Assembly: GCF_035593345.1 (NCBI RefSeq)
Contig: NZ_CP141606.1
Span: 2,480,001 to 2,544,000, forward strand
Length of the DNA stretch: 64,000 nt
Source of the DNA: Lelliottia sp. JS-SCA-14
GTDB taxonomy: Bacteria > Pseudomonadota > Gammaproteobacteria > Enterobacterales > Enterobacteriaceae
Reading direction: 5' to 3'
Under the pieces are notes generated by a model. It was not told the DNA's origin and ran no database searches. It was given only the letters and a program-made list of their open reading frames with translations. Of this stretch, positions 1 to 64,000 are shown one piece after another (the first letter of the stretch is position 1; the number at the start of each line of letters is the position of its first letter). The translations under genes and the position numbers were made by a program.

Positions 1-185
1 CCTTCCGTGCTGTTCACCAGCCCGGCGCGTGACAGACGGGTGAAGATTTTGCCCAGGTAGTCGTAAGGCACACCCTGTAAGTCCGCCATCTCCCTGACGC
101 TCAACTCCCGCTCGTTGCCTTTGGCATCCACCATGCACATCAGGCTATGAATGGCGTATTCCACACCGGAACTGTAAAAGGCCAT
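1..185 (-). CDS. Rrf2 family transcriptional regulator (partial, N-terminal 61 residues)
   Basis: The reading frame starts at the ATG complementary to 183-185 and runs off the left edge, so only about 61 residues are seen. They read as the winged helix of an Rrf2-type repressor: MAFYSSGVEYAIHSLM, then VREMADLQGVPYDYLGKIFTRLSRAGLV, the family's usual helix-turn-helix with the LxKIFxxLxxAGLV recognition part. Any Fe-S cysteines would lie in the missing part. It diverges from the oxidoreductase at 396. A perfect palindrome in the gap suggests that it controls that gene and perhaps itself, which is inference. Family assignment is fairly sure; the signal sensed is unknown. Confidence 0.8.
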   Translation of the reverse strand, partial: MAFYSSGVEYAIHSLMCMVDAKGNERELSVREMADLQGVPYDYLGKIFTRLSRAGLVNSTE

Positions 186-321
186 GTTTAACTCCGCTCT
201 CATTATTCGTGGTTATTATAGCCGTGTTCGCGAGCGAAAAAACAGCCTGTAAACCATTTGTTATCTAACTTGTTATTTTTACGTCACTTTCCTTTTTTAT
301 CATCGCTAACTCAGAAAAAAG

Positions 322-343
322 TTGTCGGAGTTAACTCCGACAA
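322..343. promoter_or_regulatory. 22-bp perfect palindrome inside a candidate promoter (putative Rrf2 operator)
   Basis: The arms TTGTCGGAGTT (322-332) and AACTCCGACAA (333-343) are exact reverse complements with no spacer. A TTGTCG -35-like hexamer (322-327) and a TATAGT -10-like hexamer (345-350), 17 bp apart, flank the palindrome, so a bound dimer would block the promoter of the gene at 396. A half-site-like TTTAACTCCG lies just upstream of the divergent regulator start (about 187-196). The role as operator is inferred from position and symmetry. Confidence 0.6.
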
Positions 344-395
344 GTATAGTTGCAGTCAGGTCAGACACAAAGCCTGATGAGCAAAAGGATCGAAG

Positions 396-1598
396 ATGAA
401 GAAGCATATTTTAATTGTGGGCAGTGGTTTTTCCGGTATGTGGGCAGCGGTGAGCGCGGCGCGTCTGGCGGAACTGAACGAGAGCAGCGATCTGCGTATT
501 AGCGTGCTGGCTCCGCAACCCGAGCTGCGTGTTCGCCCACGTTTCTATGAAGAAAAAGTGGCAGGCCTGGTGGCTCCCCTGACGGATCTCTTCGCCGAAC
601 TGGGTATTGAGTATATTCAGGGCAGCGCAGAACGTATTGATACCAAAGAGAAAGCGGTCTGGTATCGCGACAGCCACGGCAACACTACCCTCGCCACTTA
701 CGATCGTCTGGTTATCGCCACGGGCAGTCAGACTAAGCGCCCAGCGGTCGCCGGTCTGTCTGAATTTGCGTTTGACATCGACCAGCTCGAATCCGCGCAG
801 GTGTTCGAAAAACACCTCGATGCGCTGGTTCATCAGCCCTCTACCCCGGCCCGTAACACGGTGGTGGTTTGCGGCGGCGGCTTTACCGGTATCGAACTGG
901 CGACCGAATTACCGGCGCGTCTGCGTGCCCGTTTCGGCAAAGATACGCAGACTAAAGTTATCGTAGTTGAACGCGGTCCGGTGATTGGCGGTCGTTATAG
1001 CGAAGCCCTGCGCGATGTGATTGCGAATGCCAGCGAAGAGCTGGGCGTGGAATGGCGTCTGAACAGCGAAATCGAAGCTGTCGATGCCCAGGGCGTCACC
1101 CTGAAAAACGGCGAGCGCATCGAATCCTCTACCGTGGTCTGGACGGCTGGCGTCGAAGCTCATCCGCTGACGACGCAGATTGACGGCGAGCGCGACGCTC
1201 AGGCGCGTCTGCGCGTGAACGAACTGCTGCAGATCCCGGCCCATCCTGATGTGTTTGCCACCGGCGATACCGCCCATGCGAAAACGGACGATGTGGGTAA
1301 TACCGCGCTGATGACCTGTCAGCATGCGATCCAGCTCGGAAAATTTGCCGGACACAACGCCGCCGCCAGCCTGCTGAACGTCGAGCCGTATCCGTACCGT
1401 CAGGTGAACTATGTCACCTGTCTGGATCTCGGCGCCTGGGGCGCGGTGTACACCGAGGGCTGGGAACAAGAGGTGAAACTGGTGCGCGAAGAGGCGAAGA
1501 AGCTCAAGATTGCTATCACCAATGAGCTGATCTACCCACCCGCCGCAGACCGCGCGGTCGCCTTTGCCGCTGCCGATCCGCTGGCGAAATTTGTGTAG
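396..1598 (+). CDS. FAD/NAD(P)-dependent oxidoreductase, type II NADH dehydrogenase-like
   Basis: This 400-residue protein belongs to the pyridine nucleotide-disulphide oxidoreductase fold. An N-terminal ILIVGSGFSGMWAA dinucleotide loop (about residues 5-18) should bind FAD. A second loop, VVVCGGGFTGIELA, about residue 155 should bind NAD(P)H. The stretch VFATGDTAHA about residue 285 is the usual second FAD contact. No CxxxxC redox disulphide is visible, so it resembles NDH-2/FSP1-type quinone or other reductases rather than thioredoxin reductases. It is divergently paired with an Rrf2 regulator and followed by its own terminator, so it is probably monocistronic and redox- or stress-controlled. 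The acceptor is unknown. Confidence 0.8.
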   Translation: MKKHILIVGSGFSGMWAAVSAARLAELNESSDLRISVLAPQPELRVRPRFYEEKVAGLVAPLTDLFAELGIEYIQGSAERIDTKEKAVWYRDSHGNTTLATYDRLVIATGSQTKRPAVAGLSEFAFDIDQLESAQVFEKHLDALVHQPSTPARNTVVVCGGGFTGIELATELPARLRARFGKDTQTKVIVVERGPVIGGRYSEALRDVIANASEELGVEWRLNSEIEAVDAQGVTLKNGERIESSTVVWTAGVEAHPLTTQIDGERDAQARLRVNELLQIPAHPDVFATGDTAHAKTDDVGNTALMTCQHAIQLGKFAGHNAAASLLNVEPYPYRQVNYVTCLDLGAWGAVYTEGWEQEVKLVREEAKKLKIAITNELIYPPAADRAVAFAAADPLAKFV

Positions 1599-1606
1599 CG
1601 AAACCC

Positions 1607-1632
1607 ACCGCTCCTGACCGGGAGCGGTTTTT
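1607..1632 (+). terminator. Rho-independent terminator after the oxidoreductase
   Basis: ACCGCTCC (1607-1614), loop TGACCG, then GGAGCGGT (1621-1628), running into a T tract to 1632. The hairpin starts 9 nt after the stop codon and separates this gene from the ABC operon downstream. Confidence 0.85.
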
Positions 1633-1664
1633 CGATATTCCCGATTTCCGGCAATCCTTATCTC

Positions 1665-1738
1665 AATTCCTTTGTTCCCTTGTTTTCACACGCGCCCGAT
1701 GATGAATCCGACGCTAAAACAAAGATAACAAAGGAATT
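1665..1738 (+). promoter_or_regulatory. Long inverted repeat in the leader of the ABC operon that would sequester the ribosome binding site
   Basis: AATTCCTTTGTT (1665-1676) is exactly complementary to AACAAAGGAATT (1727-1738). Inside it, TTGTTTT (1680-1686) pairs with AAAACAA (1716-1722), giving 19 base pairs with one small internal loop around a roughly 29-nt apical region. The right arm contains the AAGGAA Shine-Dalgarno of the gene starting at 1743. In RNA this would hide the ribosome binding site; in DNA it could be an operator. Which of the two applies is not decided by the sequence. Confidence 0.6.
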
Positions 1739-1742
1739 CACC

Positions 1743-3362
1743 ATGCAAACCCCTTTTCGCCTGCCGCTGCTGACGGCGTTAATCCTCGCAGCGACTGCCG
1801 CACACGCCGCCGACACGCCGATTAAGGGCGGGACGCTCGTCTATCTGGAGCAACAGGCGCACACCAATCTCTATCCCCCGGCGGGCGGTTTCTATCCCAA
1901 TGGCGGTATCCTGAATCAGATCACCGACAAGCTCACCTGGCAGAACCCGAAAACGCTGGAAGTGGAGCCGTGGATCGCCGAAAGCTGGTCCACCAACGCC
2001 GACAAAACCGAATACACCTTTAAAATCCGCCCCGGCGTGACCTACTCTGACGGCACGCCGCTGGACGCCAACGCCGTCGCCAAAAACTTCGACACCTACG
2101 GGCTAGGCAACAAAGCCCAGCGCCTGCCGGTTTCGGAGGTGATCAACAACTACGACCGCAGCGAAGTGGTCGATCCGCATACCGTGAAGTTCTACTTCAA
2201 AAAACCATCACCGGGCTTCCTGCAAGGCACCGCGACCATCGGCTCCGGACTGGTTTCGTTGAGCACCCTGAAGCGCAACTTTGAGGAGTTGGGCGACGCG
2301 CGCCACATCATCGGCTCCGGCCCGTTCGTGGTGAAAGAGGAAAAACTGGGCCGGGAAGTGACGCTTGAGGCGCGCAAAGAGTACCAGTGGGGGCCGAAAA
2401 ACCTCGCCCAGCAAGGCCCGGCGAATCTGGACGGCATCAAATTTATCGTCACGCCGGAAGACAGCGTGCGTGTCGGCGCGCTGCTGGCAGGTCAGGCTGA
2501 TTTTATTCGCCAGGTTCAGGCCTACGATGAGAAACAGGCCACCGAGCAAGGGTATAAAATCTACGCCGCCCCGACGCGCGGCGTGAATGACAGCATCAGC
2601 TTCCGCCCGGACAACCCGCTGGTGTCGGATTTGCGCGTTCGTCAGGCGCTGATCCACGCCACCAATGCGAAACAGGTCGTAGAGACCCTCTTCTCGCCTA
2701 ACTATCCGCAGGCCAAATCGGTGATTGCCGACTCCGCGGCCGGCTTTGTCGATCTTAGCGACAAACTTACTTTTGACGTGGCGAAAGCCAATGCCCTGCT
2801 CGACGACGCGGGCTGGAAAACCGGCAGCGACGGCATCCGCGCCAAAGACGGACAGCGCCTGGCGCTGACGGTGTACGAATCCCTGCCGCAGCCGCAAAAC
2901 AAAGAGGTGTTGCAGCTGGTCGCCCAGCAGTGGCGACAGGTCGGCGTGGCACTGAGCGTCAAAGCGGGCGATGCGGGCAGCCGCACGCTGGATAACCTCG
3001 ATCCGCTGAAAACGCCACTGACCGTTTCCGAAGTGGGCCGCGCCGATCCCGACGTGGTGAAGAGCATGTTCTACCCGGCCAACCGCGACGCGCTGCTGCA
3101 AAAAGGCGGCTCGAGCGACAAGGTGAAAAGCTTCCGCGACGACAAACTCAACGAACTGCTGGTGAATATCTCCGCCGAGGTCGACCCGCAAAAACGTCTG
3201 CAATTAACCGGCGATGCCCAGCGCTATCTGCTGGATAACGCCTACGTGATCCCGATCTTCGAGGAGCCGCAGGTCTTCGCCGGTGCGCCGTGGCTGAAAG
3301 GGGTGAATTTCGAAGCGGTAGGACGTCCGTCGTTCTACGGCGCGTGGATCGAGAAACATTAA
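1743..3362 (+). CDS. ABC transporter periplasmic substrate-binding protein, SBP_bac_5 (peptide/nickel) family
   Basis: A 539-residue precursor with a clear signal peptide (MQTPFRLPLLTALILAATAAHA, cleaved before ADTP). The mature part has the family features: WIAESWSTNADKTEYTFKIRPGVTYSDGTPLDANAV near residues 75-110, and VRQALIHATNAKQVVE later. I start it at 1743 because this ATG follows AAGGAATT and begins the signal peptide; an upstream in-frame ATG at 1680 would place 21 unrelated residues in front. First gene of a six-gene operon ending at 8850. As I recall, the association with a luciferase-like monooxygenase and an AhpD protein corresponds to a family named after Klebsiella KPN_01854. 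The ligand is unknown. Confidence 0.88.
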   Translation: MQTPFRLPLLTALILAATAAHAADTPIKGGTLVYLEQQAHTNLYPPAGGFYPNGGILNQITDKLTWQNPKTLEVEPWIAESWSTNADKTEYTFKIRPGVTYSDGTPLDANAVAKNFDTYGLGNKAQRLPVSEVINNYDRSEVVDPHTVKFYFKKPSPGFLQGTATIGSGLVSLSTLKRNFEELGDARHIIGSGPFVVKEEKLGREVTLEARKEYQWGPKNLAQQGPANLDGIKFIVTPEDSVRVGALLAGQADFIRQVQAYDEKQATEQGYKIYAAPTRGVNDSISFRPDNPLVSDLRVRQALIHATNAKQVVETLFSPNYPQAKSVIADSAAGFVDLSDKLTFDVAKANALLDDAGWKTGSDGIRAKDGQRLALTVYESLPQPQNKEVLQLVAQQWRQVGVALSVKAGDAGSRTLDNLDPLKTPLTVSEVGRADPDVVKSMFYPANRDALLQKGGSSDKVKSFRDDKLNELLVNISAEVDPQKRLQLTGDAQRYLLDNAYVIPIFEEPQVFAGAPWLKGVNFEAVGRPSFYGAWIEKH

Positions 3363-3363
3363 G

Positions 3364-4311
3364 ATGATGAGCCACTATCTGCTGCGACGGGCCGGGATGG
3401 GGCTGCTGGTCCTGTGGGCCGCGTTTACCCTCTCCTTCGTGCTGCTTCAGGTGCTGCCGGGCGACGCGGTGCTGATTAAATTCCAGAACCCGGATCTGGG
3501 CTTAAGCCCGGCGCAAATCGAGGAGATGCGCGTCGCCTATGGCGCGGACAGTCCGCTATGGCAGCAGTATTTCCACACTCTGTTTGCCATGCTGCGCGGC
3601 GATTTTGGTTTTTCACTCCAGGCGGGGGTGCCGGTGAGCGAGCTGATCGCCACTAATCTACCCGACACCCTGAGCCTCGCTCTGCCCGCGTTCGCGCTGG
3701 CAGTGGTGCTGGCCTTCGCGCTGGCGTTTGCCGCGCGACTGCCGGGGCTGCGATGGATAAGCAATGCCATTCAGTCGGTGCCGGTGCTGTTTATCTCCCT
3801 GCCGACTTTCTGGCTCGGCATCGCGCTTATCCAGCTGTTTTCCTTCCAGCTGCGGCTGATCCCGGTGATTAACCCGTCGCCGCTGCAGGGGCTGATCCTG
3901 CCGATCGTCACCGTCGCCATTCCGATCTCCGCTCCGCTGGCGCAAATCCTGATGCGTAGTCTCGATCAGGTCGCGGCCCAGCCGTTTGTTGCCGTGGCGC
4001 GCGCCAAAGGGCTGAGTGAAACGGGTGTCCTGTGGCGTCACGTGACCGGCAACGCTCTGCTGCCGGTGCTGAATATCGCCGGGATTTTGCTCGGCGAGCT
4101 GATCGCCGGGGCGCTGATTACCGAAACCGTGTTTGGCCGCAGCGGCCTGGGCCAGCTGACGCAGCAGGCGGTGAATAATCAGGACATCGCCGTGCTACAG
4201 GCGGTGGTGATGATCTCGGCGCTCGGTTTTGTGCTGATTAATCTGCTGGTGGATCTGCTGATGCCGCTCTTTGACCCTCGCCTGCAACCCGTGACCGGAG
4301 GTGCATCATGA
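3364..4311 (+). CDS. ABC transporter inner-membrane permease, DppB-like
   Basis: A 315-residue membrane protein of the binding-protein-dependent permease family. The N-terminal MMSHYLLRRAGMGLLVLWAAFTLSFVLLQVLPGD is the standard DppB/OppB first helix followed by the LPGD turn. The EAA-type cytoplasmic loop is seen as VAVARAKGLSETGVLWRHVTGNALLPVLNI near residues 215-245. It starts 1 bp after the binding protein's stop and overlaps the next permease by 4 bp (ATGA), so the genes are co-translated. It should pair with the downstream DppC-like subunit to form the channel. Confidence 0.9.
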   Translation: MMSHYLLRRAGMGLLVLWAAFTLSFVLLQVLPGDAVLIKFQNPDLGLSPAQIEEMRVAYGADSPLWQQYFHTLFAMLRGDFGFSLQAGVPVSELIATNLPDTLSLALPAFALAVVLAFALAFAARLPGLRWISNAIQSVPVLFISLPTFWLGIALIQLFSFQLRLIPVINPSPLQGLILPIVTVAIPISAPLAQILMRSLDQVAAQPFVAVARAKGLSETGVLWRHVTGNALLPVLNIAGILLGELIAGALITETVFGRSGLGQLTQQAVNNQDIAVLQAVVMISALGFVLINLLVDLLMPLFDPRLQPVTGGAS

Positions 4312-5159
4312 GTCTGGTGGACTACGCCGCCGCCGCGCGAAAACGCGTTCCGGCCCTTCACTCTTTCGACGTTCAGCCCGGTTTATGGCTGGCGTGGGGG
4401 GTGATTATCCTTGCCGCCCTGGCCGCGCTCGCGCCGGGTTTGCTCACCCAGTACAGCCCGATTGAAGGGATCGCGGGCGCACAGCGCTTAGCCCCCCAGG
4501 CCGGACACTGGCTGGGAACCGATCAGCTGGGCCGGGATGTTTACGCCCGCATTGTGTATGGCGCGTCTCATTCTCTGAGCGCCGCGCTGGCCGCCGTGGC
4601 GATGGGCTTACTGGTCGGCACGGCAATCGGCGTGATTGCCGGGGCTTTTGCCGGACGCGTGGAGTCGGTGCTGATGCGCTTTGTCGACGTGTTGCTGTCG
4701 ATTCCCTCGCTGCTGCTCTCCATGACGGTGATTATTTTGCTCGGGTTCGGCACCGTTAACGCGGCCATCGCCGTTGGTGTGGCGTCGATTGCCAGCTTCG
4801 CCCGCCTGGCGCGCGGGGAAGTGGTGCGCATTCGTCACGCGGATTTTGTCGAAGCGGCCTACGGCAGCGGCGGCACCTTCTGGGCGGTGCTGTGGCGACA
4901 CATTTTGCCGAACTCGCTGACTGCCGTTCTCGCCTTCGCAACGCTCCAGTTTGGTCAGGCCATTCTCGCCCTCTCGACCCTGAGTTTCCTCGGCTACGGC
5001 ACGCCGCCGCCGGTCCCGGAATGGGGCCTGCTGATTGCCGAAGGGCGTAACTATCTTTCAACCGCCTGGTGGCTGACCACCTTCCCCGGCATCGTGGTGA
5101 TCGCCGTGGTGCTTGCCACCAACCGTATCAGCCAGCAGTTAAGCGGAGGCCGCTCATGA
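4308..5159 (+). CDS. ABC transporter inner-membrane permease, DppC-like
   Basis: A 283-residue second permease subunit. An N-terminal cytoplasmic segment and first helix precede the conserved HWLGTDQLGRDVYARIVYGASHSL block that marks DppC/OppC proteins, near residues 65-90. The EAA loop follows near residue 180 (FVEAAYGSGGTFWAVLWRHILPN). Its start overlaps the DppB-like stop, and its own stop overlaps the ATPase start in another ATGA. It forms the heterodimeric pore of the importer. Confidence 0.9.
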   Translation: MSLVDYAAAARKRVPALHSFDVQPGLWLAWGVIILAALAALAPGLLTQYSPIEGIAGAQRLAPQAGHWLGTDQLGRDVYARIVYGASHSLSAALAAVAMGLLVGTAIGVIAGAFAGRVESVLMRFVDVLLSIPSLLLSMTVIILLGFGTVNAAIAVGVASIASFARLARGEVVRIRHADFVEAAYGSGGTFWAVLWRHILPNSLTAVLAFATLQFGQAILALSTLSFLGYGTPPPVPEWGLLIAEGRNYLSTAWWLTTFPGIVVIAVVLATNRISQQLSGGRS

Positions 5160-6763
5160 CCGTTCTGTCCGTGGAAAATCTGACCTTAAGCTATCGCATC
5201 GGCCGCCAGTGGCGTGAGGTAGTGCATAACGTCAGTTTCACTCTGAAACGCGGGGAAATGCTGGCCTTTGTCGGCGAATCCGGCTCCGGCAAAACCACCA
5301 CCGCGCAGGCGATTATCGGCCTGCTGGCGGACAACGCCCGTCGCGACAGCGGCAAAATTGTGCTCAACGGCGAAGAGATTAGCCAGTGGTCGGCGAAGCG
5401 GCTCAACGCCCTGCGCGGAGCACGCATCAGCCTGGTGCCGCAGGACCCCGGCAATTCCCTGAATCCGGTCAAAACCATCGGCGCGCAGGTGGGTGAAGTC
5501 CTGCATATTCACCAGAAAATCACGAAGGATGAGCAAGAAAATCAGGTGCTGGCCCTGCTGACCAAAGTCGGGCTGAGCCACCCGGAGCAGCGGATGAAGC
5601 AGTATCCGCACCAGCTTTCCGGCGGGATGAAACAGCGGGTGCTGATCGCGATCGCCATCGCCCTGCGACCGGACCTGATCATCGCCGACGAACCGACCAG
5701 CGCGCTGGACGTGACGGTACAAAAATGCATTCTCGATCTGCTGGATATTCTGCGCCGCGAATCCGGGACGGCGGTGCTGTTCGTGACGCACGATCTGGCT
5801 CTCGCCGCCCAGCGCGCCGATCGCCTGCTGGTGTTTCGCCACGGTGAAGTGCAAGAGCACGGCGCGACCGCCGATGTGGTGCGCGCCCCGCAGCATGCCT
5901 ATACCCGTCAACTGCTGAGCGATTTGCAGGGCTCGCGCTTAACTATCGCCCCGGTATCCGGCCACCGGCTGGCCTCTGCCGCCATTCGCGCGCAGGGGAT
6001 CAGCAAACAATTCTCCCTCAGCAAAAACCACTTCCTGCAGGCGCTGGATAACGTCAGTTTCGAAGTGCCGCGCGGGAGCACTCATGCGCTGGTCGGGGAA
6101 TCCGGTTCGGGGAAAACCACCCTTGCCCGCATTTTGCTCGGGTTTGAGCAGGCGGACAGCGGGCGCGTCATCCTTGATGATATCGATGCGACGCAGCTCA
6201 GCGTGGAGGCGCGCCGCCAGCTGCGCCAGAAAATTCAGTTCGTCTATCAGAACCCGTTTGCCTCCCTCGACCCGCGACAAACGCTGTTTGAGATCATCGA
6301 AGAGCCGCTGAAAAACTTCGGCAAAATCACCAGAGTGGAACGCAAAACTCGCGTTGAGGCCGTGACCACGCGCGTCGCCCTGCCGCTGGAGCTGTTAAAT
6401 CGCACGGCGCGCGAGCTTTCCGGCGGTCAGCGCCAGCGGGTCGCCATCGCCCGCGCCCTGATTCTGGAGCCGACGATTCTGGTGTTGGACGAAGCCACCT
6501 CGGCGCTGGACGTCACGGTGCAGGCGCAGATCCTCGCCCTGCTGCAACAGCTCCAGCAGCAGCTGGGGCTGACCTACCTGTTTATCACCCACGACCTGGC
6601 GACCGTTCGCCGCATCGCCCACAGCGTGACGGTGCTGAAAAGCGGCCAGGTGGTTGAACATGGCACGGTGGAGGCGCTCTTCTCCTCGCCGCAGAACAGC
6701 TACACCCGCGAGCTGATCGACGCTATCCCCCATTTTTCACCTGCGACTAAGGAGTACGCATGA
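5156..6763 (+). CDS. ABC transporter ATP-binding protein with two fused nucleotide-binding domains (DppD-DppF type fusion)
   Basis: A 535-residue protein holding two complete ATPase domains. The first has Walker A GESGSGKTT at 40-48, signature LSGGMKQRV and Walker B LIIADEPTSALD. The second has Walker A GESGSGKTT near 314-322, signature LSGGQRQRV and Walker B ILVLDEATSALD. It replaces the separate DppD and DppF subunits. I take the ATG at 5156, which overlaps the permease stop and directly precedes the ATPase fold, rather than an in-frame ATG 29 codons earlier inside the permease gene. It energises import by the two permeases. Confidence 0.92.
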   Translation: MTVLSVENLTLSYRIGRQWREVVHNVSFTLKRGEMLAFVGESGSGKTTTAQAIIGLLADNARRDSGKIVLNGEEISQWSAKRLNALRGARISLVPQDPGNSLNPVKTIGAQVGEVLHIHQKITKDEQENQVLALLTKVGLSHPEQRMKQYPHQLSGGMKQRVLIAIAIALRPDLIIADEPTSALDVTVQKCILDLLDILRRESGTAVLFVTHDLALAAQRADRLLVFRHGEVQEHGATADVVRAPQHAYTRQLLSDLQGSRLTIAPVSGHRLASAAIRAQGISKQFSLSKNHFLQALDNVSFEVPRGSTHALVGESGSGKTTLARILLGFEQADSGRVILDDIDATQLSVEARRQLRQKIQFVYQNPFASLDPRQTLFEIIEEPLKNFGKITRVERKTRVEAVTTRVALPLELLNRTARELSGGQRQRVAIARALILEPTILVLDEATSALDVTVQAQILALLQQLQQQLGLTYLFITHDLATVRRIAHSVTVLKSGQVVEHGTVEALFSSPQNSYTRELIDAIPHFSPATKEYA

Positions 6764-7749
6764 CGCGTAAACGCCTGGGATTCTTTACCCGCCTGCTGGA
6801 CGACGCCCCAGCTAAAGAGCGTTATCGCCTGGCGACCGAACAGATCCGCCATGCGGAGCGCCACGGTTTTGATACGGCCTGGATTGCGCAGCACCATTTC
6901 CACGAGCGCGAAGGCGGCCTGCCGTCTCCGCTGGTGTTCCTCGCCCACGTTGCGGCGCAAACGGAAACCATCCGTCTGGGCACAGCGATTATCACCCTGC
7001 CGATGGAAAACCCGCTGCGCGTGGCGGAAGACGCGGCGGTGCTGGATCTGCTGGCGGACGGTCGTCTCGAAGTCGGTTTTGGCTCCGGCGGCACGCCGAC
7101 CTCATTTCTGCCGTTTGGCCTGACGTTTGAACAGCGCGGCGCGACCTTTGCCGACCATTTGCACCTGATCCAGAGCGCCTGGCGCGGGGATTCACTCGCC
7201 CATCCGGACAACCATCTTTACCCGCCTGCGCCACAGCTGGCGGAGCGCGTGTGGATCGCGACCTTTTCCGTCGACGGCGCGGTACGGGCAGCGCAGGCCG
7301 GGCACGGGCTGATGTTGTCCCGCACTCAGCCGCGCCCGGCGGACCAGCTCGCTCTCACCCTCGACCAGATCCAGAACCCGATTATCGACGCCTATCTCGC
7401 CGCGCTGCCTTCGGGCATTGCCCCGAGAATTCTGGCCTCGCGCACGGCGTTTGTCGCGGACAGCGATGAGTACGCCCTGAAAGTCGCGACGCCCGGTTTA
7501 ACCCGCCAGGCTCAGGCACACAGCGCGGCGGGCCACACCGTCACAGGTGACAGTGTCACGGATTATATCCGCCAGTTCGACGCTCATATCGGCGCGCCGA
7601 ACACCGTGCTGGCGTCGCTGGCTGAGGATTCGGTCCTTAAACGGGCGACGGATATTTCATTCCAGGTCCACTCCGTTGAACCGTCTCACCGGGACACTCT
7701 GCGTTCCATTGAGCTGATTGCTGAACATATCGCCCCTCAACTTCTTTAA
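6760..7749 (+). CDS. Flavin-dependent luciferase-like monooxygenase (LLM class, KPN_01858-like)
   Basis: A 329-residue TIM-barrel flavoenzyme. KRLGFFTRLLD opens the first strand, followed by YRLATEQIRHAERHGFDTAWIAQHHF, the LLM signature region, and RLGTAIITLPMENPLRVAEDAAVLDLLADGRLEVGFGSGG, the flavin-phosphate region. The gene overlaps the ATPase by 4 bp. LLM enzymes use reduced FMN and oxygen; no flavin reductase lies in this operon. As I recall, this precise group is annotated only as a putative monooxygenase. Its job is presumably to oxidise the compound imported by the upstream transporter. Confidence 0.85.
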   Translation: MTRKRLGFFTRLLDDAPAKERYRLATEQIRHAERHGFDTAWIAQHHFHEREGGLPSPLVFLAHVAAQTETIRLGTAIITLPMENPLRVAEDAAVLDLLADGRLEVGFGSGGTPTSFLPFGLTFEQRGATFADHLHLIQSAWRGDSLAHPDNHLYPPAPQLAERVWIATFSVDGAVRAAQAGHGLMLSRTQPRPADQLALTLDQIQNPIIDAYLAALPSGIAPRILASRTAFVADSDEYALKVATPGLTRQAQAHSAAGHTVTGDSVTDYIRQFDAHIGAPNTVLASLAEDSVLKRATDISFQVHSVEPSHRDTLRSIELIAEHIAPQLL

Positions 7750-7758
7750 GGAGTTTCT

Positions 7759-8850
7759 ATGTCTTTAAGTCAGGATATTGTTGCTGAATTAGCGGAGATC
7801 GCACCCGGTTCGCCGCTGGCGACGGCGCGTGCGACCCGCGATGCCGCCACCCGTCATGCGCAGGGCAGCTATGAAACGCTCTTTAGCCAGCAGGACGCGG
7901 CGTTCCAGCTGGATGAGCGCGTGGCAGTGGCCGCGAAAGTCGCGAAGTGGCACCGCGCCGATGCGCTGGCCGCGCACTACGCCGGGTTTGGTCTGGCCGA
8001 TCCCACCTCTTTACGGCTCACGCCCGCGATCACCTTCGCGCGCCTGCTGACGTTTTCTCCCGTCGAGGCCACACCCGGCGCGTTAACTGCGCTGACCCAG
8101 GCGGGATGGAGTAAAGAGGCGATCGTGACGCTGGCCCAGCTAATCGCGTTTGTCAGTTTCCAGAGCCGTCTCGTCGCCGGGCTGCGCTTGCTAAATGATA
8201 AAAGCATCGCTGCCAGCGACACGCCGGTTGTGGCGGGGATTTGGCACGCCACGCCAGCCACCAAAAGCGGCAAAGCGGCACCGGTGCAGTTTACCCAGCA
8301 GGAGCTGGGCTGGGAGCCGTGGCTGGCGTCAAAACCGCTGGCGGAATTTAACGCTGACGAACAGGCGACTCTGGCGAAATTCGGCCACACGGACTCTGAC
8401 TATTTCCGCCTGCTGGCGCGCAATCTGCCGGTGCTGGAACAACGCACGCTGACCGATAAAGGGATTTTTTACACGCCTGGCGGTCTGCCGCGCGCGGAGC
8501 GTGAACTGGCGGCGACTGTCACCAGCAAGATCAACGGCTGCATCTACTGCGCATCTGTCCATGCGCGGAAAGCCAGCCAGCTGTCGAAGGATGATAACGC
8601 CGTAGAAGCGCTGCTGGCGGTGCGTCCGGGGCAGTCGTTAAGCGAGGGACAGTCTGCGCGCTGGCAGGCGGAAATTGATTTTGCGGCGGCGCTCTCCGTG
8701 ACGCCACCGGCGGTCACGCCCGCGCATCTGGCGGCACTGGAGAAGCAGGAGCTGGACACGCTTGAACAGCTCGATTTGATTCAGTCTGCGGCGTTTTTCG
8801 CCTGGGCCAACCGGTTAATGCTGACCCTCGGCGAACCTTACCTTCCGTAA
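7759..8850 (+). CDS. AhpD-type (carboxymuconolactone decarboxylase family) alkylhydroperoxidase domain protein
   Basis: A 363-residue protein with an AhpD core near the middle of its C-terminal part. TSKINGCIYCASVHARKASQ contains the redox pair Cys261-Cys264 and His268, as in AhpD-like peroxidases. The N-terminal half shows weaker similarity to a second CMD-like helical domain. It lies 9 bp after the monooxygenase behind a good AAGGAG site and is the last gene of the operon. It may remove hydroperoxide from uncoupled monooxygenase turnover, or act directly on the imported substrate; both are inference. Confidence 0.82.
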   Translation: MSLSQDIVAELAEIAPGSPLATARATRDAATRHAQGSYETLFSQQDAAFQLDERVAVAAKVAKWHRADALAAHYAGFGLADPTSLRLTPAITFARLLTFSPVEATPGALTALTQAGWSKEAIVTLAQLIAFVSFQSRLVAGLRLLNDKSIAASDTPVVAGIWHATPATKSGKAAPVQFTQQELGWEPWLASKPLAEFNADEQATLAKFGHTDSDYFRLLARNLPVLEQRTLTDKGIFYTPGGLPRAERELAATVTSKINGCIYCASVHARKASQLSKDDNAVEALLAVRPGQSLSEGQSARWQAEIDFAAALSVTPPAVTPAHLAALEKQELDTLEQLDLIQSAAFFAWANRLMLTLGEPYLP

Positions 8851-8856
8851 CGGCAA

Positions 8857-10032
8857 TCAGGCTAACGCGCGGGCGTTAGCCTGTGCCCGTTTGGCTTTCT
8901 GACGGCCATACAGCAGCAGGGACGACATGGCGGCGAACGAGAGGAGCGCCGCCGGTAACGTCACGTAGCTCCAGCTGTAGCCGAGGATAATCATCATCCC
9001 GCCAAAATAAGCCCCAATCGCACTCCCGAGGTTAAAGGCCACCTGCCCGCCCGCCGCGCCCAGCAGTTCGCCGCCCTGCGCGTTTTGCAGGAGCATAATT
9101 TGCAGCGGTGCCGACAGCGCGAACAGACCCGCGCAGCAGATAAAGCCCATCACCAGCGACGCCGACTGATTTTCACCGAAGGCGAACAGCATCAGCAGGG
9201 ACAGAACAATCACCAGATCGGTAGTGGCCGCAATGCGCAGCGGGCTGTAGCGCCCGGACAGTTTGCCGCTGAGCAGATTCCCCAGCACCATCCCGAGCCC
9301 CATCAGCATCATGATGACAGTCATAAAGCCCGGCGAAAATCCAGAGACGTTGACCATAAACGGCTTCACAAAGCTGAACCACGCAAAAACCCCGGCATTG
9401 CCGAACATCGTCGCGGCAAAAATCAGCCAGGGTTCCGGCTTCTTCAGAAAGTGAAACTGCTCCGTGAGCCGGGTTTCCGCCTTATCGTACAGCGTCGGCA
9501 CCCAGAAGATCACCGAGAGGATCACCAGAGCGTCAAACGCCGCAATCAGGAAGAAGGTGTAGCGCCAGTTGTATTCATGCCCGAGCCAGGTGCCGAGCGG
9601 CACGCCGACCAGGTTGGCGACCGTCATCCCGGCAATCATCCCCGACACGGCGAGGGTGACTTTTCCCGGTGGCGCGATTTTCGACAGGATGATCGCCCCG
9701 ACGCCGAAAAACGCCCCGTGCGGAAAACCGGACACCAGCCGCCCGACGGCCAGCCAGAAATAGGAGGTGGAGAAGGTAAAAATGGCGTTCCCGGCCACGC
9801 ACAGGGCAACCAGGAACAGCAGAACCGTCTTGAGCGAGAACTTATTTGAAAACAACGCGATGATCGGCGCGCCAATCACCACGCCAAAGGCGTAATACGA
9901 AATCATGCTCCCGGCGGAGGGGATCGAAATGCCGGTATCCTGCGCCAGCTCGGTCAGCACGCCCATGATGCCAAACTCCGCCATCCCTAAACCAAAGGTG
10001 CCCAGCGCCAGTGAAAAAACGGTTTTTTTCAT
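8857..10032 (-). CDS. araJ: MFS efflux transporter AraJ
   Basis: A 391-residue major facilitator protein very close to E. coli AraJ as I remember it (for example SLALGTFGLGMAEFGIMGVLTEL at the start and SAPLQIMLLQNAQGGELLGAAGGQ near residue 320). It has about twelve membrane helices and the RxxSGxxHGAFFGVG motif of DHA1 sugar/drug antiporters. I start at 10032, where the match to AraJ begins; an in-frame ATG 28 codons upstream adds sequence unlike a membrane protein N-terminus. In E. coli araJ is in the AraC regulon with an unclear role; no ara genes are near here. Convergent with the AhpD-type gene. Confidence 0.88.
   Translation of the reverse strand: MKKTVFSLALGTFGLGMAEFGIMGVLTELAQDTGISIPSAGSMISYYAFGVVIGAPIIALFSNKFSLKTVLLFLVALCVAGNAIFTFSTSYFWLAVGRLVSGFPHGAFFGVGAIILSKIAPPGKVTLAVSGMIAGMTVANLVGVPLGTWLGHEYNWRYTFFLIAAFDALVILSVIFWVPTLYDKAETRLTEQFHFLKKPEPWLIFAATMFGNAGVFAWFSFVKPFMVNVSGFSPGFMTVIMMLMGLGMVLGNLLSGKLSGRYSPLRIAATTDLVIVLSLLMLFAFGENQSASLVMGFICCAGLFALSAPLQIMLLQNAQGGELLGAAGGQVAFNLGSAIGAYFGGMMIILGYSWSYVTLPAALLSFAAMSSLLLYGRQKAKRAQANARALA
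8859..8882. terminator. Stem-loop between convergent genes, overlapping the end of araJ
   Basis: AGGCTAACGC (8859-8868), loop GCGG, then GCGTTAGCCT (8873-8882) form a perfect 10-bp stem starting 8 bp after the AhpD-type gene. It is coincident with the last codons and stop of araJ on the other strand. There is no clean T tract on either strand, so it may be a weak or Rho-assisted terminator or an mRNA-end stabiliser. Confidence 0.45.
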
Positions 10033-10090
10033 ACCACAGCCATTTGTTAAAAATTTGCAACAGCCATTATTGAACAAACTGGTATGGTGA

Positions 10091-10106
10091 GCCAGTTCGA
10101 ATTGGC
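10091..10106. promoter_or_regulatory. Near-palindrome upstream of araJ
   Basis: GCCAGTTCGAATTGGC has TTCGAA at its centre and one mismatched pair. It overlaps a second repeat in which AACTGG (10077-10082) is followed by CCAGTT (10092-10097). It sits 60-75 bp upstream of the araJ start, in the araJ/PPK2 divergent gap. It may be an operator; the protein is unknown. Confidence 0.3.
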
Positions 10107-10283
10107 GCTCTGACACGTTAATCCATCAATTCGGGTAGGGTTGTGAATATCCCACTGCGGGAAAAATGAGGATTTCACCGGTAGCTGTATAAATACACAG
10201 TTCCACTAATATTTCCCGCGAGAGTCGGCTGGCACGATTACACTTCAAAGAGTTACCCCTCCCTCCAGCTGCAGAGGATCGTT

Positions 10284-11102
10284 ATGGCAAATATCAAGAA
10301 AGCGAAAAGCCCGGCAGAAAAAAGCCCCCCTCAGCCGCTGAAGGGCAAGGCGTATGAAAAGGAGCTGCGGCGTCTTCACGTAGAGCTGGTCAAGCTCCAG
10401 CAGTGGGTGGTCAGCAAAGGTCTGAAAGTCTGCGTGGTGTTTGAAGGCCGCGACGGCGCAGGCAAAGGCGGGACGATTAAAGCGATCACCGAGCGTGTCA
10501 GCCCGCGCGTGTTCCGCGTCGTTGCCCTGCCCGCGCCTACTGAGAAAGAGAAAAGTCAGCTCTATTTCCAGCGCTACGTGTCGCATCTGCCCTCGGCGGG
10601 TGAAATCGTGATTTTCGACCGCAGCTGGTATAACCGCGCGGGCGTAGAGCGCGTGATGGGATTCTGCACGCCTGAACAGGTGCAAAAGTTTCTCGATGGC
10701 ACGCCGACCATGGAGCATGCGATGGTGGATGCGGGCATTATCCTGATCAAATACTGGCTGGAGGTGACGCCTAAAGAGCAGGAACGCCGCCTGCGCGATC
10801 GCATTGATGACGGGCGCAAAACCTGGAAGCTGTCGCCGATGGACATCAAATCCTTCAAGCTGTGGGATAAATACACCGAAGCGCGCGACGCGATGTTTGC
10901 CGCCACCGACACCGCCTGGGCGCCGTGGTTTGTTGCACGTTCCGAGGATAAAAAACGGGTGCGGCTGAATGTCATCTCTCATCTGCTGTCGCAGATACCT
11001 TACAAGACGCTGCCCGTCGAGCCGGTGAAACTGCCGAAGCGGAAAGTGGGTAAGGTGAAACCGACGGATTATCCGTTCAGGTATATCCAGGAACGGTTTT
11101 AA
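10284..11102 (+). CDS. Polyphosphate kinase 2 (PPK2 family)
   Basis: A 272-residue single-domain PPK2. Walker A FEGRDGAGKGGT lies near residues 56-67, the lid/Walker B region FDRSWYNRAGVERVMGF near 112-128, and the C-terminus has DYPFRYIQERF. PPK2 enzymes transfer phosphate between polyphosphate and nucleoside mono- or diphosphates in the cytoplasm. Length and single domain fit the class that mainly phosphorylates nucleoside diphosphates, but the class cannot be fixed by eye. It is transcribed alone, diverging from araJ. It is distinct from ppk1/ppx, which are not in the window. Confidence 0.9.
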   Translation: MANIKKAKSPAEKSPPQPLKGKAYEKELRRLHVELVKLQQWVVSKGLKVCVVFEGRDGAGKGGTIKAITERVSPRVFRVVALPAPTEKEKSQLYFQRYVSHLPSAGEIVIFDRSWYNRAGVERVMGFCTPEQVQKFLDGTPTMEHAMVDAGIILIKYWLEVTPKEQERRLRDRIDDGRKTWKLSPMDIKSFKLWDKYTEARDAMFAATDTAWAPWFVARSEDKKRVRLNVISHLLSQIPYKTLPVEPVKLPKRKVGKVKPTDYPFRYIQERF

Positions 11103-11103
11103 A

Positions 11104-11135
11104 AGAGCCGCACCTGGAGCACATTCCAGGTGCGG
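11104..11135 (-). terminator. Rho-independent terminator of the fimbrial operon
   Basis: CCGCACCTGGA (11108-11118) pairs with TCCAGGTGCGG (11125-11135) across a 6-nt loop. Read on the minus strand, the hairpin follows the last pilin gene by 5 bp and is followed by CTCTTTT. On the plus strand there is no T tract, so PPK2 termination here is less certain. Confidence 0.8.
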
Positions 11136-11140
11136 AGCGA

Positions 11141-11647
11141 TTACTGATAGGTAAAATCGAAATTGACGACTGCGCCAAAAGAGCCCTGGGTAGCCCCACC
11201 TTTGGCGGAGTACATTCTGGCAGCGAGCGGGAATGTCGCGCTGTGCGCAGATTGATCCACGTTGACCTGCAGAGTGCTGCCGTTGCCGTAATTGATGTCA
11301 CTGGCAGCCAACTGCAAGGACACATTCTTTGCGTCACCCGTATTCTGATAGGTTGTGGCGTCATCTTTATCAGCCGGGCCGGTAAAGGTCACCGTGACGG
11401 TTTTTAGATAGACCGGGCATTTATTCACGTCGAGAGAAAAATTAACCCAGTCCCCGCCGCTGCTGGGGTCAATCAGGGCATGCGCCTGAGTCGAGGGCAC
11501 CGTAATATTTTTCTTCACCGAATCGGTATCCACCGTGCAAGGATTGGCAACAACGCGTCCTTTGACATCGATACTGGTTCCCGCTGCGTGTACCGCTCCG
11601 CCTGCAAGTATTAATGGCAAAACCACTGCTGCCAGATATCCCTTCAT
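11141..11647 (-). CDS. Minor fimbrial subunit (type 1-like pilin)
   Basis: A 168-residue precursor with signal peptide MKGYLAAVVLPLILAGGAVHA. The mature pilin domain begins GTSIDVKGRVVANPCTVDTD, with the first disulphide cysteine at PCTV and the second in KCPVYLKTV. It ends in the NFDFTYQ C-terminal beta strand with the penultimate tyrosine expected for donor-strand exchange. Last gene of the fimbrial operon. It resembles the preceding gene (11690-12223), suggesting an old tandem duplication. Probably a tip or adaptor subunit, because the likely major pilin is the first gene at 17235. Confidence 0.85.
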   Translation of the reverse strand: MKGYLAAVVLPLILAGGAVHAAGTSIDVKGRVVANPCTVDTDSVKKNITVPSTQAHALIDPSSGGDWVNFSLDVNKCPVYLKTVTVTFTGPADKDDATTYQNTGDAKNVSLQLAASDINYGNGSTLQVNVDQSAHSATFPLAARMYSAKGGATQGSFGAVVNFDFTYQ

Positions 11648-11689
11648 GAATCTCTCCTGAATATTTTTGTGACAATACAGAGCCTGGTA

Positions 11690-12223
11690 TTACTGATATT
11701 CGAAGGTGGCAACAATCACCGATTCAATATCACCCGGGGTAGCCGAGCCCGCTGCAGAATATGCGCGAGCCTGGAGTTTGAACGTGGCGGTACCGGAGGT
11801 GACAGCCTCAGTAACGGAGGATCCATTGCTGATCAGTGCGCTCCCCGTCTGGTTTGACAGTTCGATGGCAGTGTTAGGCGCCGGTGTCGCCGCGGTGTTT
11901 TTCCACATCGTGGTGGTGGTGCCGTCCGCCGTGCCACTGAAGGTGGCTTTGATATTCGTGGTGCCAGCCGGGCAGCCCGTCAGAGGAAGTTCGAATTTGA
12001 CAAGAGGAGTACCGGAGCCCGCGGTGGCTAAAGTATCTGCGCCGATAGTATCGCCCAATGCAACGGCTTTGGTGGCTTCGCCACCGTTTACGGTGGTACA
12101 AGGTGAGGCGATGACTTTGCCTTTGATGTCAATGCTGACACTGCTGGCGGCAAAAACATTCGCGGTCAATAATGTCGCGCAAAGGGTAATCGCAAGAGTC
12201 GAGAATAAATGGGTAGATTTCAT
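11690..12223 (-). CDS. Minor fimbrial subunit (type 1-like pilin)
   Basis: A 177-residue pilin with signal peptide MKSTHLFSTLAITLCATLLTANVFA. The mature part starts SSVSIDIKGKVIASPCTTVNGG and carries the second cysteine in TGCPAGTTNIKATFSG. It ends VATFEYQ with the penultimate tyrosine. The lengths and the SIDxKGxVxAxPCT start match the next gene. It is separated from the adhesin-like gene by 55 bp. Role inferred as adaptor or minor shaft subunit exported by the chaperone and usher encoded upstream. Confidence 0.85.
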   Translation of the reverse strand: MKSTHLFSTLAITLCATLLTANVFAASSVSIDIKGKVIASPCTTVNGGEATKAVALGDTIGADTLATAGSGTPLVKFELPLTGCPAGTTNIKATFSGTADGTTTTMWKNTAATPAPNTAIELSNQTGSALISNGSSVTEAVTSGTATFKLQARAYSAAGSATPGDIESVIVATFEYQ

Positions 12224-12278
12224 AGTAATACCTTAAAAATAGATTATGTAATAACGCAGTTAATAGCCGCTACTGATA

Positions 12279-13244
12279 TTATTGATACGTTAATGTGAGC
12301 GTTGCGGATGTGCTGGCGTCACCGGGCATCACCGTCGATTTAGTCTGATAATAACGTGCGACAATTGGCAACATCTCTTGCCCACCAGCGGATTTTTTCA
12401 TCACAATACTTTCATTAATTTTTAGAGGCGCATCGTTATAAAGTAATTGCACGCCGAGCCCCGATGCCACACCATCTGTACCTTGCCCATTCAACGCCAG
12501 AACACTAGCGTCGGAAACATCAGGATTTTGTGTACCACTTAATTGAACGTTAATATTAGCGTCAGCATCGCAATCTAATCCCAGGTTCTGCGAATTGGTT
12601 TCAACTGGCGTAAAACCTATGGTTTCTCCAAACTCAGATACCGGTACTGTACCCAGCGGAAATGTTAGTTTTGGGGTGGTGATTGAACAGGCAAGTGAAG
12701 TGATTACTGCCGCATCCATATTAAAATCAATAGCGGTATGATAAGCGCCATCAAACCCAAGTAAAGCTAATTCACCTAAAGTACCTGCTGCCAGCGTTCC
12801 TGATCCGATGGGGCCTGTTTTAATATATTTTATATTACCACCATCCCAGTTCATGACCCCCCCTGTTCCAACATTGAAATTGAGTATATTGGCAGGATTA
12901 TCAAAATATGTTTGGGCTTGCCCTGATGTAGCAAATATTATTCCAACGCCAGGCACGTTTGTATCATAAACATGTTCGCCATAAGCACTTTTTGTTGCCG
13001 ACATATAGGTCATCGAGAATTTCAGTGTTACATTGGTATCACATCCATCAGCATAATCGCTTACGGGTTGCGTAGCGCCTTCAAAAATAATTGTACCGAC
13101 AGGCGCATCTCTTTGAACCACAACACTTCCAGACGCCGCCTTGGACGTCCTGAGCGTCGCCACTTTACAGGATTGAGCAAATACGGAAGATGACATGATA
13201 ATACATGCTGCAAAAATGATTAATTTCGATTTAATGAGACTCAC
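12279..13244 (-). CDS. Fimbrial tip adhesin candidate (two-domain pilin)
   Basis: A 321-residue secreted protein, about twice a pilin. The N-terminal half (roughly residues 25-190) resembles no family I recognise and would be the receptor-binding domain. The C-terminal half is a pilin domain ending TLTLTYQ, with CSITTPKLTFPLGTV and LDCDADANINVQLSGTQ carrying its disulphide. I choose the GTG at 13242-13244: it has AGGAG 6 nt upstream and gives signal peptide MSLIKSKLIIFAACIIMSSSVFA, whereas the ATG 8 codons earlier has no such site. The gene is visibly AT-richer than its neighbours. It directly follows the usher gene. Confidence 0.75.
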   Translation of the reverse strand: MSLIKSKLIIFAACIIMSSSVFAQSCKVATLRTSKAASGSVVVQRDAPVGTIIFEGATQPVSDYADGCDTNVTLKFSMTYMSATKSAYGEHVYDTNVPGVGIIFATSGQAQTYFDNPANILNFNVGTGGVMNWDGGNIKYIKTGPIGSGTLAAGTLGELALLGFDGAYHTAIDFNMDAAVITSLACSITTPKLTFPLGTVPVSEFGETIGFTPVETNSQNLGLDCDADANINVQLSGTQNPDVSDASVLALNGQGTDGVASGLGVQLLYNDAPLKINESIVMKKSAGGQEMLPIVARYYQTKSTVMPGDASTSATLTLTYQ

Positions 13245-13333
13245 ATTTTTCTCCTGGATCATAGCCATATTAAATATGACGATGCATCCAACTCATATGA
13301 ATCCCCCTATATCAAGGGGATTCTGTTACAGGA

Positions 13334-15871
13334 CTAGTTACATGATTCAGTGACAGTCGCTACGGAATTCTGATCTTTTACTTTCGAGTTATTGAAAGCC
13401 ACATGACATTGCTCATTACTTCCTTTACCCCAAAGAACGTGTAAATTTCCTTGCTCATTGAGACCACTTAAATAAACCTGACCAGCATCCCCAACGATAA
13501 ATCCTTGAGCAGTGTTATCACCATCTACCGTTACCGTGGCGCCAAATGGAACCGGCTGACCGTTCGCACGAATTAAGGTCATCAATATGCGCATACCCAC
13601 ATTCGCTTTATATTCCGCACGCACTACCGCTCCGCGAGTTGGAATCACCGTTTTGGTGGTTAACTCCAGTTCCACATCATCCGGCATACTTTCCGTATCC
13701 AGCGCAATATCGTTCTTGCGATACGGCGAAATATTGCTGACGACGGTATAACCGCGGAAGTCAGTGCTGACACCGGTCTGATTGGAGACATCCACCCCTT
13801 TCGCACCCGGCGCTTTCACCAGGGCGATGGTTTCACCAAACGGCTGGGCGAAGGTCACGCCATTTTCATGGGCCAGAATCCCGCCGGAAATGCCATAGTT
13901 CATGCGCTCCGAGTTGTTGTCGTAGCTGTAGCCGCCGTTCATCTCACCATAGGTACCGCGATAATCCGCGTTCACGTTACCGCTATTACCCGCGCCGTCA
14001 GTGCCGTAGCCTTGCTGCACGTTCCAGCTCAGGGCGTTACCCTCCATCGCCGAACCGTTCATGCCGACGGTATGAGTGGTATTGCCCTCTTTACTGGTGT
14101 TCAGGCTGTAGCTGGCATAGGTATTACTCAGGAAGCGATCCAGTGGAATGCTGATGTTAAAGGCAAAGATCTGGTCTTTGTCATACTGCGTATCGCTCTT
14201 ATCGCCGCTGCCGTAGCCATTTTTGTTGTAGGTGTAGTTCAGGCCGTAAGAGATCCCGTTCCAGGAGTTGTTATAACCCAGGCCCAGGGATTCCATAGAC
14301 TTACTGCTGTTCCAGTAATCTTCTTTCACACCGCTGATTGTCAGGGCGCCCATGCCCTTACCGAGCGTCTGGCTTACGGTCATTTCGGCACGATTACGAC
14401 GACGATCCTGCAGCGCGCTGCTGTCACCGTAGGAATCCAGCACTTCCTGCATGTCGTAATAGCCCGCCGTGGAATAGCGATAACCGGCAATCGAGAAGTT
14501 GGTGCCCGTATCTGCGAAATCTTTGGCGTAACGAATTCGCCATGACTGACCACTCTCTTTCGCCTGATCCTTCGGCGTAGACCACGCCTGCGTCACATCG
14601 GTAGAAATTGCGCCGATATCACCCATGTTTTTACCCACACCCACCGCAATAGACTGATACGGGCTGGATTCCTGGAAACCACCGTACAACGTGAAGCCGT
14701 GCGGCAAGCCGTAGATTGCGGTCGCCTGGCCCATCGGCGTTTTATCAACTTCACTGTTGTAGGAACGGTACTGACCGGCCGTCAGGCTATATTTCAGATG
14801 ACCTTCACGCTGCAATACCGGAACAGAAGCAAATGGCACGACAAAGTTCTGCTCGCTGCCGTCCGCTTCTTTCACCGTCACATTCAGATCGCCGGAGCCA
14901 CCGGTCGGATACATATCGGTAATTTCGAATGCACCTGGCGCCACGTAGCTCTGATAAATCACGTAGCCGTTCTGGCGGATAACCACCTGCGCATTGGTCC
15001 GCGCGATGCCGCGAACCACTGGCGCGTAGCCTTTCAGGCTGTCCGGCAGCATGTCATCGTCGGAGGCCAGCTGCGCACCGCGGAATGGAATGCTGTCAAA
15101 CACATCGGACGGCGATGAGCTGTCGCCCATCGTCAGCTGGCTTTTCAGGGCAATAATGTTGCGCTGGACATAGGTATACACCGTGTCCCACTTATCCTGC
15201 CCGCTCGTATCACGGTTCCAGGTGGTGTAGTTACGTAAACGCCACGGCCCCAGGTTCAGACCTGGGCGCAGGTTCGCGTACTGGCTGTTACTGTTCTGCC
15301 CCTCACCATGACGTGACGAAGTATTATCCCCGCTGACACTGTAGTTCAGCAGCAGCGCGGGGATCCCTTCATCCCACATGTCCGGCGCAACGTAGCCACG
15401 AGCCTGCGGAGAAAGCGCCGCCTGAGGAATGCTCAGCACCAGCTTTTGCGAACCAAACATGAAATCGGCTTTGGCTTTCGGGATCGCGGCCAGATTTGCG
15501 CACTCGCCCTCTTTACCTAGTTCCGGGAACAGATCGGTTTTCACGCCGTAGCTTTGTAATAAGCCAATGGAGATGCAGGGCTGCAGTATTTCATCGCCAT
15601 TTGCCGAGGGAACAGATTTGAATTCAATTTCCCGTGTATCAACCATCTGGTCATTGATAATAACGTCGACACGATATTTACCTGGTGCCTGGGAACCCGC
15701 TTCAAAGGCAGAAAGATCGGTGCCTTTTGAAGTGGGGTTATCAACTTCCAGCAGCGCCGGGTTAAAATATTCGCGGGCGTAGCCTGCGTGCATTGTCGAT
15801 GATAAAGAAAATGCAATCAGAACCGCCAGACGCGCATATCTAAAATGTACACGTTTGAATTCAGAACTCAT
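13334..15871 (-). CDS. Outer-membrane fimbrial usher
   Basis: An 845-residue usher: signal peptide ending near HAGYA, then the N-terminal periplasmic domain (YFNPALLEVDNPTSKGTDLSAFE), the usual FNPALLE start that binds chaperone-subunit complexes. The beta-barrel with plug follows (PFRGAQLASDDDMLPDSLKGYAPVVRGIA is the classic usher signature near residue 250). C-terminal periplasmic domains contain RGAVVRAEYKANVGMRILMTL and end with a cysteine pair around CHVAFNNSK and ESCN. Full family length. It should form the secretion pore for the four pilin-type proteins of this operon. Confidence 0.95.
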   Translation of the reverse strand: MSSEFKRVHFRYARLAVLIAFSLSSTMHAGYAREYFNPALLEVDNPTSKGTDLSAFEAGSQAPGKYRVDVIINDQMVDTREIEFKSVPSANGDEILQPCISIGLLQSYGVKTDLFPELGKEGECANLAAIPKAKADFMFGSQKLVLSIPQAALSPQARGYVAPDMWDEGIPALLLNYSVSGDNTSSRHGEGQNSNSQYANLRPGLNLGPWRLRNYTTWNRDTSGQDKWDTVYTYVQRNIIALKSQLTMGDSSSPSDVFDSIPFRGAQLASDDDMLPDSLKGYAPVVRGIARTNAQVVIRQNGYVIYQSYVAPGAFEITDMYPTGGSGDLNVTVKEADGSEQNFVVPFASVPVLQREGHLKYSLTAGQYRSYNSEVDKTPMGQATAIYGLPHGFTLYGGFQESSPYQSIAVGVGKNMGDIGAISTDVTQAWSTPKDQAKESGQSWRIRYAKDFADTGTNFSIAGYRYSTAGYYDMQEVLDSYGDSSALQDRRRNRAEMTVSQTLGKGMGALTISGVKEDYWNSSKSMESLGLGYNNSWNGISYGLNYTYNKNGYGSGDKSDTQYDKDQIFAFNISIPLDRFLSNTYASYSLNTSKEGNTTHTVGMNGSAMEGNALSWNVQQGYGTDGAGNSGNVNADYRGTYGEMNGGYSYDNNSERMNYGISGGILAHENGVTFAQPFGETIALVKAPGAKGVDVSNQTGVSTDFRGYTVVSNISPYRKNDIALDTESMPDDVELELTTKTVIPTRGAVVRAEYKANVGMRILMTLIRANGQPVPFGATVTVDGDNTAQGFIVGDAGQVYLSGLNEQGNLHVLWGKGSNEQCHVAFNNSKVKDQNSVATVTESCN

Positions 15872-15955
15872 TAAAATAATGCCCCTTAAAATACAGGTCG
15901 AACCCTGTATTAATCGAACTACCTTGTAATTTAAAAATTAACCAGATGGTTAATA

Positions 15956-16633
15956 CTACATTGCTGCTTTGTGTACTGCGCCTGTACCACCGAAATCACT
16001 GATCAGTTTAAACTCAACCTGACCGCCGCTGACGCCCGCTGGCAGCGCGAAGCGCGCCGTTGAGCCTGGAGCAACATAAGTCACGTCAGGTAGTTTTTTA
16101 CCGCTGACATCAATTTCATTAAAATTCATGTAATAACTGGTCGGGTTGGTCACCTGAATATCATTCCCAGATTTCTGCCAGGTTAATTTATCCGCCACTT
16201 TTTCTGGCGACGTTCCTTTCAGGGATTCAGGACGGTAAATCAGTTTAATTCGGGTCTTCACGGCGACCTGGAGCGTATTTTCTTTTTTCTCGGCAGACGG
16301 AATAGATTTCACATTCAGCCAGAACATTGATTCTTTATCTTCGGCAAGATTCCCGGCGCGAACAATACGCATCACGTTCTTCTGCCCCTGATCGAGACGA
16401 TACAGTGGAGGGGTAATAATAAAGGGAGCTTTCTCAGCGCCACCATCAGGCATATCAATCCATGACTGAATAAGATACGGAACATTGTCGGCATTGTTGA
16501 CACTCAGTGAAGCTTCCTTTTTGCTACCGTCATAAATCACGCGAGTACCACCAATAACAACACCCGCATGCGCAGCAGTCGATCCTAAAACGGCCAACAG
16601 GCCCGCCAGTACAGTTTTGTGGAATACTTTCAT
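15956..16633 (-). CDS. Periplasmic fimbrial chaperone
   Basis: A 225-residue PapD/FimC-type chaperone. Signal peptide MKVFHKTVLAGLLAVLGSTAAHA is followed by GVVIGGTRVIYDGSKKEASLSVNN, where the arginine of GGTRVIY is the family's subunit-anchoring residue. The G1 strand/linker is VAVKTRIKLIYRPESL, with the second conserved basic residue. It is encoded directly before the usher. A terminator-like hairpin between this gene and the major pilin should lower its expression relative to the pilin. Confidence 0.95.
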   Translation of the reverse strand: MKVFHKTVLAGLLAVLGSTAAHAGVVIGGTRVIYDGSKKEASLSVNNADNVPYLIQSWIDMPDGGAEKAPFIITPPLYRLDQGQKNVMRIVRAGNLAEDKESMFWLNVKSIPSAEKKENTLQVAVKTRIKLIYRPESLKGTSPEKVADKLTWQKSGNDIQVTNPTSYYMNFNEIDVSGKKLPDVTYVAPGSTARFALPAGVSGGQVEFKLISDFGGTGAVHKAAM

Positions 16634-16644
16634 TTTTTCGCCTT

Positions 16645-16680
16645 TAAGAAAAATAACGGGCTAATAAATATCAGCCCGTA
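16645..16680 (-). terminator. Internal (read-through) terminator behind the major pilin gene
   Basis: On the minus strand ACGGGCT pairs with AGCCCGT across about 10 nt (plus-strand arms 16656-16662 and 16673-16679) and is followed by TATTTTTCTT. It lies between the major pilin and the chaperone gene, the usual place for a partial terminator that keeps pilin mRNA in excess. Confidence 0.65.
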
Positions 16681-16710
16681 TGACAAATTTTCTTCTTTAA
16701 AGAAAACTTA

Positions 16711-17235
16711 TTAGTTGTAGTTCAGCGTGAACTGAGCCACAGAGTTTGCCGGGCCGGCAGTCACTGCAGCAGCTTGCTGGATATAACGTGCATAGAACGG
16801 CAGAACGTTGTCGCCAGCGGCCAGCGTGGTGCTCGCGGTGGCGGTACCCAGTTCAACCACTTTGTTTGATGCGTCAGAAATCTGTACGCCCACACCCGTT
16901 GCCACGCCATCTTCTTCCGTCAGGGCCAGCACGCTGTCATCGCCAGCATAGCTAGTGCCTTCGAACTTAACGGAAGCGCTGGTCACAGTAGCCGGGCACT
17001 TGGTCAGTTTCAGATTAAACTTGGAATAAGACGCGGTAGAACCTTTACCGGTAAAGGCCGTTTTCGCTACGCTGCCCAGCGTCACTTCCATGGTGTTATT
17101 AGCACCAATATCAACCGTACAAGCAGAATCCAGAACTTCACCGGTAAAATTAATGGTGCCGTCAGAAGCCAGTGCAGCGGCGGAAGACAATACAGATACC
17201 GCTGCAATAGCGGAGGCAATGAAAATCTTTTTCAT
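16711..17235 (-). CDS. Major fimbrial subunit (FimA-like pilin)
   Basis: A 174-residue pilin: signal peptide MKKIFIASAIAAVSVLSSAAALA, mature start SDGTINFTGEVLDSACTVDIG with the first cysteine, second cysteine in LTKCPATVTSASVKFEGTSY, and C-terminus SVAQFTLNYN. First gene of the operon and followed by an attenuating hairpin, hence the likely main shaft subunit. Transcribed leftwards from the 482-bp gap shared with the winged-helix regulator at 17718. Confidence 0.9.
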   Translation of the reverse strand: MKKIFIASAIAAVSVLSSAAALASDGTINFTGEVLDSACTVDIGANNTMEVTLGSVAKTAFTGKGSTASYSKFNLKLTKCPATVTSASVKFEGTSYAGDDSVLALTEEDGVATGVGVQISDASNKVVELGTATASTTLAAGDNVLPFYARYIQQAAAVTAGPANSVAQFTLNYN

Positions 17236-17717
17236 AGATCAATCCTGGGAATTATTTGCCAAAATATCGAGCGCTGACATTCATACATTAATGTCCGACA
17301 ACGCTTTTATTTTCAGTTAACTTTATTTTCAAATAAGACGACTGTCATTTCACTCATGCGGCGCATTAAGCAGACAATCTCTCGGTACGCCAAAAAGAAA
17401 AGCAAAATTAATTGCTAAAAACTTTATCATTTCGACGGAGGCCATTTTGATAGAAAACAAATAATCTTGCCATGGAGCCAGAGTCTAAAAGTAGACCCTC
17501 ACCCACAAAGCAATTTCTGCTTATTTTTCATATGATAGTGACAAGATTTTTATCGCGACTTAAGGTGGATTTTCCTGAAAACCTCTGCTACGCCCGGCCT
17601 TTCAACACGTTATCCGCTCTAAAAGATACCCAGCTTCGAACGCGTAAGGGTGCTAATTGTTGCTGTCTGGAGACTATGCTATAGTCTTTAAATAATATTT
17701 TAATCAAATTTGCAATC
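17236..17717. other. AT-rich divergent promoter region between the fimbrial operon and the winged-helix regulator
   Basis: 482 bp without a supported gene. It is clearly richer in A and T than its flanks, as usual for fimbrial promoters bound by H-NS-type proteins. I find one good promoter for the rightward gene (see 17657-17687) and no recombinase gene or obvious flanking inverted repeats of a fimS-type invertible switch. A 70-codon frame at 17472-17684 has no ribosome binding site or recognisable sequence and is not annotated. Confidence 0.5.
17657..17687 (+). promoter_or_regulatory. Promoter with an inverted repeat for the winged-helix regulator
   Basis: TTGTTG (17657-17662) and TATAGT (17680-17685) are 17 bp apart. 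AGACTAT (17671-17677) and ATAGTCT (17681-17687) form an inverted repeat with a 3-bp centre that covers the -10. The start codon follows about 30 bp later. Autoregulation through this repeat is inferred. Confidence 0.5.
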
Positions 17718-18359
17718 ATGACAAAAAAAACCGTCCCACCGCCCTCGCTTAACCTTATACGTTCACCCTATGTCAGCACGTTTCTTAACGCACTTGAGCC
17801 CTATGTAAAGTATAAAACCCAGCCTGTCGGTACGTGGTTTAGGTTTAATGCGCAGGAAAAACGATATTGCTATCTCGTGCGCACGGGAATTATTCATCTT
17901 TATCGTCAGCCAGAGGACGTATTGTTAGGCGCTTTTGAAGCCCCTTGCATCCGCGGGATTGTCCCGGAAACCGGGAATATGGAGCTCTCTTTCCGGGTGG
18001 CCGCTGTCTCTGAAATTGCAGTTCTGGAGTATGACGAGCTGATGAAGATCGTGGAGAAGCATAATCTGTGGGATCTCTTCGCCAAACATATGCAGATTAT
18101 GGTGAGTTCGTTGTTCGTGCATATGACTCACGTCACGCCGACAAATGCCTATGAAGCCATTCGTTTTCAATTACTTGAGTTGATGGACTCGCCTGAAAGT
18201 ATCCGAGAAAACATTACGGCAGAAAAATATATTCGCAGTAAAACGCAGCTTTCACGCAGCGGCATTATGCGTATCCTCGCTCAGCTGAAGGCTGGAGGAT
18301 ATATCGTATTAGAGAATGGGATTTTAAAAGGCATGACATCCCTGCCCGCGAAGTATTAA
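17718..18359 (+). CDS. Winged-helix transcriptional regulator with cNMP-binding-like N-terminus (IprA/YaiV-like)
   Basis: A 213-residue protein. The N-terminal half has a Crp-like beta-barrel pattern (VGTWFRFNAQEKRYCYLVRTGIIHLYRQPEDVLLG) without the ribose-phosphate-binding motif of true CRP. A long helix follows, then a C-terminal winged helix (AEKYIRSKTQLSRSGIMRILAQLKAGGYIVLENG). This layout matches the enteric IprA/YaiV-type regulators as I recall them. It lies divergent to the fimbrial operon, so it may control it; that is inference. Codon usage is AT-rich like the fimbrial adhesin, consistent with joint acquisition. Confidence 0.7.
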   Translation: MTKKTVPPPSLNLIRSPYVSTFLNALEPYVKYKTQPVGTWFRFNAQEKRYCYLVRTGIIHLYRQPEDVLLGAFEAPCIRGIVPETGNMELSFRVAAVSEIAVLEYDELMKIVEKHNLWDLFAKHMQIMVSSLFVHMTHVTPTNAYEAIRFQLLELMDSPESIRENITAEKYIRSKTQLSRSGIMRILAQLKAGGYIVLENGILKGMTSLPAKY

Positions 18360-18501
18360 AACAAAGATAAATGACTGTTTATTACGTGGATTTAAGTTAA
18401 ATCTTATTGGATTATTTTTTCAATACAACCAAAGCATGAAACGTTTTTATCGAGAATACCGGTTTTAATTTATTATTTTTAAAGCCTATTCTCTGTATCT
18501 C

Positions 18502-18539
18502 TTATCCCCGCACGGTAGTCATCTCCCGTGCGGGGATAA
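18502..18539. terminator. Stem-loop between the regulator and fdnI (shared bidirectional terminator)
   Basis: TTATCCCCGCACGG (18502-18515) and CCGTGCGGGGATAA (18526-18539) form a perfect 14-bp stem with a 10-nt loop, 4 bp after the fdnI stop and between convergent genes. T tracts are short on both strands, so strength is uncertain. Confidence 0.6.
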
Positions 18540-18542
18540 AAC

Positions 18543-19199
18543 TTACTTCATCCCTTCCGAACTCTCTTTTTTCGCTTCCAGTCTTTCGACCTCACGATAC
18601 CAGCGCGGGTGGTGTTTTTGCGCCCAGCGGCGGCTCACCTTCCCTTCGATCATCCCTTTAATCGACCCCTTCACCCAGAACGCCATATACATATGGATCA
18701 GGATGGCGTGGATAAGAATGATGGCGACGGTCGCATGGATCAGCAGGCTGTAGCGAATCACCTGAATCGGGAAGTAATGCGCAAAGTACGGACGCCAGAT
18801 AATCACCCCGGTCACCAGCAGCACAAAAATCATGCTCATGATGGTCCAGAACATCATCTTCTGTCCGGCATTGTACTTGCCGACTTTCGCGACTTTGTGC
18901 TCGTTGCCCTTCAGCACTTCGACAATCCCTTTCAGCCACGGAATATCCTGCTTGTCCGGGATGTTGTGATGCACAAAGCGCACGAACATGAACATCAGCA
19001 CCACGAAGATCAGCACGCCGAAGAACGGATGCAGAATACGCCCCATCTGCGGTGTGCCGAAGGTTTCGGTCAGCCATTGTAACGTCGGGAAGAAGAACGA
19101 AATCCCGGACACTGCCACCAGGAAGAAGCAGATGACCACCGTCCAGTGACAGGCGCGGTCGACAAACTTCGTGCGCACAATCATCTTCGACTTACTCAT
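18543..19199 (-). CDS. fdnI: Formate dehydrogenase-N, cytochrome b556 (gamma) subunit
   Basis: A 218-residue four-helix membrane protein almost identical in layout to E. coli FdnI ([41 protein letters not shown]). Histidines in the first helix (RACHWTV) and in helix four ([23 protein letters not shown]) ligate the two b haems. It passes electrons from the iron-sulfur subunit to menaquinone. Start taken at the ATG complementary to 19197-19199, the FdnI start; it overlaps the fdnH stop by 8 bp. Confidence 0.97.
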
Positions 19200-20076
19200 G
19201 ATGCTCCTCCTCGTCGTCATCCACCTCTTTGTTCGGTCCGATACCGATGTAGTGATAAATCAGCCCGGCGAAGGTGGCGATAAAACCGGCTGCCGCGAGC
19301 GGTTTCAGCGCCCCTTTCCACAGGTTGATCGAGGTGTCGATCGCCGGTTCTTTCGGCAGATTGTGATACAGCTCCGGCTGGTCGTTGTGATGCAGAACGT
19401 ACATCACGTGCGTACCGCCGACGCCCTGCGGGTTGTAAATCCCCGCGTTGTCGTACCCGCGCGCTTTGAGCTTATCGACGCGCTCTTGCGCCACGTCGAG
19501 CATCTCTTTCTTGGTACCGAAATGAATCGCGCCGGTCGGACAGGTCTTCACGCAGGCAGGCTCCTGCCCGATGCTGACGCGGTCCACGCACAGGGTGCAT
19601 TTGTATACCCGGTTATCATCTTTGTTCAGACGCGGCACGTTGAACGGACACCCGGCGATGCAGTACCCGCAGCCGATACAATTATCCTGCTGAAAATCGA
19701 CGATACCGTTGGCGTACTGAATAATCGCACCCGCGGACGGGCACGCTTTCAGACAGCCCGGATCTTCGCAGTGCATGCAGCCGTCTTTGCGGATCAGCCA
19801 CTCCAGCTTGCCGTTCTGCTCGGTTTCGCTAAAGCGCATCACCGTCCAGGATTTGGCGCTCAGATCGGCCGGGTTATCGTAAACCCCCACGCAGTGCCCC
19901 ACTTCGTCGCGGATATCGTTCCACTCCGAACAGGCCACCTGGCAGGCTTTGCAGCCCACGCAGGAGGAGACATCAATCAGCTTGGCCACTTCCGCTTTGT
20001 AATCCCGCGCACGAGGCGCGGGCGTCATGGCGTTGGTGGCGGAGCGTTTGATAATGTCTTGTGTTTCCATTGCCAT
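19192..20076 (-). CDS. fdnH: Formate dehydrogenase-N, iron-sulfur (beta) subunit
   Basis: A 294-residue protein with four ferredoxin-type cysteine clusters: [49 protein letters not shown] and [23 protein letters not shown]-terminal membrane anchor follows ([20 protein letters not shown]). Length equals the E. coli protein. It carries electrons from FdnG in the periplasm to the FdnI haems. It begins 11 bp after fdnG and overlaps fdnI. Confidence 0.97.
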
Positions 20077-20087
20077 TCGATCGCTCC

Positions 20088-23000
20088 TTACGCTTTCTCG
20101 ATGTTGACCAGAAACGCTTTATATTCCGGCGTTTGCGAGTTGGAATCGCCGACGTTTGGCGTCAGGGTGTTGGCGAGATAGCCTTTTTGCGCCACCCCTT
20201 CAAAGCCCCAGTGCAGCGGGATCCCAACGGTCTCCACCTGCTGGCCGTTGACGTTGAGCGTCTGCAGACGACGCGTCACGACCGCCACCGCGCGAATAAA
20301 GCCGCGTTTGCTGCTCACCTTCACACGATCGCCGTTGGTGATGCCTTTCGACTTCGCGAGGGTTTCGCTAATTTCGACAAACTGTTCCGGCTGAGCGATG
20401 GCGTTGAGCCGCGCGTGCTTGGTCCAGGTGTGGAAATGCTCGGTCAGACGATAGGTGGTCCCGACGTACGGGAACTTATCTTTCTTGCCTAAGCGCAACG
20501 CATCGTCTTCGTACAGGCGAACCACCGGACTCGACACCACGTTCGGGTGCAGCGGGTTGGTGCCGAGCGGCGTTTCCATCGGCTCGTAGTGTTCCGGGAA
20601 CGGCCCTTCCGCCAGTTTGTCGAGGGCAAACAGACGCCCCAGACCTTCCGGCTGCATGATGAACGGCCCGGTTTTGCTGCCCGGCGGCGCGGTGTTGAAG
20701 TCCGGGATATCGTTCCCCGCCCACTTCGTGCCGTTCCATTCGATCAGACTGCGTTTTGGATCCCACGGCTTGCCGTTGATGTCCGCAGAGGCACGGTTGT
20801 ACAGCACGCGGCGGTTGAGCGGCCACGCCCATGCCCAGCCGAGCGTATTGCCTAACCCTGACGGATCGGCGTTGTCGCGGTTGGCCATCTGGTTGCCCTG
20901 CTCGGTCCAGCTCCCGGCGTAAATCCAGCAGGAGGACGCGGTGGTGCCGTCATCGCGCAGCAGCGCAAAGCTGTTCAGCAGCTGACCTTTTTTCGCCAGC
21001 AGATTGCCGTTCGGATCATAGAGATCCGCCAGCGCAACACCGTTGTTCTCTTTGGCAATCTCTTCCGATTCCGGATGATCTGGCTGCTTGTAGTTCCAGC
21101 TCATTTTCAGCAGCGGCTCTACGCCTTTACCGCCCAGAGTGCGATACATATCGCGCAGACGGTGGTAAATCCCGGCCAGAATTTCGCCGTCGTTGCGCGC
21201 TTCGCCCGGTGCGTCCTGGCCTTTCCAGTGCCACTGCAGCCAGCGGCCCGAGTTGGCAATAGAACCATCTTCTTCCGCGAAACAGGTCGACGGCAGGCGG
21301 AACACTTCGGTCTGAATCGACGCCGGATCGACATCGTTCATCTCGCCGTGGTTCTGCCAGAAGTTGGAGGTTTCGGTCACCAGCGGATCGATCACCACCA
21401 TGTACTTGAGCTTGCTCAAACTGCGCACGACTTTGTTTTTGTCCGGGAAGGACGCCACCGGGTTGAAGCCCTGGCAGATGTAGCCCGTGACGTTACCCTT
21501 ATCCATCATGTTGAAATACTTGATGACGTCGTAAGCCTGGTCCCATTTCGGCAACCACTCAAAGCCCCAGTCGTTCTCTTTCTGCGCCGCATCGCCGTAG
21601 AAAGATTTCATCAGGCTGACGAAGAACTTCGGATAGTTGCTCCAGTAGTTCACCTGGTCCGGCAGCGTCGCTTTTGGCGTACTGGCGGTCAGATAGGTCT
21701 GGAGATCCGTCTGTTTTTCCGATGGCAGCGTCAGATAGCCGGTCAGGCTGGTGGAGAGCAGCCCCAGATCCGTTAAGCCCTGAATATTGGAGTGTCCGCG
21801 CAGGGCGTTCACGCCGCCGCCTGCCATGCCCATATTGCCGAGCAACAGCTGGATCATCGCCATGGTACGAATGTTCTGCGCACCGACGGTGTGCTGCGTC
21901 CAGCCCAGGGCGTAGAGGAAGGTGGTGGTACGATCCGCCGCGCTGGTGGAGGCCAGCACTTCACACACTTTCAGGAAGTCGGCTTTTGGCGTACCGCAGA
22001 TGTTTTCCACCACCTCCGGCGTATAGCGAGAAACGTGCTGTTTCAGCAAGTTCCACACGCAGCGCGGATCGGTCAGGGTTTCATCGCGTTTCGCAAAGCC
22101 GTTTTCATCGAACTGATAGTTCCAGGAGGATTTGTCGTACTGACGTTTTTCCGCGTCAAAGCCGCTGAACAGCCCGTCATCAAAGGCAAAGTCTTCCCGC
22201 ACCAGCAGATTCGCGTTGGTGTAGTGTTTGACGTATTCGGCGTTGATTTTGTTGTTTTCGATCAGATACAGCAGCACGCCAGACAGGAACGTAATGTCCG
22301 TACCGGAACGAATCGGCGCATAGATATCCGCCACCGATGCCGTACGCGTAAAGCGTGGATCGACGACGATCAGCGTCGCATCATTGTTGTTTTTCGCTTC
22401 CATCGCCCAGCGGAATCCCACCGGATGGGCTTCAGCGGCGTTACCGCCCATCACCACCACGACGTTAGCGTTTTTGATATCAACCCAGTGGTTGGTCATC
22501 GCACCGCGACCAAATGTTGGAGCAAGACTTGCTACCGTTGGTCCGTGTCAGACGCGCGCCTGGTTGTCTACCGCCAGCATGCCGAGTGAGCGCACAAATT
22601 TTTGCGTCAGCATGCCGGTTTCATTACTTGCCGCAGATGCGCAGAGCATCCCGGTGGAAAGCCAGCGGTTCACGGTCACGCCCTGCGCGTTCTTCTCGAC
22701 GAAGTTGGCGTCGCGGTCGGCTTTCATTAATTTGGCGATGCGGGTGAAGGCATCATCCCAGGAGATACGCTGCCATTTGTCAGAGCCAGGCGCGCGATAT
22801 TCCGGGTAACGCAGGCGGTTGTCGCTGTGGACATAGTCCAGCAGGCCTGCGCCTTTCGGGCAAAGTGCCCCGCGGCTCACCGGATGATCCGGGTCCCCTT
22901 CAATATGGTAAATCGCTTCTTTGGCGTTTTTCGCGCCATCGCCCAGGCTATACATCAATAGCCCACATCCCACGGAGCAGTATGTGCAGGTGTTACGGAT

Positions 23001-23135
23001 CTCTTTCGCGCGCAGTAATTTGTAGTTGCGCGACTGAGCCAGCGCGATTTTAGGCATAAAGCCCAACGCCGCAGCTGTGGTTCCGGCCATACCGCCCGCG
23101 CAGATTTTAAAAAACTTTCTGCGGCTGACGTCCAT
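20088..23135 (-). CDS. fdnG: Formate dehydrogenase-N, catalytic (alpha) selenoprotein subunit
   Basis: One 1015-residue selenoprotein read through an in-frame UGA (complement of 22548-22550, codon 196). A plain ORF call splits it into two frames, but the total length is exactly that of E. coli FdnG. The N-terminus [12 protein letters not shown] is a twin-arginine signal. [17 protein letters not shown] holds the 4Fe-4S cluster. The Sec196 context is ARV-Sec-HGPTVA, where selenium ligates molybdenum. It oxidises formate in the periplasm and, with FdnH/I, feeds nitrate reductase. The promoter has an FNR-like site. The gene diverges from arsR. Confidence 0.97.
22519..22550 (-). promoter_or_regulatory. 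Bacterial SECIS element and UGA selenocysteine codon of fdnG
   Basis: Read on the minus strand, the UGA (22550-22548) is followed 11 nt later by GGTAGCAAGTCTTGCTCC (22536-22519). This folds as a short stem with a bulged U after GG and a loop containing GUCU, the same design as the fdhF element (GG-U-stem-GGUCU-stem-CC). SelB binding here lets the UGA be read as selenocysteine. Confidence 0.85.
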
Positions 23136-23173
23136 CGTTGTCCTCGTTATTTTCAGGAGACTTCGCGCCGCAA

Positions 23174-23212
23174 ACTATCAGCAAAGCCCCTGATTTTTTT
23201 GCGTCAAATCAA
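23174..23212 (-). promoter_or_regulatory. fdnG promoter with FNR-like site
   Basis: Minus-strand TTGATTTGACGCAA (23212-23199) resembles the FNR site TTGAT-N4-ATCAA. A GATAGT -10 (23179-23174) lies where it would put the FNR centre near -40, the class II position. This fits known anaerobic activation of fdnG by FNR. NarL heptamers could not be assigned with confidence. Confidence 0.55.
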
Positions 23213-23315
23213 TCTCCTCGATCTTCGCCCCCTTAATAGTCCGCCCTGGCGGCTTCGCGTAATCCTTTAGGGTTAGCTTCTTATATGTTCTTTGATGAAA
23301 GTGGGTTTTCAATAG

Positions 23316-23341
23316 TACACATATGATTTACCATATGTGTA
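23316..23341. promoter_or_regulatory. Candidate ArsR operator upstream of arsR
   Basis: TACACATATG (23316-23325) and CATATGTGTA (23332-23341) are perfect inverted repeats with a 6-bp spacer, 23 bp before the chosen arsR start. Symmetry and position fit the autorepressing arsenic-responsive operator of ars operons. In-frame ATGs that lie within this repeat are unlikely to be the start. Confidence 0.7.
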
Positions 23342-23364
23342 TTCAAACTCATCTGGGCAAACAC

Positions 23365-23685
23365 ATGCAACATCCCGTTCAGCTGTTCAAAATTCTGTCG
23401 GATGAAACCCGTCTGGCGATCGTCATGCTTCTGCGGGAATCCGGTGAGCTGTGCGTCTGCGATCTCTGCGGGGCCACCGGGCAGTCGCAGCCAAAAATAT
23501 CGCGCCACATGGCGATTTTACGCGAGTCAGGGCTGGTGATTGACCGCCGCGCAGGGAAATGGATCCACTACCGCTTATCCCCGCACATGCCTGCCTGGGC
23601 GGCGGAAACCATTACGTCAAGCTGGCTATGTCTGCGGGATGATGTCCGCGCGTGGCTGGCAAAATCTTCGTCATCGTCTTGCTGA
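23365..23685 (+). CDS. arsR: Arsenic-responsive repressor ArsR
   Basis: A 106-residue ArsR/SmtB winged helix. [53 protein letters not shown] includes the ELCVCDLC metalloid-binding cysteines in the DNA-recognition region and the KISRH helix. It closely follows the E. coli protein. I start at the ATG at 23365, which aligns with known ArsR N-termini; longer frames begin inside the operator. First gene of arsRBC. Arsenite binding should release the repressor. Confidence 0.93.
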
Positions 23686-23729
23686 CTGAAATAAACACAT
23701 TCTTTAAAACATATCTGTTGGAGTCACAC

Positions 23730-25019
23730 ATGTTACTGGCAGGGAGTATTTTTGTCCTGACGCTGATCCTGGTCATCTGGCAGCCCAGGGGACTGAGTAT
23801 TGGCTGGAGCGCGAGTATTGGCGCGGCGCTGGCGCTGATGTTCGGCGTTATTCACGTCGGTGATATTCCGGTAGTCTGGAATATCGTCTGGAATGCGACG
23901 GCAACCTTTATTGCGGTGATTATTATCAGTTTGCTGCTCGACGAGTCCGGCTTTTTCGAATGGGCGGCGCTGCATGTATCCCGCTGGGGAAACGGACGTG
24001 GACGCCTGCTCTTCACCTGGATTGTGCTGCTCGGCGCGGCGGTCGCGGCACTGTTTGCTAACGATGGTGCCGCGCTGATCCTGACCCCGATCGTGATTGC
24101 CATGCTGCATGCCCTCGGCTTCAGCCGAGGTACGACGCTGGCCTTCGTGATGGCCGCCGGGTTTATCGCCGACACCGCCAGCCTGCCGCTTATCGTCTCT
24201 AACCTGGTGAATATCGTTTCGGCGGATTTCTTCCAGCTTGGGTTTACCGACTATGCGTCCATCATGCTCCCCGTCGATCTCGCCGCGATCGCCGCCACGC
24301 TCGCAATGCTGCATCTCTTTTTCCGCAAGGACATTCCGGCGACCTATGACGTGGCGTTGCTGAAAACTCCCGCCAGCGCGATTAAAGACCCGGCCACCTT
24401 CAAAAAGGGCTGGGTTGTGCTGGTGGCTCTGCTGGTTGGCTTCTTCGTGCTGGAGCCGCTGGGGATCCCCGTCAGCGCGATTGCCGCCACCGGCGCGGCG
24501 GTGCTGTTCGCTGTCGCTAAAAAAGGTCACGGGATTAACACCGGGAAAGTTCTGCGCGGCGCACCGTGGCAAATCGTCATTTTCTCGCTGGGGATGTACC
24601 TGGTGGTTTATGGTCTGCGCAACGCTGGCCTGACGGAATACCTCTCCGGATTGCTGAATCTCCTCGCCGATAAAGGTGTATGGGCAGCGACATTCGGCAC
24701 CGGTTTCCTGACCGCTTTTTTGTCGTCCATCATGAACAATATGCCGACGGTCCTGATTGGCGCCTTGTCGATAGACGCCAGCAGCGCCTCGGGCGTCATT
24801 AAAGAGGCGATGATCTATGCCAACGTCATCGGCTGCGATTTAGGTCCGAAAATCACCCCGATTGGTAGTCTGGCTACGCTCCTGTGGCTGCACGTGCTTT
24901 CCCAGAAAAATATGACCATCACTTGGGGCTATTATTTCCGTACCGGCATTGTCATGACCCTGCCGGTCCTGTTCGTCACTCTGGCCGCGCTGGCGTTGCG
25001 GCTCTCTGTCACTGCGTAA
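23730..25019 (+). CDS. arsB: Arsenite efflux pump ArsB
   Basis: A 429-residue, roughly twelve-helix transporter matching E. coli ArsB along its length (start [19 protein letters not shown], later [20 protein letters not shown] and [14 protein letters not shown]). It extrudes arsenite/antimonite from the cytoplasm using the proton motive force; no arsA ATPase gene is present. The start at 23730 follows a GGAG site. It lies 44 bp after arsR and 11 bp before arsC. Confidence 0.97.
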
Positions 25020-25030
25020 TGAGATATCCT

Positions 25031-25456
25031 ATGAGCAACATTACTATCTATCACAACCCGGCCTGCGGCACGTCGCGCAACACCCTGGAGATGATCCGCA
25101 ATAGCGGCATTGAACCGACCATCATTTACTATCTCGACACCCCGCCGTCGCACGATGAGCTGGTGAAACTGATCGCCGACATGGGCATTCCTGTGCGCGC
25201 ACTGCTGCGCAAAAACGTTGAGCCCTATGAACAGCTGAATCTTGCCGATGCGCGTTTTACGGATGAACAGCTGATCGGGTTTATGCTCCAGCACCCTATT
25301 CTGATCAACCGTCCGATTGTGGTGACGCCGCTTGGCACTCGTCTGTGTCGACCTTCGGAAGTGGTGCTGGATATTCTGCCGCAAACTCAGCAAGGGGCGT
25401 TCACCAAAGAGGACGGTGAGAAAGTCGTTGATGCGTCTGGCAAACGGGTCCGCTAG
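25031..25456 (+). CDS. arsC: Arsenate reductase ArsC (glutaredoxin-dependent)
   Basis: A 141-residue enzyme of the R773/E. coli type. NITIYHNPACGTSRNTLEMI has the catalytic Cys12 (NPACGTSRN), and RPIVVTPLGTRLCRPSEVVLDIL carries the anion-site arginines. It reduces arsenate to arsenite for export by ArsB, using glutathione and glutaredoxin. The start at 25031 gives the full family length; the longer in-frame reading overlaps arsB. Confidence 0.96.
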   Translation: MSNITIYHNPACGTSRNTLEMIRNSGIEPTIIYYLDTPPSHDELVKLIADMGIPVRALLRKNVEPYEQLNLADARFTDEQLIGFMLQHPILINRPIVVTPLGTRLCRPSEVVLDILPQTQQGAFTKEDGEKVVDASGKRVR

Positions 25457-25526
25457 ATTCATTCGCGCAAGCGCCTGAAACAGTGCTATAAAATTGCCCC
25501 TGGATGAACAAGTCTTTGGGGAAATA

Positions 25527-26405
25527 ATGGACAGGAAAAGAGCAACACTGACGGGACTCGCCGCTATTGTGCTGTGGAGTACGATGGTCGGGCTCATTCG
25601 CGGCGTGAGCGAAGGACTGGGGCCCGTCGGTGGTGCGGCAATGATTTACACCCTCAGCGGGTTACTCTGTTTAGTCACCGTGGGTTTTCCGGATATCAGA
25701 CGCTTCTCACCCCGCTATCTTATTGCGGGCAGCGTCTTATTTGTCAGCTACGAAATATGTCTCGCGCTTTCGCTGGGTTACGCCAATACCCGCCATCAGG
25801 CGATTGAAGTCGGAATGGTGAATTATCTCTGGCCGAGCCTGACGATTGTGTTCGCTATTTTGTTTAACGGTCAAAAATCGAACCTGTGGATTATCCCTGG
25901 ATTATTGCTCGCGCTGCTCGGCGTTTGCTGGGTATTAGGCGGTGAGAATGGTCTGCATATCGATGAAATTACCGCCAATGTGATCTCCAATCCGCTGAGC
26001 TACGGACTGGCATTTGCCGGGGCATTTATCTGGGCGGCGTACTGCACGGTGACCAGTAAATATGCCAAAGGTCAGAACGGTATTACGCTGTTCGTTTTAC
26101 TCACCGCGCTGGCGCTGTGGATGAAATATCTGTTTAGCGATCAGCCGGAAATGGTATTTAGCGTACCGGTGGTGATTAAACTGCTGATGTGCGGGATTGC
26201 GCTTGGATTCGGTTACGCTTCGTGGAATATTGGTATTCTGCACGGGAATGTCTCTGTGCTCGCCACCGTCTCTTATTTCACACCGGTCCTCTCCGCTGCG
26301 CTGGCCGCCGTGCTGCTCAACGCCCCGCTTTCGTTCAGCTTCTGGCAAGGGGCGCTGATGGTGTGCGCGGGCTCGTTGCTGTGCTGGTATGCGACGCGAA
26401 AATAA
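25527..26405 (+). CDS. yddG: Aromatic amino acid/paraquat exporter YddG (DMT superfamily)
   Basis: A 292-residue, ten-helix EamA-type exporter very similar to E. coli/Salmonella YddG (TGLAAIVLWSTMVGLIRGVSEGLGPVGGAAMIY; AIEVGMVNYLWPSLTIVFAILFNGQKSN; GILHGNVSVLATVSYFTPVLSA). It exports aromatic amino acids and, in Salmonella, methyl viologen together with OmpD. Start at 25527, matching the family N-terminus. In Salmonella yddG also precedes ompD, as here. Confidence 0.94.
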   Translation: MDRKRATLTGLAAIVLWSTMVGLIRGVSEGLGPVGGAAMIYTLSGLLCLVTVGFPDIRRFSPRYLIAGSVLFVSYEICLALSLGYANTRHQAIEVGMVNYLWPSLTIVFAILFNGQKSNLWIIPGLLLALLGVCWVLGGENGLHIDEITANVISNPLSYGLAFAGAFIWAAYCTVTSKYAKGQNGITLFVLLTALALWMKYLFSDQPEMVFSVPVVIKLLMCGIALGFGYASWNIGILHGNVSVLATVSYFTPVLSAALAAVLLNAPLSFSFWQGALMVCAGSLLCWYATRK

Positions 26406-26412
26406 CCGTTTT

Positions 26413-26431
26413 CAGGGGGATTATCCCCCTG
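26413..26431 (+). terminator. Stem-loop after yddG
   Basis: CAGGGGGA (26413-26420), loop TTA, TCCCCCTG (26424-26431), followed by the modestly T-rich CTGTATTTCTC, 8 bp after the stop. Probably a moderate terminator. Confidence 0.6.
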
Positions 26432-27027
26432 CTGTATTTCTCATCCAAATAAAATGTGATCCCGCCTCCGGTTATTTATAATTAACATAGTGTTTACATT
26501 TAAATTCTGTTTATATCTCTCCGCCCTGAAACTTCCTTTTACATTTATATTGACACAAATTGACAACGCAGCGGGATTAGTTAGCCTCTAATAATCCCCG
26601 GAGATATAACCTACGCTGCAATAGTTTATGTCTGAATATTTCACCATTAGCTGTCTGTTATATCAACGCTAACTACGTAACCCACTGATTTACCGTTTAC
26701 ACAGCTTATTTTTAAACCGCCATACATCCGCAATGATTGATAATCCCCCTGATAAATAAAACCCCACTAAAACTATGCGATGCCATATTATTTTTCTAAG
26801 AAAATACTCAATATCAGAATAATAATTAATCAATTCCGCGTAATATGGGCCGTTTTATCGGACCCACGTCACACTAATTGAAATTATCAGCAATGTTTTG
26901 AAACTTATTATTGAAATGAGGCTACAACATTCTTAAAAATAGCATGCCATTGACGAACGACCTCGTTTAGAAATCGTTTATTAATGGCAAAGGCAGATAG
27001 CCAAAGAAAATTATAAGGATTATTAAA
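26432..27027 (+). promoter_or_regulatory. AT-rich yddG-porin intergenic region with candidate porin promoter
   Basis: About 600 bp without an ORF of any credit. A plausible sigma-70 promoter near its end is TTGAAA (26911-26916), 17 bp, TAAAAA (26934-26939). That gives an RNA leader of about 80 nt, as in other enteric porin genes whose leaders are targeted by small RNAs. AT-rich tracts around 26480-26520 could hold OmpR-type sites but are not specific enough to call. I see nothing definite between 26530 and 26900. Confidence 0.45.
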
Positions 27028-28107
27028 ATGAAACTTAAATTAGTTGCAGTGGCAGTGACTACAATGTTGGCTGCAGGCGCGGTAAACGCGGCTGAAGTCT
27101 TTAACAAAGACGGTAACAAGCTGGATCTGTACGGTAAAGTAACAGGTCTGCACTATTTCTCTGACGACACCAGCAACGACGGCGACAAAACTTACGTGCG
27201 TCTGGGCTTCAAAGGTGAAACTCAGATCAACGACCAGCTGTCCGGTTACGGCCAGTGGGAATATGAGTTCAAAGGCAACAACGACGAATCCAACGGCGAT
27301 AAAGGCAACAAAACCCGTCTGGCGTTCGCTGGCCTGAAATTCAACGAATTTGGTTCTTTCGACTACGGTCGTAACTACGGTGTGGCTTACGACATCGGCG
27401 CATGGACCGACGTTCTGCCAGAATACGGCGGAGACACCTGGACTCAGACTGACGTCTTCATGACCGGCCGTACTACCGGCGTTGCAACCTACCGTAACAC
27501 TGACTTCTTCGGTCTGGTTGATGGCCTGAACTTTGCTGCACAGTACCAGGGCAAAAATGACCGTGACGACGTGACCAAAGCGAACGGCGATGGCTGGGGT
27601 CTGTCTTCTACCTATGAAATGGACGGTTTCGGCGTGGGTGCAACCTATGCGAAATCTGACCGTACCGACGATCAGGTTCGCGCTGCGGCACTGAACGACC
27701 TGAACGCGTCCGGTGACAATGCAGAAGTATGGGCTGCTGGCCTGAAATACGATGCGAACAACATCTACCTGGCAACCACCTACTCTGAAACCCGCAACAT
27801 GACCGTATTCGGTGCTGACCATATTGCGAACAAAGCTCAGAACTTCGAAGTGGTTGCACAGTACCAGTTCGACTTCGGCCTGCGTCCGTCTATCGCTTAC
27901 CTGAAATCCAAAGGTAAAGATATCAACAACTACGGCGACCAGGATCTGGTTGAGTACATCGAAGTGGGCACCACTTACTACTTCAACAAAAACATGTCCA
28001 CCTACGTTGACTACAAAATCAACCTGCTGGATGACAACAAATTCACCAACGATGCGAAAATCGCGACCGACAACATCGTTGCACTGGGTCTGACCTACCA
28101 GTTCTAA
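27028..28107 (+). CDS. ompD: General trimeric outer-membrane porin, OmpD/NmpC-like
   Basis: A 359-residue classical porin with signal peptide [21 protein letters not shown]. The mature start is [17 protein letters not shown]. The constriction-loop region [26 protein letters not shown] has the PEFGGD-like motif of loop 3. The protein ends in the aromatic VALGLTYQF signal for BAM insertion. Among enteric porins the sequence and the position next to yddG fit Salmonella OmpD best. It makes a sixteen-strand diffusion pore for small solutes. Confidence 0.9.
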
Positions 28108-28120
28108 GAATTTGTCTGTT

Positions 28121-28151
28121 AAAAAAGCCAGCCCTTGCGGCTGGCTTTTTT
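28121..28151. terminator. Strong Rho-independent terminator after the porin gene
   Basis: AAAAAAGCCAGCC (28121-28133), loop CTTGC, then GGCTGGCTTTTTT (28139-28151). It is symmetric, with a T tract on both strands, 13 bp after the stop. Confidence 0.95.
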
Positions 28152-28186
28152 TATCGCAGTCATCAGGCGTGATAAAGGAGTACGCC

Positions 28187-28627
28187 ATGCATCTCTATAC
28201 GGGACGCTGCTTGTGCGGGATGAGCCATTTTAGCGTCAACATCGAAGCGCTCGATGTCTATGCCTGCCACTGCACCAACTGTCAGAAGTGGTCGGGCGGT
28301 ATTGCCATGTATCTGGAAACCCAGGGCGAACCCATTGTCGAAAGCGGTTCGATTGCCCCTTCGCACTTCTCATCTTCCGCGCGCGGTGAACGCTGGTTCT
28401 GCCCCGGCTGCGGCTGTCCGCTGTGGTTTGAACTCACCCCCACCGGGCGCTATTTTGTCCCCTGGACGCTGCTCGAGCTGAACGAAGACGATCGTCGTCG
28501 CCTGGTGCTGGCCGCCGAAATCTATACGGAAACGCAACCGGCCTTCTGGCGCCTCACCGGCCAGTACGCCCGATTCAGCGGCACCGAAATCGAAGCCCTG
28601 GATAAGCACTGCTCGTTTACACCGTAA
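28187..28627 (+). CDS. GFA-family zinc-binding protein
   Basis: A 146-residue protein of the GFA (glutathione-dependent formaldehyde-activating enzyme-like) fold. GRCLCGMSHF gives the first CxC. ACHCTNCQKWSG gives the structural CxxC cluster. WFCPGCGCPLWFEL gives the last pair. Start at 28187 behind AAAGGAG. The family binds zinc; only some members are tied to glutathione-formaldehyde chemistry, so no reaction is assigned. Its 3' end overlaps the convergent LysR gene by 11 bp. Confidence 0.85.
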   Translation: MHLYTGRCLCGMSHFSVNIEALDVYACHCTNCQKWSGGIAMYLETQGEPIVESGSIAPSHFSSSARGERWFCPGCGCPLWFELTPTGRYFVPWTLLELNEDDRRRLVLAAEIYTETQPAFWRLTGQYARFSGTEIEALDKHCSFTP

Positions 28628-29555
28628 CGCTGCCCGCCGCGCGGCGGAGCCAGGCTTGCAGCAGTTTGCCATCCTCGGTCATGTCCGAATCCTGACGGAC
28701 GCACAGATAATAATCGCGCCCGTCATCGATGGGAGCATCGAAGATTTTCACCAGCTCGCCGCTCTCCAGATAGGGCGCGATCAGCGGCTCGCGCATAAGC
28801 GCACAGCCGAGCCCCGCCTGAACGCCCGCCAGAGTCAGTAATCCATCCTCAAACAGCGGACCACTCTTGCGCGCTGTCCGTTTCACGCCCTGCTGGATAA
28901 ACCACTGTTGCCAGGTACTGCGCTCTTCATCGTGCAGAAGCGGCATTTGCAGCAGCTGTTCCGGGGTGTCGATATGCCCGTGAATGCGCAAAAACGCCCG
29001 GCTGCACACCGGCACCATCTGCCCGGAAATCAGTTTTTCGCTCTGATACCCCGCCCACTGGCCGTTACCAAAGCGAATCGACATATCCGACGCGTCGCTG
29101 AGATAGTTGCGATGGTTGGCATACACGACGTTAATTTCCGTCTGCGGGTTGGCGCGCATAAACGCGGGCAGACGCGGAATAAACCAGCCCATGCCAAACA
29201 GCGGGATCAGGCTGATGGTCACCTGACGCGTCTGGGCCTGCTCCACCAGATGCTCCGTCGCCTGGCGCAGGACGTTAAACGCCGCGCGGATCGAGCGGTA
29301 ATAGTCACGCCCCTGCTGGCTCAGGATCAGCCTGCGCCCCTGACGCTCCGTGAGCGGCATTTGCAGATACCCTTCCAGCACCTTGAGCTGATGGCTCACG
29401 GCAGAGGGCGATATCGCCAGCTCCTGCGCCGCCAGGGTGACGCTCCCCAGGCGGGCGATCGCCTCGAAAGCGCGCACGGCCCGCAGGGGCGGATCGTTCG
29501 CCAGACGGCTTTCCGCATACGCAGGCAGCTGGAGTGATTGTTCTGTTTTATTCAT
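28617..29555 (-). CDS. LysR family transcriptional regulator (GcvA-like)
   Basis: A 312-residue LysR protein. The N-terminal winged helix is LRAVRAFEAIARLGSVTLAAQELAISPSAVSHQLKVLEGYL (about residues 24-64). A linker helix and a periplasmic-binding-like effector domain follow (ISLIPLFGMGWFIPRLPAFMRANPQTEINVVYANH). The FxxAARLGSVTxAAxELxxSPSAVSHQ pattern is of the GcvA/AmpR type. It diverges from the seven-gene operon starting at 29727 and is its likely activator, perhaps responding to the imported substrate or a product. That link is positional inference. Confidence 0.9.
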   Translation of the reverse strand: MNKTEQSLQLPAYAESRLANDPPLRAVRAFEAIARLGSVTLAAQELAISPSAVSHQLKVLEGYLQMPLTERQGRRLILSQQGRDYYRSIRAAFNVLRQATEHLVEQAQTRQVTISLIPLFGMGWFIPRLPAFMRANPQTEINVVYANHRNYLSDASDMSIRFGNGQWAGYQSEKLISGQMVPVCSRAFLRIHGHIDTPEQLLQMPLLHDEERSTWQQWFIQQGVKRTARKSGPLFEDGLLTLAGVQAGLGCALMREPLIAPYLESGELVKIFDAPIDDGRDYYLCVRQDSDMTEDGKLLQAWLRRAAGSVTV

Positions 29556-29726
29556 ATGTTGATTTTATTGGTCTCTTTCTGTCCAAATGACGATTAACTA
29601 TTCTCTTTAAAATCATTGTGATAAATCAATCTCGAAATATCATAAGAAATAATATATGCGTATTTTACAATTTAATTCAATTGTCGGATGTTACCCGCTG
29701 AAAGAGCAATCTGTCGGGTAAACACA

Positions 29727-30677
29727 TTGGATACACTGATACAACAACTGATCAATGGCGTGATGCTGGGCAGCATCTACGCGCTGATCGCGCTGGGCTA
29801 TACGATGGTGTATGGCATTTTGCGCATCATTAACTTCGCCCATGGCGACATTTTGATGGTCGGCGCGCTCACCACGCTGTCGGCCCTGAACGCGCTGAAC
29901 AGCACATTCCCACACATGCCGCAGCTATTGCAGCTCGGCTTTGCGCTGGTCATTGCCATGGCCGTCTGCGCCCTGCTGGCGATGGCGGTGGAGCGCTTCG
30001 CCTACCGCCGCCTGCGCAACGCCCCGCGTCTGGCGCCGCTGATCTCCGGGATTGGCGTCTCCGTCTTGCTGCAAACCGTGGCGATGATTATCTGGACGCG
30101 CAACCCGCTGATGTTCCCACAAATCCTGCCGATGGACGCGATTTCCGTCACCTCGGGCAGCGTTGACCATCCTCCGGCCATTGTGACGGTCACAGGCATC
30201 GTCACCGTGTCGCTGGCGCTGATCGTGATGATCGGCCTGTGGCTGCTCGTGGAATACACCCGTCTTGGACGCGGGATGCGCGCGGTGGCGGAAAACCCGC
30301 GCGTCGCCACGCTGATGGGCGTCAACCCCAACGCCATTATCACCCTCACCTTCGCCATCGGCGGCATCTTCGCGGCCCTCGCAGGGGTGATGATGGCCAG
30401 CAACTACGGCAACGCCAGTTTCTCGATGGGCTTTCTGCCCGGCATCAAAGCCTTCACTGCCGCCGTGCTGGGCGGGATCGGCAATATTCGCGGCGCGATG
30501 ATCGGCGGGATTTTACTCGGGATCATCGAAGCGCTGGGCGCAGGCTATCTGGGTGAACTGACAAATGGCGTGTTCGGGAGTAACTATCAGGACGTCTTCG
30601 CCTTCATCGTGCTGATTCTGGTACTGGTATTCCGTCCGGCAGGTCTGCTGGGCGAACGCGTGGCGCACAGGGCGTAG
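29727..30677 (+). CDS. Branched-chain-type ABC transporter permease, LivH-like
   Basis: A 316-residue permease. DTLIQQLINGVMLGSIYALIALGYTMVYGILRIINFAHGDILMVG is the standard LivH/UrtB opening with the NFAHGD motif, and GAMIGGILLGIIEALGAGY lies near the C-terminus. I favour the TTG at 29727, because family proteins begin (M)DTLIQQ; an in-frame ATG at 29688 adds 13 atypical residues. First gene of an operon with LivM, LivG, LivF and LivK homologues and two hydrolases. Confidence 0.88.
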   Translation: MDTLIQQLINGVMLGSIYALIALGYTMVYGILRIINFAHGDILMVGALTTLSALNALNSTFPHMPQLLQLGFALVIAMAVCALLAMAVERFAYRRLRNAPRLAPLISGIGVSVLLQTVAMIIWTRNPLMFPQILPMDAISVTSGSVDHPPAIVTVTGIVTVSLALIVMIGLWLLVEYTRLGRGMRAVAENPRVATLMGVNPNAIITLTFAIGGIFAALAGVMMASNYGNASFSMGFLPGIKAFTAAVLGGIGNIRGAMIGGILLGIIEALGAGYLGELTNGVFGSNYQDVFAFIVLILVLVFRPAGLLGERVAHRA

Positions 30678-30685
30678 GGGAAATT

Positions 30686-31792
30686 ATGACAACCACTTCA
30701 CTCCAGGCTCCTGCCTCTTCGCGCCGCTTCTGGTCCGGCATGACGCTGTTCGTCATCGCCCTGCTGGTTGCGCCGATAGTCGCCAGCCAGATCGGCGGCA
30801 ACTACTGGGTGCGCGTGATCGACTTTGCGCTGCTGTACATCATGCTGGCGCTCGGGCTGAACATCGTCGTCGGCTACACCGGCCTGCTGGATATGGGCTT
30901 TATCGCCTTTTACGCGGTCGGGGCCTATCTGGCAGCGCTGCTGGCCTCCCCGCATCTGCTGGAGGTCTTCCCGATCCTCAGCGTCTGGTTCCCGGACGGG
31001 CTGCACACTTCGTATCTGCTGATTATTCCGCTGGCGGCGCTGGTCGCGGCGGTGTGCGGCATTATCCTCGGCGCGCCGACGCTAAAATTGCGCGGCGACT
31101 ATCTGGCGATTGTCACCCTCGGCTTCGGGGAGATCATCCGCATTCTGATGCGCAATCTCGACCGCCCGGTGAATATCACCAACGGTGCGAAAGGCATAAC
31201 CGGCGTCGATACCCTCAATCTGTTTGGCCTGAAATTTAGCGGCGTCTATCACTGGTTTGGCATGAAAGTCCCGGCTCTGTGGCTGTGGTACTACCTGCTG
31301 ATGCTGGTGATTGTGCTGATTATTTTTGTCTGCCTGCGCCTGCAACACTCGCGCATTGGCCGGGCGTGGCATGCCATTCGTGAAGATGAGGACGTGGCCC
31401 GCGCGATGGGCATCAACGTGCGTAACTATAAACTGCTGGCCTTTGCGATGGGCGCCTCCTTTGGCGGCGTGGCAGGTGCGTTGTTCGGTGCTTTCCAGGG
31501 CTTCGTGTCGCCAGAATCCTTCACCCTGCAAGAGTCCATTGCCGTGCTGGCGATGGTGGTACTCGGCGGGATGGGCCACATCCCTGGCGTGATCCTCGGC
31601 GCGGTGCTCCTGACCGCCCTGCCGGAAATCCTGCGCAGCCAGGCGGCACCCGTTCAGCAGGCGCTGTTTGGCACCGTGCTGATCGACCCGGAAATTCTGC
31701 GTCAGCTGTTCTACGGCCTGGCGCTGGTGCTGGTGATGCTCCTGCGCCCGTCCGGAATCTGGCCGGTCCGTCACAAGGAGGTCAACGCATGA
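30686..31792 (+). CDS. Branched-chain-type ABC transporter permease, LivM-like
   Basis: A 368-residue membrane protein with the LivM features YIMLALGLNIVVGYTGLLDMGFIAFYAVGAYLAALL (about residues 50-85) and LKLRGDYLAIVTLGFGEIIRILMRNL. A long C-terminal part includes AMGINVRNYKLLAFAMGASFGGVAGALFG. It pairs with the LivH-like subunit. Its stop overlaps the next gene's start by 4 bp. Confidence 0.92.
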   Translation: MTTTSLQAPASSRRFWSGMTLFVIALLVAPIVASQIGGNYWVRVIDFALLYIMLALGLNIVVGYTGLLDMGFIAFYAVGAYLAALLASPHLLEVFPILSVWFPDGLHTSYLLIIPLAALVAAVCGIILGAPTLKLRGDYLAIVTLGFGEIIRILMRNLDRPVNITNGAKGITGVDTLNLFGLKFSGVYHWFGMKVPALWLWYYLLMLVIVLIIFVCLRLQHSRIGRAWHAIREDEDVARAMGINVRNYKLLAFAMGASFGGVAGALFGAFQGFVSPESFTLQESIAVLAMVVLGGMGHIPGVILGAVLLTALPEILRSQAAPVQQALFGTVLIDPEILRQLFYGLALVLVMLLRPSGIWPVRHKEVNA

Positions 31793-32556
31793 GCCTGTTA
31801 ACCGTGCGTAATATGTCTAAACGCTTTGGTGGCCTGACCGCCGTGGACGACGTTTCGCTCTCCATTCATAAAGGCGAAATCTACGGTCTGATCGGCCCCA
31901 ACGGCGCAGGCAAAACCACCTGTTTTAACCTGATCACCGGCCTCTATCCGGCGGATAGCGGCGAGTTTTCGATTGCCGATAAACCCTATTTCCCGAAGCA
32001 GATCGACAAAGTCACTGCCGCCGGTATCGCGCGCACTTTTCAGAACGTGCGTCTGTTTAACGAAATGTCGGTGCTGGAGAACGTGATGGTCGGTCGCCAC
32101 GTGCGCACCCGCAACGGGCTCTGGGCGGCACTATCGCGCCATCAACGCGCCCGCGATGAGGAGGCACAAACCCGCGAGCTGGCCTGGCACTGGCTGGAGT
32201 ATACCGGAATCGCCCGATTCGCCCACTATCGCGCCTGCGACCTGGCATACGGCCATCAGCGTCGACTGGAGATCGCCCGCGCGCTGGCGACCGACCCGCT
32301 GCTGCTGGCGCTCGATGAACCGGCTGCGGGCATGAATGCCGCAGAAAAAAACGCCCTCGGCGAACTGCTCACCCGCATTCGGGACGACGGCAAAACGCTG
32401 CTGATGATAGAGCACGACGTTAAGCTGGTGATGGGGATCTGCGACCGCCTTACGGTGCTGGATTACGGCAAAACCCTGGCCGTCGGCACGCCCGACACGG
32501 TACGGCGAGACCCGGCGGTGATCGCTGCCTGGCTTGGAGGCAACGCCCATGTCTGA
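31789..32556 (+). CDS. Branched-chain-type ABC transporter ATPase, LivG-like
   Basis: A 255-residue ATPase with Walker A GPNGAGKTT near residue 35, signature region LAYGHQRRLEIARAL, Walker B LLLALDEPAAGMN and switch histidine LMIEHDVKLVMGIC. The degenerate signature (YGHQRR) is typical of LivG. ATGA overlap with the permease upstream and 8-bp overlap with the LivF gene downstream. Confidence 0.93.
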   Translation: MSLLTVRNMSKRFGGLTAVDDVSLSIHKGEIYGLIGPNGAGKTTCFNLITGLYPADSGEFSIADKPYFPKQIDKVTAAGIARTFQNVRLFNEMSVLENVMVGRHVRTRNGLWAALSRHQRARDEEAQTRELAWHWLEYTGIARFAHYRACDLAYGHQRRLEIARALATDPLLLALDEPAAGMNAAEKNALGELLTRIRDDGKTLLMIEHDVKLVMGICDRLTVLDYGKTLAVGTPDTVRRDPAVIAAWLGGNAHV

Positions 32557-33268
32557 ATTACTCAAAGTCGAACGCCTGGACGTGCATTACGGCGGGATCC
32601 AGGCAGTGCGCGGCGTGTCGTTCACCCTGCAGGAGGGCGAACAGGCAACGCTGATTGGTGCTAATGGCGCGGGCAAAAGCTCAACCGTGCGCGCCATCAC
32701 CGGGCTGGAAAACTTCGGCGGCAACATTCTGTTTAACGGCCAGCCGGTGCGCAAACGCAAGTCCGAAGCCTTGCTGCGCGACGGGCTGGTGATGGTCCCG
32801 GAAGGTCGTGGCATCTTCGCCCGCATGACGGTGCTGGAGAATTTACAGATGGGCGCCTGGCTGCGCCGTGACACTGTCACAGTAAAAAGCGAAATGGACG
32901 CGATTTTCGACCGTTTCCCTCGCCTCGGCGAACGTCAACATCAGCTCGCCGGGCTGCTTTCCGGCGGTGAACAGCAGCTGCTGGCGCTGAACCGCGCCCT
33001 GCTCAGCCGTCCGCGCCTGCTGATCCTCGATGAGCCGTCGATGGGGCTGGCTCCGAAAATGGTCGAGAACATTTTTCAGGTTATCAAAGGGCTGCGCGAA
33101 CGCGGCGTGGCCCTGCTGCTGATCGAACAAAACGCCCGGCTGGCGCTGGAAGTGACGGACCAGGCCTGGGTGATGGACAGCGGCAGCATCGTGCATCACG
33201 GCGAATCAAAAGCGCTGCTCGATGACGACCAGATTGCACAGATTTATTTGGGCGAAATGCCCGTTTAA
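32549..33268 (+). CDS. Branched-chain-type ABC transporter ATPase, LivF-like
   Basis: A 239-residue ATPase with Walker A GANGAGKSS near residue 38, signature LSGGEQQLLALNRAL, Walker B LLILDEPSMGLAP and LLIEQNARLAL at the switch region. The start is taken at the ATG at 32549, which overlaps the LivG stop and begins MSELLKVERLDVHYGGIQ. Forms the ATPase pair with the LivG-like subunit. Confidence 0.93.
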   Translation: MSELLKVERLDVHYGGIQAVRGVSFTLQEGEQATLIGANGAGKSSTVRAITGLENFGGNILFNGQPVRKRKSEALLRDGLVMVPEGRGIFARMTVLENLQMGAWLRRDTVTVKSEMDAIFDRFPRLGERQHQLAGLLSGGEQQLLALNRALLSRPRLLILDEPSMGLAPKMVENIFQVIKGLRERGVALLLIEQNARLALEVTDQAWVMDSGSIVHHGESKALLDDDQIAQIYLGEMPV

Positions 33269-33296
33269 CACACCAACCAACACCAGGGAAATTATA

Positions 33297-34454
33297 ATGA
33301 AAACCTTAAAAATCAGTGCGCTCAGCGCCGCGCTTTTGCTCAGTGGTTTTGCCTCCTCCGCCTCATGGGCGGCCCAGAGCGAAACCGTCATCATCGGCCT
33401 GGCAGGCCCGCTCACCGGCCCTTCCGCGCGTATCGGGAAGGATCTGGAGAACGGCGCACAGCTGGCGATCGATGACATCAACAAACAGCACCCGACCATC
33501 GGCGGCAAAGCGGTGACCTTCAAACTGCAGTCCGAAGATGACCAGTCCGACCCGCGCACCGCCGTGGCCGTCGCGCAGCGTCTGGTCGACAGCGGCGTGG
33601 CAGGTGTGGTCGGCCACTGGAACACCGGGACCAGCATTCCGGCGGCGCGTGTCTATCATGACGCCGGGATCGCCCAGGTCGCGCCTGTCGCCACCGGTCA
33701 CGCCTATACCAAACAGGGCTTTGACACCAGTTTCCGCGTGATGGGGCACGACGATGACGGTGGGCAGTTCGCGGGCGAATATGCGGTGAAAACCCTGAAA
33801 GCCAAACGCATCGCGGTGATCGACGACCGCACCGCCTTCGGCCAGGGCCTGGCAGATGAATTCATCAAATCGCTGGAAGCACAGGGCGTGAAGATTGTTG
33901 ACCGTCAGTACGTTGACGACAAAACCGTCGACTTTAGCGCCGTGTTAACCGCCATTCGCAGTAAAAACGCCGATCTGGTGTTCTTCGGTGGTGTGGACAG
34001 CCAGGCCGCTCCGCTGGCGCGTCGCATCAAGCAGCTGAATATGAACGCCACGCTGATGGGCGCAGGCGGCTTCGTCAGCCAGACCTTCCTGCAGCTGGCC
34101 CAGAAAGAAGGCGAAGGTGTAGTGGCGTTAGAGCCAGGCCTGCCGGTCGACCAGATGCCGGGCGGCAAAGCTTTCGAGCAGGCGTACCAGTCCCGCTACC
34201 ACACCCATATCGAACTGCACGCCCCGTTCGCCTATGACGCCACCCGCGTGCTGGTGGCGGCAATGGAAAAAGCCGACTCCGTCGATCCGTCTGAGTACCT
34301 GCCCGCCCTGCGCGCCATCAGCTATTCCGGCGTCACCGGCCAGATCGCTTTCGACGATCAGGGCAACCTGAAATCCCCGTCCTTTACCGTTTACAAAGTG
34401 GTCGACGGGAAATGGCAGCCGCAAACCGTTCTGGGCGGCGCAAAAACGAAGTAA
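33297..34454 (+). CDS. Periplasmic substrate-binding protein, LivK/branched-chain type
   Basis: A 385-residue precursor. Signal peptide MKTLKISALSAALLLSGFASSASWA is followed by the type I binding-protein fold (ETVIIGLAGPLTGPSARIGKDLENGAQLAIDDIN; GVVGHWNTGTSIPAARVYHDAGIAQVAPVATG; VIDDRTAFGQGLADEF). The start at 33297 is chosen because it opens the signal peptide. The ligand is not necessarily leucine/valine: the neighbours suggest a heterocyclic or N-carbamoyl amino acid. It is 28 bp after livF and 17 bp before the ATC-hydrolase-like gene. Confidence 0.9.
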   Translation: MKTLKISALSAALLLSGFASSASWAAQSETVIIGLAGPLTGPSARIGKDLENGAQLAIDDINKQHPTIGGKAVTFKLQSEDDQSDPRTAVAVAQRLVDSGVAGVVGHWNTGTSIPAARVYHDAGIAQVAPVATGHAYTKQGFDTSFRVMGHDDDGGQFAGEYAVKTLKAKRIAVIDDRTAFGQGLADEFIKSLEAQGVKIVDRQYVDDKTVDFSAVLTAIRSKNADLVFFGGVDSQAAPLARRIKQLNMNATLMGAGGFVSQTFLQLAQKEGEGVVALEPGLPVDQMPGGKAFEQAYQSRYHTHIELHAPFAYDATRVLVAAMEKADSVDPSEYLPALRAISYSGVTGQIAFDDQGNLKSPSFTVYKVVDGKWQPQTVLGGAKTK

Positions 34455-34471
34455 CGCAGTGAGGCAATGTG

Positions 34472-34954
34472 ATGAGCGATAACAATGAGCTGGGCATTCT
34501 CGCCCGCCGCAAAATAGAAGCAGAAATTATTAAACCCATTTACGAGATCCTGGTGCGCGAGATAGGGAAAACCCGCGCCCAGGCGGTGATTGGCGAAGCG
34601 ATAGAACAGGCGGCAATTGACGCCGGGGCGCATTTTGCCCGCCAGGAGCCGAACGGCGCGGATGTGAAAAGCTTTATCGCCCTGCAATATCTCTGGGAAA
34701 AAGATAACGCGCTGGACGTGAAAGTGATCGACGCCGACGACCAGCAGTACAACTACAACGTGACGCGCTGCCGCTACGCTGAGATGTATCACGAGATGGG
34801 GCTGGGCGAGATCGGCCACCTGCTCTCCTGCGCCCGCGATGAGAAATTCATCGTCGGCTACGCGCCGGACGTGGAACTGACGCGTACCACCACCATTATG
34901 CAGGGCGGAAAATGCTGTGATTTCCGCTATCACACCAAAAAGGACAAAGCATGA
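34472..34954 (+). CDS. L-2-amino-thiazoline-4-carboxylate (ATC) hydrolase family protein
   Basis: A 160-residue cytoplasmic protein that I recognise as a member of the ATC-hydrolase family (named for Pseudomonas AtcB). That enzyme opens 2-amino-thiazoline-4-carboxylate to N-carbamoyl-L-cysteine. Recognisable features are KIEAEIIKPIYEILVREIGKTRAQAVI, a TRCRYAEMYHEMGLGEIGHLLSCARDEKFIVGY block with conserved Cys and acidic residues, and a late TTTIMQGGKCCDFRY with CC. Family membership is from memory, not a search. The directly following N-carbamoyl amino acid hydrolase supports it. Start at the ATG at 34472; a GTG lies one codon upstream. Confidence 0.75.
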   Translation: MSDNNELGILARRKIEAEIIKPIYEILVREIGKTRAQAVIGEAIEQAAIDAGAHFARQEPNGADVKSFIALQYLWEKDNALDVKVIDADDQQYNYNVTRCRYAEMYHEMGLGEIGHLLSCARDEKFIVGYAPDVELTRTTTIMQGGKCCDFRYHTKKDKA

Positions 34955-36177
34955 TCCGCATCGATGCGCCGCGTCTGTGGACCACGCTTTCGATGATGGC
35001 GCAAATCGGCGGCACGCCTGCGGGCGGCGTGACCCGTCTGGCCCTGAGCGAAGAAGACCGCATCGCGCGCAATCTGCTGCGCGACTGGGCGCAGGAGGCG
35101 GGATTGTCCTGTGACGTCGACAGCATGGGCAATATGTTTATTCGACGCGCCGGGAAAAACCGCGCCCTGCCGCCGGTAATGACCGGCTCGCATGTGGATT
35201 CCCAGCCGCTCGGCGGCAATTACGACGGGATCTACGGCGTGCTGGCCGGGCTGGAAGTCCTGCGCACCCTGAACGACAACAGCGTTGAAACTGAGCGCGA
35301 CATCGTGCTGGTGAACTGGACCAACGAAGAAGGCGCCCGCTTCGCCCCGGCGATGCTGGCCTCCGGCGTCTGGTCCGGGCAGTTTAGCGAGGAATACGCC
35401 CTCGCCCGTGCGGACAGCGCGGGTGTGACCGTCGGCGAATCGCTGGATTCGATCGGTTATCGCGGTACCCAGCCTGCCCGCGCGTTTCCGATCCACGCCT
35501 GCTACGAACTGCACATTGAGCAAGGCCCGATTCTGGAAGACGAAGCGATTGATATCGGTCTGGTGCGCGCCGCGATGGGCCAGCGCTGGTTTACCCTGAC
35601 GCTGGACGGCTTTGCCGCGCACGCAGGCACCACGCCGATGCACAGCCGCCGCGACGCGTTAACTGCGTTTGCCGAGCTGGCGCTGATGGTGGAAGAGATC
35701 GGCTATCAGCACAAACCGGACGGCCGCGCGACCATCGGCATGGCGCAGATCACGCCGAACTCGCGCAACGTCGTGCCGTCGCGCGTGGTGTGCAGCGTGG
35801 AGTTTCGTCATCCTCAAAGCGAGGTGCTGGAAGCAATGGAAGTGGCGCTGCGTGAAGCCGCTGAAGGGCTGGCGACGCGAGGAGTCACGGCAAACGTTGA
35901 GCGGATCTTCGACTACGCGCCGATCGCGTTCGATGAAGCCTGTCTGGCGCGCAGTGAAAAAGCGGTCGAAGCCCTCGGCTATTCGGCAAAACCGATGGTT
36001 TCCGGTGCCGGGCACGACACCTGCTATATCAGCAAAATCGCCCCGGCGAGCATGATCTTTATTCCCTGCGAAAAAGGCATCAGCCACAACGAAGCGGAAA
36101 AGATCCTGCCCGAGTGGTCAGAGAAAGGGGCGAACGTGTTGCTGCACAGTGTGTTGAGCGCAGCACTCGAAAAATAA
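34951..36177 (+). CDS. N-carbamoyl-L-amino acid hydrolase / Zn-dependent amidase (M20, HyuC/AtcC type)
   Basis: A 408-residue M20 metallohydrolase of the carbamoylase/ureidoglycolate class. TGSHVDSQPLGGNYDGIYGVLAGLEVL has the first metal histidine and the bridging aspartate. WTNEEGARFAPAMLASGVW has the catalytic/metal glutamates. YELHIEQGPILE and SGAGHDTCYISKIAP supply later histidines. Beside an ATC-hydrolase-like gene it would cleave N-carbamoyl-L-cysteine to cysteine, CO2 and ammonia; other N-carbamoyl amino acids are possible. It overlaps the ATC gene by 4 bp and ends the operon. Confidence 0.85.
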   Translation: MIRIDAPRLWTTLSMMAQIGGTPAGGVTRLALSEEDRIARNLLRDWAQEAGLSCDVDSMGNMFIRRAGKNRALPPVMTGSHVDSQPLGGNYDGIYGVLAGLEVLRTLNDNSVETERDIVLVNWTNEEGARFAPAMLASGVWSGQFSEEYALARADSAGVTVGESLDSIGYRGTQPARAFPIHACYELHIEQGPILEDEAIDIGLVRAAMGQRWFTLTLDGFAAHAGTTPMHSRRDALTAFAELALMVEEIGYQHKPDGRATIGMAQITPNSRNVVPSRVVCSVEFRHPQSEVLEAMEVALREAAEGLATRGVTANVERIFDYAPIAFDEACLARSEKAVEALGYSAKPMVSGAGHDTCYISKIAPASMIFIPCEKGISHNEAEKILPEWSEKGANVLLHSVLSAALEK

Positions 36178-36196
36178 GCCGGGTGGGGTGTGATTT

Positions 36197-36229
36197 GTAG
36201 GCCTGGTAAGCGCAGCGCCACCAGGCTTT
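36197..36229. repeat. Single REP-like element between convergent genes
   Basis: GTAGGCCTGGTAAGCGCAGC leads into a hairpin, with GCCTGGT (36201-36207) pairing with ACCAGGC (36220-36226), the usual REP design. It lies between the ends of the carbamoylase and smvA and may terminate or stabilise both transcripts. Confidence 0.7.
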
Positions 36230-36232
36230 CTG

Positions 36233-37720
36233 TTACCTCTGCTCCACCTTCGCCAGGCTAAACCAAATCCCGGTCGCCAGTATCAGCAGCATGGCACCCG
36301 CGCTACCGAGCGCGACGCTGTGCGAGGTGATAAACGCGGTTTTGGCGGCCTCGATAGTGGCTTCGGCCAGCATCGGCGAGAGATCCTGCGCGACCTTCAC
36401 CGCTTCACCGATGGACGACGCGGCTTTTTCAGCCAGGGAACCGCTCAACTCTTGCGGCAGCTCGATAGACGCCGAGAAGCTGCGGGTGAGCAGCAGACCG
36501 AAAATCGCGATCCCAAGACCCGCGCCTAATTCGTAGGACATGGTTTCGATCGCACCTGCTGCGGCCGCTTTTTCCTTCGGTGCCGCCGCCATGATCGCAG
36601 CAGTTGAGGCCAGCAGTGCGCTTGCGGCGCTGAACCCCAGCAGCACCATCAGGCTCCAGGCCTGCCACTGCTGGGTGCTGAAATCGAGCATCGACAGCCC
36701 AATAAAGCTCACCGCACTCAGTCCCATACCGCCCGCCGCGACCAGTCGCAGCCCGAGTTTACCTACCAGCACGCCCGCAATCGGCCCGCTAAATCCGCTG
36801 GCGACCATCAGCGGCAGCATAAACATGCCCGCCTCAAACGGCGTAAAGCCGTGGACAAACTGCAGCTCCTGGGCCATCAGCAGTTCAAAGCCCACCAGGG
36901 CGATCATCGCGGTCATCGCCATCACCACGCCGCTCAAAATAATGCGGTGGCAGAACAGGCGCATGTCGATCATCGGCTTGCTGGCCCGCAGCTGGATGCG
37001 CACGAAGATAAACAGCATCAACGCGCCGGTCAGGAGGGTTCCCGTCACAATCGCCGGAGAAAGCGTGCCTTTGAGAGCGGTTTTAGCGCTGTAGACCAGC
37101 AGCAAAATCGCCACGATCAGCATCAGGGCATGAGAGATATTGAGCGTCTGCTCCGGGCGTCCCTGCTGTTTCGGTACAAAGTGCGCCGCCAGGGCGACCA
37201 CCACCACCACGATCGGGACGTTGATCAAAAACACCGATCCCCAGTAGAAGTGCTCCAGCAGCAGGCCACCGACCAGCGGACCAAATGCCGCCCCGCCGGA
37301 ACCGACCGCGGCCCAGACGCCTAACGCGATATTGCGGTGACGCGCCTCGACAAACAGGGTGCGAATACCCGCCAGGGTCGCCGGGATAATCATCGCCGCG
37401 CCAATCGCCAGCGTCGCACGGGCGGCAATCAGCCAGGCGGCGGACGGGGCAAACGCCGCGGCCAGGGACGACAGGCCGAACAGCACGCTGCCGAGCATCA
37501 GCAGCTTTTTAAAGCCAATGCGATCCCCAAGCGCGCCCATCGGCAGCACCATGCCCGCCATCACCAGCGAATAAATATCAATAATCCACAGCAATTCGTT
37601 ACCGCTGGCCCCGAGCGTCATACTCAGCGTCGGCGCGGCGACATGCAGTACCGTTGCGTCAATCGCGACCGGAATATAGACCAGCACGATAATCACTAAC
37701 GCTAACCACCTTTGAAACAT
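36233..37720 (-). CDS. smvA: MFS multidrug efflux pump SmvA (14-helix DHA2 family)
   Basis: A 495-residue transporter. LALVIIVLVYIPVAIDATVLHVAAPTL opens helix 1, GALGDRIGFKKLLMLGSV is the MFS signature loop, and about fourteen helices follow with GSVFLINVPIVVVVVALAAHFVP in the middle. Sequence and position next to a TetR gene and narU match SmvA, which in Salmonella and Klebsiella exports methyl viologen, acriflavine and cationic biocides. Divergent from smvR, with symmetric sites between the two. Confidence 0.88.
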   Translation of the reverse strand: MFQRWLALVIIVLVYIPVAIDATVLHVAAPTLSMTLGASGNELLWIIDIYSLVMAGMVLPMGALGDRIGFKKLLMLGSVLFGLSSLAAAFAPSAAWLIAARATLAIGAAMIIPATLAGIRTLFVEARHRNIALGVWAAVGSGGAAFGPLVGGLLLEHFYWGSVFLINVPIVVVVVALAAHFVPKQQGRPEQTLNISHALMLIVAILLLVYSAKTALKGTLSPAIVTGTLLTGALMLFIFVRIQLRASKPMIDMRLFCHRIILSGVVMAMTAMIALVGFELLMAQELQFVHGFTPFEAGMFMLPLMVASGFSGPIAGVLVGKLGLRLVAAGGMGLSAVSFIGLSMLDFSTQQWQAWSLMVLLGFSAASALLASTAAIMAAAPKEKAAAAGAIETMSYELGAGLGIAIFGLLLTRSFSASIELPQELSGSLAEKAASSIGEAVKVAQDLSPMLAEATIEAAKTAFITSHSVALGSAGAMLLILATGIWFSLAKVEQR

Positions 37721-37741
37721 AAATTTCCCTTTAAACTGAAT

Positions 37742-37806
37742 CTGGACACGTGTCCAGGATGCGATCCTACGGAAAGTTGAACGCGTGTCCAGCTTTTTGT
37801 TACACT
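37742..37806. promoter_or_regulatory. smvA-smvR divergent promoters and candidate SmvR operators
   Basis: CTGGACACGTGTCCAG (37742-37757) is a perfect 16-bp palindrome. TGAACGCGTGTCCA (37778-37791) repeats it with a degenerate left half. For smvR, TTGAAC (37777-37782) and TACACT (37801-37806) are 18 bp apart. For smvA on the minus strand, TGGACA (37791-37786) and TAGGAT (37769-37764) are 16 bp apart. The second site overlaps both -35 hexamers. Binding by SmvR is inferred. Confidence 0.6.
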
Positions 37807-37835
37807 CGTTTGGTCGCCATTGAGAGTGAGTTGAA

Positions 37836-38411
37836 ATGAGCTATTTGAGCAAGGACGAACGGCGGGAAGATATCCTGCAGGCCGCGATGCGCGTCGCGTT
37901 GAGCGAAGGGTTTAGCGCCATGACCGTGCGGCGCATTGCCGGCGAGGCCGGTATCGCTTCCGGACAGGTACATCACCACTTTGCCAGCGCTGGTGAGCTC
38001 AAATCCCTGGCCTTTGTGCGTCTGATTCGCGATCTGCTGGATGCCGAAATCGTCGGTGAAAACGCCGACTGGCGACAGCGCCTGCACGCCATGCTCGGCA
38101 GCGATGACGGCGCGTTCGAGCCCTACATCCGCCTGTGGCGGGAAGCGCAGATCCTCGCGAGTCGCGATCCGGAAATTAAAAGTGCCTATGTGGTGACGAT
38201 GGAAATGTGGCATCAGGAAACCGTCGCCATTATCCGCGCGGGCGCCGAGGCAAACGCCTTTACCCTCTCCGATCGCGCAGAGAATATCGCCTGGCGATTG
38301 ATTGGTTTAGTCTGCGGACTGGACGGTATCTATGTGTTAAATATGCCAGAAATGGATGACGCCGCCTTTAATAGCCATCTGGATAAATTAATTACCCTCG
38401 AATTGTTTTAA
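37836..38411 (+). CDS. smvR: TetR family repressor SmvR
   Basis: A 191-residue TetR protein. LSKDERREDILQAAMRVALSEGFSAMTVRRIAGEAGIASGQVHHHFASAGEL is the N-terminal helix-turn-helix with the YxYF-like VHHHF motif. The C-terminal ligand domain includes WHQETVAIIRAGAEANAF. Divergent position to smvA matches SmvR, which represses smvA and whose loss raises chlorhexidine tolerance in Klebsiella. A small stem (38410-38429) overlaps its stop. Confidence 0.85.
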   Translation: MSYLSKDERREDILQAAMRVALSEGFSAMTVRRIAGEAGIASGQVHHHFASAGELKSLAFVRLIRDLLDAEIVGENADWRQRLHAMLGSDDGAFEPYIRLWREAQILASRDPEIKSAYVVTMEMWHQETVAIIRAGAEANAFTLSDRAENIAWRLIGLVCGLDGIYVLNMPEMDDAAFNSHLDKLITLELF

Positions 38412-38462
38412 TACTCCTTTCTGAGTATTAAAAACCGCAATATTTTACAATTGGTAACACAT

Positions 38463-38510
38463 AAAGCGAATCATCTTTCCCCTGACAAACTCAGGGATTC
38501 GCTTTCTTAT
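38463..38510 (+). terminator. Candidate terminator between smvR and narU
   Basis: AAAGCGAATC (38463-38472) pairs exactly with GATTCGCTTT (38496-38505), and CCTG (38481-38484) with CAGG (38492-38495) inside it. The hairpin is followed by CTTATCTATCC, only weakly T-rich. Confidence 0.5.
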
Positions 38511-38622
38511 CTATCCTTTCAGAAGCATCTGAAAAATTCCAAAAATCTTAATCGCATAACGTCAGCCATCTGACTGTTTTCACTTCTCTTTTCTGTTTTT
38601 TACGGGTAAGTACGAGGGCGAT

Positions 38623-40014
38623 ATGTCACAACAAAGTGAGAAAAATAATCATTATCTTTTAAATAACTGGAAACCTGAAAACGCGGCATTTTGGGAAAAT
38701 AAAGGCAAACACATCGCGCGACGAAATCTGTGTATCTCGGTCGCTTGTCTGCTCCTCGCCTTCTGCGTCTGGATGTTATTTAGTGCTGTTGCGGTCAATC
38801 TTAATAAAGTCGGCTTTAATTTCACCACCGATCAGCTTTTCATGTTAACCGCATTACCTTCCCTCTCCGGCGCTATATTGCGCGTCCCCTATTCCTTTAT
38901 GGTGCCAATATTTGGCGGTCGTTACTGGACAATATTAAGCACCGTGATTTTGATTGTTCCCTGCGTGTGGCTCGGGATCGCCGTACAGAATAGCGCTACG
39001 CCGTACTGGGTCTTTATCACCATCGCCCTGCTGTGCGGATTTGCCGGGGCGAACTTCGCCTCCAGCATGGGTAATATCAGTTTCTTCTTCCCGAAAGCCA
39101 AACAGGGCAGCGCGCTGGGGATTAACGGCGGGCTGGGTAATCTGGGCGTCAGCGTGATGCAGATGGTAGCCCCGGCGGTGATTTTCCTGCCGATGTTCGC
39201 GTTTCTCGGCGTTCACGGCGTGCCGCAGGAGGACGGCTCTGTGCTGTCGCTGGCCAACGCCGCCTGGATCTGGGCGCCGCTGCTGCTGATTGCCACCCTC
39301 GCCGCCTTTTTCGGCATGAACGATATCGCCAGCTCGAAAGCCTCGATTGCCAGCCAGCTGCCGGTGCTGAAACAGCCGCACCTGTGGCTGCTGAGCCTGC
39401 TCTATCTGGCGACCTTCGGCTCCTTTATCGGCTTTTCCGCGGGCTTTGCGATGCTGGCGAAAACCCAGTTCCCGGATGTGAACATTCTCCATCTCGCCTT
39501 CTTCGGCCCGCTCATCGGCGCGCTGGCGCGTTCGGCGGGCGGCGTGGTGTCGGACAAACTCGGCGGCGTACGCGTCACGCTGGTGAACTTTATCCTGATG
39601 GCGGTCTTCAGCGCCCTGCTGTTCCTGACGCTCCCCGGCTCCGGCTCTGGCAACTTCACCGCCTTCTATCTGGTGTTTATGGGCCTGTTCCTCACTGCTG
39701 GGTTAGGCAGCGGCTCCACCTTCCAGATGATCGCTGTCATCTTCCGTCAGATCACTATCTACAACGTCAAACTGCGCGGCGGCAGCGAAGAGCAAGCCCA
39801 GCAGGAAGCGGTGTCGGACACCGCGGCGGCGCTCGGGTTTATCTCCGCCATCGGCGCGGTCGGCGGCTTCTTCATTCCTAAAGCATTCGGTACCTCGCTG
39901 GCAATGACCGGTTCGCCCGTCGGCGCGATGAAAGTCTTCCTCGTGTTTTATATCGTCTGCGTGTTCGTCACCTGGCTGGTCTATGGCCGCCGACAGAAAC
40001 ACGTCAAATCATAA
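38623..40014 (+). CDS. narU: Nitrate/nitrite transporter NarU
   Basis: A 463-residue MFS nitrate/nitrite porter almost collinear with E. coli NarU. Starting near YLLNNWKPENAAFWENKGKHIARRNL, it has the two nitrate signature motifs GFAGANFASSMGNISFFFPKAKQGSALGINGGLGNLG and FLTAGLGSGSTFQMIAVIFR, and substrate arginines in helices 2 and 8 (ILRVPYSF, GALARSAGG). Twelve helices. First gene of narUZYWV, the second nitrate reductase locus, which in E. coli is largely RpoS- rather than FNR-controlled. Confidence 0.95.
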   Translation: MSQQSEKNNHYLLNNWKPENAAFWENKGKHIARRNLCISVACLLLAFCVWMLFSAVAVNLNKVGFNFTTDQLFMLTALPSLSGAILRVPYSFMVPIFGGRYWTILSTVILIVPCVWLGIAVQNSATPYWVFITIALLCGFAGANFASSMGNISFFFPKAKQGSALGINGGLGNLGVSVMQMVAPAVIFLPMFAFLGVHGVPQEDGSVLSLANAAWIWAPLLLIATLAAFFGMNDIASSKASIASQLPVLKQPHLWLLSLLYLATFGSFIGFSAGFAMLAKTQFPDVNILHLAFFGPLIGALARSAGGVVSDKLGGVRVTLVNFILMAVFSALLFLTLPGSGSGNFTAFYLVFMGLFLTAGLGSGSTFQMIAVIFRQITIYNVKLRGGSEEQAQQEAVSDTAAALGFISAIGAVGGFFIPKAFGTSLAMTGSPVGAMKVFLVFYIVCVFVTWLVYGRRQKHVKS

Positions 40015-40083
40015 CAATTCAGATCGACACATTTGTGAGCAGTGTAACCACGGGGTGGGCGTCGCCCCGTCAGGAGAAACGTC

Positions 40084-43000
40084 ATGAGTAAATTGTTGGA
40101 TCGCTTTCGGTATTTCAAACAAAAAGGCGAGACCTTCGCCGACGGCCACGGTCAGGTGATGCACACCAACCGCGACTGGGAAGACAGCTATCGCCAGCGC
40201 TGGCAGTTCGACAAAATAGTGCGATCCACCCACGGGGTGAACTGTACCGGCTCCTGCAGCTGGAAGATTTACGTCAAAAACGGCCTGGTGACCTGGGAAA
40301 CGCAGCAAACCGACTACCCCCGCACCCGCCCCGACTTACCCAACCATGAACCGCGCGGCTGTCCGCGCGGGGCGAGTTACTCCTGGTATCTCTACAGCGC
40401 TAACCGCCTGAAATACCCGCTGGTGCGCCGGAAACTGATCGAGCTGTGGCGCGAAGCGCTGGGCCAGCACAGCGACCCGGTGCTGGCGTGGAACGCCATC
40501 ATGAGCGATCCGCAGAAGACCAGCAGCTACAAAAAAGCGCGCGGCCACGGCGGATTTATTCGCTCGAACTGGAAAGAGCTTAACCAGCTGATCGCCGCCG
40601 CTAACGTCTGGACGATTAAACATTACGGCCCGGATCGCGTCGCCGGATTCTCGCCGATCCCCGCGATGTCGATGGTCTCTTACGCCGCCGGGACGCGATA
40701 TCTCTCGCTGCTCGGCGGGACCTGTCTGAGTTTCTACGACTGGTACTGCGACCTGCCGCCTGCCTCGCCGATGACCTGGGGCGAGCAGACCGACGTCCCC
40801 GAATCCGCCGACTGGTACAACTCCAGCTACATCATCGCCTGGGGCTCGAACGTGCCGCAGACGCGCACCCCGGACGCCCATTTCTTCACCGAAGTGCGCT
40901 ACAAAGGCACCAAAACCATCGCTATCACCCCGGACTTCTCGGAAGTTGCCAAGCTGAGCGATCAGTGGCTGGCCCCGAAACAAGGCACCGATAGCGCCCT
41001 GGCCATGGCGATGGGCCACGTGATCCTCCGGGAATTCCATCTCGATAACCCCAGCGACTACTTCCTCAACTACTGCCGCCGCTATACCGACATGCCGATG
41101 CTGGTGATGCTCGATGCGCGTGACGACGGGAGTCTGGTGCCGGGACGGATGCTGCGCGCCTCGGATCTGGCCGAAGGTCTGGGCGAGGAGAACAATCCTG
41201 AATGGAAAACCGTGGCCTTTGATATTGCCGGAGGGCTGGTCGCGCCGAACGGTTCGATTGGTTTCCGCTGGGGCGAAAAAGGCAAATGGAACCTCGAAGC
41301 GCTGGCAGCAGGCCAGGAAACCGAGCTGACGCTCTCGCTGCTGATTACTCACGACAATATTGCGAACGTGGCCTTCCCCTACTTTGGCGGCAACGAAAAC
41401 CCGCATTTTCGCAGCGTGAAACAGGACCCGGTGCTGATCCGCAAAGTGCCGTCGAAAACCCTGACGCTGGCCGATGGCCGTCAGCAGCAGGTCGCCAGCG
41501 TCTACGATCTGATTCTGGCAAACTACGGCTTAGATCGTGGCCTGGAAGATGCCAACGCCGTCGGGGATTACAGCGAAATCAAAGCCTACTCCCCGGCCTG
41601 GGGCGAGCAGATCACCGGCGTGCCGCGTCGTCATATCGAGCAGATCGCCCGTGAATTCGCCGATACCGCTCACAAAACCCACGGTCGCTCGATGATCATC
41701 CTCGGCGCGGGGGTGAACCACTGGTATCACATGGACATGAACTACCGCGGGATGATCAATATGCTGGTCTTCTGCGGCTGTGTCGGCAAGAGCGGCGGCG
41801 GCTGGTCGCACTATGTCGGCCAGGAGAAGCTGCGCCCGCAAACCGGCTGGCTGCCGCTGGCGTTTGCCCTCGACTGGAACCGCCCGCCGCGCCAGATGAA
41901 CAGCACCTCGTTCTTCTACAACCACGCCAGCCAGTGGCGCTACGAAAAACTCACCGCCCAGGAGTTGCTCTCCCCGCTGGCGGATCCGTCGAAATTCACC
42001 GGGCACCTGATCGACTTTAACGTGCGCGCCGAGCGGATGGGCTGGCTGCCGTCCGCCCCGCAGCTGTCGCTCAACCCGCTGCACATCAAAGCGCGCGCCG
42101 ATGCCGCCGGAATGTCCCCGCAGGAGTACACGGTTCAGGCGCTCAAATCGGGCGATCTGCGCTTTGCCTGTGAGCAGCCGGACAACGGCAAAAACCACCC
42201 GCGCAATCTGTTCGTCTGGCGCTCGAACCTGCTCGGCTCCTCCGGGAAAGGCCACGAGTACATGCTCAAATACCTGCTCGGCACCGAGAGCGGCATTCAG
42301 GGGGACGATCTCGGCTCGACCGACGACGTCAAACCGGAAGAGGTGGAGTGGCAAACCGCCGCCATCGAAGGGAAGCTCGACCTGCTGGTGACTCTCGATT
42401 TCCGCATGTCCAGCACCTGTCTGTTCTCGGACATCGTCCTGCCGACCGCCACCTGGTACGAGAAAGACGACATGAATACCTCGGATATGCATCCGTTTAT
42501 TCATCCGCTCTCGGCCGCCGTGGATCCGGCTTGGGAGTCCCGCAGCGACTGGGATATCTACAAGGGCATCGCCAAAGTGTTTTCCGAAGTCTGCGTCGGC
42601 CATCTGGGTACGGAAACGGACGTGGTGTTGCAGCCGTTGCAGCACGACTCCCCGGCAGAGCTGTCGCAGCCCTTTGATATTCAGGACTGGCGCAAAGGCG
42701 AATGCGATCTGATTCCCGGTAAAACCGCGCCAAACATCGCCGTCATCGAACGTAATTATCCGGAAACGTACGAGCGCTTTACCTCCCTCGGGCCGCTGAT
42801 GGACAAGCTCGGCAACGGCGGGAAAGGCATTTCGTGGAACACCCAGGACGAAGTCGATTTCCTCGGCAAGCTGAATTACGTCAAGCTCGACGGCCCGTGC
42901 AAAGGGCGTCCGCTGATTGATACGGCGATTGACGCATCGGAGGTGATCCTGTCCCTTGCCCCGGAAACCAACGGCCACGTGGCGGTCAAAGCCTGGAAAG

Positions 43001-43824
43001 CCCTCGCCGAATTTACCGGCCGCGACCATACCCATCTGGCGATCAACAAAGAAGACGAGAAGATTCGTTTTCGCGATATCCAGGCCCAGCCGCGCAAAAT
43101 CATCTCCAGCCCGACCTGGTCCGGCATCGAAAGCGAGCATGTTTCCTATAACGCCGGCTACACCAACGTCCACGAGCTGATCCCGTGGCGCACCCTGTCG
43201 GGCCGTCAGCAGCTGTATCAGGATCACCAGTGGATGCGCGCCTTTGGCGAAAGCCTGGTGGCCTATCGTCCGCCGATCGACACCCGCAGCGTGACCCACA
43301 TGCGCGAAATCCCGCCGAACGGTTTCCCGGAAAAAGCGCTGAATTTCCTCACGCCGCACCAGAAATGGGGCATTCACTCCACCTACAGCGAAAACCTGCT
43401 GATGCAGACCCTGTCGCGCGGCGGCCCGATCGTGTGGATCAGCGAAACGGATGCCCGCGAGTTAGGCATTGAAGATAACGACTGGATCGAAGCCTTCAAC
43501 GCCAACGGCGCTCTCACCGCTCGCGCGGTCGTCAGCCAGCGCGTGCCGCCGGGCATGACCATGATGTATCACGCTCAGGAGCGCATTCTGAACATACCGG
43601 GCTCGGAAGTGACCGGACGACGCGGCGGTATCCACAACTCCGTCACCCGCGTCTGCCCGAAACCGACGCACATGATTGGCGGCTACGCACAGTTAGCTTA
43701 CGGCTTTAACTACTACGGCACCGTCGGTTCGAACCGCGACGAATTCATCATGATCCGCAAGATGAAAAACATTAACTGGCTGGATGGCGAAGGTCGGGAT
43801 CAGGTACAGGAGGCGAAAAAATGA
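40084..43824 (+). CDS. narZ: Nitrate reductase Z, alpha (molybdenum) subunit
   Basis: A 1246-residue NarG/NarZ-type enzyme. STHGVNCTGSCSWKIY contains His50, Cys54 and Cys58, and with Cys93 in EPRGCPRGASY these are the FS0 [4Fe-4S] ligands. Further on are molybdopterin regions such as GGTCLSFYDWYCDLPPASPMTWGEQTD. It reduces nitrate to nitrite at the cytoplasmic face of the membrane. I call it narZ rather than narG because of the narU neighbour and the lack of narXL. It overlaps narY by 4 bp. Confidence 0.96.
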   Translation: MSKLLDRFRYFKQKGETFADGHGQVMHTNRDWEDSYRQRWQFDKIVRSTHGVNCTGSCSWKIYVKNGLVTWETQQTDYPRTRPDLPNHEPRGCPRGASYSWYLYSANRLKYPLVRRKLIELWREALGQHSDPVLAWNAIMSDPQKTSSYKKARGHGGFIRSNWKELNQLIAAANVWTIKHYGPDRVAGFSPIPAMSMVSYAAGTRYLSLLGGTCLSFYDWYCDLPPASPMTWGEQTDVPESADWYNSSYIIAWGSNVPQTRTPDAHFFTEVRYKGTKTIAITPDFSEVAKLSDQWLAPKQGTDSALAMAMGHVILREFHLDNPSDYFLNYCRRYTDMPMLVMLDARDDGSLVPGRMLRASDLAEGLGEENNPEWKTVAFDIAGGLVAPNGSIGFRWGEKGKWNLEALAAGQETELTLSLLITHDNIANVAFPYFGGNENPHFRSVKQDPVLIRKVPSKTLTLADGRQQQVASVYDLILANYGLDRGLEDANAVGDYSEIKAYSPAWGEQITGVPRRHIEQIAREFADTAHKTHGRSMIILGAGVNHWYHMDMNYRGMINMLVFCGCVGKSGGGWSHYVGQEKLRPQTGWLPLAFALDWNRPPRQMNSTSFFYNHASQWRYEKLTAQELLSPLADPSKFTGHLIDFNVRAERMGWLPSAPQLSLNPLHIKARADAAGMSPQEYTVQALKSGDLRFACEQPDNGKNHPRNLFVWRSNLLGSSGKGHEYMLKYLLGTESGIQGDDLGSTDDVKPEEVEWQTAAIEGKLDLLVTLDFRMSSTCLFSDIVLPTATWYEKDDMNTSDMHPFIHPLSAAVDPAWESRSDWDIYKGIAKVFSEVCVGHLGTETDVVLQPLQHDSPAELSQPFDIQDWRKGECDLIPGKTAPNIAVIERNYPETYERFTSLGPLMDKLGNGGKGISWNTQDEVDFLGKLNYVKLDGPCKGRPLIDTAIDASEVILSLAPETNGHVAVKAWKALAEFTGRDHTHLAINKEDEKIRFRDIQAQPRKIISSPTWSGIESEHVSYNAGYTNVHELIPWRTLSGRQQLYQDHQWMRAFGESLVAYRPPIDTRSVTHMREIPPNGFPEKALNFLTPHQKWGIHSTYSENLLMQTLSRGGPIVWISETDARELGIEDNDWIEAFNANGALTARAVVSQRVPPGMTMMYHAQERILNIPGSEVTGRRGGIHNSVTRVCPKPTHMIGGYAQLAYGFNYYGTVGSNRDEFIMIRKMKNINWLDGEGRDQVQEAKK

Positions 43825-45365
43825 AAATACGCTCACAGGTCGGCATGGTACTGAATCTCGACAAATGCATTGGGTGTCACACCTGCTCGGTGACGTGCAA
43901 AAACGTCTGGACCGGGCGCGAAGGGATGGAATACGCGTGGTTTAACAACGTCGAAACCAAACCGGGCATCGGCTATCCGAAAAACTGGGAAGATCAGGAG
44001 GAGTGGCAAGGCGGCTGGGTGCGCGGGATCACCGGGAAACTGACCCCACGCCTCGGCGGACGCGTGGGCGTGCTGTCGAAAATCTTCGCCAACCCGTCGC
44101 TGCCGGGCATCGACGACTATTACGAGCCCTTCACCTTTGACTATCAGGACTTGCACCGGGCGCCGGAGGGCGATCATCTCCCGACCGCGCGTCCAAGATC
44201 GCTCATCAGCGGCAAACGAATGGACAAAATCGTCGGCGGCCCAAACTGGGAGGAGCTGCTTGGCGGTGAATTCGAGAAACGCGCCCGCGACCGTAACTTC
44301 GACAAGATGCAAAAGGAGATGTACGGCCAGTTCGAAAACACCTTCATGATGTACCTCCCGCGACTGTGCGAGCACTGCCTGAACCCGAGCTGTGTCGCCA
44401 CCTGCCCGAGCGGCGCGATTTATAAACGCGAAGAGGACGGCATCGTCCTGATCGACCAGGACAAATGCCGCGGCTGGCGCATGTGCATCAGCGGCTGTCC
44501 GTACAAAAAAATCTACTTCAACTGGAAGAGCGGCAAGTCAGAAAAATGCATCTTCTGCTATCCGCGCATTGAGTCCGGCCAGCCAACCGTCTGCTCGGAA
44601 ACCTGCGTCGGGCGCATTCGCTATCTCGGCGTGCTGCTGTACGACGCGGATCGCATAGAAGAAGCGGCCAGCACCGAGCATGAAACGGATCTGTACGAGC
44701 GTCAGTGCGACGTGTTCCTGAACCCGAACGATCCGGCGGTGATTGAGGAAGCGCTGAAACAGGGTATCCCGCAGAACGTGATCGACGCGGCCCAGCGCTC
44801 GCCGGTCTACAAAATGGCGATGGACTGGAAGCTGGCCCTGCCGCTGCATCCGGAATATCGCACCCTGCCAATGGTCTGGTATGTGCCGCCGCTGTCACCG
44901 ATCCAGTCTTACGCCGATGCCGGTGGTCTGCCGCAGACCGACAGCATTCTGCCTGCCGTCGAAAGCCTGCGCATTCCGGTGCAGTATCTGGCCAATATGC
45001 TGAGTGCGGGCGATACCGGCCCGGTGCTGCGCGCCCTGAAACGTATGATGGCGATGCGCCACTACAAACGCTCGCAAACCGTGGAAGGCGTGACCGATAC
45101 CCGCGCCATCGACGAAGTGGGCCTGAGCGTGGAACAGGTGGAAGAGATGTACCGCTACCTGGCGATTGCCAACTACGAAGACCGTTTCGTGATCCCAACC
45201 AGCCATCGTGAAATGGCCGCCGATGCCTTCCCGGAGAAAAACGGCTGCGGCTTTACCTTCGGCGACGGCTGCCACGGCTCCGACACCAAATTCAATCTGT
45301 TCAACAGCCAGCGCATTGACGCCATCAATATTTCCGAGGTGCGTGAACACGGGGAGGGAGAGTAA
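43821..45365 (+). CDS. narY: Nitrate reductase Z, beta (iron-sulfur) subunit
   Basis: A 514-residue ferredoxin-like subunit with four cysteine groups: CIGCHTCSVTCKNVW, CEHCLNPSCVATCPS, CRGWRMCISGCPYKKIYFNW (Trp in place of a cysteine, giving the [3Fe-4S] cluster typical of NarH/Y) and CIFCYPRIESGQPTVCSETCVG. It transfers electrons from NarV haems to NarZ. It starts within the narZ stop and its TAA overlaps the narW ATG. Confidence 0.96.
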   Translation: MKIRSQVGMVLNLDKCIGCHTCSVTCKNVWTGREGMEYAWFNNVETKPGIGYPKNWEDQEEWQGGWVRGITGKLTPRLGGRVGVLSKIFANPSLPGIDDYYEPFTFDYQDLHRAPEGDHLPTARPRSLISGKRMDKIVGGPNWEELLGGEFEKRARDRNFDKMQKEMYGQFENTFMMYLPRLCEHCLNPSCVATCPSGAIYKREEDGIVLIDQDKCRGWRMCISGCPYKKIYFNWKSGKSEKCIFCYPRIESGQPTVCSETCVGRIRYLGVLLYDADRIEEAASTEHETDLYERQCDVFLNPNDPAVIEEALKQGIPQNVIDAAQRSPVYKMAMDWKLALPLHPEYRTLPMVWYVPPLSPIQSYADAGGLPQTDSILPAVESLRIPVQYLANMLSAGDTGPVLRALKRMMAMRHYKRSQTVEGVTDTRAIDEVGLSVEQVEEMYRYLAIANYEDRFVIPTSHREMAADAFPEKNGCGFTFGDGCHGSDTKFNLFNSQRIDAINISEVREHGEGE

Positions 45366-46060
45366 TGCGCATTCTGAAAATTATCGCCCTGCTCATTGAA
45401 TACCCGGACGAGCTGCTTTGGGAGAGTCGCGACGAAGCCCTCTCCCTGATCGCCCAGGATGCGCCGCAGCTGCTGCCGTTTGCGCAGCAGCATCTCGGCG
45501 CGGCGCTGCTCGATAAACAGGCGCAGTGGTGTGAGGTGTTCGAGCGCGGGCGCGCGACGTCGCTCCTGCTGTTCGAGCATGTTCATGCGGAGTCCCGCGA
45601 TCGCGGCCAGGCGATGGTCGATCTGATGGGCCAGTACGAGAAAGCCGGTTTAGCCCTCGACTGCCGTGAGCTGCCGGACTATCTGCCGCTCTATCTGGAG
45701 TATCTGAGTATCATTTCTGACGATGAGGCGCGCGAGGGTTTGCAGAACGTCGCGCCGATTCTGGCGCTGATCGGCGGGCGGCTAAAACAACGCGATGTGC
45801 CGCAGTATCAGCTGTTTGACGCCCTGCTGGCGCTTGCGGCCAGCAAGCTGACAAGTGACAGCGTCACGAAACAGGTCGCGACGGAACAGCGGGATGACAC
45901 CCGTCAGGCGCTGGACGCCGTGTGGGAAGAGGAACAGGTCAAGTTTATCGAGGACAACGCCACGGCGTGCGACAGTTCGCCGATGCAGCAATATCAACGA
46001 CGCTTTAGCCAGGACGTCGCGCCTCAGTACGTGGACGTCAGCGCCGGAGGCCCGAAATGA
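45365..46060 (+). CDS. narW: Nitrate reductase Z assembly chaperone (delta)
   Basis: A 231-residue NarJ/NarW chaperone. [19 protein letters not shown] opens it, then [28 protein letters not shown], the conserved [20 protein letters not shown] motif, and a variable acidic C-terminus. It is not part of the final enzyme; it binds NarZ and assists cofactor insertion and membrane attachment. Start and stop overlap both neighbours. Confidence 0.95.
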
Positions 46061-46737
46061 TGCACTATCTGAACGTCTTCTTTTACGACATCTACCCGTA
46101 TCTGTGCGGGACGGTGTTCCTGCTGGGAAGCTGGCTGCGCTACGACTACGGGCAGTACACCTGGCGCGCGTCATCCAGCCAGATGCTGGATAAACGCGGG
46201 ATGGTGCTGTGGTCGAATTTGTTCCACATCGGCATTCTGGGGATCTTCTTCGGCCACGCCTTCGGGATGCTGACGCCGCACTGGGTCTATTCGTGGTTTC
46301 TGCCGATGTCGCAGAAACAGCTGATGGCGATGATCCTCGGCGGGGTCTGCGGCGTGCTGACGCTGGTCGGCGGTGCGGGGCTGCTGGTGAGGCGCTTAAC
46401 CAATCCGCGTATTCGCGCGACCTCTTCGACGGCGGATATCCTGATCCTCTGCGTGCTGCTGGTGCAGTGTATTCTCGGCCTGGCGACGATTCCGTTCTCC
46501 GCGCAGCATCCGGATGGGAGTGAAATGCTGAAACTGGTCGACTGGGCGCAGGCGGTGGTGACCTTCCACGGCGGCGCATCGGCCCATCTCGACGGCGTGG
46601 CCTATATTTTCCGCGTGCATCTGGTGCTCGGGATGACCATCTTCCTGCTGTTCCCGTTCACCAGGCTGGTGCACGTCTGGAGCGCGCCGGTGGAGTATTT
46701 GACGCGACGGTATCAGGTGGTGAGATCGCGGCGCTGA
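46057..46737 (+). CDS. narV: Nitrate reductase Z, cytochrome b (gamma) subunit
   Basis: A 226-residue, five-helix di-haem protein: [41 protein letters not shown] at the N-terminus, haem histidines in [20 protein letters not shown] and in [27 protein letters not shown]. It oxidises quinol in the membrane for NarYZ. Last gene of the operon; REP sequences follow at once. Confidence 0.95.
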
Positions 46738-46741
46738 TTGC

Positions 46742-46828
46742 GCCGGATGGCGCTGCGCTTATCCGGCCTACGGTTTAGTTTGTTCGCTTTGTTTTGTAGG
46801 TCGGGTAAGGCGAAGCCGCCACCCGACA
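46742..46828. repeat. REP pair (BIME) between narV and nhoA
   Basis: First unit: GCCGGAT (46742-46748) and ATCCGGC (46761-46767) around GGCGCTGCGCTT. Second unit: GTCGGGT (46800-46806) and ACCCGAC (46821-46827) around AAGGCGAAGCCGCC. The two are in opposite orientation, as in bacterial interspersed mosaic elements, and lie between convergent genes. Confidence 0.85.
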
Positions 46829-46835
46829 TTGACCG

Positions 46836-47681
46836 CTATTTCCCCGCTTCCGGATGGGTATCAAACCCCGCCATCACCGCCGTTAATTCCGTCAATGAAA
46901 ACCCGTGTTTCGGATCATCCACACCCAGCCCAAAACGCTCCTGCATCACGACATACAACGCACTGGCATCCGGCAGATTGACCGTTTCCACAGCGCGAGC
47001 GCCCTGCCAGTGGGTAAAGTGGTAGTTGGTCAGCGTCAGCTTGCCGCCGTCCGGCAGGTGACGACACATCAGAAGATGGTGGCGGAAATGGGACTGCGGC
47101 CAGTGGGCGGACCAGAAGTTGCCCATCACGTAATCGGTGAAATACTGCGTCGCCAGGTCGAAATGGTACATCGACTGCCAGTGCTCATGATGGCGGAACT
47201 GCAACACCCAGTCGTTATTCTCGTTCATCAGACGATAAACGCCGTGCGGCGTCGCCTGCTCTTCCCCGGTGATGAGACGAATCGGCGCGGTCAGCGTCTG
47301 GCCGCCGAATCCGACATCCGCAATCCAGCGCTCGCCGTTGAGTTCCACCAGCAGCAGACGATGCGTACGCGGCGGCATTTGCGGCGGATTCGCCAGAATC
47401 ACGCGCCCGAGCACGCTGCGCAACTCAAAGCCCACTTCGCGCAGCACGCGCTCGAACAATCCGTTCTGCTCAAAGCAGTAGCCGCCGCGGCGCGCGGAAA
47501 CCAGCTTGTCCATCACGCACTGATCGTCGAGCTGGATCTCGCGGGTCATCACCACGTCAATATTCTCAAACGGAATAGCGCAGTTGTGGCTCAAATGCAG
47601 CGCCCGCAGGCTCTCAATATCCACAGAGACCGGCTGCTGCCAGCTGATACGGGCAAAATAAGCGCTCAGAAATGGGGACAT
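46836..47681 (-). CDS. nhoA: Arylamine N-acetyltransferase / N-hydroxyarylamine O-acetyltransferase
   Basis: A 281-residue NAT enzyme with the full catalytic triad: Cys69 in SARRGGYCFEQNG, His107 in PPRTHRLLLVEL and Asp122 in WIADVGFGG. It transfers acetyl from acetyl-CoA to arylamines and N-hydroxyarylamines in the cytoplasm. Length and position near narV match E. coli nhoA; the yddE gene that separates them in E. coli is absent here. Confidence 0.95.
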   Translation of the reverse strand: MSPFLSAYFARISWQQPVSVDIESLRALHLSHNCAIPFENIDVVMTREIQLDDQCVMDKLVSARRGGYCFEQNGLFERVLREVGFELRSVLGRVILANPPQMPPRTHRLLLVELNGERWIADVGFGGQTLTAPIRLITGEEQATPHGVYRLMNENNDWVLQFRHHEHWQSMYHFDLATQYFTDYVMGNFWSAHWPQSHFRHHLLMCRHLPDGGKLTLTNYHFTHWQGARAVETVNLPDASALYVVMQERFGLGVDDPKHGFSLTELTAVMAGFDTHPEAGK

Positions 47682-47768
47682 AGTGGGGTTCCTTATAGAG
47701 ATATTCCCTGTTTATAAACTATTTTCGCGCATCCACTGGCGCAAAAGTGCTTTTCATCTTTATCCCCG

Positions 47769-50726
47769 TCACACTGCCACCCTGAGCTCCACCTTATCCA
47801 GCAATTTCCCGACGTCGACTTCATCCACGTTCGCCCCCTGCAAAAAGGCCGTCGAGTAGGTTTTCCAGACCCCGGATTGCAGGAAGAGAATAAACAGATC
47901 CCGGTTGAGATGATTCTCGTTGACCATCATCACCATAATATTCAGCGCCTCTGAAAGTCGTTTCCCCGGTTTATATGGGCGGTCGGCCGCGGTCAGCGCT
48001 TCGAACACATCGGCAATCGCCATCATCCTGACCGGAATGCTCATCTGCTCTTCGCGCAGCTGATAAGGATACCCTTTCCCGTCCATGCGCTCGTGATGGC
48101 CGCCGGCGATCACCGGCACATTAGCCATAGTTCGTGGGAAAGGCAGTTTTTTGAGCATGATGATGGTCTGCATGATGTGCTCGTTGATTTTGTAGCGCTC
48201 CTCGTCCGTGAGCGTGCCTCTGCGGATCGACAGGTTGTAAATCTCACCATAGTTGTAGAGATGCTCGGGCTCCCGCAGCCGGAACTGGTAGCTTTCTGGC
48301 AGATGACTTTTGGTATCACGGTAAACCACGTGCTCTTCTTTATCGGCAAGGATGGGCTCTTGCACGGGCAGCGGTTGTGCGGGCTGACGGGTTTTGCGCG
48401 CCAGCTCGGCGCTGGAAACGCCCGCGGTGTCGTCGAGGGTTCGCGTCCACTGATAACCGGCAATCTCCTGAATGCGCGCCAGAGCGCTGTCAGGCAGGAA
48501 CTCGCCGCCAATATTGCACTGTGCAATAAAGTAAAAATCCTCATCCAGTTTCCTAAGCGCCTCTTCCAGCTGTCGATCCGGTTCTGCCAGCAAGGCGTCC
48601 GGAATGCGGCTTCGCAGCGAGGCGATCTCTTTTTCGCGTTTTAGCACCTCAAAGCGCATGCGAATTTCATGGATGCGGTCGTAAATCAGCTCCAGTTTGG
48701 TGGCTTTATCCACCACAAATTCCGGGGTGGTGATTTTCCCGCAGTCATGCAGCCAGCAGGCGGTGTGTAACTCCTCCCACTCATTTTCAGAGAGCGTGAA
48801 ACTGGCGAATGGTCCCTCTTTCGCCTCCACGGCAGCGCGGGCGAGCATTTTGGTAATTTCAGGAACCCTCTGACAGTGGCCGCCCGTATAGGCGCTTTTG
48901 GCGTCGATGGCACCGGCGATCAGCTCGATAAACGCATTCAGGAGATGTTTTTGCTCCTGCAGCAGGTACTGGGTTTCAATAGCCACAGACATACTGCCGA
49001 TCAGGGCGTTGACCAGCTGCATTTTTTTCGCCTGCCGTTCTGCGTTCATCTCGTGGAAATTAAGCAACAGCAGGAATCCCAGCAGGTGGCCGTCGTGGGT
49101 CTGCATGGGGACGGCAATGTACGAGACCCGATGATAAGACTGCAAAAAGGCGCGCAGCGGTGCGGGCACGGCTGTGGGATTCGATTGCAGATCAAAAACG
49201 CCGCTGACAGACTGGCCTTCGCGGATTTGCGCGAACGCAGGCGTACCCCGCTCATCGAACTGCATCGCCTCCATCTCTGGTTGGGTCAACGTCAGGCTTT
49301 CGCGATTAACGGCCACGGGCGTGAAGATATGCTGCGTTTTATCCGCCAGATAAATTACCCCGCCGTTCATGGCGGCGATTTCGGTGGTTTCATTCAACAG
49401 CCCCTGCATCTGCTGCGGGAAATTGTCTCTGGCCGACAGGATGCTGCCCATCGAGATAAATTGATTCAGGGTGCGCTTCATTTTTGCCATCGCCCGGTGC
49501 AAATCATCCACCTCTTCAATGACGGAATGCTCAGCGTCACCTTCATTGAAGGTCAGCGTACTGATGGCTTCGGCATCTTTGCACAGTCGGATCAGCGGCC
49601 TGGAGATCCGCCGGGAGAAGTACCAGACCACCGGCAGGCTGAGCAGCAGCAGAACAAAGGCGATCAGGGTGGCATTGTTGCGGATCGCGTTCGCGTCTGC
49701 CGTCAGAAGCGCCGACGGCGTAGCAATAATCAGCCGGTAGTGATTTCCGCTGTTATCAATATTCACCACCGAACCGTACCAGTCCTGGCCGTCGACGTTA
49801 AACAGCCTGCTTTTACCCGCATTTTCAGCGGGCAAGCCGGACAGCGTATTTAACACCGGCGAGCGTTCCAGCTGGTTGAACCCCTTTTCACCGCCGTTAA
49901 GCGGCGGCTGGCTGGCAATCATTTCATTCGCGGCGTTAACAATGGCGGCCTGACTGCCTGCGGGTAATCCCTGCTGTTTCAGAAACTGAGACAGAGAAGC
50001 CAGGGAGACATCCAGCCCGAGCACCGCCTGCTGGTTATCCACCCGCCTGCTGTAGGTAAACCCGGTCTCGCCGGTGCTATGGAATCGGTAGTTAGGAGAG
50101 GTAATAAGATCTGAGGTTTTAGATGCCTGAATAAACCACGGACGTGTGCGAGGATCGAACGGATCGTTAGCGGCCGTTGTCGTGCCGATGACCTGCAACT
50201 GCTCGTTGAGGGACATCAAGCGTTTTTCAGATTTCCCGGCGACCAGCCTGTTGCTCTGCACCAGCCACTGCACATTATCGGGCACCTGGAAAAAGCGGCG
50301 ATTGGCTTCTGTTATGCGCCGCAACATAAAAAAACCCCCGTCAGGCCAGGCCACATAAACCGAACTGGCGTAGTCGTTTTGGCGCAATATGTCGATCAAC
50401 TTCCCGACGGACAGCATGCGCTGTTCTGGCGAGGTGGCGTCGGCGATCGTCGTACCGGCAAGCAGATTGACGGACATCATCATCCCGCGCGTCACGGCAT
50501 CCAGTTCGGTCGCAACGGCCTCACCGGTTTTCTGATATTGCTGGTTGGTGCTGTTTTCCGTCAGGCGGGTCAGCTGGCTGTAGCTAAACATAACGATGAC
50601 CGAGCCAATAATGACAATCAGCAAGGTAAAAAGCGTCGCAATCTGGAGATGCAAAGGATGGCGATACTTCAGGCGGGACAGTGTATCTGGCAGCATATCA
50701 GGGCGTCCTGAAACTGTGTTTCTCAT
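47769..50726 (-). CDS. Membrane sensor cyclic-di-GMP phosphodiesterase with HD-GYP domain
   Basis: A 985-residue protein. Helix 1 lies near residues 28-50, a periplasmic Cache-like domain spans about 51-350 (FDPRTRPWFIQASKT), helix 2 covers 352-370, HAMP about 370-425 and a GAF-like domain about 430-590. The HD-GYP domain has HDCGK at 660-664, NEH at 848-850, HHE at 877-879 and GKGYP at 883-887. These metal ligands look intact. About 160 extra residues (roughly 677-836) split the HD half from the GYP half. Start uncertain: the ATG ten codons later (50696) has a better AGGA site. Ligand unknown. Confidence 0.85.
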   Translation of the reverse strand: MRNTVSGRPDMLPDTLSRLKYRHPLHLQIATLFTLLIVIIGSVIVMFSYSQLTRLTENSTNQQYQKTGEAVATELDAVTRGMMMSVNLLAGTTIADATSPEQRMLSVGKLIDILRQNDYASSVYVAWPDGGFFMLRRITEANRRFFQVPDNVQWLVQSNRLVAGKSEKRLMSLNEQLQVIGTTTAANDPFDPRTRPWFIQASKTSDLITSPNYRFHSTGETGFTYSRRVDNQQAVLGLDVSLASLSQFLKQQGLPAGSQAAIVNAANEMIASQPPLNGGEKGFNQLERSPVLNTLSGLPAENAGKSRLFNVDGQDWYGSVVNIDNSGNHYRLIIATPSALLTADANAIRNNATLIAFVLLLLSLPVVWYFSRRISRPLIRLCKDAEAISTLTFNEGDAEHSVIEEVDDLHRAMAKMKRTLNQFISMGSILSARDNFPQQMQGLLNETTEIAAMNGGVIYLADKTQHIFTPVAVNRESLTLTQPEMEAMQFDERGTPAFAQIREGQSVSGVFDLQSNPTAVPAPLRAFLQSYHRVSYIAVPMQTHDGHLLGFLLLLNFHEMNAERQAKKMQLVNALIGSMSVAIETQYLLQEQKHLLNAFIELIAGAIDAKSAYTGGHCQRVPEITKMLARAAVEAKEGPFASFTLSENEWEELHTACWLHDCGKITTPEFVVDKATKLELIYDRIHEIRMRFEVLKREKEIASLRSRIPDALLAEPDRQLEEALRKLDEDFYFIAQCNIGGEFLPDSALARIQEIAGYQWTRTLDDTAGVSSAELARKTRQPAQPLPVQEPILADKEEHVVYRDTKSHLPESYQFRLREPEHLYNYGEIYNLSIRRGTLTDEERYKINEHIMQTIIMLKKLPFPRTMANVPVIAGGHHERMDGKGYPYQLREEQMSIPVRMMAIADVFEALTAADRPYKPGKRLSEALNIMVMMVNENHLNRDLFILFLQSGVWKTYSTAFLQGANVDEVDVGKLLDKVELRVAV

Positions 50727-50867
50727 TGATCAGTATGGCATAACCCGGAAATATGCTAGTCGTAGATCCATGATAATTCTCTTCTCAGCCGCGCACGCCG
50801 GATGCCGCTTGCTTTCACCCTCGGTTCAGTCGTTTAATGCCCTATCGCCCCAGTCTGAGGAGTTCCT

Positions 50868-51440
50868 GTGAGCCACTTCCGCCCCGTCGAATTAAAACAT
50901 GCGAGCCGTCTTCTGAATCACGGCCCTACGGTGTTGATCACCAGCCGCGACGAGACCATAAACCGACGCAACGTGATGGCTGCCGCCTGGTCAATGCCCG
51001 TCGAATTCGAACCACCGCGGATTGCGATCGTGGTCGACAAAAGCGCGTGGTCCCGTGAGCTGATTGAACGCAGCGGGATGTTCGGGATTGTGATTCCGGG
51101 TGTCGCTGCAGCGAACTGGACCTACGCCGTCGGCAGCATTAGCGGTCGCGACGAAGACAAGTTCAACGCCTATGGGATCCCGGCGATGAATGGCCCGGTG
51201 CTGGGCCTGCCGGTGATTGAAGAGAAGTGTCTGGCGTGGATGGAGTGCCGCCTGTTGCCTGCGACCTCTGCCGCCGAGAAATACGATACGCTGTTTGGCG
51301 AAGTGGTGGCCGCTGCGGCAGATGAAATGGCGTTCGTCGCCGGACGCTGGCAGTTCAACAGTGACAGCCGGAATACCTTGCACCACCTGGGGGCGGGAAC
51401 TTTTGTGACCAGCGGGAAGATGGTGAAAGCGCCGGAGTAA
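50868..51440 (+). CDS. yddH: Flavin reductase-like protein YddH
   Basis: A 190-residue FMN-binding split-barrel protein nearly identical in pattern to E. coli YddH (ELKHASRLLNHGPTVLITSRDE; MAAAWSMPVEFEPPRIAIVVDKS; LHHLGAGTFVTSGK). GTG start at 50868 with GAGGAG just upstream. The family reduces flavin with NAD(P)H; no substrate is established for YddH. It might supply reduced FMN to the luciferase-like monooxygenases in this window, which is speculation. Confidence 0.9.
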   Translation: MSHFRPVELKHASRLLNHGPTVLITSRDETINRRNVMAAAWSMPVEFEPPRIAIVVDKSAWSRELIERSGMFGIVIPGVAAANWTYAVGSISGRDEDKFNAYGIPAMNGPVLGLPVIEEKCLAWMECRLLPATSAAEKYDTLFGEVVAAAADEMAFVAGRWQFNSDSRNTLHHLGAGTFVTSGKMVKAPE

Positions 51441-51451
51441 ACTCCGGCGCT
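51428..51451. terminator. Perfect inverted repeat overlapping the yddH stop
   Basis: AGCGCCGGAGT (51428-51438) and ACTCCGGCGCT (51441-51451) are separated by only 2 bp. The repeat contains the yddH stop and ends 11 bp before the convergent EF-G2 stop. On the minus strand it is followed by TTTCACC. Probably a shared, weak terminator. Confidence 0.5.
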
Positions 51452-51461
51452 GAGATAACAA

Positions 51462-53564
51462 CTACCCTTTCGCGCGGCTGGCAATAATGTCGTCCGCCAC
51501 GTTGCGCGGCGCTTCGGCGTAATGGTGGAACTCCATGCTGTAGGTTGCCCGGCCCTGCGACATGGATCGCAATGTGGTCGCATAACCAAACATCTCAGCC
51601 AGCGGGACGTCAGCGCGAATAATCTGGCTGCCGAACCGCTCTTCCATGCCCTGCACCATTCCGCGGCGAGAAGAGAGATCGCCCATAATGTTCCCGGCGT
51701 ACTCTTCCGGCGTTTCCACCTCGACGTGCATCACCGGTTCCAGAATCGCCGGATCCGCTTTGCGCGCGCCGTCTTTAAAGCCGAAGATCGCCGCCATGCG
51801 GAAGGCCATTTCCGAGGAGTCGACGTCGTGATACGAACCAAACGTCAGGGTCGCTTTCACGTCCACCACCGGATAACCCGCCAGCACGCCGCTGTTCATG
51901 GCTTCGCGCAGGCCTTTTTCCACAGACGGAATATACTCGCGCGGCACCACGCCGCCTTTGGTGGCATCTTCAAATTTAAAGCCGCTGCCAGGCTCCAGGG
52001 GTTCGAGGCTCAGAACCACATGCCCGTACTGCCCTTTCCCGCCGGACTGGCGCACAAATTTACCTTCGATCTCTTTCACCGCTTTGCGTAGCGTCTCGCG
52101 ATAGGTCACCTGCGGGCGGCCAATGTTCGCTTCGACGCCAAACTCGCGCTTCATGCGGTCGACGATAATTTCCAGATGCAGCTCGCCCATCCCGGAGATG
52201 ATCGTCTGGCCTGACTCCTCGTCCGTGTGCAGGCGGAACGACGGATCTTCTGCCGCCAGACGCTGCAGCGCGATCCCCATTTTCTCCTGATCGGCCTTGG
52301 TTTTCGGCTCAATCGCCAGGGAAATGACCGGGTCCGGGAACTCCATGCGCTCAAGCGTGATCAGGTGATCCGGATCGCTCAGGGTGTCACCCGTCGTGAC
52401 ATCTTTCAGCCCGACGCAGGCGGCGATATCCCCCGCGCGCAGTTCATCGACTTCATGACGGTCGTTGGCATGCATCTGCACGATACGTCCGATACGCTCT
52501 TTCTTGCCTTTCACCGGGTTGTAGACCGCATCGCCTTTTCTCAGCACGCCGGAATAGACGCGGATAAAGGTCAGCTGGCCAACGTACGGGTCGGTCATCA
52601 GCTTGAACGCCAGCGCCGAGAAGGGTTCGTCATCGCTCGGATGGCGCTCGGCGTGTTGCCCTTTTTCGTCCACGCCATCAATGGCCGGAACGTCGAGGGG
52701 CGACGGCATCAGTTCGACAACCGCGTCGAGCATGCGCTGCACGCCTTTGTTTTTAAAGGCACTCCCGCACAGCATCGGTTGGATCTCGCCTTTGATGGTG
52801 CGCTGGCGCAGCCCGTCGATGATTTCGGCTTCGTCCAGATCGCCCGTTTCCAGGTATTTATCCATCAGCGCGTCCGTGGCTTCCGCCGCGGCGGAGACCA
52901 TTTTTTCCCGCCAGATCTTCGCGGTGCTCAGCAGATCGTCCGGCACAGGACCGTAGCTAAAGGTCATGCCCTGCGTCGCGTCGTCCCACAAAATGGCGCG
53001 CATTTTAATGAGATCGACCACGCCGGTGAAGTGCTCTTCTGCGCCGACAGGAATGACAATCGGCACCGGATTGGCCTTCAGGCGGTCAATCATCATCTGT
53101 ACCACGCGGAAGAAATCGGCTCCCGGGCGGTCCATTTTGTTGACGAACGCCAGGCGCGGGACGTGATATTTATTCGCCTGCCGCCAGACGGTTTCCGACT
53201 GCGGCTGCACGCCGCCGACGGAGTCATAGACCATCACCGCGCCGTCAAGGACGCGCATGGATCGTTCCACTTCGATGGTGAAATCCACGTGCCCTGGGGT
53301 GTCGATAATGTTGATCCGGTGCGGTTCAAAATTACGATCCATGCCAGGCCAGAAAGCGCTCACGGCGGCGGACGTAATCGTGATTCCGCGCTCTTGCTCC
53401 TGCGCCATCCAGTCAGTTGTTGCCGCGCCATCGTGGACTTCACCCAGTTTGTGGCTCATTCCGGTGTAAAACAGAATGCGCTCGGTGGTGGTCGTTTTAC
53501 CGGCATCGATATGCGCGGAGATACCGATGTTGCGATAACGTTCGAGGGGGACGGGTCGGGGCAT
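51462..53564 (-). CDS. Second translation elongation factor G (EF-G paralogue)
   Basis: A 700-residue complete EF-G. G1 [21 protein letters not shown]2 [12 protein letters not shown]3 [16 protein letters not shown]4 NKMDRPGAD. Domain II includes [18 protein letters not shown], domain [25 protein letters not shown], domain [18 protein letters not shown], domain [14 protein letters not shown]. It stands alone, far from the rpsL-rpsG-tuf context, with a divergent ArsR-type gene. It is a paralogue of the essential fusA, possibly specialised for translocation or recycling under stress. Function inferred only at the EF-G level. Confidence 0.9.
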
Positions 53565-53596
53565 GATAAATCCTTAGTCAGTTTGACTTGAGTAGA

Positions 53597-53658
53597 ACGA
53601 CCGGAATGGTCGTCTGTGTGTTCGTCTGCTATAATAGTCCTATTGTACGAGTATATAC
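53597..53658. promoter_or_regulatory. EF-G2/ArsR-type divergent control region with inverted repeats
   Basis: ACGACC (53597-53602) and GGTCGT (53608-53613) form an inverted repeat with GGAAT between, 33 bp upstream of the EF-G2 start. Further on come AATAG-TC-CTATT (about 53633-53644) and the palindrome GTATATAC (53651-53658). One or more may be operators for the small ArsR-type regulator. I cannot assign promoters with confidence. Confidence 0.4.
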
Positions 53659-53724
53659 GAACTATTTTTTTAAGGATGGGCCTATCATTAAGATAGCTCA
53701 CCTTCCCGCTAACCCAGGAAGTCT

Positions 53725-54024
53725 ATGATCGCCAACCACCCCGAACCTGAACAAATCACGCTGGAAAATGTGCTGTTAGCCCTCGGCAACCCGCTGCGAC
53801 TGGAGATCCTCCGCCTGCTCGCCGACGGCAGCGAACTGAGCTGCAACGCCCTGCGTCCGGAAGAAATAGCCAAATCGACAATGACCCACCACTGGCGCGT
53901 CCTGCGTGACAGCGGCGTGATCTGGCAGCGCCCGCAGGGACGCGAGAATATGATTTCGTTGCGAAGAGAAGACCTGGACGCCCGTTTTCCGGGGCTGTTA
54001 GATACGTTGTTGCGGGTGATGTAG
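53725..54024 (+). CDS. Small ArsR-type winged-helix regulator
   Basis: A 99-residue protein that is all winged helix: ENVLLALGNPLRLEILRLLADGSELSCNALRPEEIAKSTMTHHWRVLRDSGVIWQRPQGRENMISLRREDLDARFPG. The STMTHHWRVLRDSGVI stretch is the recognition helix and wing. The single cysteine in ELSCNAL and absence of an ELCVCDL-type motif argue against metalloid sensing. It starts after AGGAAG at 53725 and diverges from EF-G2, which it may regulate (inference). Confidence 0.82.
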   Translation: MIANHPEPEQITLENVLLALGNPLRLEILRLLADGSELSCNALRPEEIAKSTMTHHWRVLRDSGVIWQRPQGRENMISLRREDLDARFPGLLDTLLRVM

Positions 54025-54034
54025 CCGTTTTTAT

Positions 54035-54112
54035 GCCGGGTGGCGGCTGCGCCTTACCCGGCCTACGGATCCGATGAATTTGTAGGCCGGGTAAGCGTCA
54101 GCGCCACCCGGC
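54035..54112. repeat. REP pair (BIME), left copy flanking the MBL gene
   Basis: 78 bp starting GCCGGGTGGCGGCTGCGCC and ending GCGCCACCCGGC, made of two REP hairpins in opposite orientation joined by CTACGGATCCGATGAATTTGT. Nearly identical to the copy at 55111-55188, in the same orientation. Confidence 0.9.
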
Positions 54113-54125
54113 TTTAATTGCCATT

Positions 54126-55001
54126 TCAAACTTCTGGAGACCACCCGTCATATTGCAGCGTGAAATGTGCATCATCTCTTTTCACGCTACCTGTAACCGG
54201 TGAATTAAAATGCATGCCCGTTACGCTTATATTATCGGTGACAATCCTTTCCAGCAGGCGTTTACGAGTGGCTGCAGCGGTGGCTGGATCGGTATCAAAC
54301 GCAATGGTCACTTCTGGATGCTCAACCTGGATATGTGGGAAATGCACAATATCGCCCCAGATTAATAATGACTCCTGACCGCTACCGACCAGATACCCGG
54401 TATGGCCTGGGGTGTGTCCGGGTAACGGAACTGCCTGAATCCCCGTCACAATATCCTCCTGAGAGAACGGCACCAGTTTCTGCTCGTAAGCAGCAAGCGC
54501 ATTCTGGGCAAGCACGAAGGAAGGATTAAACGCGCCAGGGGCACTCGCCTGGACCGTTTGATTGCGCCAGAAGGCCAGCTCTTTCTCGTGGATATACACC
54601 CTTTCAACATGGCGAAAGAGTGGCGTATTTAACGGGCCCGCAATCCCACCAATATGATCGGGGTGCGCGTGGGTGAGCAGGATGGTGTCTATTTGCAGAG
54701 GATCAATCCCTGCCGCCGCCAGCGCGACCGGCAAACGTCCGCCCCAGCCTTTAAAATTCCCGGCGCCGCTGTCCACGAGGATCGTTTGATTACCGGTCTG
54801 AATAACGTACACGTTGATATTCATGCGCGGCAATGTAGAGACGCCACGCTGTTGAAGGAGTGCTTCGGCTCTGGAACCATCGATTCCCGACAGAAGTTCA
54901 AATGAAGCATCCAGATACCCATCGCTGAGCATAGTCACCAGCATATTGCCAATTTTTATACGGTTAACCATGGGTGCCTGAAATGTCTGCAGTAACGTCA
55001 T
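54126..55001 (-). CDS. MBL-fold metallo-hydrolase
   Basis: A 291-residue metallo-beta-lactamase-fold protein. The metal motif is LLTHAHPDHIGGIAG near residues 110-124. An upstream strand/turn NVYVIQTGNQTILVDSGAGNFKGWGG supplies the second conserved aspartate, and VPLPGHTPGHTGYLV supplies a later histidine. Features resemble lactonase or hydrolase members with GHTPGHT. No signal peptide, so probably cytoplasmic. Start at 55001 behind GAGGT. It sits between two nearly identical REP pairs and separates the ArsR-type gene from pptA. Substrate unknown. Confidence 0.85.
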   Translation of the reverse strand: MTLLQTFQAPMVNRIKIGNMLVTMLSDGYLDASFELLSGIDGSRAEALLQQRGVSTLPRMNINVYVIQTGNQTILVDSGAGNFKGWGGRLPVALAAAGIDPLQIDTILLTHAHPDHIGGIAGPLNTPLFRHVERVYIHEKELAFWRNQTVQASAPGAFNPSFVLAQNALAAYEQKLVPFSQEDIVTGIQAVPLPGHTPGHTGYLVGSGQESLLIWGDIVHFPHIQVEHPEVTIAFDTDPATAAATRKRLLERIVTDNISVTGMHFNSPVTGSVKRDDAHFTLQYDGWSPEV

Positions 55002-55110
55002 GTTGTGACCTCGAAAATGTGAATCAGATCAGCATAACCCTCTGACGAAGCGATAAAAAGTGGCAAATGTGTTTCAGGCTATTATCGAGCCGCGCAGATC
55101 TGAATACCTT

Positions 55111-55188
55111 GCCGGGTGGCGGCTGCGCCTTACCCGGCCTACGGGTCCGATGATTTTGTAGGCCGGGTAAGCATCGGCGCCACCCGGC
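55111..55188. repeat. REP pair (BIME), right copy flanking the MBL gene
   Basis: 78 bp with the same layout as the copy at 54035-54112. By eye it differs at only a handful of positions (for example GGGTCC for GGATCC and GCATCGGCG for GCGTCAGCG). It lies 8 bp downstream of the pptA stop. Confidence 0.9.
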
Positions 55189-55195
55189 AAAAATC

Positions 55196-55426
55196 TTACA
55201 TCGAATAGCCAGGCTTCTTAATCAGCTTATCCAGTTTCGGGCCGATCTCCGTATCCCAAACCTGCGCTTTCCAGTCTTCCTGTTGCACCTGGTTCAGGGC
55301 AACGGAAACGGAAGCGTCTTTGCTGTTGAAATGACGAATTATCACTTCGGCGATGTCCGCTGCCAGGGCGGTTTTTTGTTCTTCGTTCAGGTCGCGGGGA
55401 AAACATTTGATATCGACGTGTGGCAT
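55196..55426 (-). CDS. pptA: 4-oxalocrotonate tautomerase family enzyme PptA
   Basis: A 76-residue tautomerase. After removal of Met the catalytic Pro1 heads [32 protein letters not shown] and the C-terminal IKKPGYSM follow E. coli PptA (YdcE). It acts as a small oligomeric keto-enol tautomerase with phenylpyruvate-like substrates in vitro. AGGAG precedes the start. yncG lies 35 bp upstream on the same strand, so the two are probably co-transcribed. Confidence 0.93.
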
Positions 55427-55461
55427 GTGCAGGCTCCTGTTGTGATGAGCTTTTCAACATA

Positions 55462-56079
55462 TCAGATAATGTCGTTCGCCTTTAACACCTTGTGCAGTTC
55501 TGGCAGCTGACAGACGGAATCGGCGATAGCGGTAATATGCGGCGTGTTGGCGGCAAACCATTCATGGCGCGGGCCCCAGGTGCGCATCACCGCGATGTAG
55601 ACGTCAATCAGCGTAAGCTGCTCGCCGAACGCCCAGGGCGCGGCTTTAAGATGGTTATCCAGCCACAGATAGAGTGATTTGCGATACGCCATGCAGTTTT
55701 CCCGCAGCTGGTCCGGCGCGTCGGGCGTCCAGCGTTCCGGGTAGTCGGCGTAAGTGAAGGTAGGATAGACATTGGCGACCAGCCAGATCAGCAGGCGTTG
55801 GAACTGCGCCCGGTCCGGATGGCCCACCGGTGGCGCGAGATCCAGGCAACGATCGAGAATCATCAGCCCGATGGCCGCCGTTTCGCTCATCACCGCGCCG
55901 TTTTCCAGCTCCAGCGTCGGAACCTGACACAGAGGATTAAGCTTCTCCAGCAGAACACGCTGCGGACCGGGCGAGTCAAACCCCTCCACATTGATGTACC
56001 GATAGGGAATATCGGCCAAGGTGAGCATCACTTCGCTGATGGCCGATCCCCAGCCGGGTACGCCGTACACATTGATCAT
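55462..56079 (-). CDS. yncG: Glutathione S-transferase-like protein YncG
   Basis: A 205-residue GST. The N-terminal thioredoxin-like domain is INVYGVPGWGSAISEVMLTLADIPYRYINVEGF, then LCQVPTLELENGAVMSETAAIGLMIL with the cis-proline VPTL and the glutathione-binding ETAA. The C-terminal helical domain includes TFTYADYPERWTPDAP. It matches E. coli YncG. Start taken at the ATG complementary to 56077-56079, because residues before it in the longer frame are not GST-like. Confidence 0.92.
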   Translation of the reverse strand: MINVYGVPGWGSAISEVMLTLADIPYRYINVEGFDSPGPQRVLLEKLNPLCQVPTLELENGAVMSETAAIGLMILDRCLDLAPPVGHPDRAQFQRLLIWLVANVYPTFTYADYPERWTPDAPDQLRENCMAYRKSLYLWLDNHLKAAPWAFGEQLTLIDVYIAVMRTWGPRHEWFAANTPHITAIADSVCQLPELHKVLKANDII

Positions 56080-56116
56080 ACTGCCCCCACTCAGAACAAA
56101 TTCTAAGTGTAGAACA

Positions 56117-57004
56117 TCAGTAGGTGATGCCCGGCGGATTGACCTCGGACTGCGCCACGCCCTCACCCTGCTCGCCCCAGCGCGCCAGCACCTGCTGATA
56201 CTCCCCGCGCTGAATCGCCCCGTCGAGCGCGGCCTGCAGGGCATACACCAGCTCGTTGCCCTTTTTCGTCGTCGTGGCGACGTAGGCCTTTTTCGGCCCC
56301 AGGCCCACCACGCGGGTTTTCCCCGTCAGCGCCGCTTTATAAGCCGAAACCGACTGCGGGCCGAAGAACACGTCCGCCCGCCCGGACTGGATATACAAAT
56401 TCCCCGAGGCGTCATCCGTCAGATACACCGGCAGCGCAGGCTCGCGCCCGGCCTGTTTGTTCTCCTCGTTCCAGCCGAGCAGGATGCGCTCCTGATTAGT
56501 CCCGGAGCCGACGATCACTTTTTTACCCGCCAGATCTTCGGCGGTTTTGATCGACTGCACGTCGCTGGTGGATTTCACCGAAAAGGCCAGGGAATCGACG
56601 CGATAGGTGGCGAAATCAAACTTCTCTTTGCGCTGCTCGGTCACGGCGATATTCACCAGCGCCACGTCGTAACGCCCGGAGCTGATCCCAAGAGGCCAGT
56701 CCTCCCACGCCGTCGGCACCAGTTTGAGTTTTAACCCGAGACTCCCCGCCAGCAGCCGGGCGATATCCGGGTCGCTGCCAATGCGGGTGCGGTTATCGCT
56801 GGCGAGCAACGCCAGCGGCGGAGAGTTCAGGGCGGAAATCGCCACCGTCAATGTGCCCGGCTCAACAAACTTATACCCCTGCGGGATCCTGGCGATCGCC
56901 GCCTGATCGACCGCGACAGGCAGCGGCTGCTCGTTCGCTTTTAAATCAATACTCGCCTGGCTCACTGATACGACGCCCAGCAGCGCCAGAAATCCGTATT
57001 TCAT
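56117..57004 (-). CDS. Amino acid-type ABC transporter periplasmic binding protein (SBP_bac_3)
   Basis: A 295-residue precursor with signal peptide MKYGFLALLGVVSVSQASID. The family-3 pattern follows: VEPGTLTVAISALNSPPLALLASDNRTRIGSDPDIARLLAGSLGLKLKLV, DWPLGISSGRYDVALVNIAVTEQRKEKFDFATYRVDS and GSGTNQERILLGWN. It is clearly paralogous to the protein at 59223-60155 (same FDFATYR, VGSGTNQE, AALTGKT, SEVNPPG blocks). Last gene of the operon. The ligand is probably a cystine-like or modified cysteine compound, by analogy with TcyJ/TcyK. Confidence 0.88.
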   Translation of the reverse strand: MKYGFLALLGVVSVSQASIDLKANEQPLPVAVDQAAIARIPQGYKFVEPGTLTVAISALNSPPLALLASDNRTRIGSDPDIARLLAGSLGLKLKLVPTAWEDWPLGISSGRYDVALVNIAVTEQRKEKFDFATYRVDSLAFSVKSTSDVQSIKTAEDLAGKKVIVGSGTNQERILLGWNEENKQAGREPALPVYLTDDASGNLYIQSGRADVFFGPQSVSAYKAALTGKTRVVGLGPKKAYVATTTKKGNELVYALQAALDGAIQRGEYQQVLARWGEQGEGVAQSEVNPPGITY

Positions 57005-57013
57005 ACCCTCTCC

Positions 57014-57787
57014 TTACAGCACTTTCGACAGGAACTGGCGCGTTCGCGCATGGGATGGACGGTTTAACACCTCGTCGCTGCTGCCCTGCTCGACGATTTT
57101 GCCGTCGACCATAAACACCACCTGATCCGCCACTTCGCGGGCAAATCCGATCTCGTGCGTCACCACCACCAGCGTAGTGCCGGATCGGGCGAGCTTTTTG
57201 ATCACGTCGAGCACCTCGCCTACCAGCTCCGGGTCGAGCGCCGACGTCGGTTCATCAAACAGCATCACGCGCGGTCGCAGGGCCAGCGCACGGGCGATGG
57301 CGATGCGCTGCTGCTGCCCGCCGGACAGATGGCGCGACCAGGCGTCGGCTTTCTCGCGCAAACCGACCACATCCAGCAGGCCGAAAGCCCGCTCGACCGC
57401 CTCTTTGCGGCTTAATTGTTTGTGCGCAATCGGGGCCTCGATCAGGTTCTCCAGCACCGTGAGATGCGGGAACAGGTTGAAGTTCTGGAACACGTATCCG
57501 ACGTTAACGCGCTGTTTGAGGATCTCTTTCTCTTTCAGCTCATACAGCTTGTCGCCCTGGCGGCGATAGCCGATGTAATCCCCGTCGATCTGAATAAACC
57601 CTTCGTCGACGCGCTCCAGATGGTTAATGGTGCGCAGCAGCGTCGATTTACCGGAACCGGAGGGCCCAAGGATCACCGTCACCGAACCGGGCGGGATTTC
57701 CAGCGACACGTTATCCAGCGCCTTGTGGCGGCCAAAGAACTTACTGACACCGGTGATTGAAATATGTCCTTCAGGAGAGGCTGGCAT
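57014..57787 (-). CDS. Amino acid-type ABC transporter ATPase (GlnQ/TcyN-like)
   Basis: A 257-residue ATPase. Walker A is GPSGSGKST near residue 40, with Q-loop FQNFNLFPHLTVLENLIEAP, signature LSGGQQQRIAIARAL, Walker B VMLFDEPTSALDPELVGEVL and switch THEIGFARE. Polar amino acid transporter class. Its start overlaps the permease 3' end by 17 bp; 9 bp separate it from the downstream binding protein. Confidence 0.94.
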   Translation of the reverse strand: MPASPEGHISITGVSKFFGRHKALDNVSLEIPPGSVTVILGPSGSGKSTLLRTINHLERVDEGFIQIDGDYIGYRRQGDKLYELKEKEILKQRVNVGYVFQNFNLFPHLTVLENLIEAPIAHKQLSRKEAVERAFGLLDVVGLREKADAWSRHLSGGQQQRIAIARALALRPRVMLFDEPTSALDPELVGEVLDVIKKLARSGTTLVVVTHEIGFAREVADQVVFMVDGKIVEQGSSDEVLNRPSHARTRQFLSKVL

Positions 57788-58694
57788 GGATTGGCTCCTG
57801 TGCTGGGGTAACGGAACGGGTGCGTGCGCTGGCGCGGGACTGATTCACCGCCGAGCGGCGTTCGCTGCGAGCCAAACCGCGCTCTACCACATGCTGAATC
57901 GCGGATAAGACGGTGGTAATGACCAGATACCAGGCCGCACCGACCATCAATAACGGGATCACTTCCTGGGTGCGGTTGTAGATCATCTGAATGGTGTAGA
58001 ACAGCTCCGGCATCGCGAGGACGTACACCATCGCAGTGCCTTTCGCGAGGCTGATAATCTCATTAAACCCGGACGGTAAAATGGTGCGCAGCGCCTGCGG
58101 CAGGATAATGCGCAGCGTGCGACGCCAGGCAGGTAAACCCAGCGCAGCAGCCGCTTCGTACTGCCCGTGATCGACACCTAAGAAGCCGCCGCGGATGATC
58201 TCGGCGGTGTAGGCGCTCTGCACCAGGGTCAGGCCAACCACGGCGGTGGAAAATTGCCCCAGCACGTTGATGGTCTCAAATTTACCCCAGGTGATGCTGG
58301 TGAACGGCACGCCGAGTGAGAGCGTGTCGTAGAGATATGAAAAGTTATAGAGGATGATCAACACCACGATCAGCGGCAGCGAGCGGAACAGCCAGATGTA
58401 GCCAAACGCCAGGCTGCTCAACAGCCACGACGAGGACAGCCTCGCCAGGGCTAACATCCCGCCCAGCACCACGCTCAGGGCCGTGCCGATCAGGGTCAGG
58501 AGCAGAGTTTGCCCGACCCCTTCCAGAATCACCGGATCAAAGAACCAGCGCGCAAACACGCCCCACTCCCAGCGCGGATTAAAGGCCACCGACTGAACGA
58601 CGACGGCCAGCACAAACAGCGCGGCAATCGCCCCGACGGTGCGCCACGGGTAGCGCGCCGGGACCACTTTGATGGTTTCAACGTTGTTGTTCAT
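57771..58694 (-). CDS. Amino acid-type ABC transporter permease (HisM/TcyL-like, long form)
   Basis: A 307-residue permease, some 70 residues longer than the usual HisM type. An added N-terminal helix (WRTVGAIAALFVLAVVVQSVAF) precedes the core, which contains LLLTLIGTALSVVLGGMLALARLSSS, the QSAYTAEIIRGGFLGVDHGQYEAAAALGLPAWRRTLRIILPQALR EAA loop and a hydrophilic tail. A single permease must form a homodimer here, unlike TcyL/TcyM. It overlaps the ATPase gene. Confidence 0.92.
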   Translation of the reverse strand: MNNNVETIKVVPARYPWRTVGAIAALFVLAVVVQSVAFNPRWEWGVFARWFFDPVILEGVGQTLLLTLIGTALSVVLGGMLALARLSSSWLLSSLAFGYIWLFRSLPLIVVLIILYNFSYLYDTLSLGVPFTSITWGKFETINVLGQFSTAVVGLTLVQSAYTAEIIRGGFLGVDHGQYEAAAALGLPAWRRTLRIILPQALRTILPSGFNEIISLAKGTAMVYVLAMPELFYTIQMIYNRTQEVIPLLMVGAAWYLVITTVLSAIQHVVERGLARSERRSAVNQSRASARTRSVTPAQEPIHASLS

Positions 58695-58703
58695 CGTCGT
58701 TCC

Positions 58704-59213
58704 TCATGCGGATTTACTGAACGCTTCGCGTACCAGCGTTTTGGTGAAGCGCAGACGCCCGTCAAACGGCGGCTGGCTGTACTCTTCCGGGTCGCGGTCG
58801 AGATCGAACTGCGGCGCGTAGCCCTGGCTCAGATACAACTTCACCGCCTCCGGCTGACGAAAACCGGTGGTGAGATAAATGCCGCTGTAACCCGCCAGCA
58901 CCGCCCGGCGCTCCAGCTCCTGCACCACGCGCGCGGCCAGCCCCTGCTGGCGCAGGGTTTTATTGGTCCAGATGCGTTTGATTTCCGCCGTCTGTTCGTC
59001 AAAGGGTTTGTAGGCGCCGGTGGCGATGATCTCGCCGTCGCGCTCCAGGACGATAAACAGCCCCTGCGGTGCGAGATACCACTCGGTCAGTTCGATTTCG
59101 GCGTCTTTGGAAAAGTAATCGCCATAACGCGCCGCGTACTCTCCGAACAGCCCATCAATGATGGGCTGAAGATCGGCGTCTTCCGGCGAAACGTCGCGAA
59201 AAAGATCGCTCAT
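58704..59213 (-). CDS. GNAT family N-acetyltransferase
   Basis: A 169-residue acetyltransferase with the GNAT fold. IKRIWTNKTLRQQGLAARVVQELERRAVLAGYSGIYLTTGFRQPEAVKLYLSQGY contains the acetyl-CoA loop (RQQGLA, the Q/RxxGxG/A motif A) and the C-terminal YxxxGY element. A strong AGGAGG precedes the start. Its place between binding protein and permease genes of a sulfur-type operon resembles Bacillus ytmI/snaA. By that analogy it would N-acetylate an imported S-substituted cysteine. Confidence 0.85.
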   Translation of the reverse strand: MSDLFRDVSPEDADLQPIIDGLFGEYAARYGDYFSKDAEIELTEWYLAPQGLFIVLERDGEIIATGAYKPFDEQTAEIKRIWTNKTLRQQGLAARVVQELERRAVLAGYSGIYLTTGFRQPEAVKLYLSQGYAPQFDLDRDPEEYSQPPFDGRLRFTKTLVREAFSKSA

Positions 59214-59222
59214 GAGGCCTCC

Positions 59223-60155
59223 TTAGTCGCCGAGTCCGGCCGGGTTCACTTCTGAACTTGGGATACGCTCGACGCCTTCGCCCCAGCGGTTCAGCACTTT
59301 GTCGTAATCGCCGTTTTTGATCACCCCGTTGAGCGCGGTCTGGACCGGTTCAACCAGCCCGGAGCCTTTTTTCAGCGTCACGGCGATGTGCGCCGCTTTC
59401 GGCCAGCCGCCGTCCACGCTGCCCACCAGTTTGGTTTTGCCCGTCAGCGCCGCTTTCCACGCGCCAATCACGTTTGGCCCAAAGTAGGCATCGGCGCGCC
59501 CCGACTGGAGCGCCAGAGTCTGCGCCGCGTCGTCTTTGGTGTAGACCGGCGTGAATGGCTTGAGGCCTTTCTTGAGGTTTTCGGCGTTCCACGCCAGCAG
59601 GATCGCTTCCTGATTGGTGCCCGACCCGACTATAATCTTCAGCCCGGCGATGTCTTCCGCCTTCTCAAGCGATTTTATCGGGCTGGTCGATTTGACGTAG
59701 AAGCCGAGGGAATCTTTGCGGTAGGTGGCAAAATCGAACTTCTCTTTACGCTCTTTGGTCACGGTGATGTTGCTGATCGCCGCGTCATATTTTCCGGAAG
59801 CCACGCCGAGCGGCCAGTCTTCCCAGGAGGTAGGAACCACGTTCAGCTCCAGCCCGAGGCTATCCGCCACCAGACGCGCGACGTCCACTTCGCTGCCGAG
59901 CAGGGTTTTATTGTCATCGGAGAAAACAGTCAGCGGCGGCTGGTTTAGTCCCGCCACGGCAACGGTGAATTTCCCCGGCACCGCAAAGCGATAATCCTTC
60001 GGCAACTGCGCAACGGCATCGCCGTTTTTAGCGGTATTCACCGGGGTTTTATTGGCCTCGATGCTCACACCGGTGCCGTTAATGTTCACATTCTCTGCCC
60101 AGACGGCAGGGGTAAAGGCCAGCGCGAGCGCCAGAACGAGCGATGATTTCTGCAT
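59223..60155 (-). CDS. Amino acid-type ABC transporter periplasmic binding protein (SBP_bac_3), second copy
   Basis: A 310-residue precursor with signal peptide MQKSSLVLALALAFTPAVWA. YRFAVPGKFTVAVAGLNQPPLTVFSDDNKTLLGSEVDVARLVADSLGLEL and DWPLGVASGKYDAAISNITVTKERKEKFDFATYRKDS match the other binding protein of this operon (56117-57004). The two share one permease and one ATPase and probably differ in ligand or affinity. Confidence 0.88.
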   Translation of the reverse strand: MQKSSLVLALALAFTPAVWAENVNINGTGVSIEANKTPVNTAKNGDAVAQLPKDYRFAVPGKFTVAVAGLNQPPLTVFSDDNKTLLGSEVDVARLVADSLGLELNVVPTSWEDWPLGVASGKYDAAISNITVTKERKEKFDFATYRKDSLGFYVKSTSPIKSLEKAEDIAGLKIIVGSGTNQEAILLAWNAENLKKGLKPFTPVYTKDDAAQTLALQSGRADAYFGPNVIGAWKAALTGKTKLVGSVDGGWPKAAHIAVTLKKGSGLVEPVQTALNGVIKNGDYDKVLNRWGEGVERIPSSEVNPAGLGD

Positions 60156-60168
60156 AGCGTATTTTCTC

Positions 60169-61485
60169 TTATTGTTGTGTGAACTGGTTTTTTGGCAGGT
60201 CTAAGCCCAGACTTTCGCGAAGCGTGGTGCCGGGGTATTCCGTGCGGAACAGGCCGCGCGCCTGTAAAACGGGAACGACGCTGTCGACAAAGCGCGGGAA
60301 GGTATCCGGCGTGCCGCCCTGAATGATGAAACCGTCGGCGGCATGGGCGTCAAACCACTGTTGCAGGCCATCGGCCACCTCTTCCGGCGTACCGGAAAAG
60401 CGCGGGCGCGGAGAAGCCGCTTCCAGCGCCACCTGGCGCAGAGTCAGGTTTCGTTCTCGGGCGTTGCGTTTGATCTCATCGGTGGTGCTGCGGAAACTGT
60501 TCTGCCCGAGATCGCCGATATCCGGGAACGCTTCGTCGAGGGGATACTGGCTAAAATCGTGATGCTCGAAATAGCGCCCGAGATAATTCAGCGCATCGGT
60601 AATCGACACCAGCGCGGCGGTGGTTTGATATTGTTCCTCAACGTCCGCCGCATCTTTTCCGACAATCACGCTGACGCCCTGGAAAATATGCAACTCGTCA
60701 GCGCGGCGTCCGTTTAATTCCAGCTGAGATTTCACGTCACGGTAAAAGGCTTGAGCTTCTTCTAATGTGTCGTGATGGGTGAAAATGGCGTCCGCATGTT
60801 TCGCCGCCAGTTTTTTACCGTCATCCGATGCGCCCGCCTGAAATACAATCGGACGCCCCTGCGGGGTACGACCAATATTCAGCGGCCCGGCGACCTGGAA
60901 GAAATCACCGTGATGATCCAGAGTGTGTAATTTCTCTGGATTAAAGAATTGTCCGCTCTGTTTGTTACGCACAAAAGCGTCCTCTTCCCAGGAGTCCCAC
61001 AGCCCTTTCACCACGTCGAGATATTCGTCGGCGATGCGATAGCGCAGGGCGTGTTCCGGGTGTTTCTCGCGAGAGAAGTTCTTCGCCGAACCTTCCAGCG
61101 GCGAGGTCACCACGTTCCATCCGGCACGGCCGTTGCTCAGATGATCGAGACTGGCAAACTGGCGCGCAACGGTGAAAGGTTCGCTGTAAGAGGTCGACAG
61201 CGTGCCGACCAGGCCGAGTCGAGAGGTCAGACTCGCCAGCGCCGATAAGACGGTCAGCGGCTCAAAGCGATTGAGAAAATGCGGGATCGATTTCTCGTTA
61301 ATATAAAGGCCGTCAGCGACGAATAAAAAGTCGAGCTTGCCCTCTTCTGCTTTTAACGCCGTCTCTTTGACGAAATCAAAATTAATACTCGCATCAGCGA
61401 TAGCCGCCGGATGACGCCAGGCGGACATATTTCCGGATGCGCCATGCAATATCGTCCCCAGACGCAATTGTCGTGTTGCAGACAT
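60169..61485 (-). CDS. FMN-dependent monooxygenase, NtaA/SnaA/DszA family (YtnJ/YxeK-like)
   Basis: A 438-residue luciferase-like enzyme of the long NtaA/DszA group. [34 protein letters not shown] opens it, then [68 protein letters not shown] and [23 protein letters not shown]. These are the class signatures for FMNH2-dependent cleavage. I start at the ATG at 61485, 5 nt after AGAGG; the GTG two codons upstream overlaps that site. In Bacillus the equivalent oxidises N-acetyl-S-alkylcysteines. Substrate here is inferred. Confidence 0.88.
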
Positions 61486-61501
61486 ATTCACCTCTTACTG
61501 G

Positions 61502-62623
61502 TTAAATTTGATGGAGTGCTTTTTCTGCAAGCTGCGAGAAATAGTGCGCGGCGGGTTCGATCAATGCCTCGTCCGGATTAAAGCCCGGATGATGCAGACC
61601 GAAAGGACTGTTACTCCCGATACTGACGAACGCGCCAGGAATATGCTGGAGATAGACGGCAAAATCTTCGCCGCCCATATGCAGCTCCGCGTGCTGGGTT
61701 TCATAGCCGGTTTCACGCGCGACCGAAGTGGCAAAATCGGCCCAGCGCTCGTCATTGACCAGCGCCGTCGGTCCGGCGTACCAGGTGATATCAATCTGAG
61801 CGTTGAAAGCGCTGGCAAACCCGGCGGCGATCTCGCCGACGCGGGCTTTGACGTTCTGCTGCACTTCGATGCGATGGGTGCGCAGCGTCCCTTCCAGCTC
61901 GACGCTTTCCGGCAGTACGTTCCAGGTATTGCCGCCCTCGATGCGCGTCACGCTCAGCACCACGGAATCCAGCGTGTTGACGTTCCGGCTGGCGACACTT
62001 TGCAGGCCGGTAACCAGCTGGCTGGCGAGCAGGATCGCGTCTGACCCTTCATGCGGACGAGCGGCGTGGGCGCCTTTGCCCGTCACGCGGATCACAAACC
62101 TGTCGACGTTGGCATAAAACGGCCCGCCACGCGTGGCAAACGCGCCAACGGGAAGGCCCGGCTCGTTATGCATCCCAAAAATAGCGCTCACATCCTGCAA
62201 CGCACCGGCGCGGACCAGGCTTTTCGCACCGCCGAAATTCTCTTCAGCGGGCTGGAACAGAATACGCACGCGACCGGGCAGCGAAGCTTCGCGAGCCTTG
62301 AGCTGCAACGCTGCACCGAGAATGACGCTGGTATGAATATCGTGGCCGCAGGCGTGCATCACCCCCGGATTTTGCGAGCTGAATTCCACGCCGCTGCGCT
62401 CTTCGATTGGCAGCGCATCAATATCCGCGCGCAGGGCAATTTGTTTCTGCCCTTTGCCGATCTCTGCCACAATGCCGGTGTGAAGATCGTATGGCAGGAC
62501 GGTGATCCCGGCGTCCGACAGCCACTGGCGCAGACGGGCGGTGGTTTCGACTTCCTGTCCTGACAGTTCAGGATGGCGATGCAGTTCACGTCGCCAGTCA
62601 ATCAGCTGTTGTCCGAGGCTCAT
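61502..62623 (-). CDS. M20 family amidohydrolase / N-acyl amino acid deacylase (SndA/YtnL-like)
   Basis: A 373-residue M20D peptidase-like enzyme. IDWRRELHRHPELSGQEVETTARLRQWL opens it; then come IALRADIDALPIEERSG, VMHACGHDIHTSVILGAALQL with metal ligands, ILFQPAEENFGGAKSLV with the catalytic glutamates, and LHMGGEDFAVYLQHIPGAFVSIG. The ATG at 62623 overlaps the upstream gene's stop (ATGA) and begins the M20 fold; a longer in-frame reading lies inside that gene. By analogy it removes the N-acetyl group to release cysteine after C-S cleavage. Confidence 0.9.
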   Translation of the reverse strand: MSLGQQLIDWRRELHRHPELSGQEVETTARLRQWLSDAGITVLPYDLHTGIVAEIGKGQKQIALRADIDALPIEERSGVEFSSQNPGVMHACGHDIHTSVILGAALQLKAREASLPGRVRILFQPAEENFGGAKSLVRAGALQDVSAIFGMHNEPGLPVGAFATRGGPFYANVDRFVIRVTGKGAHAARPHEGSDAILLASQLVTGLQSVASRNVNTLDSVVLSVTRIEGGNTWNVLPESVELEGTLRTHRIEVQQNVKARVGEIAAGFASAFNAQIDITWYAGPTALVNDERWADFATSVARETGYETQHAELHMGGEDFAVYLQHIPGAFVSIGSNSPFGLHHPGFNPDEALIEPAAHYFSQLAEKALHQI

Positions 62624-63621
62624 GCCAGCACCTCCCCGGCGGATTTCGCCTGCGCCAGCAGGCGCAGGGATTGCGTGCGGGCGAGGCCGTCCGCCACGGG
62701 CGTATCGATAATAAATTCGTCGATGCCCCAGGTCTGATGCAGGGTTTCCAGCTCGTCGAGTACCGATTCCGCCGTGCCTTTGATCAGCGACTGGGCGCGA
62801 CGGGCGATACGCAACGGTTCGCTTCCCGCCTGACGCGCGAAGGCGTAGGCCTGCTCTTCGCTGGCGACGGTCACCCGCTGGCCGTTCGCCAGCTCCACGC
62901 CCCACACTTCCACTTTTTCTGCCAGCGCATCGGCCTGCGCCTGGGTCGGTGCGACGATCGCCTGCACCGCCACGGTCACACTCAGCGCACTGTGGGCGCG
63001 CCAGGTTTCCAGCACCTCGCGCAGAAGATTCACATCCCCGTTGAGGTGCGCGGCAAAGACAAAGTTCCAGCCGAGTTTTGCGGCGAGCAGCGCGCTTTCC
63101 ACGCTGGCACCCAGCAGGAATTTCTCCGCTGGCGCAGACGGGAGCGGCGTGGCTTTGACGCTGTCGTCCTGCTCATCCGCCGACGGGGTGAGCCAGTGAT
63201 TCAGCTGCGTCAGCTGATCGGCAAAATCGCCCTTCTCATCCTGATGCAAACCCACCTGTAGGGCGCGGGTGGAGAGCGGCAAGCCACCGGGCGCTTTGCC
63301 GACGCCGAGATCGACGCGGCCTGGGGCAAGTGATGCCAGCACATTGAAATTTTCCGCCACTTTATAGGGGCTGTAATGCTGGAGCATCACGCCGCCGGAG
63401 CCGACGCGGATGTGCTTTGTCTGTCCCAGAATCCAGGCAATAAGCAGCTCAGGAGACGGGCTGGCCAGCTGAGCGGTATTGTGGTGCTCGGCAATCCAGA
63501 AGCGGTGAAAACCCAGCGCTTCGGCCTGTTTTGCCAGACTTAAGGTGCGCGCCAGCGCATCGGCTGCCGTTTCGTTCATCGCGACGGGGCTTTTATCCAG
63601 AATGCTGATTCGCCAGGACAT
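62620..63621 (-). CDS. Luciferase-like flavin monooxygenase, MsnO8 family (YtmO-like)
   Basis: A 333-residue LLM protein of the short MsnO8 type. WRISILDKSPVAMNETAADALARTLSLAKQAEALGFHRFWIAEHHNTAQLASPSPELLIAWILGQTKHIRVGSGGVMLQHYSPYKVAENFNVLASLAPGRVDLGVGKAPGG contains the AEHHN and GVML.HYSP.KVAE motifs. First gene of the eight-gene operon read leftwards from about 63.62 kb. In Bacillus ytmO sits in the same type of operon. A flavin-dependent role in S-alkylcysteine breakdown is inferred. Confidence 0.87.
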   Translation of the reverse strand: MSWRISILDKSPVAMNETAADALARTLSLAKQAEALGFHRFWIAEHHNTAQLASPSPELLIAWILGQTKHIRVGSGGVMLQHYSPYKVAENFNVLASLAPGRVDLGVGKAPGGLPLSTRALQVGLHQDEKGDFADQLTQLNHWLTPSADEQDDSVKATPLPSAPAEKFLLGASVESALLAAKLGWNFVFAAHLNGDVNLLREVLETWRAHSALSVTVAVQAIVAPTQAQADALAEKVEVWGVELANGQRVTVASEEQAYAFARQAGSEPLRIARRAQSLIKGTAESVLDELETLHQTWGIDEFIIDTPVADGLARTQSLRLLAQAKSAGEVLA

Positions 63622-63818
63622 GTTGTGTTCTCGTTTGACTTAACATGTCGTCATTATTAAAGGGGGATTTCACCTCTGAGAAACAATTAATTTACATTTG
63701 GTTTGCCGGAAATCAGAAATGGGTGGTCTTTTTGTTTAGGGGGATATGTTGAGCGTCGGAGGTTTTTCCGTTCACCTTATGTTCAGCAGAATATAATCGC
63801 TTCACAACCTGTGAACGT

Positions 63819-63846
63819 GATAAGGGGGCTGCGCGGCCCCCTTATC
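63819..63846. terminator. Strong stem-loop near the right end
   Basis: GATAAGGGGGC (63819-63829), loop TGCGCG, then GCCCCCTTATC (63836-63846): a perfect 11-bp stem. Neither side has a clear T tract. It could end a transcript arriving from the right. Confidence 0.5.
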
Positions 63847-63934
63847 AATCCCCGCGCCCCGCCATGAAATCGGTGCTTCGCACTGCGCTCACCTCCCGGC
63901 CATCTGCCTGCGGTCGGCTCAACTCGTATTACTC

Positions 63935-64000
63935 GTCCCATCCATGGGACTCGCCCCTACGGGGCCAGCGCAAGCGCTGTTCAAAATTGCTCCCGGCAAT
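63935..64000. repeat. Four back-to-back short hairpins
   Basis: GTCCCAT-CC-ATGGGAC (63935-63950), GCCCC-TAC-GGGGC (63953-63965), CAGCGC-AA-GCGCTG (63966-63979) and ATTGC-TCCCG-GCAAT (63986-64000) follow each other almost without gaps up to the window edge. The element probably continues outside. Its nature is not recognised; a repeat family or structured RNA are possibilities. Confidence 0.5.

Follow-up and report, generated by a model that had tools for sequence, protein, structure and literature searches.

Related systems

The closest described systems are the AtcB and AtcC enzymes of Pseudomonas sp. BS and ON-4a, which convert 2-aminothiazoline-4-carboxylate (ATC) to cysteine. The cloned Pseudomonas pair has reportedly been assigned to the route through N-carbamoyl-L-cysteine, and in strain BS the pairing and the order of the two genes are said to be like those described here, with products of 19.5 and 44.7 kDa. 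In the available sections of a review, the conversion of DL-ATC to cysteine in Pseudomonas is given as passing through N-carbamoyl or S-carbamoyl cysteine, and the legend of its Figure 2 has S-carbamoyl cysteine as the intermediate (PMC10821248). Elsewhere in the literature searched, as far as its accessible text goes, ATC is treated chiefly as a starting material for industrial cysteine production and as an indicator of exposure to cyanide.

The HyuC-type L-carbamoylases and N-carbamoyl-beta-alanine amidohydrolases (structures 3N5F, 8C46 and 5THW) share the M20 family and its motifs with the AtcC-like protein of the present locus. HyuC-type systems have a hydantoinase or dihydropyrimidinase as partner, whereas in the window (the whole stretch of DNA analysed, 64,000 nucleotides from Lelliottia sp. 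JS-SCA-14) the partner gene encodes a PF14196 protein. With the Pseudomonas systems the window has the pair of enzyme families in common, a comparison made at family level, and it differs from those enzymes, as described, in that genes for a Liv-type importer and a LysR protein accompany the pair in an enterobacterium, although the full operon also occurs in some Pseudomonas genomes. With enzymes of known kinds, the operon can be placed with good support in a pathway that is already known.

Organization of the locus

The first-pass annotation had described a seven-gene operon (here livHMGFK-atcB-atcC) with a divergent lysR gene. All eight genes are present where it had placed them, and searches of the window proteins against Pfam and NCBIfam profiles match the gene labels:

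28617..29555, minus strand: GcvA/DsdC-like regulator of the LysR type, transcribed divergently from the operon (PF00126 and PF03466)
29640..29697, plus strand: conserved block in the non-coding lysR-livH interval (enterobacterial intergenic alignment)
29727..30677, plus strand: LivH-type permease, TTG start (PF02653)
30686..31792, plus strand: LivM-type permease (PF02653)
31789..32556, plus strand: LivG-type ATPase (PF00005 and PF12399)
32549..33268, plus strand: LivF-type ATPase (PF00005)
33297..34454, plus strand: periplasmic binding protein of LivK type, putative receptor for ATC (PF13458)
34472..34954, plus strand: AtcB-like putative ATC hydrolase of 160 residues, proposed ring-opening enzyme (PF14196)
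34951..36177, plus strand: AtcC-like HyuC-type carbamoylase of 408 residues (M20 and TIGR01879)

The 4-bp overlap noted earlier between atcB and the carbamoylase gene is real (ATGA, 34951-34954); livM and livG also overlap by 4 bp, and livG and livF by 8 bp. The operon contains no ATC racemase gene, so D-ATC would not be used.

The top NCBIfam model of the LysR protein is GcvA, at a score of 253.6, which is below the cut-off of 288. The protein is probably an activator of the operon, a direction of regulation that is presumed. When 15 enterobacterial intergenic sequences, out of 58 available, are aligned, a conserved block is seen at 29640..29697, which probably comprises the regulator site and the promoter.

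The enzyme pair

The HMM search that had been proposed as a check places the 160-residue product in the ATC_hydrolase family, with 146.5 bits against the PF14196 cut-off of 28.1 (E 1.3e-42) over profile positions 1-145 of 145. Membership of this family is well supported at the level of sequence. The AtcB-like and AtcC-like proteins have masses of 18.1 and 44.1 kDa, and the AlphaFold model of AtcB has a mean pLDDT of 91.6. Among the cysteines of the window protein (C100, C120 and C149), C100 and C149 are invariant in an alignment of 19 PF14196 members, made up of the window protein, five listed homologues and 13 locus proteins. PF14196 is described, in the part of the source available, as resembling the V4R and HNOB domains and as having three conserved cysteines (PMC5847659). 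No solved structure similar to AtcB was matched by sequence search. A larger alignment of 61 members (the window protein, 47 homologues drawn from the best 120 of 3547 matches, and the 13 locus proteins) was compared as a profile with structures; its sole match, a transposase fragment at E 0.36, is probably due to chance.

The AtcC-like protein passes the hydantoinase/carbamoylase model TIGR01879 (396.6 against a cut-off of 204), which bears out its earlier label as HyuC-type. It also passes NF006769, NF009527 and NF006771, models named as allantoate amidohydrolase or Zn-dependent hydrolase. Identity as the allantoate deiminase AllC was rejected (TIGR03176, 236 against an equivalog cut-off of 597.75), as was identity as the N-carbamyl-L-glutamate amidohydrolase ErtE (NF058540, 332.9 against an equivalog cut-off of 520). 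Alignment with 8C46 places the M20 metal and ligand motifs TNEEG, LHIEQG, the Arg of EFRHP and HNEAE in the protein; they were matched by motif, the numbering being offset, to the Glu131, Gln196, Arg291 and His385 given in the available text of PMC10952681. The best PDB matches are 5THW, 4WJB and 5I4M. The entry 4WJB, named solely as a putative amidohydrolase/peptidase, is the AtcC orthologue of B. cenocepacia, identical over the 409 residues printed. N-carbamoyl-cysteine does not occur in the names shown for the 120 matches listed for a Pseudomonas AtcC homologue, many of these names being blank or shortened.

The family of this second enzyme, that of the N-carbamoyl amino acid amidohydrolases, and the reported assignment of the cloned Pseudomonas pair make it very improbable that ATC is opened to S-carbamoyl-L-cysteine and that the M20 enzyme acts on this compound. 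Such a route draws on the review cited above, which gives both alternatives and the S-carbamoyl one in its figure legend.

The transporter and its binding protein

The LivKHMGF transporter of E. coli has its five-part architecture and Pfam families in common with the window transporter, whereas all five window proteins score under the NCBIfam cut-offs: LivH 226.5 against an equivalog cut-off of 379, LivM 268.5 against 366, LivG 276.1 against 362, LivF 223.5 against 441, and the LivK-type protein 226.3 against 477 for the branched-chain amino acid binding model NF011933. The label of high-affinity branched-chain amino acid binding protein was rejected on this last score. Identity as the urea transporter UrtABCDE was also rejected, all five cut-offs being missed (UrtA 33.3 against 492.75, UrtB 156.2 against 250.3, UrtC 111.4 against 296.2, UrtD 190.3 against 304.1 and UrtE 201.6 against 285.8).

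The LivK-type protein differs from E. coli LIVBP at several pocket positions, the comparison being made at those which we take to be the LIVBP ligand positions. The surroundings of His308 are identical across the 16 sequences shown. The Liv-type transporter gives no direct pointer to a sulfur compound. Among the papers listed in the literature searches, which covered few subscription papers, none was seen to describe an ATC importer of the Liv type.

Conservation of the operon

One collection scan returned 346 relatives, the closest named ones being Lelliottia. The conservation counts use the best 80 of these and are thus biased to close relatives; in the 80 kept named loci, AtcB is 71-99% identical to that of the window. 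All 80 contain LysR, AtcB and AtcC together, with the LysR gene beside the enzyme pair, and the pairing of the hydrolase-family gene with a carbamoylase is upheld throughout. The complete gene order, LivHMGF included, recurs in 57 of the 80, among them five Pseudomonas genomes with the full operon, and chance grouping is excluded by this recurrence. Beyond the 80 loci, an AtcC-like neighbour accompanies every context-read AtcB of at least 61% identity (L125, L127, L131, L133, L134 and L145/L147).

It is distinctly unlikely that the Liv-type genes encode an importer of amino acids in general that happens to lie next to the two enzyme genes, with ATC entering by another route. LivHMGF is absent from the fetched flanks in 23 of the 80 loci; Burkholderia-type loci lack it there, and in Pantoea coffeiphila (L088) LysR-AtcB-AtcC stands without an adjoining Liv-type match and has an NMT1-type binding protein alongside, which would suit that explanation. 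Against it, the LivK-type binding protein occurs in 79 of the 80 loci and is retained in 22 of the 23 without LivHMGF, and is therefore tied to the enzymes. The missed branched-chain cut-off, the altered pocket positions and the constant His308 stretch also argue against a general importer. The distances of AtcB and LivK co-vary (Spearman 0.915, 3240 pairs; of 84 loci tried, distances cover 83 for AtcB, 82 for AtcC, 81 for LivK and 82 for LysR). The genetic linkage of an importer to both enzyme steps, as first proposed, is thus borne out by the binding protein, LivHMGF and these distances.

The earlier remark that the route is not usually described in such a bacterium may hold for the literature searched; it does not hold for genomes, as 39 of the 61 in the genus have an AtcB homologue. 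No near DNA match to the operon was found in an E. coli collection of 20,395 records, described as 5,426 genomes. A plasmid collection gave DNA matches in four records, those with annotated operon-type genes being from Kosakonia cowanii (81% of the query) and Pantoea dispersa (55%).

The wider PF14196 family

A further 18 PF14196 loci were divided between eight with an AtcC-like match and ten with none. An AtcC-like match is absent from the 19-kb stretches of seven loci (L123, L124, L126, L128, L129, L130 and L132), whose PF14196 proteins are 26-48% identical to that of the window; six of these score 123-136 bits and one 95. A high PF14196 score alone does not imply the pathway because of these seven members. 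The high-scoring group (122-148 bits) was rejected as a sharply separate pathway marker, since six of its proteins lack an AtcC-like neighbour.

Gene neighbourhoods were examined in 13, 11 and 8 loci, where the picking of open reading frames may miss or misplace genes, and the scan for Tcy and CyuA neighbours took in 154 loci, many short or overlapping. In a single locus (L131) a cystine-type ABC transporter resembling TcyJLN lies directly after AtcC, with 41%, 53% and 47% identity to TcyJ, TcyL and TcyN of E. coli; the TcyJLN-like matches of L085 and L087 are several kb distant and on the opposite strand. A CyuA-type desulfidase, an M20 amidohydrolase and a PF14196 protein are adjacent in all three loci of a distant clade (L135, L136 and L137), which represents three genomes of one family and is 15-17% identical to the window AtcB. 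The desulfidase of E. coli CyuPA thus has a counterpart beside a distant PF14196-carbamoylase pair, whereas CyuA is missing from the window operon, whose product would be cysteine. The paper on CyuA mentions neither thiazoline, carbamoyl nor hydantoinase (PMC12647591). The importer of the one locus and the desulfidase of the three lend independent support to cysteine as the end product, as had been suggested from the window.

These neighbours bear on whether the operon degrades another cyclic amidine or ureide (an oxazoline, an imidazoline analogue or a hydantoin), with the carbamoylase freeing another amino acid. PF14196 is a broad family, with distant members in other settings (a polar amino acid ABC transporter and a ProC-like reductase), and the seven members without an AtcC-like match leave room for such a substrate. 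The available text of one report describes an M20 carbamoylase with a broad range of N-carbamoyl substrates (PMC10952681), and M20 carbamoylases can take several. On the other side, the neighbours that are informative on the substrate point to cystine or cysteine, and no hydantoinase was found in Pfam and NCBIfam searches among ten window proteins. Another ring compound is therefore considered rather unlikely.

Proposed pathway and significance

In the preferred reading, at a probability of roughly two in three, the operon serves to import L-ATC, open its ring to give N-carbamoyl-L-cysteine and release L-cysteine; in it we infer the substrate and the transport step. What is observed is which genes are present, the families of their products, the conservation of the genes as one block and, in some relatives, neighbours linked to cysteine. 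Once captured in the periplasm by the LivK-type protein, L-ATC (L-2-aminothiazoline-4-carboxylate) would be carried into the cell by the ABC transporter of LivHMGF type. AtcB would hydrolyse the ring at the C-S bond to yield N-carbamoyl-L-cysteine, from which AtcC would strip the carbamoyl group to give L-cysteine, ammonia and CO2. The LysR protein would probably switch the operon on in response to ATC or an intermediate.

ATC arises in the reaction of cyanide with cystine, which would be its natural source. ATCA is described, in the accessible part of the source, as being in tautomeric equilibrium with ITCA, a cyanide-cystine product (PMC9291117). More tentatively, and with the odds somewhat against it, the operon may serve specifically to salvage the adduct of cyanide and cystine, and the PF14196 and carbamoylase modules may make up a broader family of routes of this kind. 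Imported ATC would then yield cysteine, the cyanide-derived carbon leaving as CO2 and the nitrogen as ammonia. Members of this family would use different importers, and in one clade the cysteine desulfidase would convert the product further, into pyruvate, ammonia and sulfide.

If the proposal is correct, many enterobacteria, pseudomonads and Burkholderia-type bacteria would import ATC and make cysteine from it, and the ATC hydrolase family would gain a physiological role. The solved structure 4WJB, whose name assigns it none, would gain a candidate function, and bacterial loss of a cyanide biomarker would become directly testable.

Gene organisation and enzyme families

All eight genes described in the first-pass annotation, which proposed uptake of 2-aminothiazoline-4-carboxylate (ATC) and its conversion to cysteine, are present, with places and labels as described there:

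28617-29555, minus strand, LysR gene
29727-30677, plus strand, livH, TTG start, PF02653
30686-31792, plus strand, livM, PF02653
31789-32556, plus strand, livG, PF00005
32549-33268, plus strand, livF, PF00005
33297-34454, plus strand, livK-type gene, PF13458
34472-34954, plus strand, atcB-like gene, PF14196 (146.5 bits, cut-off 28.1)
34951-36177, plus strand, atcC-like gene, Peptidase_M20 (Pfam)

The short overlaps of livM/livG (4 bp), livG/livF (8 bp) and atcB/atcC (4 bp) suggest that livHMGFK-atcB-atcC lies on a single transcript. The gap between lysR and livH holds a conserved block at 29640-29697 (alignment of 15 of 58 sequences). An imperfect palindrome at 36201-36226, resembling an enterobacterial REP element, separates the convergent atcC-like and smvA-like genes. 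The adjoining stretch 36233-38411 encodes an SmvA-family efflux transporter (882.9, NCBIfam cut-off 701) and, on the opposite strand, a small TetR-like regulator labelled by eye only.

The enzyme families are almost certainly assigned correctly. The predicted fold of AtcB (mean pLDDT 91.6) consists of two long helices followed by an alpha/beta part. C100, G110, D123 and C149 are invariant in 19 diverse members and E113 and C120 nearly so among 61; the cysteines would suit a metal site. The AtcC-like protein belongs to the hydantoinase/carbamoylase amidases (396.6, NCBIfam cut-off 204) and also passes three NCBIfam subfamily models named allantoate amidohydrolase or Zn-dependent hydrolase. The labels AllC and ErtE were rejected, as it scores under both equivalog cut-offs (NCBIfam). 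Its motifs TNEEG, LHIEQG, EFRHP and HNEAE match, by motif, the Glu, Gln, Arg and His residues that PMC10952681 describes in a carbamoyl-beta-alanine amidohydrolase. The AtcC of a Burkholderia cenocepacia locus (L107, 10503-11732; L numbers denote loci fetched from other genomes) is identical to PDB 4WJB over the 409 residues compared, an entry whose sole label is putative amidohydrolase/peptidase. N-carbamoyl-cysteine appears in no name among the 120 Pseudomonas AtcC homologues listed, many of whose names are blank or incomplete. ‘ATC hydrolase’ in public protein names probably derives from the Pfam family.

Transporter and binding protein

The transporter proteins score under all five NCBIfam cut-offs for a branched-chain amino acid transporter and under those for a urea transporter, and both labels were rejected. 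The ligand contacts of the branched-chain amino acid binding proteins LIVBP/LBP are taken here to be Tyr18, Thr102, Tyr150, Tyr202, Glu226 and Phe276. On alignment, the LivK-type protein retains Thr102 and has Ile for Tyr18, Phe for Tyr150, Val for Tyr202, Gly for Glu226 and His308 for Phe276. The IELHAPFAYD stretch around His308 is identical across 16 sequences compared. These pocket changes argue against leucine-like ligands, without naming the ligand. That the protein is the ATC receptor is somewhat favoured.

Conservation and distribution

Among the best 80 of 346 relatives from one collection scan, LysR, AtcB and AtcC occur together in all 80 loci, the LivK-type protein in 79 and LivHMGF in 57 (52 enterobacterial, five Pseudomonas); the nearest named relatives in this set are Lelliottia, with AtcB 99% identical. 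LivHMGF is missing from the fetched flanks of 23 loci, and 22 of these (Burkholderia, Paraburkholderia, Herbaspirillum) retain the binding protein. The exception is Pantoea coffeiphila (L088), where genes for an arylmalonate decarboxylase/EutA-like protein and an NMT1-type binding protein come after LysR-AtcB-AtcC. Mean LivK identity between enterobacteria and Pseudomonas is 76%. Pairwise distances of AtcB correlate with those of LivK (Spearman 0.915, 3240 pairs), LysR (0.861) and AtcC (0.740), with much of this due to shared ancestry alone.

An AtcB homologue is found in 39 of 61 Lelliottia genomes, including the window's own, which has one PF14196 match. Sampling of 198 genomes in the family gave 14 with a PF14196 match, and sampling of 398 in the phylum gave 30, of which 29 pass the cut-off. 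A search with the window's AtcB as query matched 6 of 295 genomes in the order, one at E 6e-4 only; a profile matched 3 of 369 genomes in the class, namely the window's own and two with an internal stop codon. From these counts the operon is common but patchy. A search of the E. coli collection gave no near match to its DNA. Plasmids of Kosakonia cowanii (NZ_CP069321.1) and Pantoea dispersa (NZ_CP082343.1) carry operon-type genes whose DNA is about 75% identical, covering 81% and 55% of the query respectively, so the operon can travel on plasmids.

In 18 further, mostly distant, PF14196 loci (L123-L140), an AtcC-like match was detected in 8 and not in 10. In the loci examined for context, AtcC accompanies AtcB proteins at least 61% identical to that of the window. 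Seven loci with PF14196 proteins 26-48% identical to it (L123, L124, L126, L128, L129, L130, L132) have no AtcC-like match within 19 kb, and six of these proteins score 123-136 bits. Since high scorers without AtcC exist, the pathway is marked by the AtcB-AtcC pair, not by a good PF14196 score alone. The AtcC-less loci may have a carbamoylase elsewhere or a different substrate. In L138 (5676-10968) and L139 (5860-10477), a distant PF14196 protein is clustered with a polar amino acid ABC transporter and a ProC-like reductase, the family search having been done on the L139 proteins.

Neighbouring genes related to cysteine

In L131 (AtcB 65% identical), genes for a binding protein, permease and ATPase lie downstream of AtcC in the same orientation; the proteins are 41%, 53% and 47% identical to TcyJ, TcyL and TcyN of the E. 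coli cystine transporter, and their best NCBIfam matches are cystine models, under the cut-offs. TcyJLN-like matches in L085 and L087 were not counted, being several kb from AtcC on the opposite strand. The gene immediately upstream of AtcB in L147 encodes a binding protein, permease and ATPase fused into one chain. The ATPase portion shares 49% identity with TcyN and the other portions reach only 26-31%, which makes this protein a weaker hint of cysteine.

A second PF14196 operon type is found in three loci:

L135, 7312-11825
L136, 6211-10724
L137, 7536-11993

It encodes a CyuA-like cysteine desulfidase (35-37% identity to E. coli CyuA over 96-97% of its length), an adjoining M20 amidohydrolase and distant PF14196 protein, and two small proteins that probably sit in the membrane. 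In L136 the first of this pair is DUF5058, and the operon has a sigma-54 activator upstream. Two E. coli loci aside, these three have the only CyuA-type matches among 154 loci searched, many of them short or overlapping. Their PF14196 proteins share only 15-17% identity with AtcB of the window. The genomes come from one family and these proteins share 73-77% identity with the one in L136, so the three loci do not count as independent events.

Proposed pathway

The atcB and atcC products of Pseudomonas are enzymes of the ATC pathway. There, DL-ATC is converted to L-cysteine via N-carbamoyl or S-carbamoyl cysteine, as given in an extract of a review (PMC10821248). By homology, the transporter would import L-ATC, AtcB would open its ring and AtcC would yield L-cysteine, ammonia and CO2. 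Ring opening and subsequent decarbamoylation are very probable, and ATC itself is the substrate with a probability of about two in three. A natural source is available, as ATCA/ITCA arises from cyanide and cystine (extract of PMC9291117), and this product may be the source actually used.

As the operon has no ATC racemase gene, use of a single enantiomer is expected. The EutA-like protein of L088 (11895-12662), of the Asp/Glu racemase superfamily, is a possible ATC racemase; L091 encodes a similar protein about 6 kb from AtcC. Another possible candidate is the Asp/Glu/hydantoin racemase family gene (PF01177) of L126 (8588-9265), located after a PF14196 gene that shares 46-48% identity with the window's.

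The function first proposed for the operon is a sensible one. The ATC-to-cysteine route is already known from Pseudomonas and the operon does not represent a novel type of system; the importer, the regulator and the broad distribution suit it well as a test case.
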